From: Isoetes taiwanensis
Lineage: Eukaryota; Streptophyta; Lycopodiopsida; Isoetales; Isoetaceae
NCBI GenBank assembly: GCA_021234155.1
Contig: JAJEKV010000036.1
Span: 1,806,777-1,870,776, forward strand
Length of the DNA: 64,000 nucleotides
Direction: 5' to 3'
The notes beneath the pieces are model-generated. The model searched no databases. It worked only from the letters and a program-made list of their open reading frames with translations, and had not been told where the DNA came from. Positions 1 through 64,000 of the stretch are shown here, one piece after another (positions within the stretch are counted from its first letter, which is position 1; each line of letters opens with the position of its first letter). Both the position numbers and the translations under genes were made by a program.

Positions 1-960
1 TCCTCTGTTTTCTCTTCTTTAAAAGCTTCCTCTTTGGCTTGCTTGCACTCATCTTCCATTATTAACTATGTAGATTAAGAAGAATGATTGATGATTACAT
101 GATCTTTTTGGCCTTCAGGTTTGTCTTCAATAATGTGGTCCAAGAATTTCGAAAGAACGATGGTCTCAATCTGCCAACAAGGAAGGTCAGATTCTTCTGA
201 TTTTCCTAATCCAGTAATAAGAAAACTTTAATTCATCTAGTTCCTCCCAAAACTTTTCGGTGTTACAACATTGATGAAGAAACAAAAGATGCCCATAATT
301 TAATTCGTTGGAAAAAAATTGAAGATGCAATTTCAGCATCGTGGCATCAGTCTCGAAAGTCTTGAGTCGTGTAATCATCCTCTCATACAAGCCGAAATTC
401 TCTCGAGTTTCTTGGAGCAAATTTTCGAAAACTGCCTGTGGCATGGTTAGTTGCCATAAAAGGAAAAAACATTATATAGGGAACGAGCTACTTTTCTAAC
501 TATTTCGAGGGGGGAGGGGACGGGGGGACAACCTAAGTGAGACACTTTATTGTGCTTATACCCTGCTATGGAGAGCCAAGAATGCAATATGTGGAGGGAT
601 GTGGATATCAAAAGTGAGCTTTTTTGGTGCAAGAAATGCCTCCATCACTCGCCTACATGTCTGTGATTATTCTTGATTTTTTTAAGAAGGCTTTGCTCTA
701 TCTGGTTGTCTTCAGCAAGCAGAGGCTCTGGAAATGGCAATATTAAAATAGAATTGGGTTTCTACAGGTACATGCGGCATGTAGGGGATGCAAGGGCTAA
801 TGAAATCTGATAGAGGACATAATGTCTCTAATCCATTTTGGGTTTTGATGCTGGATGATTCCAGAATAGGCGGCAGGGGGAGTTTTGCAAAACCTCTGTG
901 GAAAAGGCAGCACATATTTCACAAGAATGGGACCTTGCCATTTCTCATCTCATTTAGTCA
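1..960. other. No recognised gene
   Basis: AT-rich sequence with only short open frames on both strands. None contains a domain or motif that I recognise. Confidence 0.6.
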
Positions 961-970
961 TAAAAAGTAT

Positions 971-1110
971 GCCATCATATCATAAAAATTGAAGCTTTGG
1001 TGCCCACGTCATGATGAATTTAATACTTTTACCAGTTTTTGCCATCATATCATACAAAATTGAAGCGTTGGTGTCCATTTCATGATGAATTTAATCCTTT
1101 TGCCAGTTTC
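971..1110 (+). repeat. Two-copy tandem repeat, 70-bp unit
   Basis: Two adjacent copies of a unit that begins GCCATCATATCATA and ends near CCAGTTT start at 971 and 1041. They differ by scattered substitutions, so the duplication is not recent. No coding content. Confidence 0.85.
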
Positions 1111-1176
1111 TCCTCATTTCTCCTTTGGTAGTTTCTATACCAGTTTCTCCTCATTTCTTGTTTAGTAGTTTCTAAT
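1103..1176 (+). repeat. Two-copy tandem repeat, 37-bp unit
   Basis: The unit begins CCAGTTTCTCCTCATTTCT and occurs at 1103 and 1140. It overlaps the end of the 70-bp repeat, so this stretch has gone through two rounds of slippage-type duplication. Confidence 0.8.
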
Positions 1177-1784
1177 TTTGGATTCAATAGATAGATTTAC
1201 AATTCCATAATATGATTGTAACTCTGCCTCTTAATACCTAATCTAGTTTAAAGATGTATCCACAATTCTAAACAAGGTGCACCTTGGACTACTACAGTCA
1301 TCGATTCGTCGATCCTACGACCCATATCGTATGTTGGGGCCTCTGGGCACCTCTCGTTTTTTCTTATAGTCATTTATGATTGGAGGCGCCTATGATTTTG
1401 AAATATGAAATACGATTTCGCCTAAGATTTTGAGGGAATATCAAACCTCTATACGGCTTTGCCTAAGATTTTAGAATATGAAATACGGGGGCTCGAACCT
1501 CTACCAAAATAACTCAATGTCCTAATAAAACTACTTTAACGAATGTGCCCAATCTTGAATCTATGTTTTTTTTTTTATAACAACCCATTCAATTGTTTTA
1601 GGGATATATAATCTATGGTTTCAGGAATTGTTATTTTTACATCCATATCAAATCCCCCTGGAACCCCCTGTTATTTTGCTACATATTTCAGTTAAATTTC
1701 ATAGTCAATGGAAAATTGATTTCAACAACATCCATTTAAAACATGAGCAGAAGGCAATAGTGCGAGTTTTTATCTTAAGTGCTC
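1177..1784. other. No gene; short diverged repeats
   Basis: AT-rich DNA. A motif around GCCTAAGATTTT and AATATGAAATACG occurs about twice between 1380 and 1490. Nothing coding is visible. Confidence 0.55.
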
Positions 1785-3099
1785 TCAAATCTCACTGTTA
1801 GACAAAATTCTAGTTGATGAGTAAGCAAAGGACAGGAGTAAGTGAGTAAGCAAAGGATAGAGGGTCTCGAAAGAGAAATAATCGCGGCGGTCTTGTGATA
1901 AATTTCTTGTAATATTTACGCTATTAGAATATGGCAAATCTTTAACTACACTTACGAAGTCATTTACACAAATGATACAACTAGGTAACACTTGTGCTCT
2001 TGAAGACAAACTGAGCATCCAATCTAGATAAGTAGAAAGAAATTCGACTCCGCTTGAGGGGGCAGGTAGGGATCTCTCCCTCCAGAGATCTACATGCTGA
2101 CTCAAGGTGACTAGAGGGCCACTGCCCTTATTCGACTGAACCCACTGGAAAGTGAACACCACTCCACGGGTGTCGAGCCCATGCCTTGCCCGCACTCAAT
2201 GGCAAGCCATTAGACCTAGTCACAATGATCCCCGGTAGGCCTTACACACCAGAGGGATCGCTCAAGAGTCAGAACACGAACCTCCTTCTAAGCCAGTCTG
2301 GCCCCTTCACCCACAACCAGGTGTGGTTCTTGTACACAGGCCGAATCTACAGTGTGCTAGTGAGGCTAATCTAGGAGCATCAACTACCAAGCTTTAGGGC
2401 CTCTACCCCCCTTCCCAATACAAGGAGTTCACAGAGATACATCATCCATATACATCACAGAAGAACTAAAGAACTAGATCTAATCTATATCATAGAGTTA
2501 GGTCCTTTAGTTAGTGTCTGGGATCTGAGAATCTGGATGGCTACTATGGGCAATTTAATAGGCTAAACCTACTGATACAATGACTGGAAGACGGTTTAGG
2601 CTATTAAATTGACTAAATACCTGATCCTTGAGTTGCTCCTCCTGACCTGAGTTCGACCATCCTGCTGAACTGCTTGAAGATGGAGCTAACAAGGAAAACT
2701 AATGGTGCAATTCGCTCAGACAGAGTCTGGGAGGCGATTTTGACCCTTTGAGCGAGCAAAACAGAGCTCTAAAACCCTATGGACGAAAATAGCAAGTTAG
2801 GGTTTCCCTAACCTAAATAGACAAGGGGTAGGGTTTCCAATTATCCCTTTAAGCATGTGGGATAATTGGGTATGGCCCACTTGCCTTTAATGGCTAGGTG
2901 GCATAATTGTATCCACATGGAAAAGTGTGCACCTTAATAAATGTGCACATTGGTAAATGTGCACATTAATAAATGCACATACCTTGCAAGTTGCCCGCCT
3001 GGCTACACGCCGGCGTACATGTCAGTCGGGGTGGCGTGTACGCGTGACGGGGCAGTACAGTATACGTCCTGGGACCGTATACTGTGCTGGAACGCCACA
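1785..3099 (-). repeat. Candidate 3' LTR of the minus-strand chromovirus (left boundary not resolved)
   Basis: The right edge is defined. On the minus strand a polypurine tract is followed directly by TGTGGCGTTCC, the usual TG start of a Ty3/gypsy LTR, which places the U3 start at 3099. The sequence to the left is noncoding and repeat-like, with a duplicated GTGCACATTAATAAATG-type motif near 2930-2980. No terminal CA or target-site duplication could be fixed, so the left limit is approximate. The body does not visibly match the sequence to the right of 13131, where the partner LTR should lie. Confidence 0.4.
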
Positions 3100-3153
3100 T
3101 TCTCCCCACCTTGAAATGATGCTGTCCGCAGCATCGTGGGTCTCCCCACCTTG
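3100..3153 (-). other. Duplicated polypurine tract around a hairpin
   Basis: On the minus strand AAGGTGGGGAGA occurs twice, at plus positions 3141-3153 and 3100-3112. The second copy abuts the LTR start. Between them is a perfect 7-bp stem with a 4-nt loop (GATGCTG-TCCG-CAGCATC, 3118-3135). The tract next to the LTR is the expected primer for plus-strand DNA synthesis. Confidence 0.7.
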
Positions 3154-3990
3154 GAATCTTCCTAACCTGCAATCAACCTGATGCATACAATATACTACTA
3201 TAATACTTAGATATTTATTTAGATTACCTTAAGGTAATATTTTTGAATCATTATTACGCCATTATCTTATGAATTTAACTTATCAATTCGTAACATCATT
3301 AAGCAAGTTACTCAATAATTTACTTATCACGACAATTTAGTTTATCAAAAATTTTAACATTCCATATATATAATTAATGTTCGAGGTACTCTTCATTCCT
3401 TGCAACACATTCCAACAAAATTTGTGTTGCAAGTCTTCGTAGCTCGACCTCCTTGCCCTCGGAGCGCTCTATTGGCCTGCAGGTCGACACTACGTTAGTA
3501 CCATTTAATTATTAATAAAAATTTTGGTTATATGGTGACCACCCCACCTATCTACATGAATGCATGGCTAATCTCCCGGCGTAGGAAGAGGATGATTCTT
3601 CCATCGTGGCCGTGGAGACAACGCCCTATCATGCCTATATGCCGCTCATGCCTACACCTTTAGTTGCCCAGCGTGGAGGATAGGTCCTTCCCGTATGTGG
3701 GGCGTGAAGGACAGATTCCTCCTATCAATGCATATATGGGACTAGAGGTGCCTTTCCTATCAATGCATTCCTCAATGACCTCCTTTCTCTCGAGGTCGTC
3801 TACTTCCGTGGGACAGAAGTAGACTTTCTAATCTACCTTCCACTCGTCCAAGTGGAAACGCGGTCATGCCTACATTGACATTACACCACGCCCTAGAGAT
3901 CACCGTAGTGGTCTCATCATCGGTAACAACGCATGCAACCCATACCAAGCACAAGTTGCATGCGTAGATTAATCTTAATTACACATAGAA
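3154..3990. other. Untranslated 3' region of the chromovirus
   Basis: About 840 bp between the integrase stop and the polypurine tract, AT-rich from about 3180 to 3420. No frame has retroelement motifs. It is long for a chromovirus 3' untranslated region. Confidence 0.5.
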
Positions 3991-5574
3991 TTAATCTACA
4001 CAAATCGACATGCCTGAGCCGATTTCTTCGGAGATGACCTTGCCGTCCCATTGCTCCATAAATTGTGGGTACTGCTTCACTAGATCCTTCTTAAGTACCC
4101 ATGTCGCGTCTTCCACCAGCAAGTGCTTCCACTTGACCAAATACTGGAGAAACTCCGATCTCCTTGTTTTCTTGAAGGCTTTATCAAGAATCAATTCTGG
4201 AACTATTTCCAGCTGCTCCTCCGTCATTTCCAACAACGTTGGAGTGTCCAAGACTTCGTCTGGATTTGGAGTATGCTTCTTCAATAAACTCACGTGGAAG
4301 ACTTTATGAATCTTTAGGTGTGCTGGCAAGTCTAACTTGTAGGATTGATTACCTACTCTCTTGACTATTCTGAAAGGTCCAGCCCACCTTGGAGCAAGCT
4401 TCTTACAATTTCTGATGCGGAGCTTCGCCTGCTTCACTTTGATCTTGAGCCACACGTTGTCGCCAACTTCGAACTCCCTGACTGTTCGATGCTTGTCGGC
4501 GATGCTCTTTTGTCGACTCCTTGCTGCCAGAAGATATCCTCGAACTTCTTCTACCAGCTGCTGCATATCGGCCAACATCTGCTGCGAAACCTCTACTTTT
4601 GACACGGGATTGTGCCAAGTGTCTGGAGTTAGGCATTGGTAGCCGTAATTGATCATAAACGGCGACATTTGGGATGATTCCTGCTTGGTGCTATTATACG
4701 CAAACTCCACCAAGTGAATAAATTCTTCCCACATACCTTGCTTGTTCCAGACATAGTTTCGTAGCATATCCTCCAAAATCCTGTTGGTCCGCTCCGTTTG
4801 GCCATCCGACTGGGGATGATAAGCCGTGCTCATGGATAGCTTCGTCTGTATTGTCGCAAAGAGGTCTTGCCAAAAGGCACTCATAAACTTCGGATCCCTG
4901 TCGGAGATAATCTCCCTTGGCATGCCATGAAGCCTGAAGATTTCCTTGGTGAAGAGCTTCGCTGTATCCATAGCGGTGTCTGTGGTCCTGCAAGGCACAA
5001 AATGTGCCATCTTCGACAACTTGTCGACCACTACCATCAAGGCATCCTTCCCTCTTACTGTCCTTGGAAGCCCTGTTATGAAATCATTGCTGATCACCTC
5101 CCACTTAGCGTTTGGCACCGCTAATGGCTCCAATGCCCCTGGAATTCGAAGCTGTTCTGCCTTTGTCTGCTGACATAGCTGACATTCCTTGATGTAGCGA
5201 GCTACCTGCTTCTTCATTCCTGGCCAATAGTAGCTGCTGCGCACTTTGAAATATGTCTTCATGAATCCCGCATGGCCAGCTATTGGACTGTTGTGCGTGT
5301 CGTGGAGGATCAATTTCCTTACACCTGATGATTCGGGCACGCACAACTTGTCTTTATGGTATAACAGGTTGCCTTCCTTCTTATAATGTTTCAAGGCTTC
5401 CCGCTCTTTATCTGTTCTAGCCTCCCTAGAGAGGCTTGCCCATACTTCCTTGAAATCAACATCCGTTGGCAAGGACTCTTCAATCTTCTTACCAAAGTCG
5501 CTGGAGAGCGTCGAAATTGCATTGCAATGCACTCTAGTTGTCAGGGGATGCCTTGAAAGCGCATCCGCTACCAC
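3991..5574 (-). CDS. Ty3/gypsy integrase with C-terminal chromodomain (3' part of pol)
   Basis: About 527 open codons. From N to C: the end of the RNase H-integrase connection (VADALSRHP), an HHCC zinc-binding region (HDTHNSPIAGHAGF ... CQLCQQTK), the catalytic core with D in NDFITGLP, D in SDRDPKF and E in HPQSDGQTERTNR, a GPF/Y-type module (RWAGPFRIVKRVG), HKVFHVSLLK, and a chromodomain centred on QYLVKWKHLLVEDATW. Integrase inserts element DNA; chromodomains of chromoviruses are known to bias insertion toward methylated H3. Of the three canonical cage aromatics only the Trp of VKWK is clear, as in the variant chromodomains of many plant chromoviruses. A TAG at 5626-5628 separates this frame from RNase H, so its first Met is not the true start. 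Confidence 0.92.
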   Translation of the reverse strand: MVADALSRHPLTTRVHCNAISTLSSDFGKKIEESLPTDVDFKEVWASLSREARTDKEREALKHYKKEGNLLYHKDKLCVPESSGVRKLILHDTHNSPIAGHAGFMKTYFKVRSSYYWPGMKKQVARYIKECQLCQQTKAEQLRIPGALEPLAVPNAKWEVISNDFITGLPRTVRGKDALMVVVDKLSKMAHFVPCRTTDTAMDTAKLFTKEIFRLHGMPREIISDRDPKFMSAFWQDLFATIQTKLSMSTAYHPQSDGQTERTNRILEDMLRNYVWNKQGMWEEFIHLVEFAYNSTKQESSQMSPFMINYGYQCLTPDTWHNPVSKVEVSQQMLADMQQLVEEVRGYLLAARSRQKSIADKHRTVREFEVGDNVWLKIKVKQAKLRIRNCKKLAPRWAGPFRIVKRVGNQSYKLDLPAHLKIHKVFHVSLLKKHTPNPDEVLDTPTLLEMTEEQLEIVPELILDKAFKKTRRSEFLQYLVKWKHLLVEDATWVLKKDLVKQYPQFMEQWDGKVISEEIGSGMSICVD

Positions 5575-5625
5575 ATTGAGCTTCCCCGGCTTGTAGACTA
5601 TATCAAAGTCATATTCCTCGAGGAA

Positions 5626-6260
5626 CTACATCCACCTTCGCTGCCTCAGGTTAAGGTGTGGTTGTGTGAATACATACTGGAGGCTCTGATGATCTGTATC
5701 CAATTGGAACTTCCTTCCCAAGAGATAGTGCCTCCAAATTCTTAATGCCCTGACAACTGCAAGCAATTCTTGATCGTGCGTGGGGTAGCGCGTCTCTGCG
5801 TCGTTCATCTTCCTGGAATCATACGCTACCACACGCTCTTTTCGCATGAGCACTTTTTGTGGCTATCTTACTCGTGACCGCCGCCACTAACTTGTCTTTC
5901 TCTCGGATCCGGCGGGGGTTAAGGCGGGCGGTTGTCAAAGCTTCCTTCAACAATTCAAACCACAGCGGGCTTTCTTGTGCCAATGCTCGCCCAATCTTTC
6001 ACCTTCTCCGCCCTCGTCAAAGTCCGTTAGGCGGGGCCGCTATTTTAGCAAAGTTCTTCACGAACTTCCCCAGTAGTACCTGCTAGGCCAAGGAAAACTT
6101 CGACCTCATGCACATTCTTGGTTGCCGCCATCGAATGATCTGGCTTCAATTTTGGCGGGATCCGTCCGAGATTCCTTCTGGCTGAGATCACATGACCCGG
6201 TATTCCACCATCTCCGTTCGCGGCGGACACCCGACAACTTGGCGTACAACTGGTGCCTCT
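5626..6260 (-). pseudogene. Corrupted RT thumb / RNase H segment of chromovirus pol
   Basis: RNase H end motifs are readable at 5626-5853 (VAYDSRKMNDAETRYPTHDQ, ELLAVVRAL, LDTDHQSLQY), then a TAG. Between about 5850 and 6260 the code is scattered over several frames: TDPAKIEA in one, FLGLAG in another, and the catalytic TDAS-type motif is unreadable. The flanking RT and integrase frames are open for hundreds of codons, so the indels are strongly clustered. The block is rich in CGGCGG-like and GGCGGG-like strings. Either this copy decayed locally or the assembly has a local error. The enzyme would be inactive as written. Confidence 0.8.
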
Positions 6261-7719
6261 TCAACTTCTCCAGCACTCTCCTTAAGTGTTGTGCATGCTC
6301 TTCAAGGGATCTGCTATACACCAGAATGTCATCAAAGAATACTATTACAAAGGTGTCTAAGAACTCCCTGAAGATGTCGTTCATGAGCCTCATGAACGTT
6401 GCTGGGGCATTCGATAAGCCGAAAGGCATTACCGTGAACTCATAGTGCCCGTACGTGGTCCTGAAAGCCGTTTTATGAATATCTTCTTCCTTTATCCAGA
6501 TCTGATGATAGCCTGACCTTAAGTCTATTTTGGAGAAGACTTTTGCCCCTTGGAGTTGATCTATCAAGTCATCTGATCTGGGGAGCGCATACTTGTTCTT
6601 GATGGTGTGCTTGTTCAACTGCCTATAGTCTATGCACATCCTCAAACTGCCATCCTTCTTCTTGACAAAAAGAATGGGCGCTCCAAATGGCGAGACACTA
6701 GGTCTAATGAAGCCTAGGTCGAGCAACTCCTGCAATTGCTTCTTTAGCTCTGTCAACTCCTGCATCGTCATTCTATATGGGGCCTTGCTCGTCGGCTTCG
6801 TTCCTGGTTCGAGTGCTATCTCACACTCGACTCCCCTATAAAGAGGGAGCTGCTTGATCTCATCTGGAAAGAGATCGCGGAACTCCGTGATCAAGTTAGC
6901 TACTTGCTTGGTTAACTTGCTGAGCCCCTTATCTTCCTTACCCTCTTCTGATTCGGGCTCTTGGATCTCGAGCTTGAAGATATATGCTACCTGCTCACTC
7001 TTTATGCACCTGAACAGCTGCTTGCTAGACATGCACTGCATAATGGGAACAACTTCTTTACTTGTGATCTCTATGATCTTGCCGTTGGGTGCTGTGAGGG
7101 TCACCTTGCGCTTTCCATAATCAATGAGAGCTCCTGCTGGACCAAGGTATTCCATTCCAACGATCAAGTCATACTTGCCAATGCCCATTACCTCTGCCCC
7201 CATCTGGATATTAATCCCTGGCAAGTCGATGTCGAAATTAATTCTCTTGCCTGCCGTCTGCCTTACTGCTCCACTTGCTAAGACGACGGGACTCGGCTTC
7301 GACTTCAGTGGTTTCAACTTCAACATTTCCACCATTCTGGGGGATGCAAAGTTATGGCTACTTCCCGAGTCTATCAGGACTATGAAGGACTTGGCCTTGG
7401 CCTTCCCTATTGTGGAAATTACCTTATACTGGTTCTCTGCTTGTCCTGTATCTATAGCGGCAAAGATATGACACTCACCCTGAATGTAGTCGCGGGCTGC
7501 CTCGCCGTCGTCGTCAGACGGAGTGTCCCAATCTCCCAACTCCGCTAGCGCTGCACTCATGACGTAGGAGCAGTTCGCTGTCCTGTGGCCTGGCTGGAAA
7601 CACCTGAAGCAAAGCTGCTTTTCTATGCACTCCTGCCTCTTTTCCTTGGGCATTGCCTGCAAAAAGGACTGCACTGCTTTGGAGTAGTTTGATCCCTCCT
7701 GCTTGTCCTTGAAAGACAC
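6106..7719 (-). CDS. Gag zinc knuckle, aspartic protease and reverse transcriptase of the chromovirus
   Basis: Open frame with a CCHC knuckle ([15 protein letters not shown]-x2-C-x4-H-x4-C), a retropepsin-like site ([11 protein letters not shown]) and a complete RT palm: [64 protein letters not shown], and catalytic FFDD in [11 protein letters not shown]. These process the polyprotein and copy element RNA into DNA in the particle. Order and motifs are standard Ty3/gypsy. The frame is joined to upstream gag by a frameshift near 7710 and runs into the corrupted segment at about 6250, after which the last residues are out-of-frame noise. Confidence 0.92.
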
Positions 7720-8791
7720 TGCTTCTTCTCCTGCTGCTTCCCTTGGTTGCCACTATATGGGGCTCTAGCTGGACCTGGGCTGGCTGCCCTAGGACTATAA
7801 CTCCTTGTTGCCTTGCCTTTATCCTGGTAATACTGTTGCCTCTGCCCGCTATTCTGAGGTCCCGTCCCTTGCAAACTTATTGCCTTGGATTCTGCTTCTG
7901 ATACTGTCTTAGGGTTTATTGCCCTTACAAGCTTGCGGATCTCATCATTCAGCCCTTCAATATAGCTCTCCACTGCATGCTTTTCACCCAACTTTGGCAC
8001 ATAAAGCCTTAGTCTCATGAATTCCTCTGTATATTTCTGGACTGATTTGTTGCCTTGCTGCAACCTGTAGAATTGCTGCATCATGCTGGACTTATATTCC
8101 CTTGGGACGTAATGGCGCGTGAAAGCTTTAGCAAACTTTCTGAACCTGCAAGCATCCCTGCTTAAGCCATGGGCCTTGGTATACCCTTTCCACTAAATGC
8201 GTGCTGCTCCCTTCAGGTTGGCTGTTGCCACCCTGCCTTTATCCTTGTCTTTCATACCATAGGCGTTACCATACTCACTCATTTCATCGAGCCAAGCCTC
8301 TGCCTCCACATGCCTGACCTGTTTTCGCCTGAGAATTGCTCGAGTTTCCTGGCCTTCCATACGTTTCCCAATGCTGAATCTACCTTCTTCTGGTAATCAG
8401 AGGCTTTTGTGTCCCTTTGCCGTCCATCTGTGGCGTCCCTTTGCCTTCCATCCCTACGGTCCTGTGCCTGCTCTTCCTCTCCCTCGGAGTCGGAGTCTGA
8501 GTCCGAGCTTGAATCGGAGGATTCCGTGCTGGTGGACCTCCTTCTCTTGCTCCTCCTCTTGTCCTTCCCCGTCTTCCTAGGTGGTGCTTCCGGCAATTGG
8601 ACATTGTTGTTTGGGCCACTCTCTGATTGTGCTGCCAAGAAAGCCTTTATCTGCTCGAGGTCCTCCTCTGGGGACATTGCGCCGAATGCTTCATACAGGC
8701 TCCTTGCCGGGGGTGGTCTAGGCGGGGTCTGTTCTTCCCTAAAGTCTCGTCGTTGTCGTTCCCCTGAGCCTGGGCCTCTAGCTGCATACAC
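7623..8791 (-). pseudogene. Gag (capsid/nucleocapsid) of the chromovirus, frameshifted
   Basis: The N-terminal part (8791-8279) is Arg/Pro-rich, then has a basic patch (KDKRRSKRRRSTST) and an Asp/Ser/Glu run (SSDSSSDSDSDSEGEEE) with a small duplicated DGRQRD unit. The capsid-like core follows in another frame: AWLDEMSEYG, LKGAARI, then TRHYVPREYKSSMMQQFYRLQQG and VQKYTEEFMRLRLYVPKLG, a typical retrotransposon gag signature. Lesions: a frameshift near 8290, a TAG for an expected Trp near 8195, and a frameshift near 7710 before the zinc knuckle. No in-frame ATG lies between the upstream TAA and the start of the N-terminal frame, so the true start is lost or uses another frame. Confidence 0.75.
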
Positions 8792-8955
8792 AAGTAGGTC
8801 ATGGCCTTACGGTTAGCTTTATTTATTCTCTTGCATTATATGTTTGTTGGTATAGTTGTGGAAGAAAATACGTCAACAAAACATTTAAAGTGCAAAAGAA
8901 ATTATATTTATATTATATAATATCTTAATACAACGCCCCCGGGATCAAGAGTCTA

Positions 8956-10482
8956 CTATTCTTGAAATCGCCGGTAGGATGGGTTATCTTCGAGGAACTT
9001 CTTAACTTGGGTCGTTCCTACCGAGCGTCCCAAGTTCCTGAGGAAGTTGGTTGATGACCCGCCCTGCAAAGCTCTCACTAATTCCTCTACCCTGCGGTCA
9101 AAGGTGTAAGCTGCGGTCACTGCCAGTCTTCCCTGCCGTCGGTAAGGTATGGCAAAGTCGAAGATATCGAGTGCCATCGCTCTCTTGACTAAGATGGCAT
9201 AGTCGGTGTTGGCAGCTAGCCGAGCATGCTGGCCAAAGCCTGAGAGCGCGATGAGCATGAATACTCCTTCCTCGCCCCTAGGGGTGAACTTGCGGTGAAT
9301 TACCGCTATTCTCCCGTCCAGCAGCAGGGGGAGATAGTATCGCAGCGACTTGTCGTTGTGCGTCATTGTTGATTCTTCGCCTCCTCGGCCACCAGCTCTG
9401 TGTCTCCCGGCATATTCGTCGACTTCCACCTCGATGAGCTCTCTGTAATCTCTAACTGTTGCTGAAGCTCGCCTGAGGTCGAACTCGCCTCTTCTCTCTG
9501 TGGGGGCTGGTGTCGAAGAGCTCGGCATTAAAATGTTTGAGCTCTTGCCGCGAATTCCCATCTGTTCCTGGATGGCGTAAAACTCCTCTTCGGTCGGCAG
9601 TTCCCGAGCTTCCATCATCTGCCTGATGTTGCTGTAGGCTTGGATGTCGGAAGTCGACTCTCCTGTGTAAGTGTCGGCTTCTCTTACTTGAAGTGGGAAG
9701 TCGGAAGCTCCCCGGACGACGAAATCATCCAGGTCTGATTGCCGCAGTTGGTGCAGCAAATCATCGAGTCGATATTCCCGTTCCCTGCATTCGGGAAGGT
9801 TCTGGATGTCACTGAGGAGCAGGTACTCCTCGACGTCGACGATGATGGGGGCTAGGCTTGTGATACCTAGCCCAAGGGGTGGGGCGATCCTGAGGGTTTG
9901 CCGGCTCCGTTCGAATTCCTGCAACTCCTGCTCTGCTAACCGCTGCTCTTCTACTGGATCGAGCTCGACGTAGTCCTCTTCTTCTGATTCTTCATCTCCT
10001 GCTCTTCCTTCTCGCTCCTGTTGGTACTGCAAAAGGAGCTGCTCCGCTGCTGAGGAGGCTAAGGGATCCACATCCATGGGAGGGGTAGAGGTTTCCCCCA
10101 TGGGGTTTTCGGCACGGTGGGAGAGAAAAATTGCTAAGGCGGCAATGTAGGAAAAATATTTGGCCCTGTCAACTGTCAAGATCATGTAGTCTGGCAACCT
10201 CTGGGCCTTGTTGGTCAGGTATTTGGCAATGTTTGGAACATCACCCAAGGCTGCTTGAAGGGATTGCCTGGGAACAAAATAGCATGTGCAAGGGGGGAGC
10301 TGCACTAGGGATGGTCCTACCCTAGCTTGGAACTCGGACAGAACTTGTCTATATGCTGGGGTTGCGTGCAGAGTGGCTTGGACATCTATTTCTCTCCGGA
10401 AGACTCGGAAAATGTCATTGACATCGGCCTCGGCAGCATGGGCACTGGCGCTGTACCATCGCCTGAAGTCAGCAGTTGCCAT
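8956..10482 (-). CDS. Unknown accessory protein of the chromovirus (508 aa)
   Basis: Uninterrupted minus-strand ORF starting at the ATG at 10482 (MATADFRRWYSASAH) in good context (GATCCATGG). I do not recognise a family. Visible features: a mostly helical N-terminal third with an alanine-rich helix (YFSYIAALAIFLSH, about residues 110-125); an acidic segment near residues 160-180 (DEESEEEDYVELDPVEE); a leucine-rich middle (VEEYLLLSDIQNL); and a C-terminal region rich in Arg, Leu and Ala. No signal peptide or clear membrane span. It lies between the H3-like ORF and gag on the same strand, preceded by its own TATA-like box and a 67-bp hairpin. Unlike gag, RNase H and the H3 ORF it has no lesion over 508 codons, which may be chance or selection. 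An envelope, chaperone or structural role cannot be separated by sequence alone. Confidence 0.7.
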   Translation of the reverse strand: MATADFRRWYSASAHAAEADVNDIFRVFRREIDVQATLHATPAYRQVLSEFQARVGPSLVQLPPCTCYFVPRQSLQAALGDVPNIAKYLTNKAQRLPDYMILTVDRAKYFSYIAALAIFLSHRAENPMGETSTPPMDVDPLASSAAEQLLLQYQQEREGRAGDEESEEEDYVELDPVEEQRLAEQELQEFERSRQTLRIAPPLGLGITSLAPIIVDVEEYLLLSDIQNLPECREREYRLDDLLHQLRQSDLDDFVVRGASDFPLQVREADTYTGESTSDIQAYSNIRQMMEARELPTEEEFYAIQEQMGIRGKSSNILMPSSSTPAPTERRGEFDLRRASATVRDYRELIEVEVDEYAGRHRAGGRGGEESTMTHNDKSLRYYLPLLLDGRIAVIHRKFTPRGEEGVFMLIALSGFGQHARLAANTDYAILVKRAMALDIFDFAIPYRRQGRLAVTAAYTFDRRVEELVRALQGGSSTNFLRNLGRSVGTTQVKKFLEDNPSYRRFQE

Positions 10483-10594
10483 GGATCTAGGGAAGATGAG
10501 ACTAACAAACGGATGCAAAAGCGCCTCAGGGAGCTGGAAAATCGCCTAAAAGGTCAAGAGCAAACTTGTAGGGTGCTATGTGAGAAATGGGTAC

Positions 10595-10604
10595 CTATTT
10601 ATAG
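10595..10604 (-). promoter_or_regulatory. TATA-like box upstream of the unknown accessory ORF
   Basis: The minus strand reads CTATAAATAG, about 115 nt upstream of the ATG at 10482. The identical decamer lies about 100 nt upstream of the H3-like ORF. A TATA box at a plausible distance before each accessory ORF suggests separate internal transcripts. No transcription start is visible. Confidence 0.55.
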
Positions 10605-10788
10605 AGAAGGGGGAAAACCCTAATTTTCGGGTGACTTGAAAAACTCTTGGGGTTGGCCAATTCTAGCCTATGTTGAGGTCCAAATGGGAGTTGGAAGACT
10701 AATTTGAGGGTTTGAGCATGACTGGATTATCTAAGAAACGCAACAAGCTAGAGATCAATTGGATATGCTATGGTGGAGAAAATGCTAG

Positions 10789-10855
10789 GTCTCACACGTT
10801 GCGCCTCGTTCAAAAACTGGAGTTTTGTTTTTAGACCAGGAGGGACGTGTGAGAC
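10789..10855. repeat. 67-bp palindromic hairpin, copy A
   Basis: The outer arm GTCTCACACGT pairs perfectly over 11 bp with ACGTGTGAGAC; the inner part of the arm has diverged (CCAGGAGGGACG). The loop holds CAAAAACT and AGTTTTGTTTTTAG, which can form an inner stem. It differs from copy C at about 3 of 67 positions. It lies downstream of the H3-like ORF and about 185 bp upstream of the TATA-like box of the next ORF. Confidence 0.85.
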
Positions 10856-11131
10856 ATCTGCTCTATTTTGGTCAAAACTTATCCAATTTGGTTGATCTAA
10901 GGGTCTAAACATGCTAGGCTCATCGAGTTAGGCAGAATTGACCCCTTACTTGGTCAATTTGGAGGAGATTTGGGCAACTTTGGGCAAGGTCTCACTATTT
11001 TTTCTAGAGATGTCCTATTTTAGTAAAACAAAAGCTATTACATGCTAACTCAACTTATTTAAGCAAGATTACACATATAATCTATTCAAAATTCTTTTGT
11101 TTTAACAAAATTTTCATTATTTACAAAATTT

Positions 11132-12456
11132 CTAATGGGGATCTCCCTTGATTATACTGGCCAACTGCATGTCCTTCCTCATCAGAGTTACTCGTTTGGC
11201 ATGCACGGTGCAGGCTGTAGAGTCTTCAAAATGCTGCACTATCTTCTGCTCAGCTGCTTCCTAAAGTGCCAGCAGCATCTCGTCTGTTACCCTCATGCCG
11301 GTGTTAAAGTCCTGCATCACTTCTCTGACTAGACGGGCAAAGGGGGCACGAGGGATTAAGGGGTCGTAGCTGCGCTGGAAGTGTCTGATTTCCCTCAGTG
11401 CTCTTCTCTCGGTCTCCTTCCTGCTGGCTTTCTTCTTGGCTGGCTTCTTGGGGGGCTTGGGTTCTGTGGTGGCAGCCTTAAGGTCTGCTGCTTTGTTGGA
11501 CGTCCACCCTCGACAATCCTGACCCTGTTCTCCTGGTAGTAGGAGTTGTAAGCCTCCCACTTCTTCATGTAAGCATTGTGTTCCCTCATCTTCCTCTCGT
11601 AGGTCTTGATGGGGTCTGTCACATAGGATTCTCGGGCAGTGCGTGGCTGTTTCTTCCTGTCCCAAGTCGGATATGGTGGGGGCTTCTGCGGTTGATCCGG
11701 CTGCTCAGGGTCGGGTTGCTCCTGGTCGGGTATTGCCTGCTCATCACCTGGGGGTTTAGAAGAGCTTCCACCCTCGGTGTTGGGGTTGAAGTCTTCATCT
11801 TCTGAGTCGTCGGAGGAGGACGGGGGCTGGTCAGCTGGCGGTTCGGTGATGACGACCTTGGGGTTGGGGGTCTTTCTTCACGGAACTTCCTTGAGTTTCC
11901 TTGGGCCCACCACAAACTTCCCCTTCTTCTTCTTCAGTTCTTCGGCTTCTTTCGCCTCCTCCTCTTCCCTCTTCCTCTTCTTCTCTTCCTTCTTCCTTTC
12001 CCGGCGACGTTCTTTTGCTTCGTGCTTTTTAATCCACGCCGCGAGGTCCTGTGCTTCACTTGGCTCAAGCTCGGGAGTCGGCAGTCTCTTTTCTTCACTA
12101 GCCTTGGTTCTCCTTTCTCGCTCTGCTCCCTCCTCTTCCTCTTCGAGCAGCTCTGTCCCTGCATCTGAGTGCACCTCCTCTTCTCTCTCCTGTTCCTGTA
12201 TTTCTCGCTCTATTTCTTCGTAGACGTCCTTGGTCTCCTCATCCATGGAAGTTGGTGGCGTAACATCTTCTGGGTCCAGCTGCTGATTGAGGATGCCAAT
12301 CAGCTCGGATGTGTCTTGGTCCCCTGAGATGCTCTCCTCGCTCGAAGATGGTCGATCTCCTCTCGCGACGAGCCTCTCCCGAAGTGCCTCGTGGATTAGG
12401 GCACTGGGGGTTTCGCCTGGGCGAGGCTTCCTGGCAGTCTGTTTGGTTCTCGCCAT
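11132..12456 (-). pseudogene. Retrotransposon-encoded histone H3-like protein: exact H3 tail start, long charged linker, H3 fold
   Basis: Starts at an ATG in good context (AACATGGCG) with MARTKQTARK, identical to the start of histone H3, then Pro instead of Ser10. A linker of about 340 residues follows: acidic stretches, a Glu/Lys/Arg-rich probable single helix (about residues 80-190), an acidic DDSEDEDFN patch, a Pro/Gln-rich part and a Lys-rich lead-in (KKPAKKKASRK). The last 89 codons (11401-11135) align without gaps to H3 47-135: [29 protein letters not shown], then [15 protein letters not shown], ending at the position of the H3 C-terminus. R49, R52, R69, R72, R83, C110, H113, K115, T118, K122 and D123 are kept; R63 is Pro and K79 is Asn. 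RHFQ, LIPRAPF and TLMRKD recall plant CENH3, but loop 1 has canonical H3 length. Lesions: TGA at 11878-11880, a one-base frameshift near 11495-11515, and TAG at 11261-11263 where H3 has Gln93. A processed H3 pseudogene does not explain the linker or promoter context. Confidence 0.9.
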
Positions 12457-12556
12457 GTTCGACGGTTCGTCAATCCGATGTCGGGCGCCAAAGATCGTCT
12501 TAGGGAGCGGGAGCAGATTTCTAAGGCGGGAACGTACAAATGAGGGGGGTCTACAT

Positions 12557-12566
12557 CTATTTATAG
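12557..12566 (-). promoter_or_regulatory. TATA-like box upstream of the H3-like ORF
   Basis: The minus strand reads CTATAAATAG, about 100 nt upstream of the ATG at 12456 and about 100 nt downstream of hairpin copy B. It is identical to the decamer upstream of the neighbouring accessory ORF. Confidence 0.55.
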
Positions 12567-12667
12567 CTTGGGCAATTTTAGGTCAAAATTGAAGTTGCTC
12601 TATTTAACGTGCCAGGGCACCTATTGACTTAAAACATACACTTATTTCAAAGTTTTTATAAGCACTG

Positions 12668-12734
12668 GTCTCACACGTTGCGCCTCGCTAAAAAACTAGA
12701 GTTTTGTTTTTAGACCAGGCGCGACGTGTGAGAC
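12668..12734. repeat. 67-bp palindromic hairpin, copy B
   Basis: Arms GTCTCACACGTTGCGCCT and AGGCGCGACGTGTGAGAC form an 18-bp stem with one mismatch. The loop can form a second stem (CTAAAAAAC with GTTTTTAG). It differs from copy C at 2 of 67 positions although the flanks are unrelated. It lies about 210 bp upstream of the H3-like ATG. Confidence 0.9.
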
Positions 12735-12859
12735 ATTGTACATTTTTGATTAATTTTCATGATTGAAACATACTATTCTAACTAAATCTTACCTTAGAAC
12801 TCGACTCACCATGTTACTTTTCTAAAATTCATGAAGTTTTAGGGTGTTCTTGGCCCAAT

Positions 12860-12926
12860 GTCTCACACGTTGCGCCTCGCTCAAAAACTGGAGTTTTGTT
12901 TTTAGACCAGGCGCGACGTGTGAGAC
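12860..12926. repeat. 67-bp palindromic hairpin, copy C
   Basis: Third copy, with the same 18-bp stem, 192 bp from copy B and about 190 bp from the primer binding site. It lies in the element's 5' leader upstream of the H3-like ORF. Confidence 0.9.
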
Positions 12927-13117
12927 CACCTTGCCTTAGAAGGTTTTGGCTCACTGTTTTTAGTCTTATTATGTTCCAATTCAGTTAACTGTTACTAGCT
13001 TAGCATAAACTACAAAAATGGGAAAAACTTTTCCCACTTTTCGAGGTTTGAGGATCCTATCAAGTTAGTACTACTGGGAGCATGGTCAGTGCTTTGCTCT
13101 TGGTCTCCAAGAACATT

Positions 13118-13129
13118 GCTCTGATACCA
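13118..13129 (-). other. Primer binding site of the chromovirus
   Basis: The minus strand reads TGGTATCAGAGC, the complement of the 3' end of initiator tRNA-Met used by many plant LTR elements. It lies one base inside the LTR end (GACGTCACA), which fixes the 5' LTR boundary at 13131 and the minus orientation. Confidence 0.85.
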
Positions 13130-13130
13130 C

Positions 13131-13330
13131 TGTGACGTCCCCTACTCGTATACGGTGCATTCACCGTATACAATCAGGAGTTCATCCCCCATACCAGCTC
13201 CATACTGATACAGGGCCCTCCACATGTCACTGCACCCGTAAAGAGTCCCAGTGGGAAGAGTGAAGGGGTCATTTTACCCTGTCTCCCTCAGGGAACAAAC
13301 ACCAACAGAATGAGCCAGCTCAGAGCAATG
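13131..13330 (-). repeat. 3' end of the 5' LTR of the chromovirus (right boundary unknown)
   Basis: Plus-strand reading starts TGTGACGTCCCC next to the primer binding site, so on the minus strand the LTR ends GGGGACGTCACA. This is an imperfect inverted match to the other LTR's start, TGTGGCGTTCC, as expected of LTR termini. The rest of this LTR does not visibly resemble 1785-3099, and its outer end is not seen. Confidence 0.5.
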
Positions 13331-15258
13331 TCAAGAAAACAATGAGGTTGACAGCAAGAAGTCCAAAGCAAAGAGGTTCATAAGGATGTGAAAAGGGGGG
13401 AACAAGATGAAGAGAGTGAAAATGCTAAGGTCTGGTTCAGGGTAGCATAGGAGAAATGTGTGGGGATGTCAGAAGACAAATACCGCATAAAGCCATGAAT
13501 AAAGGCCCCAATAGGAAAACATACTTTGGCAAACGAGGGATGAGATTGAAGAAGAGAATGTAGACATACGAGCACCGAGCAAAAGGAAGGTCAAGAAGGA
13601 AATGGAGACTAAAGTTAATTCGGAGCACAATGTAAACGAAAAAATGAGGCGTAACTTCATAAACTATAAGCCCAGCCGCCGCGAAAAACCCCCAAGTGTT
13701 AAGTCGGGTCATGAAGCACGTAGCGAGGGTGAGACGAAGAGGAGCGCCAACGACCGTGAGCGTGAGAGAACAAGAACGTGCATAATGGTGACGCGGCAAG
13801 CTGCACAATGACAAGCACTCAAATTGATGTGAGCGATTAGAAAGGAGGAAAAATCAACAATTCATGAAAAGGAGAGGATAGCATCACCCGGAGGATGGAG
13901 AAAAGCAGCACCCATCGGGTGGAAGAAATATGATGTATAATGGTAGTTATATTTTAAGCCCAAGCATAAATACGAGAAACGAGGAATGCAAGCCAATGAA
14001 CAAATCACAAGAAATGAACCACAGACAAGAGCCCAACGGCCAGAGAAAGTGTAAAACACGATCGCCTTACTAACAACATGAACAATGCCATAATCCCCAA
14101 AACCACATCAGATTATATACCGACAGAAAGCAAAAATGATCGAGTGAGCAGGGCAAAATAATGGACGAAGCTCCCCATAACTGAAAAATCAAGGAAAGAA
14201 TATACAATATGAAAATACTACATGAAGTCTAAACCAACAAGGTGAATAAGCTTCAAAGGATAAATATGGTGCAAAAGAGCTCTCAAATGCAAAACATGAC
14301 AAAGTGCAAAAAACAGGGCAAAGAGAAAAATATCAAAGGTTGAATGAGTATAAGGAAGGGCCAAACGCAATATGCGGCGTATCCAGAAAAAGCTAAATAG
14401 CACATATACAAATGACGTGTAATGATAGGGCCAGAAAACCGAAAACTGAAAAGAACAATTGCAAGAACACAATGCCAAATGACAAGGTGCCAAATAGGAT
14501 TCGGTGGCCCCTAGCAAAGAGGGTCATAAGATCTGTGCAAGGATTTGGAACAAGAATATGAGAGCGAGGGTGTAAAGATCTGGTTCAGGTTAGCAGCGGA
14601 GAACAAGAAGAGAACCCCTGTTATCACTCATAAGAACAACCAGTAAAAATCAATAGGTGTAAAAGAATGCTACAAAGGGACTTACCATAGTAAATGTGGG
14701 AACAACAACTGTCTACCTGACCCCAAGCAAAAAACCCCCAACACATAGAATACTTGGAACACAAGCCATATAGCAATATCTAAAATAACTGAGATGGCAG
14801 GCACAAGTCAAGTCATACTATCGTAAACAACTGGGATGACATACCGAGATGGAGCACGCATGGGGGAGGGGTCCACCTGAATGGATGTGGCAAGGACCGA
14901 GAGCGCCCAACAATGGAGAATGCGACAACGAATAATCAAGTTCTATGTAGAGGTTGGGGCAGAAACAACCTCTAGTAAACTAGGGTAGAACGTGGCCGGG
15001 TTATTTGGGTGGGCACTAAATCAAGTGGAAAGTCAGGAATAAATTTGAGAACATGAATGGTTCATTATGCAAATAAAACTAAAAATGAAAAATGTTCAAA
15101 TGCACAATAAGAATGCGTAAACGTCCACAGGGAGGAAATTTCAGGTTTTTTATGCTTTTGTTCAAAACAAGAAACCAGCATGGATCGGAGGTCAGGCGGC
15201 GCCGCCAATGCTCTACCAAGCAACCTCCAGAAGGTTTTTTTATTTTCGAGTTAAACTT
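13331..15258. other. Gene-free, purine-rich repetitive DNA
   Basis: No coding frame of interest; open frames are low-complexity hydrophobic shadows. A segment around GGTCTGGTTCAGGGTAGCA (13431) recurs diverged at about 14579, and GGTAGAACGTGGCCGGGTTA (14984) recurs near 17383. It may be part of a long LTR or an old noncoding element. Confidence 0.5.
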
Positions 15259-15400
15259 GAAAGCCATCGCCGGAAAGCCATAGCCATAGCTCGTAACCCG
15301 TTGAAAGCCATAGCCATAGCTCTGAAACCCGTCAAAAGCCATAGCCGGAAAGCCATAGCCATAGCTCAGAAGCCCTGAAAGCCTTAGCCAGAAGCTCTGA
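15259..15400 (+). repeat. Degenerate minisatellite, GAAAGCCATAGCCATAGCTC unit
   Basis: About seven imperfect copies of a roughly 20-bp unit containing AAAGCCATAGCC run from 15259 to 15400, just upstream of the CACTA element. No coding content. Confidence 0.8.
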
Positions 15401-15479
15401 CACCGGATTTTCTATCTATTCAGAAGCTCATTGATCTGTCTGGGCAGGTCTGATGGTTTGGAGGAGAAAAGAACCACCG

Positions 15480-16489
15480 CACTACAAGAGAACCACCATC
15501 AAATTTATATATAGCAAGATTTTAGAATATTATTATGGCCATGCAATAAAATCCTTCCACAACTAGGCATTCAAGCCATTCATCATCTCTAAGTTTAAGA
15601 AAACATTAAGATCCCATAGTATGAGCAAGAACCTTAGTGTATTTATCTGAATATGTATTATGCACCCCTGTAGTATGTATTCCAAACTTACCATTGTATT
15701 GTAGGGGATAAACGAAATTCGAATGTCAAATATCTTGTCAATTCAAATTTACCAATTTTGAGCACACACATAGACAGTATAGAGTGCACAAATGTTTTAT
15801 CCGGCCGAAATTGTAGCACCTTGAGTTTATAAAAATGGCTATACCATTAAAGTAAAAGGAGCAAGGTATACCAAAGTCATCTCAATGAGCCAAATACGAG
15901 CTTTTGCAAAACACCTAGCATTTAAAGGAGGCATTGAAGCCAATATCAGGTTTCAGCTCTCATTCTAGGCTATATGAAGAGCTTCCTATCATTCCAGGCT
16001 ATATGAAGAAATAGTCCTCATACTTTATATCATTAGATAGATCAGAAAGAGAGCTTTCTAACGCATCAAATTTCATCCAAAACGGACTTCTAGATCAAAA
16101 GTTATGATTAAAACTGCATTCATAAAAAATTTAAACTTTCTGACGATATATCTGACGATTTGTCTGACGAATCTCATGATGATATGTCTGACGAAATGTC
16201 TGACGATATATCTGACGTAAAAAACGACGAAAATTTCTGACGTAAAAACTGACGTTTCACCTGACGAAACTTTTGACGAATAGTTTTTGACGAATAGCCT
16301 GACGATATATTTGACGCACGATCTGACGTATAATCTGACGATTGATGTGACGCATGTTCTGACGCAAAATCGTCAGAAAATGCGTCAGAGAGTTATTCGT
16401 CAGTATTTTCATCAGTATAAACGTCAGGTCAAATCTTTTTAGAAAGTCTGACGATTTTTCTGACGCCTAACAGTCATTCTCTTGTAGTG
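15480..16489. mobile_element. Non-autonomous CACTA (En/Spm-type) DNA transposon, 1,010 bp
   Basis: Both ends carry the CACTA-superfamily terminal inverted repeat: CACTACAAGAGAA at 15480-15492 and its complement ending at 16489. The element is flanked by the 3-bp target-site duplication CCG (15477-15479 and 16490-16492), which fixes both ends. The right end has an array of 12-bp subterminal repeats, as in En/Spm where the transposase partner binds. There is no transposase ORF, so it would need a protein from elsewhere. The left end lacks a comparable array, so the element is asymmetric. Confidence 0.93.
16141..16465 (+). repeat. 12-bp subterminal repeat array with TGACG core
   Basis: TGACG recurs at 16141, 16153, 16165, 16189, 16201, 16213, 16238, 16250, 16262, 16274, 16288, 16300, 16312, 16324, 16336, 16348 and 16360. 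Spacing is nearly always 12, with degenerate units at 16177 and 16225. The orientation then flips to CGTCA (16371, 16383, 16398, 16422) and returns to TGACG at 16449 and 16461. TGACG is also the core of plant bZIP (TGA-factor) sites. Confidence 0.92.
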
Positions 16490-16593
16490 CCGGTTTCGTG
16501 ATCTGCTATGCCGGAGAACAGCTTTTTTACGTAGCAAAATTTCCTCCCCAATGGAACATTTATTTGGCACAACCAAGATTGGCTCGGGGTTTC

Positions 16594-16638
16594 GAAATAA
16601 ACCCCTCGGCGCCTTCGCTTCGGCCCGGGGTTTATTTC
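16594..16638. repeat. Perfect 12-bp hairpin
   Basis: GAAATAAACCCC (16594-16605) pairs with GGGGTTTATTTC (16627-16638) across a 21-nt loop. It sits in a longer, imperfectly symmetric stretch with TTTCCTCC and AAATAAAT, so it may be the core of a foldback element. Confidence 0.75.
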
Positions 16639-17344
16639 AGGAAAGCCCCTCCCCAATGCGGTTTCCTCCATCAAATAAATTTCGGGTCCACGATATCATC
16701 TTATCAACATAAATAATGGGGTGGAGTTCAAAGAAAATAACCACCGTGAAAACAATAACGGAGCCACATAACACCCTAGATAGCAAATGATTATAAGTGC
16801 AAATCTCAATAGACCTCATGACAATGGAGCAAATGCAAAAACAAGTAAATGTCTGTCATACAAACAACGAGTCCCAACAACATCATGAACAAGGCATAGG
16901 TCAAAAACAAACATAGTGACATATCGTTAGTAGAGAAATCCATCAACAAAGCCAAATGCAACTAGAAAACTGCAAATAGCTGAACTCGCCCTCTACGGTA
17001 TCAAACAAGCAACATTTGACAACCTTTCAAAAAAACGATGAACATAAAACCATTGTAACCATTGTAACCAAATTGTAAAAACCATAGCATATACCATAGC
17101 AGTATAATTGGAGAAGAACATCGTAACGAAGGTTAGCATCAAACATGAAATAGTCAGGAAAAAAGAATAACGAAAGCAGAACAATATCCAACATGAAGTT
17201 ACCTGGATGAGCGAGGAACGAGGACCATAAAACCACAAATGCATGCCCTAGGACCTAGGGCGCCCTGTAAAGACAAATTAATACCAGTACAGCTTATGTG
17301 GGCAAAGATTAGCCGATTAGTATGAGGCAAGACCGTGATCCTGC

Positions 17345-17407
17345 TAAATTCCGGTGCAGAAGCAACCTCTGGTCGACTAGGGTAGAACGTGGCCGGGTTA
17401 CTTGGGT
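17345..17407 (+). repeat. Second copy of a 60-bp dispersed repeat
   Basis: GCAGAAGCAACCTCTGGTCG followed by the GGTAGAACGTGGCCGGGTTA core matches 14944-15006 with few changes. The CACTA element lies between the two copies. They may be fragments of one noncoding element. Confidence 0.7.
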
Positions 17408-19478
17408 TGAAAAGAAGCGGATGGGTTAAGATCGATGTCCAGCCACAGAGTTAACAAGGCAAGGTGTAGCAAATTAAATAATGGTTTATAAAAACCATGG
17501 TGGTGTAAAAGGTGAGCACCCGTAAATTGGGGATGCCACCTATCTGCTCCCCCGGGAGTGTAAACGGGCTGGCGTGAGGCTGGCCTGGGTTAGGCCTGGG
17601 CCACCGGATCTATGCCGGCAGGATGGCCCTGCTGCCACGTGGCCCTGCCAGGTGGGCAGGGGCTTCCAACAAGCGAAGGGCGGCGGTTTGAACAGGAGGC
17701 AGGCCGGAAAAAAGGAGGAAGCCGGATCTATCCAGATGCCATATGGAAAACAAGAATCCAGCGACAAAACACGATTTGTCCTAGATGCCAGGAGGCTTAA
17801 GGTAATATCCAGGTAAGAAATACGGCCGAGGCCAGAAGGTGCAGACTACAAACAATGGATTCAAGACAATGCCAGGGGCTGATTGCAGTCAAATTGGATT
17901 CCATGGAGCAGTAGTAGCCGAAAATAGCCGCCTATTAGAGCCGAAATTGGAGCCAGGACAAAGCCCGATCGAGGACTTGGAGGAACAGATAGAAACAGGA
18001 AGCAACGATAACAAGTACGAATTGGGTCGTGTTAAAAGATCGCCCAAACCAATGCAACTACAACTGAAATTGCATCACATTCTACAGGAAACCAAAAACG
18101 AGGATAATCCTGAGACTATTGTGGAAGCACAGCCTGGGCAAATAAAATAGAGCTCCGTCCTGTCCGAATAAGCTTTAGAGAAAAAAGGAAAAAGACCAAT
18201 CCCTTGCATGTGGGCCATTGTATGTTGGCGAAGTTCCTGCATAAGTGGATTAATAGTGCTAGGCAAAGGCCGCTGCTTGGAGGGAGGCCCCGCGAACAAA
18301 CCAGGGATCAAAGGGGATGCCCTGTGTAAAACCGTAAACCGATCCTTCTGTAGATTCTGTAACAAAAATTGCAACCCCCAAATGCACAAAACAGGGATCA
18401 AAAGAATTTGCCAAAGTAGCATTGAAAGTAAAATCCATATCATGCAGCTCAACCCCAAAAATAATCAGGATTTCAGGATTTCGCCAGATCTCCCTCCCTG
18501 TAATAGGACTATGAGCATGCAACATTTTGAGAAATCATACCTCACTATGGGCATGCATCAGAATTGGGAAGAAAGCCATACCGCATACCTTGCAAATCGG
18601 GAAGAAAGCCATACTTCATACCTTGCCAAGGATCGCTATAACAACATGCAGAAATCCAGCAGAGGATTGCGAAACATGGCGGAAGACATCTACAAACGTA
18701 TGAACCGACCACATTATGGTGGATGCAATGGAAAAGAGTTGAAAGACTGGATCCATGTAGAGCCATGAAAAAGGATGGGAAAGGAAGATTGGATCAGTGG
18801 AGAGTCGGGAAAAAGAATTGAAATGAGGATTGACCGCATTACGGTGGATTCACCGGGAAGGAAATGAAAAAATTGGATCAAAGGAGAGCCAGGGGAACCG
18901 GATTGGAAAAGGCGATTAGATCATTGGGAACAAGAATTGAGAAAGGAGGATTGAAGCAACGAGAATAGAAGAAGAGCTGCTATGAGAAGACACTCCAGTA
19001 TTTATTTATGGAACCTAGAAACTTTTATGCATGTTGGACAGGCAAGTAGTTCAATGGATTCTAGCTTTACTTATGTAGAATGGTTACAACAGTTCGTCGC
19101 TTATGTAGAATGGTTACAATAGTTCGTAATAACATGGCGTTCTTTCACAATGGATATGTACTTATTGATCCGTCCTGATTTTTTATATTCAAATAATGCC
19201 TCTATGCTTTAAAGATGTCTTCTTCCTATGATTATTCTAAACCTCACACCCTTCGCCCAAGCAGAGAAATCAGTTTATGGAAACAACGGGCGTGACATTA
19301 GCTCCTCCATTCTGCTATGCAATGCTAAAAATTCTAATATTATAATTCTTAGAGACAGTTTGGGCTGAAGGTATGACACAAAATGGTTAACTGTTGCTTG
19401 TTGCTTTTGGACCTATTGCAATCTCAAATTCTGGCCCTGCATAATATCTTAGATATTTTTGCTTGGGCTTTATAAGAT
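17408..19478. other. No recognised gene; local repeats
   Basis: Purine-rich DNA. A 33-bp unit beginning GGGAAGAAAGCCATAC is duplicated at 18566 and 18599, and GATTGGATCA-type strings recur from 18780 to 18930. The longest open frames (about 100-186 codons, 17839-18768) have no recognisable motifs. Confidence 0.5.
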
Positions 19479-20137
19479 GTGATTGAGGTTCGTTCTGGAT
19501 TTGTGCCATTGCTTATCATCGACAGAACTGCTTATGTACCTCATGCAAATTTGAAGATTGCCTTGGAGTTGTTTCAGACAATGCAACATAGGGATGTGGC
19601 ATCGTGGAATGTAATGATATTGGGTTTTACTAGGCTAGGAAGAATCAACGACAATACTTCTCAAATGTTTTAAGCAAATGTCAAAAAGACAATGTGGTCT
19701 CATGGACTACTATAATTGCAGCATGTGCTCAACATGGTGAGTTGATTTGCTTAAGGAAATGGATGAACCTAATGGATGAGTTGAGTTTCATGTCTACACT
19801 GCTGTCACGCTAGGCACAACATGGCTAACTTGAAAAGGCAAAATTTCATTTTTGGAATGCCACTATGGTAAGTTAGAACATTTTTTAAAATGCCACTATT
19901 GCACATCATAGTAAGTTGGAACAAACACTTAGACGTTTTTAACATATGCAGTGCCAAGGTTTTAGACCAAATGAGGTCACCTTTGCAAACCACCATACAA
20001 CATGTTCTATTCATTTGGTTAATGGCAAATGCATGCATGCTATTGTTTTAAATTATGGATTTAAATTATATGTCGTCATTCTGTTGTGTTCTGCTTATGG
20101 TAGAAACATTTTTATTGGAGGATGTTTCCAATTTTAG
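19479..20137 (+). pseudogene. PPR protein relic
   Basis: Pieces of PLS-type PPR repeats in changing frames: ALELFQTMQHRDVASWNVMI and GRIND at 19560-19650, a VVSWTTIIAA-like piece near 19690-19730, and FRPNEVTFAN plus GKCMHAIVLNYGF near 19950-20070. They resemble the intact PPR gene at 25.6 kb. Stops and frameshifts separate them, so this is a dead PPR copy. Confidence 0.75.
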
Positions 20138-20814
20138 TCATGAGAAAATTAGTTTCAAGAATCTACAACCCCCCAATTTCTATGTGAACGTTGTTACCAT
20201 CCAAATTTCCATAGATTGACCTTCAAATAATTTGAATGAATAGAATAGAATAGAATTTGAATAATTTGCGAATGCTAAGCATACGCAAATGAAAACGAAC
20301 AACGATTTATTTCAACTTCTCCAAACTAGATCATATATGGTACAGGTCTTTCTTAAACATAAGATGATCTAGTGTCTTATAATACAAAGATATATGTAAA
20401 ACACAACAAACATTCTCTGCTACTTTGCCATTCAAGATAAATTTTCATTTATTTCGTGTTGCCTGAGACGTACTACATATGACTGAAAATACGTTTTCAT
20501 TTCGATTAAAGAAAATCCACTTTTGAACCCAGCAAAAATATAACAACCACAAATGAATAACATTAAGTCTAAATGAATGATTTTAAGCTTCAATGCCTGA
20601 CAAATTTGACCTTGCCTAAATAAAAAACTAACTAGTCTTGTCTTGCTAAAGCCTTCTGGTGTGCTTCTTGTTAGTTTTTTTTTTTAATCCTGTACAGTAA
20701 TAGGTCGACTGTTCTTTGTTTTTTGGGTCCCATAGGTCATCGGGTCTCAGTGGAAATAAAACTCAATTTCAATCAATTTAATTCAATTCAATTATATCTA
20801 TCTTTGTTTCTTTC

Positions 20815-21055
20815 TTTAGTGAAGAACTCTATCTATTTATTTTAACACGTAGGCTTTCTACCCCAAAGCAATAGCAACGAAAGGGAATTATGTTTCTTTC
20901 TTTAGTAGCATAGGACAGGATGACGGAGATGGGGCAGGGCGACAGACGTGACAGAGGGCAGGGCGCCGAGACGATAGGATAGGATAGAAGTTTTAGTGAA
21001 GAACTCTATCTATTTATTTTAACACGTAGGCTTTCTACCCAAAGCAATAGCGACG
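20815..21055 (+). repeat. Direct repeat of about 66 bp, 177-bp period
   Basis: TTTAGTGAAGAACTCTATC and the following bases through AAAGCAATAG occur at 20815 and 20992. The spacer contains GGGCAGGGCGACAGACGTG and a (GATAG)-like run. No coding content. Confidence 0.8.
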
Positions 21056-21139
21056 AGGGGGTTAATTCACCTGGCGAGCCTGTTATGCTCTATCACAGAG
21101 CTTGGATCAACGACAGGGATTTCTTGGATTAGAAAGCAT

Positions 21140-21266
21140 GCCGGTTAAGAAGGGGTTAAACCCCCTTTAGAGCCCATTGCGGCAAATAAATGGGCGAGCC
21201 TGGAGGGGCAAGCCCATTTATTTTTGCCGTAATGGGCGAGAAAGGGAGTTTGACTCCTCTAACTGG
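21140..21266. repeat. Foldback palindrome, copy A
   Basis: Long imperfect palindrome: GCCGGTTAAGAAGGGGTTAAA on the left mirrors TTTGACTCCTCTAACTGGC on the right, and GCAAATAAATGGGC mirrors GCCCATTTATTTTTGC around a GGAGGGGCAAG loop. The same structure recurs at 21696. Confidence 0.8.
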
Positions 21267-21695
21267 CAGGGTCCGAGACTGCTTTAGCAGCGACAAGGAA
21301 AATCTGCATTAGCCCAGAGCTATCCCAGAGCTCCGATTTGGGTGACGCGATTTAAGATTTAAGCAGCGAGATTTGAGATTCAAGCATCGATTTAAGCTCT
21401 GATTTAAGCAGCCCTCAAGACTGCTAGAGCTCCAAGACCTCCAAGATAGCCGGCCAGAGCTTCAGAGCTCCGATTTAAGCAAAGCCTTCAAGACGGCTGG
21501 CCAGAGCTTTGTCTTCGCTGAGATGCTTGTTTGGAAAATATTTGATAGCTGAGATCAAATATTTGTTTCGTAGACGGTTTATCAAGATAAACAGGCAAGC
21601 AGATGGTTTATCAAGATAAACATGCCAAATATGAGCTGTTACGGCTAATAACTGATTTCAATCTAACGGCTAAGATCTAAAGTAGTTGAGGAACT

Positions 21696-21821
21696 GACGG
21701 TTAAGAAGGGGATAAACACCCCTGCGAGCCCCTTACAGCAGATAAATGGGCGAGCCCGGAGGGGCGAGCCCGTTTATCTGATGTGAGGGGCAAGCAGGGG
21801 TGTATATCCCCTTTAACCGGC
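21696..21821. repeat. Foldback palindrome, copy B
   Basis: Same layout as copy A: GACGGTTAAGAAGGGGATAAA mirrors the end TATCCCCTTTAACCGGC, and CAGATAAATGGGCGAGCCC mirrors GGGCGAGCCCGTTTATCTG. Two copies 556 bp apart suggest a small MITE-like or foldback family. Confidence 0.8.
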
Positions 21822-22078
21822 AGGCCACAAACAGAGCTCCATAGCAACCTCCAGAGCAAGGTTTATCAGCTGATTCGGATGCCCATAGCAAGGTTATCAA
21901 GATCCAGAGCAAGATTATCATGACCGGAGCAAGATTATCATGACCACAGCAAGATTATCATGACCGGAGCTACCACCGAGTCGGGGAAGCTGATTCTGGC
22001 GCCAAGAAGAAGGTTCCTAATATCGTGGATCTGCGATGGACGCTCAGGATTGTGCTGATCACAAATCCTGCCGGTTAA

Positions 22079-23147
22079 GGCCCTTTTTCCACGGCTGACT
22101 TAAAATATGGCTGTCTTATAATTATAAGACAGCATTTTAGATGCCACGTCATTCTTGTGGCATGTCTTAAAAAAATTAGTTTTCCATGGCTTGATTATAA
22201 GAGGTGTCTTATAATTTAAGACATGTCTCATAAATTTGGTTTTCCACTACTCCCTCAATGCCTTCGAACCAATAGGAAAAACAGAGATATGAAACAACTA
22301 CAAATCTGCTAAACACAGATCCGACCTGTTGATCCTAAATCCTGTAAATCCGAAAGCCTATAAATCCGATATGTTGATCTGACTGAACCCGACCTCTATC
22401 GACTGTACCCGACTGTAAATCTATTCCTGAAGTAAATCGACAAGATGCGACAGAAATAGATCCGATCAGAACTGATCTGCATTCGACCTCTTGAATCCGA
22501 CTACAGAGATATGATCCAACTACAGAGATATGATCCGACTATAAATCCCGATCTGTGAGAAATCGACTGCATAAAAATCGAGATGTGGAAAGACTACAGA
22601 CCTGAGAAACCAGTAGACAGACCAACTACTATCGGAATCCGATCTGAGAGCCTGAGAAATCGAGCTGTTGCTTGATGAAATCGACCTGATAAATTGAATC
22701 CCGACCTGAGAAATTGACTGTTAAATCCAAAACATAGAAACTCCATACCTGAATCCGACCTCAAGAAGTGCCGAATCCGACCTGAAGAACTGCCAAAATC
22801 TATCTGAACTTGATTAACAGTCGAATCCGACCTGAAGAGTTGCACAAATCGACTTGAAGCTTGAAGACTTCTCATATTTGTATCTATTGATTGCAGTTCG
22901 GTCTACTCTTCCTTTTTTTTTAGGACAGCCTTGGATTGCGCAAAGGAGGCAGCTGATTGGTTAGGATCTGCTGTCTTATTTTGTGGCGGGGGATTTCGCC
23001 GGGAAGAAAATAAGACTTTGATGTTGTACGGAATTGATTTAAGACATGTCGTAAAAGTTTTAGTGGAAAAGTATGGTGTCATATTTGCTGATTTGGCCCA
23101 ATCATATTGACATAAATTTAAGACATCTATGCCATGGAAAAAGGGCC
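22079..23147. mobile_element. PIF/Harbinger-like (Tourist-type) non-autonomous element, 1,069 bp
   Basis: Terminal inverted repeats GGCCCTTTTTCCA (22079-22091) and TGGAAAAAGGGCC (ending 23147) extend to about 17 bp with one mismatch. They are flanked by TAA on both sides (22076-22078 and 23148-23150), the trinucleotide target typical of PIF/Harbinger. Subterminal regions repeat TGTCTTA and TAAGACA. The middle (about 22300-22870) is a degenerate array around AATCCGACCTGA. No transposase is present. Confidence 0.82.
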
Positions 23148-23216
23148 TAAGGTTGATTCAAGCCCTAAGACAGGGCAGAATAGACACCTGCGAATTTGAT
23201 AACTATAGCTTCAGTT

Positions 23217-23273
23217 ATAGAATAGAATAGAATAGAATAGAATAGAATAGAATAGAATAGAATAGAATAGAAT
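23217..23273. repeat. (TAGAA)n pentanucleotide microsatellite
   Basis: About 11 uninterrupted pentamers. On the minus strand it reads (TATTC)n and lies exactly at the 3' end of the LINE described next, so it is probably that element's tail. Confidence 0.9.
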
Positions 23274-25440
23274 ACATTAACGTCCGTGAGGCCCCCGGAC
23301 TTGTGTAGCATCCTGCGAGCTCCCATAGGGTGCTGCCAGCAAACAGACGCATAGGTTTTATGTAGCCATCTAGCGGGCTTCACTTGTTCTTTATATATTA
23401 CCCGCATCGTGTTTATATCTGGCTTCTTGGCCATACACAAATGCATCGCTATCAACAGTTTTGAACTGTACTTTGTGGGCTTCTCTGATCCGCCTCAACC
23501 GTGCTTTTCAGATTATTAGCCCTCTCTCTTTGTGCACCCCCCGGTGTCTTATTATCATTTCTTTTATAGCTTTCGCTATATCTGTGAGTGTCTCTTCTTT
23601 GTCCATCAGTGCTGGGAGTGGGAGATCCCACCTTTGTTAAATTTGGACCTTATGTGTCGTTGTAAACCGGGCACTCCTTTACCATGTGCTCTTCGCCTTT
23701 CTATTTTTCCCCGAGTCACATACTTTCGACATATTCTCTCTGCTCTATCTATTTTCCTCCATCTATCTTTCTCAATTCGAGGTCGTGGCTTCCCATCCCC
23801 GAATCCGCCGGCGTTCCCCATTTTCTTATTCAACGTCTTTGCTTTTGTATGTGATATGCCCTATCTCGTCCCCCACGGATTGAAGGTTTCCAATAGCCAT
23901 TCTGTCTTGGGTCCTGTGTGTCGTGCCAGCCAGTTTCTCATTGCTTTTCCTGTCCATTCTTCGTCCCATCCATCTGCTTGTATAATCTGACTTAGTTGCA
24001 TCCCCATATTTGTTTGTCCATTTCGCCAATTAGTTAAACCATCCCTTGCCCATTTGTTATGTGTCTTTGTTTCTTTGATTCATCTATCGCTATTGACGAC
24101 AGTTTGTCCTCCTTCCCATAGCTATTGTCCTTTATTAGGTATCTAACTGTTCTTTCCCAGGCCCTCACTTCCATTGGCTTTTCCCCCGTCTCATATAAGA
24201 TTGTTGCCAATGATGTACCTGTCTTCATCTGGAATTCCTGTCCGTGCCATTGCCTCAGTATGCCTTCTTGTTTTTCCCATTTCTTTTCTGACAGACCTGG
24301 TCTCCATGTCTCACATCCGTACAACTGTGTTGATGCTACTATCGTGTTGAATAGATATGCTTTGATTTCCCAATTGGTGATCCTGTTGTTGTTGGAGTAA
24401 TTCATCATGATGTAATAATTGCCTATTGCTGCTTGGAATCTGGTATCTGCTCCTCTTGACCATCTCCCCCCTCCATGTGTGTCGTACCCCAGATACCTAT
24501 ACCCTGTGGCTTCCTCCAGTTCCTCCCCCTTGTATCTAAATGGCCTGTGTTTTATCTTTGTCCCGAAGGTCACTATTTTTGTTTTTCCCAAGTTGACTGT
24601 CAGTCCTGTCTCCTCACAAAATTCCTCTAGTATCTCTAGCATTCTGTGCATCCCTTTGTTTTTGGTAGCCATCATACCTAAATCATCTGCATATAGCATT
24701 ATTGGGACTTTTGTTTTCCCTATCATTGGTGCTTCACTGTCTCCCTGTCTTTCCCTGACAAATTCCTGTAGAGCATCTATGTATATCCCAAATAGTGTGG
24801 GTGATAGTGGACAGCCTTGTTTAACTCCTGTATCGCATTCTATGGCTTCTCCTCCCTCCGCTGTTTTGGCATACACCTTTTGGTATAGCCTTGCGATTGA
24901 TCCCACTAACCCTTCTGGTGCTCTCAGTCCTATTAGCCTAAGTAGAAATTTATCTCTAGGCACTGTGTCGAAGGCTTTTTTAAAGTCCACAAAGCAGCAT
25001 ATGATCTTCTTGTTATTCTCCTTTGTCTGCTCTATCATTATCCTTAGAGTCACCAAATGGTCCGTGGTCGAATACTCTGGTCGAAAACCTGCCTGACCTT
25101 GTGCTCTGAGCTTCCCTTCTTCTGCCCACATTTTCAGTTTTTGATCCAGCATTTTCCCAAACCATTTCGCGAATACTGAGCTGACCATAATAGTCCTGTA
25201 ATTGCTCGGTTCCTCCTTGTTTCCTCCTTTGTGCAGCGGGATTACCTTGTTAAACTGCCATCTTTCCGGAAGACCCAAATGTACTACCTCATTGAATATT
25301 TCTGTTACAATCCCTATTATCTCTGTTCCTACGCACTTCAGCATCTCTGCTATAGCCTGTTATTTGGTATTGAATGGCTGATAATCAGTGATGCTTCTCC
25401 CATGGATGCAACTAATCCTAGGCTTTGCATAATTTAACGT
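23217..25440 (-). mobile_element. 5'-truncated LINE with reverse transcriptase ORF and (TATTC)n tail
   Basis: The main frame (25344-24034, 436 codons) is a non-LTR RT: FNKVIPLHKGG, SNYRTIMVSS, AGFRPEYSTTDHL, CCFVDFKKAFDTVPR, GVKQGCPLSPTLFGIYID, catalytic YADD in LYADDLGMM, then LGKTKIVTFG, YRYLGYDTHGG and STQLYGCETW. Downstream code continues in other frames to about 23470. No endonuclease is present: the element begins near 25440, about 170 bp from the PPR start, as expected for 5'-truncated insertions. The short tandem-repeat tail instead of poly(A) recalls RTE-type LINEs, but I cannot fix the clade. Confidence 0.85.
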
Positions 25441-25610
25441 AACAAATACAAAGACAAATTTCACAGGATCCTCCTCGGGCCCTCGGGGATCCCACACCAC
25501 AGACATCTCGGGGATCTGGTACAGTATATTTTCCACGCTGGGAGGAATTATCTCCAGGAAAAAGAGAAAATACTGAATGCTTCAAACGCATAATTCCGTT
25601 TGAATGCGTG

Positions 25611-27329
25611 ATGCTAGCAACAGGAATCCCTGACCCTCAAAGGGTCATTTTGGGCGAGGAGAATAGAAGAATCACAGCGAACTATGTGCAGGAGTCGACT
25701 CGCAGGAGATCAAGTTTTGGTGGTTTTTGGCAGGAACCTATTCCCCAGATTGCTCAACGGGATTCAGATGAGTACATTTACTTTCTTCGCCAGGGTAACT
25801 GGAAAAAAACTTTATCAGATGGGAAGTTTATTCATGCCCAACTTATTCTTTCTGGCATGCATAGAGATAAATTCCTCGGTAATCTTCTCCTGGATATGTA
25901 TGGAAAACATGCGGCTCTATATGCTGCTCACTTAGTCTTTCTGGCCATTCTTCATCCCAATGTAGTCTCGTGGAATATCATACTTGCAGCTTATGCCCAT
26001 TGTTGCAGGTTAAATGAAGCTCATTACTTGTTTGATATAATGCCTATCAAGAATGTCATCTCATGGACTACCATGATTGCAGCATATGCCCAACAGGAGC
26101 CCTTGAAAGCTATCCAGTTGTTTCAACAGATGCAGCAGGAAGAGATTTCGCCAAACAATGTTACTTTTGTTAACATTCTCAATGCATGTGCCAATGCATC
26201 AGCGTTTCCTGAAGGTAAGCGTATTCACTCTTGGACTGTAGATGCCGGATTACATCCTGATGTAGTTATCAGTACCGCCCTTGCAAATATGTATGGGAAG
26301 TGTGGAAGCTTGGGAGATGCGCATAAAATTGTTAGTAGCTTCCATAAGAAAGATGTGGTCTTGTGGACTACCTTAATTGCAGCATATGCAAAGGATGAGA
26401 ATGTCAAGGAGGCTCTTCATCTATTCAGACAAATGCAGGCGACAGGGTTACAGCCAGATAGAGTCACATGGTCTTGTATAGTGGATGCATGTTCCAATGA
26501 TCAGGCATCTTTTGCTGAAGGAAAGCATATTCATTCCCAAATTTTACATGATGGCTATGGTACAGAACTTGTTATAGGGAATGCACTTTTGACTATGTAT
26601 GGAAAGTGTAACAGCCTCAGACATGCAGATGCCGTCTTTGAAAGAATGCCTAAGCATGATGTAATTTCGCTGTCTTCTTTGATTGCAGCATATGCTGAGC
26701 ATGGTCAAGCTAAGGAATCCATTTCATTATTTCAACATATGCTAGAGGAGAACATTCTGCCAAATAATATAACATTTGCAGGTGTCCTTGATGCATGTGC
26801 CAACCAAGCAATTCTATGCGAAGGCAAGCGCATTCATGCCCATGTAATACACAACGATCTGGCATGCAATGTTGTTATTGGAGCTGGCGTTATCAACATG
26901 TATGGTAGGTGTGGAAGGTTGGATGATGTACGTTACGCTTTTGATCAAATAATGGAGCAAGATGTGGTGCTCTGGAATGCCATGATTGCAGCATATGCAC
27001 AACATGGTTATGGTGATGATGTACTGGGTCATTTTTTCAAGATGAAACTGCATGCCATGCGCCCAGATTATATCACATTCATCAGCATTCTTTCAGGGTG
27101 TGGTCATACTGCATTAATGGATGAGGCCTTTGAAAATTTTCTTTCTATGATTGGAGATTACCACATTACACCTGTAGTGGAGCACTGTAACTGCATGGTT
27201 GATCTTCTTGCTCGTGCCCAATGGTTAGATGAAGCTGAAGATCTTACCAATAGCATGCCCTTTCATGGAACTTCAAAATCATGGATGACCTTGGTTCTTT
27301 CTAATAGGACATATACTGATGAACTGTGA
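25611..27329 (+). CDS. PLS-class pentatricopeptide repeat (PPR) protein
   Basis: Intronless ORF of about 572 codons from the ATG at 25611. PPR proteins bind organellar RNA and act in editing, splicing or processing in plastids or mitochondria. About 12-14 degenerate 31-36-residue repeats are visible, with the recurring PLS pattern GK.IH..., ...NMYGKCGSL.DA, DVVLWTTLIAAYA, EALHLFRQMQ, and PD.VTW..., from about residue 70. The end (HCNCMVDLLARAQWLDEAEDL ... SWMTLVLSN) matches the last repeats before where an E domain begins in related proteins, but the ORF stops 8 residues later. No E, E+ or DYW domain follows, so it is probably a truncated PLS protein or needs a partner for editing. No clear transit peptide is seen. 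The LINE 5' end is about 170 bp upstream and may reach into the promoter. Confidence 0.9.
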   Translation: MLATGIPDPQRVILGEENRRITANYVQESTRRRSSFGGFWQEPIPQIAQRDSDEYIYFLRQGNWKKTLSDGKFIHAQLILSGMHRDKFLGNLLLDMYGKHAALYAAHLVFLAILHPNVVSWNIILAAYAHCCRLNEAHYLFDIMPIKNVISWTTMIAAYAQQEPLKAIQLFQQMQQEEISPNNVTFVNILNACANASAFPEGKRIHSWTVDAGLHPDVVISTALANMYGKCGSLGDAHKIVSSFHKKDVVLWTTLIAAYAKDENVKEALHLFRQMQATGLQPDRVTWSCIVDACSNDQASFAEGKHIHSQILHDGYGTELVIGNALLTMYGKCNSLRHADAVFERMPKHDVISLSSLIAAYAEHGQAKESISLFQHMLEENILPNNITFAGVLDACANQAILCEGKRIHAHVIHNDLACNVVIGAGVINMYGRCGRLDDVRYAFDQIMEQDVVLWNAMIAAYAQHGYGDDVLGHFFKMKLHAMRPDYITFISILSGCGHTALMDEAFENFLSMIGDYHITPVVEHCNCMVDLLARAQWLDEAEDLTNSMPFHGTSKSWMTLVLSNRTYTDEL

Positions 27330-29229
27330 CTAATGCAAGTCAAGAATCATATGGATTTGTTAACACAATTGATTGAACATGAACACGATAATTGCTTGTG
27401 CAATTAAGAGCAAATGGACAAAAAACTGTAGACCATCCACATGGAATGTTGAGTGCCCAGATTGGTTGCGACTCTATGCAACGTCCTAAATGCTCCTTCC
27501 ATTTCCTTGGATCCGAGCAACACTCACCTGGCAAGAAGAAAATAATTCAGTGACAAAAAATAAGTTATCTCCTGCACAGGAAAATTAGAAACTATGCATT
27601 GTCGAATCGAGGAATACTTAATTGTTTGGATGATCCTTGGCAATGAATATTTCTTGACGATGACCCTTGGCAATGAATATTTCTTGGGGCAAAGGATGAA
27701 GCAGGAACCTATCCAGAGACAAATAGCATATGAGATTGCAATTGCAACTCACAATAAGGTGGTTTTCTTCCCTGTAACGTACCAGCTCCACCATTCAAGC
27801 ACAAGCAACCTGATGAGAAGGGTCCTTATCTGAGTTGTCTATCTAAAGTTGATGGAAAGAGAAATGGAAACGAAGAGGATGAATAAGTATCATGTAAAAA
27901 TGCTGCTCGTTTCGTCCTTCAAGAGTGAGAGAGAAAAAAAGGGGAATGTTACTCGCAGATACAACCAAACAAATACACAAACTGTTGTTGGGATTGTTGT
28001 CTTTCACTGGTCAACTAGTTACATTTATTTCTTTGCTCATAGGAGTTCCTTTTGCAGGTAGTTTATCAGCTCACAGAGTGGATACTGCTTGGAAGCAAGG
28101 CCCTAAAAATCAGAGCTGGAAAACATACTTTCCCAAATCTAAAGCTGGCTGGGCATAGACATTTCTTCAGGACAAAAGGGGGCTGCTGAGAGCAGTCAAA
28201 TCATTGAAACTCTGTTAAATAGTGATTGTAATTGATCTTCGGTTCAGACTTGAAGCCACAGCCATTAATGACTTCAATGCATTTATACAAGTCACGGGAA
28301 AAAGACATCATACTACAGGAATGTAAAATAACTGCACTTCAATCCGTTCATATGAGTCATGGGATCTTGCAATAAGAAAAGAATATACACATTTTCTCTA
28401 AAGTTTTAAGCCCTCCAACACCATGCAGATGCTTAACAGCCCTTAAAAGGATCATCTATGCCCTAATTAGGCTTCCCAATTCTTTTGTTTATATGAAAAT
28501 TTTAAATTGGAAAAGAATCAATTTTTTTTATTGCCTTTACATGATCATCTAAGCCCTAATTAGGCTTCTCAATTCGTTTGTTTCTATAGTTGGAAAAGGC
28601 TCAATGTTTTTATTTTACGGTCCCTCTAAGCTGTGTGAACTCAATACTACTATTGCCTCTTCTTTTTGCCTTTCTGTGGCATGAGATTAGATTAATCCCC
28701 CTCTTATCCTTTCTCTAAACCATTTTACAATTTGATAGAACCATCCAATTTCAATAGATTCAAGCATTGGTAGATAGTGTATTCTTTCTTACTCGAAAAT
28801 GGGTTAATTTGGAACTAGACTTTGGCCTCTAATGGAAGCAATCTAATGTATGCTTCGAGCGTCTCGTATGGCATTTGGTCTTTGTCACCCAATCCTTCAC
28901 ATGTAGTCTTTTTTGCACTTGCTGTATCTTCTAGATTTTTTGCAATATTCTATGTGATCGTGGGCTTAAGGTTTTTATGCCATAAGATTTGGAAATGATA
29001 TGTCTATTGTCAATTTCATTCAAAATAGTTTTTGCTCCACCTTAATCCAACACGTTTAAAAATATGCAAGTTCGATCTTCATTTCAATGGATATCTATAA
29101 TTGCAATGTTTGCTTCTCAAATTACCTAGGACAATTCTCTATTGGCAATCCTTCTGTGTTTTATCCATGGAAGTGTGATTCAATATTACATGATCAACTT
29201 TATTCATTTCCACCTTCAGTATTTGAGCT
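27330..29229. other. No recognised gene; one tandem duplication
   Basis: AT-rich DNA downstream of the PPR gene. A 45-bp segment starting GATCATCTATGCCCTAATTA at 28450 is repeated at 28543 (period 93). GGCAATGAATATTTCTTG is duplicated at 27640 and 27670. Nothing coding is supported. Confidence 0.55.
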
Positions 29230-29445
29230 CATTGAATCTATTCATTGACAAAGATTTAATCAACAAATCTGCTATCTGTTCAAAAGTATGGATACGTGTC
29301 AAGTGTAGCAAATTTCTACCTACCATATCTCTTATAAAAATGAACCTTTAACTCAATGTGCTTCAGCCTTTCATGTAGCATTGGAGTTTTTGGCATAGCT
29401 AACGCAGCTTTTATTGGCACGAAATATGACTATAGAATTTATAGA
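29230..29445 (-). pseudogene. Ty1/copia RNase H relic
   Basis: The minus strand reads NKAALAMPKTPMLHERLKHIELKVHFY, then a broken HTFEQIADLLIKS-like stretch. This is the conserved C-terminal RNase H of plant copia elements. Stops interrupt it and no other domain is nearby. Confidence 0.75.
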
Positions 29446-29860
29446 CGCGCATCTAGTACCTCAAAAATATTCTAAGACCCGTGCATAAGTGTTTCTTTTG
29501 GCAAGAACAAATGAATGCTAACTTTGGGTCTCCCGAGAGGTGTTCCTTGCTGCTGCATAGACTCTACAGAGATTAGAGCCTCGTAAAGCCATTCCTGTTT
29601 GCTCAAACCTAGTGTGCCCTTTCTGGTGATGCAAGGCTAGGGCGATGGAGATACCCCTGTTGGGCGGATTTTTTTCTTAGCATGAGATGTTTTATGTTAA
29701 GATAGAGATTTTTAAGTTCAAATAGATGTCCTTTGACTAACGCCAAGTTCATTCCACTCGAATAACTTCTTTTGTTGTTGTGGGATGCCGCAATTTTTTC
29801 ACGAGCATTAGTCAAATTCTCTATAGATTCTCAGGTTCGGTCATTTTGAGAATATTCTTT

Positions 29861-32600
29861 TCAATCAACAAAGTAATACAACCGCCGACAAAGAAACTTA
29901 GAGTTCAAAATCTCCCGAACCTCAAACAACGCGATCATCAATACTAGTGGGGTCAGCAGAGAAACTCGATCTGAGAAGGGATTAGGTGTGGATAGCTTCA
30001 ATAATGAAACATGGAGTATTGGATGTAGAAAACAACTAGAGGGAGCTCGAGCCGGAATGCAACATTGTTGATCTGAACCGTGATCTGGTAAGGATCGGGG
30101 CACCGATAGCCAATCTTGTTGCAGGGACGTGTGGTAGGGAGGTCACCAACATGATCTGTAGGAGCTTTTCGACGATATAAATCAACATATTGTTGATAGC
30201 ATTCTGTGCCTGGAGAAGATGATGCTGAAGATCTGCATGAAGTGCCTAGAGTTTCTCAAGCCAGAACTCGGCACTAAGATTGACAGAGTCATACCTACTG
30301 ACAGTAAGACACCATAAGGATGTTATCCAAAGTTCAAAAAGAACGGAGTCTCACTAATGGAAGCATGTACTAAGGTATTATAAGCAAACTCAGTCCATGG
30401 AAACCAATCGACCCAACTGCCATGCTGGTAACTGATAAAGCACTTGAATATTGTTTCAGAGTCGGATTAATGTGTTCTGCATGCCCATTACTTTATAAAT
30501 GGAGACGAAAATTCAAGAAGCACTTGACATGCAATAGCTCCAAAAGTCGCTTCTAGAAACTTGCGACAAACTAAGGTCCGTGATCACTAACAATGTAATT
30601 TAGCAAACCATGGAGTCTAACTACTTTACCAAAGAGAAGATTAGTTGTTCCCTCGTCGGTGATGGCAGCGCGGCGAGGAATAGAATGAGCCATATAGAGA
30701 ATTGACCAACAACGATAATAATGTCATTATGACCCCAAGAGAGTGACAGCTCTTAAAATCTACAGAAATGCTCTTCTAAAGTCTAGCTAGAACATGCAAT
30801 GACTAAAAAAGACCATAAAAGAGATGTCTCAAAACCTTCACATAACAACAAATATCACATGATCCAATAAAAGCTTTAACAAAACAGCATAGCCTAGGCT
30901 ATCAATACTCTCGATTAATAAGTTGAAGAGTCATGTTCGATCATTGGCAAATCATGACAACCTTGGAGAACTCAAAACCTAAAAGCACCATTAGAAAATA
31001 TAAAAGCCCATTGTTAAATGAAAGTCCATCTTGGATCTCAAAATAATCAATCATAATTCAACCGCATTTGCCAAGAAATGATGCTGATACACGATGTAAA
31101 ATTACAACTTTCGCAAATGGTTCAGTGGAGAAAGATGCATAAATAGACCCCAAGAAGGCTGCATCCTTTGGCGTTTCTAATAAAATAATGGCCATAAGTT
31201 AGAACCAATCAGGCTTTAAAATAATTTGTGATTGCGGATCAAATGTTGCATCACTTGGCATAGGCTCAAATTAGAGTTTTCGACAGGGCATCAAGCTTTC
31301 TTTAGAGAGATCCAGGATGGTATTTGATCACAAATTTGATACGGGATAATACTTGAATATGCCACCTGGTTGACAGTTGAGTATTCGGGCTAATTAAAAA
31401 TATTTCAAATTTTGATGATGAGTATAGACTATGGCTTTATGAGGGGATCCTTCAAAGAAATGTCTCCACTACTCCAAAGAACCAACTATTGCCAAAAATT
31501 CTTTGTCATAAATTGGATAACTAATTGCTGCAGCCTGGAACTTTCGAGAATGATAGGCGATCGGATGTAGGTCATGATCATCCCCCTCCAATGACAAGAT
31601 ACTACCAAGAGCAAAACTAGACGCCTTCGCTTCAACAACATACAGATGAGAAGAATCCGAATGGGCAAGGACTGGAGCCAAGGTGAAGACATGCTTCAAG
31701 ATAATGAAAGCACTTCTGCTTCAAGTGTCTATTCAAAAGGTTTATCCTTCATAATGAGACATGCCAAAGGAAGTGCGATCTTCGAATAATCCTAGATAAA
31801 CCGATGATTAAGATTTGCAAGTCCATGAAATCACTGGATATCTCAAATCGCAGAAGGTGTTTGCTAGTCCAAAAAAATTCTAACTTTGGCTGGATCCATG
31901 GAGACTCCTTGAGGGGTGATATAATAACCACAAAGTTCTACATGATCATGTTCCAACTGACACTTCTCTAATTTAACATATAGTCCATGCTCATGAAGCT
32001 TTTGGAGAACTTGATAAACATGCGTCTCATGCTCTTTGTAAGTTTTAGAATAAACAAGAATGTATATAGATAGATAATGATAAAAAGGTCCAAGAACTTA
32101 TGGAACACATCACTTACCATATGCTGAAAGATCATTGGAGCATTGGTAAGCCCAAAAGGTATAACAGTATATTCCAAGTGGCCATATCGAGTATTTAAGG
32201 CTATCTTTAATTCGTCACCCTCATGGATTCGAACAATCATACGCACCACAAAGATCAAACTTCATGAAATAGCATACAACTTTAATCGTTCTAACAACTT
32301 CGAGATAAGAAGAAGTGGATACTTATTGAGACTGCAATAATCAACAACCAATCGACCCCAGCAGGTGATTGAGAATGTCGAATCAAATTGGTTGCTAAAT
32401 CCTCTTCAATATAATTTACCAAAACCTCCAACTCGCAGGTGATAGAACATAGATAGGACCATATGGCAACATAGTCCCGGGCTACAGATCAATAGGACAA
32501 TTATATCGACAGTGCTTTGGAAGCTTGCTAGTTTTGACTTATCAAAAACATCACAAAATTCACTATATTTATCTAAGAGCATTGAAGCGGACTTCAACAG
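29861..32600 (-). mobile_element. Degenerate Ty3/gypsy pol
   Basis: Scattered pol pieces in the right order on the minus strand: RT N-terminus (SEFCDVFDKSKLAS, about 32550), RT core (EGDELKIALNTRYGHLEYTV and IPFGLTNAP, about 32200), RNase H (LAHSDSSHLYVVEAKASSFA and HPIAYHSRKFQ, about 31650-31500), integrase (FKCFISYQHGSWVDWFPWTE and FAYNT, about 30450) and its end (FLHPILHVSLLKLS, about 30030). Many stops. It is unrelated in detail to the chromovirus at 3-13 kb. Confidence 0.8.
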
Positions 32601-33659
32601 TGTAGAGCTAGTTGAAGGTTGGACTTGAGTTGCAAATACTGAAGTGGATATTGCCTTCTAGATTTAATAAACTTGTGAACAAAAATCTTTGACATGCGAA
32701 ACGGGGAATGCGGCATGGAAGAAGTCGTCAAAAGCAGGCGCATGATCAAAGTTTGAGGCAGAAATTGAATCAAGGTACCAGACAAAAACTAGAACGAGAT
32801 CTAGAACTGGGAGAAGAGCTAGAACAGGAATTGGGAGGATCATAGACATAATCTAGGACATGAACTGAAGCATAGATGAGAACATGACCAGGACCCCGAG
32901 CAGAAATAGGAACTGAAACACGGACAGGAAGTGGAATGAGGAGTGGAACAAAATTCATGAACCTACGCGAAAGCAAGGAAAATATAATTAAAAATATGCG
33001 AGAAGTACATAAGAATAGGCTGAAAGACTAGATATCCTTCATGCAACGAAGCAAAATAAAGAAAATTGAGCTAGAAGGTTCAAGACTGGCGTTGAACCAG
33101 AATGGTTCAGCAAAAAAGAGGCGCCTCAATATATAGGTCTTGACTTCTAGATGAATGGTCAGGATTGCGCCACTTTAAAGGATAATATCGCACCAAGTGT
33201 GGCACATGTATGTAGGTTCTGGAATGTTCCAGAATCTCCTGGAAACAACCATGTATATGAAGAAAATGCAAGGGGATGCCTTCAAGAAGTGGTAGCTCAC
33301 TTGGCAAAGGTGTGTGTTCGGACTCTGCTCCATGCAACTACCTTTTGCATTCGTGTGATGACTATCTTTATATGTACGAGTATAATACCATATTGTTGTC
33401 ACACTAAGAGAGCCTCTAGAGGGTAATCTATGTCTGAGGCTAGAAGCTTTTGCTTTGTAAGTAGCTTTTGTATGTTTAATAGTTTTCATTTAGCTATTTC
33501 CACTCCTCTTTTGCATGCAATGTTTTTGGGTTGCCCCTAGGGGGGCAAACCCTCGTTTATGTGGGTTTCTGGGCATATTCAGGTATATGCTGGCATATGC
33601 CTAGCATATGCTGGTGACTGCTCAAAACTGGCTGCTGCCTGTAAACTCTCGGTCATCCA
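32601..33659. other. No clear gene; probable flank of the gypsy relic
   Basis: The minus strand at 32770-32976 has a Val/Pro/Ser-rich open frame. At about 33110-33406 the minus strand starts TGTGACAACAATATGG and contains ACATATAAAG, which may be an LTR remnant. A GGGTTGCCCC/GGGGCAAACCC palindrome lies at 33528-33552. Confidence 0.4.
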
Positions 33660-33689
33660 GTGATCCAGCCCCATTCCTTCGCAGGCGTG

Positions 33690-34215
33690 GCTATGGCGCA
33701 GCTCGACCCTTCTTCTTCTTCTTCCAAGCATTTTCCTCCGGCTTCCAAGAGCATGGCAGTTATTTACTCTGCCTTTCATGATTTTCTTTGTTTTGGACTG
33801 ATGAGCTCGACGGTGTTGCAAAATGGAAGCAACCTTGACATCTTTGCGGGAGGAGGTTCTTTGAAAAGTGCTACGAAGATTGGACGGCGTCGAAGATGTG
33901 GCTCGATTTTCTCTCCTCTCCAAATACTGGTACCATTTCATTCATTCTGAGGAGTTTTGGAAATGGGGATCTATCATAGGTTATGTCTATAACCAAAGCC
34001 AGTGCTCTTCTTACTCTGTTTTTGACGATTTTCAATCTGTCCTGTCGTGCACTTCTGAACGGCATGTAAGATCCACTTGTGGGTACCTTAACACAGGTCT
34101 TCTTCCAGGTCAGGATCTTAAGCATTGCATTTATGCAGAACAGGCTTGGAAAGAGGAGACTTGGCCTGGGGATCATCTCATTCGCTACCTCGATACCTCT
34201 TACGGTATTATCTGA
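33690..34215 (+). pseudogene. F-box-like protein relic
   Basis: The plus frame from about 33868 reads LRRLDGVEDVARFSLLSKYW, then HFIHSEEFWKWGSII. This resembles the C-terminal half of a plant F-box (VARLSLVSK-W), the part that binds SKP1. The upstream Ser-rich start (MAQLDPSSSSS, 33693) is in another frame, so a frameshift near 33880 separates start and F-box. The reading stops at 34215, before any recognisable substrate-binding repeats, next to an L1 fragment. It may be a broken gene or a captured first exon. Confidence 0.5.
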
Positions 34216-34261
34216 TGCAGGCATTGCCATTTACGCCATGGCTATGTGTCGTCCCCCTCCT

Positions 34262-36410
34262 TTAACCAGATAAGGGCCGCCGTCACACGCGCCTCCTGCA
34301 CTTTAACCTGCTCCAGAAAAGCAATACGCTGCAACACTGCATTCTCCCTAATGCCATCAGAAGGCTGCGCCCGAATCTTCTCCAACTCCTGATAGAGACC
34401 ATGCAACTCCTACCGCTCCTGCTGCACACGCTGCCTACCAAAGACCTTGGCAAAACGTTTCACCCTGGCCAACGCAGTCACCATACCAGACATACCCTTC
34501 AGAGATGAAAAGGTATCAAACCACAACTCCCGCGCACCGGGCGAAATCCGCGATCGGCCGGAAGTCGGGTGTTCAAATGGAACACCGTCCTAGAGGGCCG
34601 AGAGGCAACCGCACCCTGACCGGACAAAACACGGGGTAATGATCAGAAATGGAGGTAGAACCGAATGTTACTCCGGCGTAAAGAGGGCACACCATCCGGT
34701 CGCATGGGGAAGCATAGCACCCGGTCATGCCTAGCATAATACCGCCCACACCAATCTGCCTATTACAATAGGTGAAAGACAAGTCCCCGGGACCTCAACC
34801 AAGGCCAAATCCTGCAACAAAGCGAGACCACCGGGTCCCTCTCAAACTCATGCACAACACGGGTTCCGAACCAGGCGATCCTCTACTCGCTCTACCATAT
34901 TGAAGTCCCCTAATAGCAACCAAGCGACCTGCAACCCACCAAGGGCTCGCAACTTATTCCGATTGTGGCCCATAAAGCACCCTGCTGAGAAGGCTGATTA
35001 GGGGCATAAACATTAACAATCCCCCACTCTTGCCCTCCCTCCAACCACTTAATTATTGCCCACCACCAAACACATGCTGCTGCAGTGCATTGACTGCACA
35101 TCCATCCTCCAAGCAATAAGAGTACCCCCACTAGTCCGCCCAGAAGACGAAGCAATAGAGGCAAACTGCCTACCAACCATAGTCATGAGCCTAGACATAT
35201 CACCCCGGTGACACTTATGCTCCTGAATGCAAATAATATCAGGACGCAACTGCCGAAGTGCCAAAGAAACACGGGCCCTCTTACTACTAGCGGACCGTAC
35301 CCCCCGCACATTCCAACTAAGGATTGACCTATTCATCCCGGAGGAGAAGTGTTTAGCCCCACATGCGTACCCACCAGGCCATCAGCTCACTCCGCAGAAG
35401 AGCCAGAGGATTAATCATAGCAATGTGACCCACAGCCGCTCTTACTTCCAATACATGTTGGAAGTCCCCCAGGCACCTCCATAGAGTCATGGGCCACACT
35501 AGTCTCTACCTCCAACCGGGCTGCTCCAGCCACCTCATGCTCAACACACACCGCTACCGGGACATCCACAACAGGATCACCAGCCCCTCCCACAGCCCTG
35601 TCCTCAGACCTAGCCACAACCAAATCATCTGAGCCCTCCCTTGAGCCACCACGTCCCCTAGCCCCGCCATCCAATGGGCGGCCAGCAGCAAGCCTGCCCC
35701 GGCCTCGTCCCACACCACCTCTCCCAACCACACCATCTCGTCCAACTCCACTCACTGCACCACGGAGTCCTCTGCTTATTGCCTCAGGAACAGAGGAATC
35801 CCGGGCCCCTGCATAAGCACCAGCAACCCCTACCACATCACAAGCACCAGCAGGATCACCAACAGGGTCAGATGGTAGCACAATAGATGGAAACATCCGC
35901 CGGATCTCAGAGCCATTCAAAAGCTTCAATCGGAAGAGAAAATGGCAGGGACCACTATGCACTGGAAGAGAAGTGGGCACAGGCTGCAAAGCAGGCAGAC
36001 CAACACAGATCTTGGGGACCTGCACAATAGAATGAGCAAAATATACACCCAGGCCATTAGCCATAGAAACCAAGAAATCAGGCACCATCATGATCAGATC
36101 AGGAGGAAGATCCTGAATCTGGAACCAACACGGGATTTTAACCGCTGTCAAAGAACTGGTGGACATTGCCGGAGTATAATACTGATACAACACATAAGAT
36201 TCACCCAAAGTATCCACCCCCCGACTAACTAATTGCCGCACGGAAGACTCAGCCTCAAACATGATTATGAAGAAATTATTTGGTAGGAATTTCAGAGACT
36301 GATACCTGGGCAAACCAATCCGCCTCAGATGCCCGGCAAGCCAAGATCTAAACCTCCTCGTGTCCAATATGTAACCCGTGAAGTAGCCCAATACCGCAAA
36401 TGAAACTAGA
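34262..36410 (-). mobile_element. L1-type LINE, ORF1 and endonuclease parts, lacking RT
   Basis: ORF1 (about 36410-35411) has the DUF4283-like core of plant L1 elements: FLPNNFFIIMFEAESSVRQL and IPCWFQIQDLPPDL, then a Gly/Arg-rich C-terminus. The endonuclease follows in broken frames: ILSWNVRGVRSASSKRARV and RPDIICIQEHK at 35336-35200, WGIVNVYAPNQPSQQGALWA near 35000, and ISDHYPV near 34640. The ORF2 linker (RVKRFAKVFGRQRVQQERQE) reaches about 34262, where the element ends against the F-box relic. Loss of the 3' half is opposite to the usual 5' truncation, so a later deletion or insertion is likely. Confidence 0.82.
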
Positions 36411-36894
36411 CTACTCCAGTGATATTGATGCAGGGACAAGCTTGGGCATAGGTAGTGATGCAGCTGTTTACTTTGAACTTGAAGTGGAAGAAGAGACAAG
36501 TAGAAGAGGGACAAGGAGTTCGAAGAAAATATTGAAAATACCAAAGTCTGTTTGGTATGTTGGTCGGGTGCTTAGCATGAGGAAGAAGGTTGGAAGGTCG
36601 TGGAGAGAAGCCCGAGAACCCGTTGACTTAGCCAGTAGGCCATCCTATGCTGTTGAGGTGAACATGGCCTGGTGTAGAGAATTTGATAAGGTGCTAGGCG
36701 ATTCCCGTCATTTGTACACGTACGATTTGTTGGAGAACCAGATTGTAGAGTTAGAGAGTGTCATTTCGCTTGCCAATTTCACATTCAGCCTTGTTACCAA
36801 TAAGTACGAACTGTGTGACGGTGACAAGACAAAGTTTGATGAATTTTTGAAATCTCGTACGTATTTTTTGGCATTTTATTTTGTTGGTTACTAA
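36400..36894 (+). CDS. Hypothetical 164-aa ORF
   Basis: Open from the ATG at 36400 (MKLDYSSDIDAG) to TAA at 36892. Charged, no signal peptide, no repeat; motifs such as VWYVGRVLSMRKKVGRSWRE and HLYTYDLLENQIVELESVIS match no family that I recognise. It could be an exon of a larger gene or a transposase fragment. It begins where the minus-strand L1 ends. Confidence 0.35.
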   Translation: MKLDYSSDIDAGTSLGIGSDAAVYFELEVEEETSRRGTRSSKKILKIPKSVWYVGRVLSMRKKVGRSWREAREPVDLASRPSYAVEVNMAWCREFDKVLGDSRHLYTYDLLENQIVELESVISLANFTFSLVTNKYELCDGDKTKFDEFLKSRTYFLAFYFVGY

Positions 36895-37752
36895 AAAACT
36901 GCCTGCCTAAACTTTTTGCAGAGGCCAAGGGGAAACATGTGGCAAGATAGGTTTAATAGGAAGATAAATCGAGGCTGTGGAGGTACATGTCATATTAGAT
37001 CAAATAAAATTTGTATGGATAATTTTTTATTTGAATAACATGATAAGCAGCGTTAGTTTCTAATTTTAGTTTTTGAATAGTTCCTTTTATTGGTTACACA
37101 GACATGCGAGCAACAAGCACCAAGTTCATTGATCTGTAGTGTTATGTTAGTTTTCTAAGACTGCATCAGATATTCAGAAGAATGTTCAGAAAACATTATT
37201 CGGTATGTACTAGGTGTAGTGGATGTATTTGGTGTTTGGAGACTTTAGATATATTTACATTTTGAGCTTTAATCTAAATTACTTGTGGTTTTAAAGGGTT
37301 TTTATAGTCTAGGTTGATGAAACTGTGATGTTAAATGTCTGCTCAGATTGACATACTGTGATGTTAAATGTTGAATAGATCATCTGATACCTACCATACA
37401 CAGGTCCATGTTTTAGGTTTTTTTTGCAGTCTTGCAGTTTTTTTTGCAGTCCATGTCTTAGGTTCTTTCCAAATTTTTTGACATGCAGTGGTATAAGTTC
37501 TTTAGTGCATCTATAAGCACTGCAGAGGTTAAATAAAATCATGGTTTGAGGAAAAAAAAAAGAGCACGTCGAAGTAGGTTGTATTGTGGATGATACACGT
37601 TATCTGCCGGGTTGTCTAGGATGGTTATTTGATACAGGTTATTTGCTGGGAAACAAGCCGGTTTTTGTCTAGGATGGTGAAAACGGAAGCTATTGGAAGA
37701 AGAACATCCCACTTCGGCTATAGCAGATTGAAATCGAATGCTACAGTGCACT
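36895..37752. other. No recognised gene
   Basis: AT-rich DNA. A short string around TTTTTTTGCAGTC is duplicated at about 37420-37450. Open frames are short and featureless. Confidence 0.55.
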
Positions 37753-38592
37753 AGGTGAATAGTGCACTGCGTCAACAGTGTTTTGTTCGAGATTCAATCT
37801 GGGTATTGCACGTTAAAATTTCAATGGCCCTTACCCTATTATTCTGAAAATTGCACTTGTGGTCAATTAAAATTGGACTTATTGCTTAGAAATGAAGCTT
37901 GGTTTTTATAGCAACCATTATATGGGTAAGGTTTCCAGAATTACTTGCTCACTATATACTAGAACAATTCACATGTATTTTTGAGTTGAATCCCTTATGA
38001 GTACTGATATATCAATGAAGCCATTGTTATTCAAATGTGAAAATTTCATCTTGAAATAACATTCCAAGTGCAAACTTTAGAAGAACTAGAAAATAAATAA
38101 CTAAATCCTTTTCGAGTGGGTGGCAAAGGGCCATTGTAGACATGTATTTGTAGGTGAATAGTGCACTACGTGGATAGTGCTTTGTTCGAGCTTCAATGCT
38201 ATCGCCCCGTGTATTGCATTAAAACTTCAATGGCGCTTAGCCTATTATTTTGAAACCCGCACTTGTGGTTCATTGATTGCAAATACCAAATAAAAATAGA
38301 CTTACTGCTTAGGAATGGTTTGAAGCTTGGTTTTTCTAACAACCATTGCATGGGTAAGGTTTACATGGATAAGGTTTCCACAATTACTTGCTCATTATAT
38401 ACTGGAGCAATTCACATGGATTTTCGAGTTGAATCGCTTATGAATACTAATAGTTCAATTAAGCCATTGTTATTCAAATGTAAAAAATCCATTTTGAAAT
38501 AACATTCCAAGTGCAACCCTTAGAAGAACTAGAAAATAGTTAACTAGATCCTTTTAGTGGGTGGCAAGGGGCCATTGTGAGCATGAATTTGT
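37753..38592 (+). repeat. Large tandem duplication, two copies of about 400-440 bp
   Basis: Copy 1 (37753-38151) and copy 2 (38152-38592) both begin AGGTGAATAGTGCACT and share long colinear matches, such as AACATTCCAAGTGCAA and GGTGGCAA-GGGCCATTGT. They differ by many substitutions and an extra GGTTTACATGGATAA in copy 2. No open frame. Confidence 0.88.
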
Positions 38593-39301
38593 AATTGACT
38601 GCATGGATTAGGAAAATATATAGATGCAATTGGTGTTGGGGTGTCACAAATATGAATACTGGATTTCTATGAATACTTTCTATTTTGTCTATAGGTTATT
38701 TGACCATGTGCGAGACCATGTGTTAACTTTCCCCTTAAGGTTCAAGAACTGACCAATTTACATGGCAATAAATAAGCCAATGGTTCACGTGATATGATTT
38801 ACTTCGAGGGTTATGATTGTCCTTTGTCCCCAAGTTAAACCCGGGTTAAACCTTAAACCATGGCTACTTAACACTCAACCCAGTCAATCCAGTAGTCAAC
38901 TATATACACAACCCCTATCGAGAGCACTTGTGGACGGGCTTGTAGCGGCGTCGTAACGACTTATAGAATAATGTCTGTCCAAATGAAACTGATTATAAAA
39001 ATGTGGTAGGGGGTATGTTTGAATTTAGATAATTTATTGTACAAATATGGTAGGGGGTTTGGAGGAATTTACAGAACTCAGCATACATATATGGTAGGGG
39101 GTGTACCTAGAGTTTCTTTAAATTTTCGTATAAGGGGATTTTTTCTAGTATTTTAACCGTATAAGGACCTTTTTCTTTAACCCTGTGCACACACATGCCC
39201 TATAGACTATACATTAGCTGCACCCCCCGGGGGTGGCCTGTGGGTACATAGCTAGGTCCGTCTTCTGGCAAAGCCTGCGTTTGTGTTCCTTACACTCAGC
39301 A
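38593..39301. other. No gene; ATGGTAGGGGG repeated
   Basis: (A)TGGTAGGGGG recurs at about 39003, 39048 and 39093 in AT-rich DNA, a diverged 45-bp tandem repeat. No coding content. Confidence 0.6.
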
Positions 39302-39995
39302 TCAAACTACCTGGTTATGTGGGAAGGTTGTGGTTTCTGAGATCCTTCGTGGGTGGGTTCTCTCAAAACACTTTTCTGCTGCGGTTTGTACCAGCTCAAT
39401 CAGATGGCTCGTCTGTTGCTCTAGCATGGTGGCCAGCAAGATTCCTGCTAGGTCATCTGTGAGCATTCCGGCATAAGCCTCTGCCTGTTCGTAATCCAGT
39501 CGCAACTGAGGTTGGCGAGAAGCCGTCATAGAAGGGATTCTGACTGCCTACAAGCCACCTTTAGGTAGAGTGGGAGATGATCTAAGTCGGCTTCCTCATC
39601 TCAATATATCTGCCTACTCGGAAGTGATTGATGATAGCCATATCCTGCTCAGCCACTAAGACATAATCCACCACACTAGATCCTCCGCCATGGTTCTCCT
39701 GTCTACAAGTGCATTTCGGGAAGAGGGCCACTGCGTCAGGCCATTGCAAATCACCAAGTCAAAGAAATTGCATAGCAGAAGTAACTGCTTGCCAAAGCGT
39801 GTGACCTGGTTGTCATCTAATGTCCGTGGCCAAGTTGCCTCTGCAGGGCGCAGCTGCAGCACATCGTCTGCCAGGGGGGTCAAGTCTCGTGGGTTGCTAT
39901 GCTTAAGTGAGGCTGAGCTCTCTTGCCTTGATGAAGTTGCTGAGCAGACTGATGACTCCTATTCCTTTGGATCTGCTGCTAATTTTTACTAATTC
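39302..39995 (-). mobile_element. LINE endonuclease, second half
   Basis: The minus strand reads TWPRTLDDNQVTRFGKQLLL, then LCNFFDLVICNGLTQWPSSR (39860-39690). This is the second half of an apurinic-type endonuclease, where a mutated GDFNAR half would precede it. A further open frame (39529-39302, YAGMLTDDLAGILLATMLEQ) matches the linker after the endonuclease. The missing first half occurs on the same strand at 45738-46460. Confidence 0.7.
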
Positions 39996-41742
39996 CAAGC
40001 TTAACTCCGTGTGCTCTTAAACTGTCCACATACCTAGCCTACACCAATACTCCTTGGTTCATTTTCTCACCTGCCTAGCCATCAATTGCTCAATCTTATC
40101 TCCTAATCTGGCTTGGATTTTGGTTGCTTTTTATAGGTGCTGACAAAGTCCAATTTTGGTTGGGGTCGTGGTTGCTCTTCTCTCACTTGAAGACTGATAC
40201 ATATAAGCTGAATTTTCTTTGAAGAGTCAACTTTGTAGTCCTCAGACTTGACTTGTCTTACATTACTGATTGTCTCTATCTCCACCTCCCTTTATGGAAG
40301 GTTAGAGCTAAAGACTTTTGCTTTAATAAATTGTGCTGGTTTTAGCAGATCCATGTATTGTTTTTCTTGATTAATGGAAATATCTACACTTACTCTAAAA
40401 AAAAAAAAAAGGGGAGGGGGGAAGGAGGGGAATGGAGATCAACCATAATTGCAAGGTTCTTATCGTTTTCCCTTGAAGAAACAAGCTGACAAGTCATTTA
40501 ACATCCTCTAGCCTCCAGCAGCATGAAACTATAGAATTGAAATACATAATATCCTTGAATTTATATGTAAAGTCGTTAGGACTAAGCGTACAATATTTAT
40601 CTTTCCTTGAGCAATAAAACATCTGGAAAAGCCCCTTACTTCATGCTTGAACTCTAGGCAATTGTAAGTTGCAAGAGGCAACTAAATGGTTTGAGCTGAT
40701 GTATGATTTGATTAGAAAGGTTTCTTAAAATAGATTCAGTTCAACTGATCCAATAATCCTTGCTCCATGTCTACATGCTTTCCACTTGCTATGTTTATCT
40801 TACTATGTTTGTGTTTCGAGTGGCACAAAATGTATTGATGGTTGTCTTTGAGATGCTAAGTTCTCAAGCTGTACTGGGTTTTGAAACTTCGGGTATGTAT
40901 TTTGAGATAAGAAATTGTAGCTTAATAAAATTCTATAGTTTAGTGCATGTTAGTTCAAATGTAGATTACATTTACATGGCTGATATTTGCATGATATGGT
41001 GCATGCATTTTCTTTGTATTGAATAGTTATATGAAGTAAAATGGCTTGTTTGCACTTGTGGTGTATATATAAGTAGTGCTAAATTTTCATGGGTTAGAAT
41101 GCAGGAAAATTTCTGTATAACAGTTCATAACCACGTTTGCACATTTCTATACACTTATCTGCATAAAATTACCAATTAACTTTGTTTTTTTTGGGGGATT
41201 AGAGTCTACTTTGAATGTACATTTTCATGGATTAGAGCACAGGAATTTTTTTTGTGTAAGAGTTCACAATTATGTATGTACAGTTATGTACATTTATATA
41301 AATTTGTACAAATATATGGTTGTGTACATTTGTGTACATGGAATTACCAATTGTCATTCTTTTCTTTTGTTCTTGCATTGAGGAATTGGAACATATTTGA
41401 AATGTACAGTTATGTACATATCTGCTTCCATGATGTAATAATTGTCCTGACATGTTATGTTTGTGTTCAGATTCTCATAGTATCAAGAAGCAAGAACAAC
41501 AACCCAAGATTACTCAAGTCGCTGGTAAATAAAACTTGCCTCTATGCACGGTTTTCTAGATCCTCATGATATTTCTTCTTTCAATTATTGAGTCAGATAC
41601 TATCAAACTAGATTTCACTAATGTGAATGATCATAAAGATGAAGATGAAGTCACGGATAGGGGAACTGCTACTATTAATAGTCCTTCTACCTCTGCTCCT
41701 ATTCCAGCACTAGAGGATGAGATTGCACGAATCAAGCAGCAA
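39996..41742. other. No recognised gene; poly(A) tract at 40397-40410
   Basis: Fourteen A residues preceded by TAATAAA-like and TTAATGG strings look like the 3' end of a plus-strand retrotransposed sequence, but no coding region could be assigned. From 41250 to 41420, TGTACA-type strings recur. The ORF at 41566-41757 has no recognisable domain. Confidence 0.5.
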
Positions 41743-42141
41743 CGATCTAGACCTTTATGAGTAGTCGCTTCTACCTATTTATGCTGGTGTCTCGAGAATG
41801 CCCCACATGCACATTCAAGGATCAAATACTCGAGCAGTCTCCCATGGGTCAATTACAATCTCTCACACTAAGACTATGCTCGTCCTCGAGCATCCAAAGC
41901 TATGACTTAACCATGTATACCAATGCCACTATGATTACTAAGTTTGTCAAGACTGTGCAAATTAGTCGTGCATATAAGCACCCATAGAGGCTCAGACCTA
42001 CTTTGATACCGAATATAACGTTGCAAAACCGTCTACACATTTATGAGTAGTCGCTTCTACCCATTTATGCTGGTGTCTCAAGAACGCCCCCAAGCACATT
42101 TGAGGATTTAATACTCGAGCGGTCTCCATGGGCCCGTTATA
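41743..42141 (-). mobile_element. TRIM-like miniature LTR element, truncated
   Basis: Two similar LTR units on the minus strand (CTCGAGTATT ... GTAGAAGCGACTACTCAT) surround a short spacer. The right unit starts TATAACGGGCCC at 42141 and ends before a degraded primer site (CGGTATCAAAG, about 42010). The left unit follows GAGAGATTGTAA and is cut at about 41743. The same family lies at 48102-48692. Confidence 0.7.
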
Positions 42142-42701
42142 TTTTCAAACTTTTAACTTTTCTAAGCATTACATATTTATCGCTTGATATGCACTTTGAT
42201 TTTGCAAATTATTAAGAAGCTTGATTGCACTTGAAAATGGAAAAAACAAAGTAATTTCTAAACTTTGATTATTGTGTTTAGTTTTTGAACTTATGCCCGA
42301 CGAAAAGCCCAACAATGCTGGGCACTTTTTCTAGTTTTGTACTAAAATATTGGATTCAAGTCTTCATTTCAATGTCTAGATGAATTCAATACCTTGTAAG
42401 TTTTTAAGTTGCAGGATGCTTCACAGACACTACTAACAATGATATTGTTGGGTTTTATTCCAAACAATAACAAGTTTTTGGAATAAATGAAGAGCTCTTG
42501 GATGTTTTAAAATCAGAGAATTCCACGAGGTCGTGCTTCTACACCTACTTATATGCATCTTAGAGCTTTCACATAGCCAAATCGGAAATATAATGCATAC
42601 AATATTGTACTACCAAGAGATAAGTCTATTGTGAGATTTTCAAAGCATAGCCTACCAATATGACTTACAAAACAAAGAGACTTCAAAAAAAGGCAACTTC
42701 G

Positions 42702-42828
42702 GTCAAAGATCTCAAATGTTTGAACAATTTGGCGCATTCCACTTTGACCTGAAGTGTTTCGACTTCAGTCAAAGATCTCAACTGTTTGAACAATTTAGAA
42801 TATTCCACTCTGAAGTGTTTGGACCCGG
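42702..42828 (+). repeat. Two-copy tandem repeat, 66-bp unit
   Basis: GTCAAAGATCTCAAATGTTT at 42702 recurs as GTCAAAGATCTCAACTGTTT at 42768, with shared GAACAATTT and CTGAAGTGTTT downstream. It lies about 140 bp upstream of the receptor-kinase start. Confidence 0.85.
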
Positions 42829-43496
42829 ATGGAAAGCTCTCAATCCAGACCACACAATCTGGACATCAAGGGCTGGGATAATGCCACGTCAGAGGGGGCT
42901 GCAAAACGAAGACTACCCTCAGTTTGGCTCCTCTGTACCTATGTCCTTTTCTTCGTCTTGAGTGGCTATGGCGAACGTCCACCGTATGCGTAGGATCTGT
43001 TTCTCTTTGCTTCTGCTCTTTGCCCCCCATTCCCTGGCCAAAATCAGCAACGTCGAAATGACTGCTCTTGAGCAAATTGGAGAGGCCCTTCACTACACCG
43101 ATTCTGCCTTTTACTCTGATCCTTGTAATTCTGCAGCTATTGAATGTGACTCCACAAACACTACCATCGTTAAGCTCAATTTTCGCGGGAAGGAATTATC
43201 AGGAATTGTCCCTGAAGCCTTTGGTTCCCTTTCAAATCTCACAAGTCTGGACCTTGCAAAAAACAACCTTGTAGGCGCAATTCCTCGAGGTTTAGGTAAC
43301 CTTACTCTGCTCACATATCTGAACCTCGGTACTTGTAGCTTTAACGGTTCCCTTCCAGAGGGATTGGGCAATCTTACCAAATTGATAGAATTCTATGTGG
43401 ACAACAATCAGTTGACAGGGCCCATTTCGTCTTTTATAGGACAGCTTACCAATCTCCAATATTTTTATGCCTACCATAATCACTTAAATGGTACCA

Positions 43497-44306
43497 ACCC
43501 TTAAAAAAGCCTTCTTGGACATCTTGGCAATTACTGCCATGGCTCATAAATCATTAAAAGGGAAAAAAATATGACAGGGATTGGGACAAAGTTGGGAGAT
43601 TTAATGGTACATTTCAATTTTTTTCTACTGTACTAACTGAGTTTGATGGTATTCTCCACAGCTCATCAGAGGAGGCTACTTAGGATGGGAGCGCCAGTGA
43701 AATTATTTGAGGAGGATAATGAGGAGGATTCTGATGAAGAGTCTAGGATGTCAAGAGTTGAGCTGGCTGATAACTTGATCAAACTGAAGCAGGAGATGAT
43801 CCATGCCAAAGCCATAAGGAAAATGTTAAACAAGCACGAGGTATGGAGACACAATGGGCTGAAACAGGTTTTCCTTAATCTCTTTCATAAATGGCAGCAG
43901 AAACGGGAAGCCCATGTCATGCTCCTCACGGACTACACCAAATTCAGTGTGGACAAGATGCTTAGGATCTTTGGTAATACAAAGGTTGATGATCTTACCA
44001 TTCAAGATCTGGTGGATGTGTCCTAGATTGGAATGGCCTGACTGGTTTTTTCAGATAACTATTTCACCTCTCTCATGGTCATTAAATTTTGGATCAAAAC
44101 TGTGACTGATCACTGTATGATCAGATAAATTATATGTTTAAATGTTGTTTATCAGTACCTTAGGTACAGGGTTCGGCCTCAACCAGGGAGATCCCCTTGA
44201 TTTCAGGCAGAACACCTTTTTTGTACTATGTATTTTCCTTAAATGAAATATAAAAAACCCCTTGCCCTCAAAAAAATAAAATAAAAAAATAAAAAAAATG
44301 GTACCA
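43497..44306 (+). mobile_element. Retrotransposed insert with poly(A) end and 11-bp target-site duplication
   Basis: The insert ends at an A-rich tail (44270-44298) and is flanked by AAATGGTACCA at 43486-43496 and 44296-44306. Removing it and one repeat restores the LRR frame. Poly(A) plus an 11-bp duplication is the hallmark of LINE-driven target-primed reverse transcription. It carries a 127-codon ORF but no RT or endonuclease, so it is a processed retrocopy or a LINE-mobilised non-autonomous sequence. Confidence 0.9.
43646..44026 (+). CDS. Hypothetical ORF inside the retrotransposed insert (127 aa)
   Basis: The ORF starts MVFSTAHQRRLLRMGAPVKL, has an acidic stretch (FEEDNEEDSDEESRMS), then a helical charged region ending in GNTKVDDLTIQDLVDVS. 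No family recognised. It could be the coding part of a host mRNA copied by LINE machinery; the stop is followed by about 270 bp of 3' untranslated sequence before the poly(A). Confidence 0.45.
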   Translation: MVFSTAHQRRLLRMGAPVKLFEEDNEEDSDEESRMSRVELADNLIKLKQEMIHAKAIRKMLNKHEVWRHNGLKQVFLNLFHKWQQKREAHVMLLTDYTKFSVDKMLRIFGNTKVDDLTIQDLVDVS

Positions 44307-45737
44307 TTCCATCTCAGCTTGGTGACTGCAGCAGTTTGATCTATCTTCGCATCCAAGAAAATTCATTTTCTGGTGAGACTTCTTTTCTCCAAGGCTTGAA
44401 CAATCTTCAGTACTTAGATCTGTCTTACAATCAGTTCTCTGGAAGCATTTTCAAAACTCTGCAGGGTTTAACTAGCTTAACTGAAGGATACTTCAGGAAA
44501 AACAATTTCACTGACTCTCCATCATCCATATCCATCTCTTCAGTACTTAGACTTAGCATTAAACCAGATAATAGGAAGCATTCCGCAGAACTTTGGTGGA
44601 AGCTCTTTGCAAAACCTAGTTCTAGACCACAATAACCTTACCCAAGAAGTCCCCGATGGAAGCTTCTCTTCTATGTCCAGCCTTCAGAGACTCTGTAGCC
44701 AAGGGCATACTTGGGCAACACAGAGATAAACTATGCATTCAATTATTTTACTGATGCTAGCCTCAAGACATTTAGCTGCAACATTTCAAGCCCTACATCA
44801 TTGGATCACTGTTCTCCCTCTGTACCTGGCAGCCTTCAAAGTTTTGCAATCAATGCTGGAGGTGATAATATGACATTTGAGAACTTACAGTTCCAACCTG
44901 ATTTGGAATATGGATTTGGGTTCCATTATGATAGTAGTGGTTCAAGAACATGGGCTTTAGAGATATCATCAGAAAATTCTAAAGTTGTTAGCAAACCTGA
45001 CCTTACAAATCTTGCACAAATATACAGATCCATGCGTTCAACAGAAGAATGTTTAGCCTATCATGGAAGTCAGTTATAGCCAGGAAAATATAATGTCACG
45101 CTTTACTTTGCAGAAATAGAAGGTGATCAAACTGGATATAGAGTGTTTGATGTCTATATCCAAGGAAGTCTGGTAAGAAAGGATTTGGATGTGTATGATT
45201 TGGTAGAAAAAAAACAAGCCATACATCATCTACAATGAAACTGAAGTTACAAGCGGCATCCTTTCTGTTCAACTAATTTATGATGGCAACACCAGTGGAT
45301 CTGGCGCAATTAGCCGGGGAGGACCTATGATATCAACCATATCTGTGATCTTAACAAAGCCTTATTCAAACATCCCTAGCACTTCAAGTACTAGTGCTTC
45401 CAAGTCCAGTAGAAACGCTATAATTATTGGTTGCACTATTGCATTATTTCTGATCCTTGTAGCAACAGGGTTGTTACTCATCTTCTGCTCAAGAAGGAAG
45501 AAGAGCCATGCTTCACTTGAAAATGAACACCAACCAAAGATTGGACTAATGGAGTATCATCATGTTACACTTTGTAAGGCCACAAACAATTCCAGCGAAT
45601 TATCCAAAATAGGAGAAGGTGGCTTTGGATCAGTCTACAAGGGTGTGCTGCCAAATCGCTATATAGTCGCTACCAAGCATCTACATGGAGACAGAACTGC
45701 AAAACAGGAAGAAGAGTTTAAAAAGGAAATTCAGCCA

Positions 45738-46460
45738 CTCCTGTTCGTGCATTGAAATCTCCAAGAATTATGACACTACCCAACTGCTTGTGTTGCTGAA
45801 TGTCATCTTATAGATCGACGTAAGGATTCATCCTATCCAACATCTGAGTGGCTGTGAGAAAAGTTGCTCTCTGCATGAGGGAAGTAGCAGGCGACCAGGA
45901 AGAGAGAGTTGCCACTATAATTGTGCACCCATACCCACATATACTGTTTGTGTCTGTCTCTCTTGTGCAAGGAGATTGACTGCGTCAAACTATTCGATAA
46001 TAACAGGCAACCCCGGCGTGTCCCCTCTTTCCTATGCAGCTATTGAATACTCAAAAATGTTGGTATCCTGAAAGATCGGGTAGCATGTGCCCTACATGCT
46101 CCCATGTCTCCATGAGGAAGATGAGATCCATTCCTGCAGCCACGGGGTTGAGGTTATCCCCCTTCTGCCATGGAAAACACCGACAGTTCCAGGAGACCAC
46201 TTGGAGGCACATTTCCTATTTGTTAGCAGCAGATGTATGCGCCGACTGTGTTGCGGAAAAAAAGCGAGGAGCAAAAGCAGGATGAGTCGAGGAGCGGGGC
46301 AAGAAGCTGTGGGAGCGGAGGTAGCATGTGACTGAGGGGCGGTGGCCACTAAGGGAGTGGGATCAGGACGTGGAGCTAGAGCAGGCAGGGTAGGAACATG
46401 ATCAGCTGGGGGTTGTGGCTGTGGCAGAGTGGCCTTGGGGGTCTGTAGCGACATTTGGGG
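45738..46460 (-). mobile_element. LINE endonuclease, first half
   Basis: The minus strand reads VVSWNCR and MDLIFLMETWEH in broken frames (about 46220-46090), then LGDFNARTG at 45765-45738. These are the N-terminal and catalytic motifs of a plant LINE endonuclease. The element stops at 45738 against the receptor-kinase code. Its continuation is at 39302-39995 on the same strand. Confidence 0.75.
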
Positions 46461-47799
46461 GCGAAAAATGCCTTAGAGAAGTCCGTAGCCTTTATTATTT
46501 TATTCTGACTACCAACTTGAGACACAAGCATTTGTAGTCTATAATCCCCCTTTCACATCATAACTTAAATTGCATTATCCCCAAACAACAGTCGCTCATA
46601 CCTATACAGATGTGTATGGCATAAATATATTTCCATCCCAGACAATATCATCTTTCATATGCCATATGCTCAATATCCATTGGCCTAAAATGCTATAATG
46701 AATTAATGTCTTGTACATACTGCAATACAGCACATCAAAACATCCATATATCAATAACGATATAGTTGGCTGGTTCATTAAATCGTACTTTATTATATAT
46801 GGTTTAGAAGGTTTTGGGCATGTATTGTATGATTTTAGGTATGTGTTTAGGGCAAAAGGGAATCTTTAGGGTTCCTGTATTTTCAGAAATTGTTTGTTAG
46901 GGCCGAGAATGCAGAGCGATGGTTTGATGCAACCATCGGAATTTAGAAGGTAAGGCTTTCTACAATTTCCCTTTATTTAGTTTTTCGTCTTAGGTTAAAT
47001 TTAGTAGCTTAGGTTTAGCAGGAACAGATGAAGCAGATGCGGGCAGGCAGGCAGATGCGGCAGCCGATTTGTAGGAAGGAGAGGCAGAAGGGCAAGTCGT
47101 TGCATCACTGTTTGCATGTTAGAGGAGCTTATATGGTGCTAGTCGATTACCAGATCCTATTCATAATGATTGAAAAACTCTAGTTATGTATTTGCCGACT
47201 CCTATCTGTTCCTAAAAGAATAGCCTCTGTGCGGACCTTCCAGGCACAACATAAATGCGCAGGGGGTTCGAATCCCCCAGTCTATTTCTTCAATGTGATC
47301 GTAGGTAGCGAATCGAACTTGCTGTAAGTGTGGCGAATCTGCAGGTGAAGGCATGAGGCTGCTGCTCATGCCTGTGCAGGTGCTTCTATGGCAGCCTGTA
47401 GGAGGATGGTGGCAGCAGCCCTCTTGATGCAGCAGCATGGCGACTGTGATTAAGGCAAGCCATAAACTAGATGCTTGTAGGGTCGAGTCTTCTACTAGAA
47501 GCTCATCCTTTTAGCCAAATTAGCATGTCCATATTTGGAGTGCACCTATAATAGTGGGAAGGAGGAGTCTTTTTAGATGAATTCTATTTTGAAGTCAAGC
47601 AAATATTAGGGGCCCTGGCCAAAGGTTGTCAAATCCCTAAATTATAGAGCCACCTAAGCGTTTGACCCTATCAAACGATGAGGTGTACACTTAGGATGGC
47701 TCTTCAGGAAATATTCCCCATAATATGCCCTCATTACAAGCCTCAGCATCGATAATATACATATTGTGGAGTTAATCGCATAGCATAATTATAAACCTT
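46461..47799. other. No recognised gene
   Basis: AT-rich DNA. CAGGGGGTTCGAATCCCCCAG at 47259-47279 looks like a tRNA T-arm, but no matching acceptor or anticodon arm was found. Nothing coding. Confidence 0.5.
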
Positions 47800-48960
47800 C
47801 TACATCATAAACGACTAAAGAAATTGTTCCACAATTGTTGGCCCAACCTTTGATCAGTCATAGCATGTACCTGCTTACCGAGTTTGGGTCTAAGAAAAAT
47901 TAAGATCCTAAAGAAATATCTGTAGTTTTGGGAGAATACAAGTTCTCTGCACCTCTTCCAAGTAATCCATAGAAGCCATCCCTTACACAAATGTATGGCG
48001 GTCTTCTTTACTGTAGACCAACCTGTATGATATATTTCTAGCACAATGGAGACGACTGGAGAGGAGATCCCAAATACTTCTTTCACCCGGTCCTAAGTTG
48101 TTGTGATGGACCCATGGGAGACCGCTCGAGTAGATCTTGGTGTGGTGTTTCCTAATACCACCATAAGAGGGTGGTATGGATTTCTCATAATATCCGGACG
48201 TTTTGGCCAGTTGGTTAAGCCGAGGTGGTTAACAAACGTTACATTTGGTATCACAGTAGGTCCCATGGTTGATCGCTCGAGTATTTGATCCTTGAATGTG
48301 CCTATGGGGCATTCCCAAGACACTGGCATAAATGGGTAGAAGCGACTACTCATAAACGTCTAGATGGTTTTGCCCAGTTAGTTAAGGGCATGTTGATTAG
48401 GAAGGCTACATTTGGTATCAGAGCTAAGTCTCGAATTCGAGTCTTCAGGGGTGCCTATATGCATGGGTAATTTGGTAATCTTGGTAACCACCGAGTCAGT
48501 TATATACTGGTTAAATCATAGACTTGGATGCTCGAGGACGAGCATAGTTCTAGTGGGAGAGATTGTAACGGATCTTTGAATGTGCCTGCGGGGCGTTCCC
48601 GAGACACCGACATAAATGGGTAGAAGCGTACTTATAAATATCTAGATGGTTTTGCCCAGTTGTTTAAGGGCATGTCGGTTAGGAACATTACAGTTGCTTG
48701 AGTATCAATGCATTCCATGAAGCAATACTCGACCGTCTCATCCTTTTGATCACACATGAGGCACGGGGGCTGGCCTCGAATTTACTGACCAAATAGTTAG
48801 TCCTCAGTCCGCCATTCTTTTAGGAGAATGGCTGCGCCTTCTTCATTGCCACCCCATACAAAATTCCTTCCTGAATCGTTAGCTGTTGCACACATTCTTT
48901 GGTGCCAATAATACTGATGCTACGTACATATGCAAGCTGCAAAGTATTGATTTTGCTACT
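47800..48960 (-). mobile_element. LINE C-terminal (zf-RVT) relic, split by a TRIM-like element
   Basis: The minus strand from 48960 reads NFVWGGNEEGAAILLKEW, then CLMCDQKDETVEYCFMEC, the Cys-containing end of plant LINE ORF2. It breaks at 48693 and resumes at 48098 (VKEVFGISS ... WSTVKKTAIHLCKGWLLWIT). The C-x2-C ... C spacing and the W-rich end fit the family. Confidence 0.75.
48102..48692 (+). mobile_element. TRIM-like miniature LTR retrotransposon with tandem LTR units
   Basis: The insertion interrupts the LINE relic and is flanked by GTTGT (48097-48101) and GTTGC (48693-48697), a near-perfect 5-bp duplication. It begins TGTGATGGACCCATGG and ends GGAACATTACA. Three LTR-like units are visible: 48102-48241, about 48250-48409 and 48566-48692. 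The first two are followed by TGGTATCA-type primer sites (TTTGGTATCACAG at about 48242; TGGTATCAGAGC at 48412). A purine-rich GTGGGAGAGA precedes the last unit. There is no coding capacity. Alternating LTR-PBS-LTR-PBS-LTR suggests a tandem element formed by recombination. Confidence 0.8.
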
Positions 48961-49745
48961 ACAATCCTACTGAATAGAATTGATTTTTCTAGGTGTTAGA
49001 ATAGAATGAAATTGAATTTTTTATCCGCAAGGACCAAAATGGTATATGGGACCCACCACAAGGGATCCACCAAAATACTATATGGGACCCACTACAAGGG
49101 ATCCAGCTCATCTATTGCAATTGCGTTGCGGTTGACAAGATGTCCTAGTGCAATGGCATGGTATGCCCTACGTAGACTGATACAATTGACATACCATTGG
49201 CAGCAGAAGCAATCGTATAGCCTTTTTTAAATTTTCAAACTGTTATGTTGTGACTGGTATTTTGGCAAGTTCCGGTTGAGAGTTTTCAGTCAAATATGGT
49301 GGGAAAATAAAATCAAATACGTTGCTGCATGACATTATGTTGTGAATTGTGAACCAACAGCCTTAGTATTTGTCATTATTATTTGTCAGGTAGCTTTCCA
49401 AGTTCTTTACTTTGCCTTTAGTGTCAGGTCATTGTTCTCTAATGACTCGTCACTTGCACAGGTCACGTCAATATCATGAAGAATGCCAATTGCAAGCATG
49501 GAGAAAGTCATATGCTTCATGACTGTAACAGATCAATCTCTCCAACTTAAAATAAATAAGTATAAAATCTTACAGTCAAATCCAAAGTAGGTTGAGTTTA
49601 AATTTCAACGTTTGTGGGTGATACCCCATGTTCCATCTGATAATCATTACTTTGGAAGAATAAATCCCCTAAATCTTGATAAAATAATCTGGGCCAACGG
49701 CAAAAAAATCCCCGCCAGGTCTCAAGATTAAAGATCCCAAAAGTT
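48961..49745. other. No recognised gene; short duplication
   Basis: TATATGGGACCCACCACAAG at 49043 recurs at 49079 (36-bp period). This is the region downstream of the RING/VWA gene, which is read on the minus strand. Confidence 0.55.
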
Positions 49746-52578
49746 CTATAGACCAATATGTAATCTATCCCTAGGACTAGATAGGTGCAACATCATTCTT
49801 GGTGATGTGTTTGCAAACATATCTCCTAGAACTGGTTGTATTTCACATGATGCAGGAATGGATCTGGTGGACGTTAGATTTGGTAAAGACATTGTTTGTG
49901 AACGAAACACCATATCTACCATCGATGGTGTTTGGTAATCACGACTCTGGCCTTCAACAGAATCCCCTCGGGTGGTTGCCCGCTGTTGGAAGTGGGAGCT
50001 CTGTGCAGACAATGCATATGCCCTCCCAGACCTTTCATATGCCTGCCTGTTTGCCATTCTAGCTTGGATCTCATCAAGCTCATTATCTAATGCAATGGAT
50101 AGGTGATCAACAGCCAAAAAAGCAGCAGATCTTCTTAAGGCCATCTTTGCTCCCCGCAGAACTTTCCTTGCACCAGAAATGTCTCCAGCATCTGCCAACG
50201 ACCCCGCTTCTGAAATTGCTTGAGCAGTTTGAATCCTGTTCCTTTGTCTATCAACCTCAATATTGACAGTATGACCATCTCCAACACAGCTTGGTCTGGT
50301 GATAGAAAGAGCATGTTCTAGGGTAGCTTTACATTCATTGGAGACGGGGTTCTTGTATTTGCTTTTCACTCTTATAACTGGCCGTTCTTCATCATGAGGC
50401 ATATCCAATGTAGGAAGTTTGATCTCTAATAAAATGTCTCGCTCCTCTTCTGCATATAAGTCGCCTAGTTTCACAGAGCCAAATGTGCCTTGATCGTCTA
50501 AATGAGTCTCATAAGTTCCAGCCTGAATAGACTTCAGCGTTGCACCCTCTAACTCAACGGAAATAAATAACTGAGCCTCCTGTACAACCACACTAAGCAG
50601 GCCACCTATGCATTGGGCAAAGGCATCCTGCACAGCCCCCTCTGTCTGAATGAATGAAAACGTCCCACCGGACAATTGCGAAATAGAATGCATAATAACA
50701 GCATCATGATCAGCTCCAAACCCAAATGCATGAACAGGAATTCGCATCTGCCCAGTTTGTGTGGTTCCTCTAAGAGACTCCGGTACTAGGTAATGATAAT
50801 CAGCTCTTCCACATGAACCAGAAAGAGGCAACTGACCTCTTATGCCCATGCTATAAGTGTCCTGCCCATCTGAAAGCAACATTATGCTGGAAACTGGGTT
50901 ATGGTCTTGACGTTCATCAAGCACTTTTGCACCTTTTCGTAGTCCTTCGGCAATATTTGTGCCACCTGTAGCTATTAGTGCATCAATCGCTCGCAAAGCT
51001 AACTGCTTTCCTCCTCCAACCATTTTTCTTAAGGGGAAGACTCTTCTTGCTGTAGAATTAAACACAACTATAGAGAGGCGATCTGCTGAGCTAAGGTTAT
51101 GGATAACAAAATCCATAGCACGCTTAAGGAGGACAAGCTTCGTGCCAGCCATGCTTCCACTCACATCAAGCACAGTCACAAGATCAATTGGTGCTCTTTT
51201 GCTGGGGTCTAAAATCTGGGGTGAAACATCCAAAGAACTTGAAGTAACATTGAAATTCATTGTGTGGCAGTGAGGACCAATCATATTCCTATTTCTTTGA
51301 ACGTTGGAAACAACTTCATAGTTCTGATGTTTCAACTTTCTATTGGCTGCTTTAACATGAACAAGGACTGTGAAGCTCTCAAGCTCAGCTGAATATAGAA
51401 CACTTTCTAACTCCGCACAACAACGTAATTCAAGCTCAAAGTCAAGCTCAAAGTCTGTAGAGCCTTCATGAGGTGCCAAATTACTTACAGATTCTCCCTC
51501 GTCTTGCTCGGATTCAGCTATTGCAAGAGCACTGCTGCTTGCACCTCCAGTTTCTACAACACCAGTTTCCAAAACTTCAGTAGCTAGATCTTGGGAGGGA
51601 AAATTAATAGCACATGTTGGTTGGATGTGTTTCCTTGCATCTGTCTCGCTGATCAATGGTTCATCATCATTGAAAATATTTGGTTCTGGAGAATTGCTTC
51701 TGCGTATACCACGGGCACGTGCAATGGATTCATCAAGGATGCGGAGAACAGGATCCAATCTTTGCACCTCTTCTTCAGCTTCCAAAGTCCCATTTCCATT
51801 TGAACCATGCTGCACAGATACTCCAGGGCTTAAAGTATTGCTTCTTGGTGACCTTGCAGCTCCCTTTAAATATTTTGGTGCCTGCTGCGGAGCTTGCCAG
51901 GGAACTTCATTCCACTTTGCCCTGCAAACAGGGCAGATCAAGTTCCCATGCCTAACACTGGCTGCTATACACAAAAAGTGAAATGTGTGGGAACATTCAG
52001 CTGTGAAAAGTGCACGTCCTAGCCCTGGTTTCATGACTTCCAAACATATGGCACAGGTGCACTATATAACAAGAAACCACATCATTCAGAATATACAAGC
52101 AAGAGATTGCATTACCAAACATGTGAAACTCCATATAAAGTGCAGATATTCATGCTCAATTCAACTATCAACTTTCAAATTTATTGATAACTGATCAGAC
52201 CCAGCAAAATAAGCTAGAATATCTTTAAAATGAAAATTTTAAGATGCACCCGTTATGGCATTCTCTTCAATGCAATGATTCTACAGAGTGATGTTAAGAA
52301 CTTGAAGAAAACCTCATCTTTTTTACTCTCGCTTTTTCATCACATACCCGGGAGAAGCGAAAGCTACGAAGAAGATGCAGCCGTGAAGGCGACCTTGTAG
52401 GTGTGAAATTTGCAGGAGATAGTGCAGAAGCTGTATCTGACATGCTTACTCTAGATACTTCTGTACTCTGGTAACCAGCATCAGAGCTTCGAGTCAATGC
52501 ATCATCTGTTTCTAAGGTTGAAGTTAGACACATATGCTGCTGAAGTGCCATCCTTGCTTTTCTCCAACCATTTGCCAT
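49746..52578 (-). CDS. RING-H2 / VWA E3 ubiquitin ligase, WAV3-like
   Basis: Two coding exons: exon 1 52578-52327 (ATG at 52578, MANGWRKARMALQQHM) and exon 2 52061-49746, with a 265-bp phase-0 intron (GTAAAA ... TATAG). The protein is about 855 residues. RING-H2 at the junction: CAIC, CSHTFHFLC, CPVCRAKW. A complete VWA domain follows with MIDAS motif DVSGSMAG, a downstream Thr (ATGGTNIAEGL) and Asp (LLSDGQDT), then a Vwaint-like C-terminal region. Arabidopsis WAV3-family proteins of this layout are E3 ligases that affect root gravitropism. All zinc ligands and MIDAS residues are present, so it is probably functional. The start at 52578 is chosen because MANGWRKA resembles the family N-terminus and no upstream in-frame ATG is evident. 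A 5' untranslated exon may exist. Confidence 0.92.
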
Positions 52579-53940
52579 TGGTTTCTGTCTTAAGATCCAC
52601 AATATTCAAGAAGGGCAAGCATCAGACTGCCTTGCCAAGCCACCGCACTTCAAAAGGGGAATGGTACCCCTTTTGCATTTGACTGCCTTGCCATCCACTG
52701 CTCTCCAAGAAGGAGAATAGTATCCCGTTTTAGTGCTATGTTGCTCAGTTATCCTCTTGCGCATAGTGAGTTAATACTCTCCAACGAATGTTCCTAGATG
52801 TAAAGGAATTAGACTGCCAAGTTTACTTCGTTTTCCGAATGGAAACAAGATGGTTAAATCACACCTAGAGAAAGCATAAGGCGTTGAATGCTGGATCCGT
52901 CTCCCACAAGGCTCGTCCATGACCGGGACTAAGAAAAAAAAAGCCTTCATCAGGATGGGACCGATGAAAGCCCATTGACCTACACCAATAAATCACTGTA
53001 AGTGAAGATTGGAAAGAGCAAAGGAAGGTGTACCTTGAAAGCTTAGAAAATGAAGTTTTTAGTCGCACTTCGGGTACCTGTCCATTGTTGTGTGCTTTAA
53101 CAGATTCCTTCGTAAATCGACCCGCAACCCACTATTTCTGTCATTGCATTATCAAGCATTAAGATGCTGCTGTGATGACAAGTGCCCAATAAAGTTGACC
53201 CACTTAACGGAATCAACAAAGGGGCCGAATCGAATGAAGAAGAGACAGGTTTGACCCGGATAGGATCAGACAATGATTTGAAGGGGAAGAAGAAGTGCGA
53301 ATTTTGAGATAATATCTCAGCATCGATTATAGAGCAACAAATATTTGGAAGGGTCCAAAATGGTGCGCATACTCTGTTGGGCCTTTTCCAAGGAAAAGAA
53401 GAAGGAAAGAGCCGGCATGGATCAAAGTCAACCATTACACCCACCTAGATCTCAACCACTGTACACAAAAAACCCATTCATGCCCACTTTGTTCCGTTGA
53501 AAGGACCAATCCGCTGCGTTTTTTAATGGGAAAAATGGCTGTGGAATAGTGCCCATTTCTGACAAGAGGGTTTCTTGCCAAGCAGAGGAGCAGGCGGCAA
53601 CGGGGGCTTATTATAAGACAAGAAGAAAAAGCTTGCAGACAAAGACCATGGACAGTTTGGTCCCTACCTAACAGTACTTGCACCCATTCTTCAACAAAAA
53701 AACAGATCAGATGTCGGATTCTTCAGCGTCGTAACAGATCTAGCAGTTTGGCTTTGCTTGATCCAACCAATTGCACAGATAGCGGACCATCCCCTCTTTA
53801 AGTTCTGACAAAGGATTCGTTTCCGAGGCCTCCCGTTAGGGTTTAGCGAATCTAAAATTACGAGAAAACTACCAGATTTACAAAAACACCCTGCTAAAAG
53901 TTTTTGAACTTCATCAGATTCAAAAGTCGTCTTCACGCTC
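52579..53940. other. Upstream region of the RING/VWA gene, with a 56-bp tandem repeat
   Basis: Likely promoter and 5' untranslated sequence of the minus-strand gene. GACTGCCTTGCCA at 52625 and 52681 begin two diverged copies of a 56-bp unit. No gene recognised. Confidence 0.55.
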
Positions 53941-55679
53941 TACATTAGGATAGGATCTTGGTGATCACTTAAACTACAGTTGGAGCATGTATTATTTAAA
54001 ATGTGAGCAATATGAGTGTAATTTCAATAAAAGTTCCTTTATGTGTTCAAAATAGTTATTTAATAGAATACTATAATTTCAAAGGTAGATAGGCCCAGCT
54101 AATCATGCAAGCAAGCCTAGGGGTACAATGCCTATTGCATGGGGACCCAAATCCTTTCAGATTCTTCACAACGACTGTGTTACAACATATATATATATGT
54201 ACTCGGTGGGATGGCAAATACCATCCCCAAAGACCTAAATAAGACAACTTTATAATAGAAAATCAACTATTTAACTACCAATTTGCTGAGTACGATCACT
54301 CTGCTACAAGATTTGGCAGTTAAAATGGAACACGCAACAACATATGAGGCAGTAAAAAAGCAACAGAGAAACAAGAGCAAACAAAAGTCTTAACAGAACC
54401 AAAAGCTCTTTGAAATTCAATTACAGAAAGAACTCATTAAAAAAATAAATAAAACCCAAAGAGGAACAAGGTGCTGCGCACGGAGGGTTGCCCTCCATGG
54501 CCGGAGGGTGAAGTGGCTTGGGAACAGTTTGACAACCACAGTACCACCCTATCATTCCCTGCCCTCTTGTTACTCCAAAAGTACACATTAGAAGAAGAAG
54601 GGGCGTTTGTTGTCTCCATTGTGCGCATTAATCTGTCAAAATATTATGTGATGAGACATGCCTGTATCAATTTTCCCTTGGTCTGGCCCACATTCTATGT
54701 AGTCAAGTACATAACTACATAACCAGTAAATAACTACATAGCCAATATAAAAGAAATATCGTTTTTAAAATTTTGTCCAACATATATCCATCATATGCCC
54801 AACATTTATATATTCTTAACACTTTCCCATCATTTTTTTGCATATGTTGGCTAATATTTGTAGAACATTTTCTTTGACATTATATTTTTTACAACAAGTA
54901 ATTGCCCAATATTTAATGCGTAACACTTATTAATATTTCGAGAACTATTTTTCAACATTGCGAACCAGGATTGCATAACATATATGCAAGTAACATTTGT
55001 CAATGTTTGCTAAGTATTTGCCATGATCTACCCATGCATAGCTATCATTGAAAGTAAACCCAATCTAAGAAATAGCATTCTGTCGTTTTCTACCCCTCCT
55101 CAATGCTAAAATTGCATTTCACAATTAGTAGGTTTGCATGTCTAATCGCTACATCGTATATTCGCTACATCCTAGCCATCCAAATATGGCATATACCCAA
55201 GCACATGCCATACCCCAAAAGCAGGGCCGTCCAACCCAAGTCAAGATGGGGTCAAAACCCCATTTCCACGTCAGCCTAAGGTTCATCAGGACGTATTCAT
55301 TTGAAGTCAATTCCATACATACATACAAGTAATAACTACGTAAACCTCAGATCACATAAGTTACAAAGCAGATGGCTGCCCTGGCAATGATGTGCACTGC
55401 CTTTACTTCCAAAGGAAATTACGTAAGGACACGGACTCCCATGGTCGCGAAAGTAAACCCCGTCCCACAAACCGAAGAAGAATTTTTTGCACACGCTCTG
55501 CTGACTCCACAACCCAAGTTACTTCCAAAGGAAATTAGAGAAGGGCACCATGCCCTGCTATGAAGCGGCAACTCGCTTCACAACTCTGTTCACAAAACCA
55601 GAGCAACCGCAGAGCTACTGTGTATTCACAAAACCCCGATCCCCTCGAAAAGAGCGAGAGGGCGTAACAAAACAAGGAA
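53941..55679. other. No recognised gene
   Basis: AT-rich DNA with small open frames only. ACTTCCAAAGGAAATTA occurs at 55405 and 55511, a short direct repeat. The 64-codon ORF at 55372 matches nothing I know. Confidence 0.55.
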
Positions 55680-55790
55680 AATGCATGCAAGAATGGGGAT
55701 TTGAACCCCACCGATTAAATCGGTACCAGATTTGATGAATGGCGCTTAGACTTACCATCGCTGCCATTACACCAACAACATAAGGAGCCT
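55680..55790 (-). other. tRNA-like sequence (possible SINE or tRNA pseudogene)
   Basis: The minus strand has GGTGTAATGGCAGCG (A-box-like), a GGTTCAAATCCCC T-loop/B-box, and an ACCGATT/AATCGGT hairpin where a class II variable arm would be. The flanks do not form a matching acceptor stem. It may be a tRNA-derived SINE head or a decayed tRNA. Confidence 0.35.
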
Positions 55791-57407
55791 CGTACACCGC
55801 GTGCAAGAGCGAGAATAGGGGCGTAACAAAAGAAGAAATTGCATGCACATGCTTTCTCGGCTATGGCGAAAGAACAATCCAAAATCTCCCCTTCACAAGA
55901 AGAAAAACCCGCAGATGCCATAGCCCGGCTCCAGATTCTCCATCAGTGCCCCATCGAATTCTCTGCATCTGTGGCCTCCCGAAATTAAATCCATGTTTAC
56001 CGCCGTGATAACAATGGCTCTAAGAATCGATTTGAAGACGTCGGTTTGCTTCCCGAACCATGCCGAATAACTCCGCCATCGCCAAGCAAGCCGCCCGGAA
56101 GAACTCCGCCATGCCCTGCCCTAACGCCCAATTCGACACGAACCCCACTTTCCTAATACAGACAGGAACAAAAATGGCACGACTCCAGTTGTAAAAATTA
56201 GGCCTTCCCCAAAAAAAAGCCAATACAACCCATTCGACCATTGCCAAACCAAACCCAAATTTGTGAGTCAGCAAAATACCATTTTTAGATACGAATACAT
56301 GCCTTAACCTTGCAAAATCTTATGTTACACGAGCCCCCAACAACATTTTGGGAACCTAATCCTCCAAACGCATTGGACTTGCAAGCTTTTACCCATGTTT
56401 ATGCATGTAGGTTTCACCAAAGGAACCAAAGGAACAACTAGAAGATGTGCCATGATATTGTAAATATGATTGTTATTGATAGGCCATGAAACTATTAAAC
56501 GTTAGCTAATCTATTATTATTGCCATTCAGTCGATGGTAAGGAAGTTGAGAACCATCAACAAATTGCATCAATTGTTTTGATAATGCAATCCTCCACTAG
56601 CAGGGGTGCACAGGGCGTGGTTGTATGTTATATATCTGGTACTGGTATATATATTACAAGTATTTGTACTATAAGAGAGTGTATCAAGTCGACTAGTCGC
56701 TTATTAAGAAGTCAAAGTCAAAGTTGCAGTCACAGTGAAATAAAAAAGGCAAATCAGTAGCTAAAAGTGTAGTTACTCTTGGCATAGATATTATCTTAAC
56801 TGTTTTTATTCAATGGGCATCCATTCCTGGTCTCAGCGTGCGGGGTGTCTTTGGCTCAGATAAGTCGAATTCAATGTCTCCTCTACCAAGTAGCATAAGC
56901 ATATTTGTTGAACAACCTACAGAAAATGCATCCACACACTCTTGCAACCTACTAAAATTGTGAATGTAACTCATTGTTATATTCCTAATCATCTCAACTG
57001 GAAGCCCAATTTCTTCAATAAAAAACTAAGGATCCCAAACAAGTGCCAATGTGCAGAATAATTTGACAACTTGGTGAGTATCGTGCCAGATAACTTCTTT
57101 GACCATGTGCTCCCTTGACTGTTGAAAAAGGAGAGAACCCATAAATTGAGGTTCTGTGCCAACACCCTTGGGTGCACCATTCAACTGGCCAACATCAACA
57201 ATGCTAATTCTTCATTTACACACGAGCTTTTATTTCACATTCTAGCCATTCGTTGACCTTCATTATTGAAGATTTGGATAGAAATTATAGGCATGAGCAT
57301 AAAGTTGATTTACTATTTAATTGTTGTGTTGTTTGACTTTCCTGCTTTACAAAAGTATATCTATCCACATTTGTTACCTATGTAGAAATGTGTGTGCTTG
57401 ACGTACA
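55791..57407. other. No recognised gene
   Basis: Mixed AT-rich DNA; open frames up to 84 codons without recognisable motifs. Confidence 0.55.
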
Positions 57408-57431
57408 ATAGAATAGAATAGAATAGAATAG
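57408..57431. repeat. (ATAGA)n pentanucleotide microsatellite
   Basis: About five units of the same pentamer as at 23217-23273 and 20238. It could mark the 3' tail of another copy of that LINE family, but no LINE code is attached. Confidence 0.75.
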
Positions 57432-59218
57432 TACAAAAAAACTTGTCTAGCAAAATGTATAAGTTAAGTTAGATAAATCGAATGTAAGGCTTCCTTGAGC
57501 AACCATCTTCTCAAAATTATTTAAAGAATCTGTTATATTGTATGGGATATAAGGGATTAAATGTGTGTTAAATCAAGAAAATACATGATAATGAGCTCAC
57601 TTTCAATGTAGTTGATTTAGCATGGAACTGGAGATGGTTGATTGTATGGGCTAATGTTGTGGACTTAATAAGGCTTACTTTCATAACTCTAAGTTGGGAA
57701 CAAAGTAGAACGAGATCAAGAATATAGTATAGTATCTTGGCATCAAACTACGTTAATTGTTGTGGCAAATAGAAATATCAGTCATCCAATAGGAGGAAGC
57801 TTTTCGCAAGCTGTTGAAATGACAATGTCATCTAGCTCCAACTCTAGTCCAATATTCGGCCAAAGACCTGCTATTCTTTTTAATGCAATTCAACTTTATT
57901 TGCAATTAGAATTTACGAATTTTTAAGATAATATGGATTGTAGTAACATGTAATGCAAGCAAGTCTTTGTATTGTTCAATGTGTGTTAAATTGTCCAACA
58001 TTCAATAATGTAAAGCTTGTTTAATAACGGATTTGCGCCAATTTGAACATGCAAGATTTGAACGTGAAATCCTACCTTGTCCCCTGATGCATGCAAGCTA
58101 CATGGCATGTCCTTTGCATATATAACTCAAAATTTATAGAAGGGTCAATGATGCTAAGAGAATAGGGCATGCTACCAGGTACTTATGGGCAGAATTTATA
58201 GAAGCATCAATGACGTTGACATCATAGAGCAATACCGTGAAAAAGCGTGCTTCTATAAGCGTTAAAAGAATTTTCTCTCATTTACTAGCGTAAGATGTTG
58301 TGACAAATCACAAGTGACACCATGAGAAAATCAAGAATAAAAATGACCTCATGGGTTGGGCTAATGAGGTATGGAAAAACTTTGCAAGCTACTACATGCT
58401 GAATAAGTAGATGTTTATTAGCATGCCACAATTCCAGCTTGTGCGCTTCCCTCTGACAGCAGCATGGCCACAATCAGTAAATCTTGAGGCCACATACCTC
58501 ACCATTGGAGAAGAAAAGTTGATTGTACAATAGCCCAGGAAACTATAAAATGAAAGACTATAAATTCGCGCAATAGCACGGGGAAGCTAAAAGAGTAGAT
58601 TGCTTGATTTATCTTGAGTTCCAAGCACTTATTCAACGACTAAGTCATGGAAATTTCAATATGTCATGAAATTTTCTCTATGAACCCTTTACTCAACATG
58701 TCTAAGAGGACCATAAATTGCTACAACAAATAGAACAAACAAACATGGAAAGGCTTAGTTACTTTTTGATACATCTTCTGAGGATTATGGGCCAACCTAC
58801 CATGTCAATAAAGTTTCCAAATATAATAGAAAGTGCAGGTAATGCAAAACCATGTGCAATGGCTCCAAGGCTCCCGAAAGCCATAAGACAATAAGCCAAG
58901 CGAGCATGTAAAATGGGACAACATGGTGGTCAAAAGATGCTTCAACATAGAAAAACTACACGAAGAAAACACTGCTCAACACAACAGTTCACTCATAAAA
59001 CAATAGCTCAACAATTCACTCATAAAACAATATAAGTTGAACTTTTCTTCTCATGCCACCAAATAAAATAACCAATTTCGAATAGAAGATAAAGCAAGAT
59101 AGAAGCCACTGTGGACATGCTTTCATACCATTAATTACTCTGTTATGTATTCAACCGGACAAGAAAACACATGCAAGTCTTAGAAGCCAATTTTGCAACG
59201 GACTAAGAAGTTCACAGA
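57432..59218. other. No recognised gene
   Basis: AT-rich DNA. AATTTATAGAAG recurs at 58131 and 58194. No coding support. Confidence 0.55.
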
Positions 59219-59819
59219 GTGTTGTATTTTCCAAGGTACCAACACAGAAACTTTGGAGGCAAATCAAGTGCCCTGTGCAAAATATGCAAAACACCCAAAG
59301 CCAAAATTAGAACCATTGCAACAAGTATGAGCCGCATACCTAAGCAGTCTGTCGTAGTTTTTTTGTATGAAGATCCATTATTTGCAAGAACTCTAACATC
59401 AGTGTATTGATAGCATATGCTTGCTAAAATTCCAGAAGCTGAAAGTTACAATCCATCTTTGCACTTGAACCAACAACTGTTGCTACGCTTACCTTTTTAG
59501 AAATCTCTGGAGATATGAAATTGGGACAAAGCACAAGTCACTGAAGAATAAGTTGTTTTGAAGCACGAATCAAATTCGACCAACACTTGCTTAATTTTTC
59601 ACCATCTTCTCGAGTCATAGTATCTCGGTTTCTCCTTATTGAATCTCTTTTTGGCACATAGTTGGGTAATACAAAAAAAGCACTTCTCGACAATAAACTT
59701 CCTGCGTAACCTCAGCATCATCTTTATGCATTGGCAACTGTACCAATGCAGATTCTGCTGAAACGGCATAAAAAACTTGCAACGGGTACATGTCTTCAGA
59801 TATTCTTGTTTTTCTACAC

Positions 59820-60300
59820 CTGAAACAACCGCTGAAATAGTGGAGGGAATGCAGATCGGCCTAGTTGCATGGCCAAGTAAAAAAGGAAATACGAACCTAA
59901 GGTTCAGCACAACAACATATAAGAATGACTCAATAATTTGGTCTTTAGACCAAGTTAACAAAAATGGTTTCTTCGTTTCATAGACTGACATTATGTAGTA
60001 TTTACTGTAGAATGAAGAGGGCTTCAACAAATTCAGATGACAGGCTACAGTTCAAACTGCCACAGCTGCAACATCTTTATGCGGCCATGGAGGAACTTTC
60101 CAATAGATTAATAGATAAGAAAAAAAGAAGGATATCATCAACATCTATGCCAACAGACTCAATTTCATCTACTGGTGCTTCTGCCAGAAGATCTGCATTT
60201 AACTCTTCATTTGAAAGAATCGATGCCAACATGTCACGAAGAAGCTGAGCGCGTGTTTCTAATATTCCAATGCTAGCAGCAATATCAACTGTGCCGCCCC
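59820..60300 (-). other. Possible exons of an unrecognised minus-strand gene
   Basis: The minus strand at about 59898-59821 is open between TTAG and CAG|GTG splice-like boundaries and reads FVFPFLLGHATRPICIPS. A second stretch at about 60290-60120 reads ILETRAQLLRDMLASILSNE, then VDEIESVGIDVDDI, with coding-like composition. I do not recognise the protein. Joining them is unproven. Confidence 0.25.
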
Positions 60301-61285
60301 TTTATTTCCCTAAGGAGGATGCTAGCAATGTTGATAACTGTCTAGTTTCTGACACATACACGTAATTTGCAGAATGACATCATGCAGAAGAAAAATAATG
60401 CTGGGAGATCCTCTTCTCCAAAAGTTGTGGTCACTTCGCTTGCTCCTGGTATAGTAACACCCATATCCCTCATATCAAACTATTCATATACTCTGCCAAG
60501 GAGAAGAAAGTAACAATGCCTGCCATACTGCCAAATTGCAAAGCCCCAGAAGCCGCCATAGCCAGAATGCATCACTGAACTCCAAGGCTACATAGCTAGA
60601 ATGCATAGCTGAACTCCAAAGCTTTGCCATAATGCTTGGGTGTCCAAGCGATATGTTGCAGACATGTGCACTGCAAATGAACCAAGTGAAAGGGGATTAA
60701 AGGGAAGATCAATTATGAAGCAAATGAAGCAAATAAAAAGAAAGATCAAATATGAACTTACAAAGAAGAACCAAGGAAAGGGATGTTGCCATCTGTGTGT
60801 TGTCGTGCTTGAAGCTAAGAGGCGAAAGGTTGTTCTCACCCCATTTCCACAGCAGTTGCAAGGTTTGAGTCGTCAAATGGTTTGCAAAATTGGAAAATAT
60901 CCGGTCTAGTAAAAAGAGGAGCTCTTCAAGAGTAAATAACCAACTCGGAAACAACAATGTAAATATCACGGAATGCTGATCCAAGTTCATCCTGTTTATA
61001 TTAGAGTTAGCAAAACAACTGGAAAGAAGCAACAAATGAGTGCAAAAGTCTCACCTTGCATGAAGTTCCATGGCTTCATTCTATGCGTTGAAATTTGTTC
61101 TTGGGTTTGCCCCAAAAATGAACAGCTAGACTTCCGCAATTCCTCATATCAACAGGGCTCATTGTATACAATTTTTTTTCTAATGCATCAGAATGAGAAA
61201 ATGGAAAACAAAACAACAAAACAACAAAATGAGGAGCTCAAAGCTCCAAAACTGCAATCTTTAGGGAGCTGTAACATGTAACACA
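60301..61285. other. No recognised gene
   Basis: A minus-strand open frame at 61035-60709 (108 codons, WLFTLEELLFLLDRIFSNFA) might be a further exon or chance. Other frames are featureless. Confidence 0.4.
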
Positions 61286-61287
61286 GA

Positions 61288-62383
61288 ATGAGAAATATCC
61301 CTAATATAGATTGCCTTGGACAAGGTTTAAGGATGTTATCATGCTGTGTGCAGCATCTATGGCATCCCTTGCTTTGCCTGATGGCCGGACTTTGGAGGAT
61401 CCCGCTGATTTGCAGAGGTATGTGCATGCTCATTTCTCAGAGTTTTTCGCACAACGCACTCTTCCCTATGAGCAGGAGATGCGGGAGCTTGTTTTGGGGG
61501 CTGTTAAGCCATCTATTCTGCCTCACCAGCGTGAGAGCTTGGAGCAGGAGCTCCAGAGAGGATTTAGCGGAGGCATGTATGTGCATGGCCAAGGATAAAT
61601 GTCCTGGGCTGGATGGCATCCCTGTGGAGTTCTTTCAGACTTATTGGGAGTGGGCTGGTGAGTCTGTGTACCAGGTGTATCTTGAGTTGCTGCAGTCTTC
61701 TCAAATGGATAAGATCTTGACCGCATGCATTTCCTTGATTCCTAAGGTTAAGCAGCCTTCTACTATTAATGATTGGAGGCCTATCTCCTTGTTGTCCTCT
61801 GTGTATAAGATTATTGCGAAAGCCCTGGCAGAGAAGTTGAAGCCGGTGTTGACTTCTTCCATTAGTAAGGTGCAGTCTGGGTTTGTCCTTGGGAGGAACA
61901 TTTTGACTAATGTTGCCGCAGCTTATGAGGGCCTTTATTGGGCCAGGAGAACAGGTCAAGGCATTGCCTATCTTAAGCTTGACTTTGCCAAAGCTTACGA
62001 TAGTGTCCGTTGGGAGTTCTTGTCTGCCATGATGTTAGCGTTGGGCTGTGGTCCATGCTTTACAGAGACAGTCATGAAGCTGCATAGGTCAGCATGTGGC
62101 GGAGGCACTGTCTCAGTTGTTTTTTGCTGCAGTGGAGGAGGGGGTGGTGGATGGGCTTCGGATGCAGGATGGTAGCCAGCAGATTATTAACCAGTTTGCC
62201 GATGACACTTTCCTCTTCTTGGTGGCAGAAGAGAGGAATTTGCGAAATGTGAAGGGTTTGCTGGATACTTTCTCCTTGGCCTCGGGCATTCGTCTGAATT
62301 GGGGTAAGTGCTCCGCATTATGGGCCCAGCTGACTCCGCCGGCCAGCAGGGCTAAGGGCCAGTTGAGGGCTGAAAAGATTTGA
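61288..62383 (+). mobile_element. L1-type LINE reverse transcriptase fragment with internal deletion
   Basis: After SLALPDGRTLEDPADLQRYV and a frameshift near 61550, RT motifs follow: DKCPGLDGIPVEFFQ, LIPKVKQPSTINDWRPISLL, AEKLKPVLTSSISKVQSGFV, YLKLDFAKAYDSVRWEFL. At about 62090 the code jumps to INQFADDTFLFLVAEE (FADD catalytic pair), so the segment with the QGCPLSP motif is deleted. It ends near 62383 next to a copia LTR. Inactive. Confidence 0.85.
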
Positions 62384-62408
62384 ACCCACTTTAGCTTACA
62401 CTTTTCTT

Positions 62409-62603
62409 GTATCAGGCGCTTATTTCTGCATGTATCAGGATCAAGATAGAAATAGACTCCCCCGCTATTTCTATCTTCTTTACAACAGTTTTCCATGTGT
62501 ATTCAACGAATACTTTGTTATTAATAGCCTTTCATTAAGACTAACTTCTTCTGTTAGGGTTCTCTTGCAGTTCTTCAGAGATGAATCAATGCTCTCTCCA
62601 ACA
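62409..62603 (-). repeat. 3' LTR of a minus-strand Ty1/copia element (about 195 bp)
   Basis: On the minus strand a purine tract (CGGGGGAGTG) is followed by TGTTGGAGAGAGC at 62603; the LTR probably ends CCTGATACA at 62409. The size is typical of short copia LTRs. The outer end is less certain than the inner. Confidence 0.6.
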
Positions 62604-62654
62604 CTCCCCCGTTCGACTCTGGATAGAATACTCCCCCATTCATCGAAGAACTCC

Positions 62655-63375
62655 TTAGATTCTGTCATCCAAGCCCAAGGTTTTACAATGCTGCATGAAT
62701 TTGTCTCTGCTGACCGGTTTTGTTAAGATGTTTGCTGGCATCTCCTCAGTTGGTAGGTACTCCATTTTAATAGTTCTATCTTCGATCCTTTCCCTTGTGA
62801 AATGATGATGTATACCTATGTGTTTCGATCTCTTATACAAGATTGGATTGGCAGTTAATGCAATGCTGTTGTGGTTATCATTATACACAATGGTTGGACC
62901 TGTTTGTGTATCCTAATTCATCTAGAAACTGCCGTATCCACAGAATTTCACGTACCACAGCTGATGTTGCCATGTACTCAACTTCACAAGAAGACAATGC
63001 TACACTGGTTTGCTTGCAACTTGTCCAGGTAACTGCTGCTCCGTGTAACGTTGAACACTGTGACTGATCGCCTAGTGTCAATATCCTCGGCCCAATCCGC
63101 ATCCACAAAGCCCACAAGTTTGACCTCAGGATCATTCGAATCTGGTCTGAATAGAAGACCTGGTCTGGATAGAAGACCCATATGCATATTTCCCCCGAAG
63201 ATATCGAAGGATCCGATTTACTGCACGCCAATGCTCAAGACCAGGATCAGCCATGAACCTACTAACAACACCGACGGCTTGAGCAATATCTGGACGAGTA
63301 TTCACCATAATATGCAGCAGTGCCCACAGCACTACGGTAAGCAATGTTTTGCACAAAGTTTATCAATGGCAGCTG
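62655..63375 (-). pseudogene. Ty1/copia RT end and RNase H, degenerate
   Basis: The minus strand reads MVNTRPDIAQAVGVVSRFMA, HWRAVNRILRYLRG, then in another frame TSVALSSCEVEYMATSAVV, and NDNHNSIALTANPILYKRSK, then HIGIHHHFTRERI with EEMPANILTKPVSRDKF. These are the last pol domains of a plant copia element. Several frameshifts. Everything upstream of RT is missing. Confidence 0.85.
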
Positions 63376-63713
63376 CTTGATGGATTAGAAGAGAACGAGT
63401 AGAGCGGCTCTCTTAATCTGCAAGCTAAGACATTGCCGAATGGGCCCCAGATCTGTCATCTTGAAGGTGGCAGCCAGAGCATATTCCTATGCTCTCGCTT
63501 TTCTAGCCGGAATCCTTGAATGCAGCAAATCGCTTGGGCATCTGATTGTTTGCAAAATCTTCCTTTATCTTCTATTACAGAGATATGGCTATATGAATAG
63601 AAGCGGCAACAAGTACTTGTATCAGGGTTTTCTTTGTCTGTAAGATTTGATGCAGCGTTATTTGCTGTATTTGTTGTGAATCTGGTTCTTTTTTTATACA
63701 AAGAAACTAACAG

Positions 63714-64000
63714 TGGTATCAGAGCCAATATGGCTAGTCGGTTTGGAGCTTCCCTGCCGAGTGCAGTGGATGTGTATAATGTATAATGGTGGGTCTGGAT
63801 TTCAAGTATGGAAATCCAAAATTAAGAGGATCTTGAAGACTGAAGGAGTTTGGGATATTGTGAAGCCTCCAAAGGGTGCAGATGAGCTGCACAAAGCGAT
63901 GACAAAACTCGAGAAGCTGAAACTGAGCGATGAGGAAGTAAAAAAGGAGAAGAAGGCCAAGGACAAAGCTGGAGCATCTGATACATCTGCAAAAATTAAC
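63714..64000 (+). mobile_element. 5' end of a plus-strand Ty1/copia element (PBS and gag start), running off the window
   Basis: An LTR end (AAACTAACA, to 63712) is followed by TGGTATCAGAGC (63714-63725) and gag at the ATG at 63730 (MASRFGASLPSAVDVYN). A 7-bp tandem duplication (TGTATAA twice, about 63771-63786) shifts the frame to a stop; after it gag continues as FQVWKSKIKRILKTEGVWDI with a Lys-rich stretch. The LTR start is not seen, perhaps inside the neighbouring minus-strand copia. Confidence 0.8.

Follow-up and report, generated by a model that had tools for sequence, protein, structure and literature searches.

The 64,000-nucleotide stretch of the Isoetes taiwanensis genome analysed here (the window) contains, on its minus strand, a Ty3/Gypsy chromodomain LTR retrotransposon that carries a gene for a variant of histone H3, and this element almost certainly represents a multicopy family with the same cargo. 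The internal region of the family begins with two extra genes, the H3 variant and a second gene (ORF2), placed ahead of gag and pol, and the H3 fold is under strong purifying selection. The central claim of the original prediction, that a retrotransposon encodes a histone H3, holds in a stronger form than was claimed. As possible functions, the prediction had suggested that the histone could package the DNA of the element, mark its chromatin or steer integration. It had not anticipated ORF2, the TATA motifs ahead of the added genes, the frequent V at tail residue 9, the leaning of the fold to plant CENH3 or the second set of H3-like loci, closer to canonical H3, in the genome. The presence of H3 in the window element is far beyond chance, because 149 further matches to its fold were listed in the genome and all 20 copies of ORF2 that were fetched have the fold at the same place. 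The explanation that we favour as a whole, with a probability of roughly 0.5, is an H3-bearing family of LTR retrotransposons whose H3 would enter nucleosomes and shield new copies.

Read along its own strand, the window element consists of a 5′ LTR remnant, a primer binding site (PBS), the H3 gene, ORF2, gag, protease and reverse transcriptase (PR-RT), an integrase with a chromodomain and a partial 3′ LTR. The order of gag, PR, RT and then INT, as found with Pfam, is that of Ty3/Gypsy elements, and a chromodomain at the C-terminus of the integrase is characteristic of chromoviruses. Of the 5′ LTR (13131..13293, minus strand, as are the parts that follow), just the 3′ end is left, the rest being missing or displaced, and it was recognised by blastn with the ends of the 5′ LTR from seven further copies, to which it is 87-96% identical. 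The PBS, TGGTATCAGAGC (13118..13129), was read from the sequence; we take it to be of the initiator-Met type common in plants, and the exact motif follows the 5′ LTR in 14 of the 20 other copies as well. Downstream of the two extra genes, the gag region (7623..8803) has a broken frame and matches Retrotrans_gag (8.7e-8) and Ty3_capsid (1e-7), both on 7623-8084, and the PR-RT region (6106..7719) matches RVT_1 (7.1e-35) and RVP_2 (1.3e-7), with zf-CCHC_2, at 0.1, below its cut-off. The integrase (3991..5574) matches Integrase_H2C2 (1.5e-20), rve (1.3e-8) and, at residues 458-510, Chromo (5.6e-9). A polypurine tract (3100..3110), read from the sequence at a position that matches those before the 3′ LTR in L014, L022 and L025, precedes the 5′ part of the 3′ LTR (2056..3099), which is 87-93% identical to the 5′ LTR of L010, L014, L015 and L019. 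As both of its LTRs are truncated, a search for an LTR pair within the window found none. Rfam gave 0 matches on the window. Elsewhere in the window, translations read by eye include a 436-aa open frame resembling a non-LTR reverse transcriptase (24034-25344, minus), a PPR-type gene (25608-27329, plus) and a RING/von Willebrand-type gene (49746-52043, minus).

The H3 gene (11132..12456, minus) encodes an H3 tail start, an acidic/basic insert of about 300 aa and an H3 fold. As had been predicted, its frame starts at 12456 with MARTKQTARK, and its last 89 codons (the fold, 11401-11135 on the minus strand) align without a gap to H3 residues 47-135, through the end of H3, with about half of the residues identical (46/89, counted against a hand-typed vertebrate H3 sequence). 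The fold matched the Pfam family Histone (PF00125) with E=1.1e-27 and PDB H3 chains at about 1e-25, its in-frame TAG being read as a residue in both cases. The prediction also described a single minus-strand ORF; tail and fold are both present, but the window copy is not one open frame, as it carries two stops, a TGA (11880-11878) and the TAG of the fold (11263-11261), and a frameshift that lies somewhere from about 11500 to 11440. The gene does lie, as was stated, inside the gypsy element and on the strand of gag-pol, which it shares with the gag, PR-RT and integrase-chromodomain regions recognised with Pfam.

An intact natural version of the gene was found in another copy, L043, whose 444-aa ORF begins with MARTKQTARKARPGEST, continues with an insert of about 300 aa and the H3 fold, and ends in KGERP (RGERA in H3), stopping at the normal end of H3. 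Its protein matches Pfam Histone with E=1.5e-28. An intron between tail and fold, which was considered, is not needed, since L043 is open throughout. The H3 fold, including the alpha-N helix, has no gap relative to canonical H3, and L043 retains all of R49, R69, R72, R83, C110, H113, K115, R116, T118, D123 and L126, which we take to be the residues of H3 involved in DNA contacts and in the H3-H3′ bundle. Among the 19 folds analysed, five have K or Q in place of R49, and no other listed residue is altered in more than one copy. The AlphaFold model of the H3 fold alone was weak (pLDDT 66); a lone H3 often gives a weak predicted structure.

The genome holds at least 85 scored copies of ORF2, the window's included, 43 of which have no inner stop (counted by eye). 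Twenty of the other 84 were fetched, as a non-random sample made up of top-ranked copies with a preference for those free of stops, and the H3 fold was found directly upstream of ORF2 in all of them (20/20), fragmented in two (L010 and L013). The prediction had called for further copies that share the linker and stand next to gag-pol, and these copies supply them. A scan of the genome with the H3 fold gave at least 150 scored matches, the window's included, out of 9089 candidates; they are spread over 75 contigs, an inner stop is absent from 132 of the 150 listed, and 25 belong to frames of 400 aa or more without a stop (both counted by eye). Such frames, together with the intact L043, answer the further call for open frames in other copies. 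Among the matches listed, H3 lies within 4 kb of ORF2 in at least 33 of the 85 copies, against 0-1 in five shifted controls, and most of the 150 folds have no paired ORF2. In all 20 fetched copies and in the window copy, the frame from tail to fold is broken. A long stop-free frame is not in itself proof of a tail in frame, because in L023, which is among the 25, 447 codons are open and yet the tail begins in another frame; L043 is the sole one of the 25 to have been read and found intact. At one locus (C1032:11104022, 11105700 and 11107382), three element-type H3 folds stand in tandem on one strand, in steps of 1.68 kb.

The hallmarks of LTR retrotransposons are found in these other copies. 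Paired LTRs, 89.6-98.6% identical, were detected in 8 of the 14 copies examined, with the aligned part covering 1.1-1.3 kb rather than the whole LTR in three of the eight (L013, L016 and L025). Five of the 14 (L010, L015, L018, L023 and L027) had no LTR match in the fetched stretch, and L024 was left out since its match reaches the end of the stretch. The length of the LTR, measured in six copies, is 1.49-1.58 kb. In L022, for instance, LTRs of 1507 and 1485 nt are 94.6% identical and have the paired TG...CA ends of such repeats (TGTGACG...GTCACA). Exact 5-bp target duplications flank two of the three copies in which both ends are readable (GGCAG/GGCAG in L022 and GGTCC/GGTCC in L021), and in the third, L012, the duplication matches at four of five bases; none was recognised in L014, which has a degenerate 5′ end. 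Downstream of the H3-ORF2 pair, PR-RT was present in all six copies examined and the integrase-chromodomain region in five of them. In L014 (1536-2096, element orientation) and in L030, the flanking sequence that precedes the 5′ LTR is repeated 3′ of the 3′ LTR, with 98.6% identity in L014, perhaps as a consequence of a nested or duplicated insertion. The case that would have spoken against the prediction, a lone processed H3 gene, with target-site duplications of its own or a poly(A), that happened to land in the element, is ruled out, given how many copies there are, the constant place of the gene between PBS and ORF2, the LTRs on either side and the selective constraint on the fold.

Selection was estimated from 19 folds, two of the 21 copies (L010 and L013) having been dropped for a broken fold. 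The median dN/dS of the fold is 0.065, and all of the 117 usable pairs lie below 1 (54 of the 171 pairs were dropped for an unusable dS); the figure is a rough one, because synonymous divergence is near saturation (median dS 1.03). In a pooled comparison with L043, in which some of the tail rows are out-of-frame matches, pN/pS was 0.17 for the fold, 0.22 for residues 1-12, 0.50 for residues 1-45, 0.52 for the main insert and 0.35 for its last part. The constrained parts are, then, the fold and the first residues of the tail, and the position of the stop codon after the fold is also conserved among copies. ORF2 is under purifying selection too, with a dN/dS of 0.129 (190 pairs from 20 copies, L009 having been dropped).

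What the gene retains of the H3 tail is its first eight residues, ARTKQTAR, the remainder of the normal tail being replaced by the insert of about 300 residues. The start of the tail is readable in 13 of the 20 fetched copies, with K at residue 9 in six of them and V in seven, one of the V9 copies also having W for R at tail residue 2. K9 is present in the window copy and in L043, and its retention in six of 13 readable tails does not fit a simple story of K9 loss. By eye, no K27 or K36 context was seen after residue 9, and no K27-like ARKS context was seen in L043.

The second extra gene, ORF2 (8956..10482, minus), encodes 508 aa and is intact in the window. No match to it was found in Pfam, PHROGs or PDB, and its AlphaFold model was useless (pLDDT 31.5). 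Beyond the I. taiwanensis genome, one relative was recovered, on a 2007-base Logan contig, with 48% identity over 99% of the protein (8000 candidates sharing the most words were scored). As the best matches of this relative in I. taiwanensis are 51-52% identical, ORF2 is present in at least one other source. Each of the two genes is preceded by the TATA motif TATAAATA. The first (12558..12565, minus) lies about 110 nt 5′ of the H3 ATG and is also found in 18 of the 20 other copies, the site in L020 being outside the scan; the second (10596..10603, minus), at a near-fixed distance from ORF2, has a counterpart at almost the same site in 19 of the 20. An AT-rich, TATA-like stretch also lies 5′ of gag in 19 of the 21 rows compared, one of which is the window's. 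In addition, a 70-nt imperfect palindrome, whose arm motifs recur in many other copies of the element, is present at 12859..12928, at 12667..12736 and, 5′ of ORF2, at 10788..10857. Separate mRNAs for the added genes are likely, because ribosomes scanning a single LTR transcript past two genes would hardly reach gag.

Regarding the origin of the element H3, its fold leans towards plant CENH3. In the H3 phylogeny that the prediction had proposed, eight element folds formed one group, nearest plant CENH3 (83/87, with hand-typed references and a long branch). Once the fold of L044, a canonical-like locus, was added, element and plant CENH3 stood against canonical H3 with 95/94 (88-column alignment, hand-typed CENH3 rows, long branch); L044, of which 83 residues were read, grouped with canonical H3, and holding the element folds together with it was disfavoured (p-AU 0.042). 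The element also shares REIRHFQ, LLIP, T.E.LLALQEAAE and RVTLM.KD with the CENH3 proteins of Arabidopsis and rice. Unlike plant CENH3, it lacks the lengthened loop 1 (the element fold is gapless against canonical H3, whereas these two CENH3 proteins are longer there), has the canonical ARTKQTAR start and contains the insert of 300 aa. As the CENH3 rows were typed by hand, the alignment has 88 columns, the branch is long and loop 1 is not longer, we treat the possible relationship to CENH3 as a lead.

Canonical H3 used as a query of the genome returned 15 host H3 genes (96-98% identity) and at least 135 further loci at 71-86% identity, on 67 contigs, many of them in long open frames, with stop-free frames of up to 567 aa (e.g., L044, C1053:6001483-6001731). 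Among the matches listed, none of these 135 canonical-like loci is less than 1 kb from an element fold and none has an ORF2 within 6 kb. When the fold and the final portion of the insert were used to query proteins of about 241-766 aa, 17 matches were obtained, which cover 47-65% of the searched region, mainly the fold. Nine of them, from ENA assemblies, resemble the element protein in that a long insert separates an H3-like tail start from an H3 fold: P0008, P0012 and P0013, of 710-711 aa, P0001, P0003 and P0005-P0007, of 337-362 aa, and P0009 (cluster sizes 1 to 121). These insert-bearing proteins are possibly other multicopy carriers of H3; the folds of the four that were included in trees (P0001, P0003, P0006 and P0012) lie apart from those of the element. 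A search with an alignment of the H3 proteins was swamped by canonical-fold proteins, many of them long gene models (best 120 of 3995). No relative was confirmed when viral contigs were scanned with ORF2, P0012, the integrase, the H3 alignment and the L043 protein. An origin in giant viruses was set aside on the same result, an absence that does not exclude one.

The favoured explanation can be set out in steps. Each extra gene would be transcribed from its own internal TATA promoter. The element H3 would then pair with host H4 and form nucleosomes on the nuclear DNA of the element, before or just after its integration; we put the chance that it is a nucleosomal H3 of this kind at about even. 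Such nucleosomes would keep the active K4 region and might bear fewer of the usual silencing marks, since the tail after residue 9 is replaced and V9 is present in seven of the 13 readable tails. In this way, the histone of the element could shield new copies from silencing by the host, an anti-silencing role that we propose tentatively and regard as less probable than nucleosome formation itself. Both steps are deduced from which residues are kept and which are lost.

Several other explanations have to be weighed against this one. A targeting histone is a possible, though rather unlikely, alternative: an H3 derived from CENH3 would enter or mimic centromeric or heterochromatic nucleosomes, on which the integrase chromodomain or ORF2 would dock, leading to insertion in a preferred compartment. 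The grouping of the element folds with plant CENH3 agrees with it (95/94, and 83/87 in the earlier tree), as do the integrase chromodomain, which by hand alignment lacks two of the three cage aromatics in the manner of group II chromodomains, and the contact between a CR motif and CENH3 modelled for a wheat element (PMC12786077). However, the fold lacks the lengthened loop 1 of the two plant CENH3 proteins compared, the tree rests on hand-typed CENH3 rows and has a long branch, and the 150 scored folds are dispersed over 75 contigs. It is unlikely that the H3 has instead taken on a new role inside the particle, as a basic packaging protein that binds DNA or RNA, and forms no nucleosomes. The long, charged insert and the adjoining ORF2, itself under purifying selection, would suit a virion cofactor, but selection is strongest on the fold and weaker across most of the insert, and the residues that make nucleosomal contacts in H3 are largely kept. 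We also considered a more elaborate form of the favoured explanation, in which a CENH3-leaning H3 that has kept ARTKQTAR and lost the later silencing sites would wrap the element DNA with host H4, and the integrase chromodomain and ORF2 would recognise that histone, giving the element a private chromatin that both escapes silencing and is recognised as its own at integration; taken with all its parts, this form is improbable.

Two further readings are very improbable. That the H3 sequence was captured and is carried as a passenger, with no function, would agree with the many broken copies and with the lack of an open tail-to-fold frame in the 20 fetched copies and the window, but it is contradicted by the constraint on the fold (dN/dS 0.065), and the lack of an inner stop in 132 of the 150 listed folds, the conserved stop position and the intact natural ORF also speak against it. 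Similarly, the H3-ORF2 pair might be another mobile or viral element that lies beside gypsy by chance. Each gene does have its own TATA motif and palindromes, the window has two truncated LTRs and no LTR pair, and most of the 150 folds lack an ORF2 partner among the matches listed; nevertheless, in complete copies the pair is enclosed by matching LTRs with target duplications, after the PBS and before gag-pol, and the viral-contig scans with ORF2, H3 and the integrase confirmed no relative.

That selection has preserved the H3 core suggests that part of the chromatin of a mobile element can come from the element itself. The silencing of mobile elements acts largely through marks on the H3 of the host, and this layer could be bypassed by a retrotransposon with an H3 of its own that selection maintains. 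If so, the family would offer a natural test of which residues of the H3 tail silencing needs, and the plant group II chromodomain would gain a candidate ligand in its histone.

LTR elements that have captured a gene are a known kind. Plant LTR retrotransposons with additional ORFs, such as the orchid Ty3/Gypsy elements that encode an AlkB-type demethylase (PMC12786077), likewise combine Ty3/Gypsy with a captured cellular gene of plausibly epigenetic function. In contrast to them, the captured gene of the Isoetes family is a core histone with tail and fold, and it is accompanied by a second gene, ORF2. A term search of the main text of a 2020 review of plant additional ORFs (PMC7264820) gave no occurrence of “histone”. 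With the plant chromoviruses that carry a group II chromodomain, as presented in the sections of PMC3350952 used here, the element shares the PR-RT-INT-chromodomain order, the 5-bp target duplication and the PBS. By the definition given in those sections, group II chromodomains lack Y24 and usually Y48, and the chromodomain of the window integrase appears to lack both (hand alignment against HP1). Unlike these chromoviruses, the Isoetes element has two extra genes before gag and LTRs of about 1.5-1.6 kb, and no histone gene appears in the same sections. The mechanism of the group II chromodomain is reported as unknown in the relevant passages of PMC12786077 and PMC3350952.

Within the open-licence PMC literature, searched by titles and the starts of abstracts and exclusive of preprints, no LTR element encoding H3 was found, and a core histone with both tail and fold maintained by selection in such an element did not turn up. 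The nearest parallels in other genetic parasites are the viral histones, namely the H4 of bracoviruses and the histones of Marseilleviridae and Medusavirus, which are likewise core histones in the genome of a parasite. These belong, however, to DNA viruses, whereas the element described here is a retrotransposon whose H3 has a long insert after the start of its tail; if our reading is correct, parasite-encoded histones extend from DNA viruses to LTR retrotransposons.
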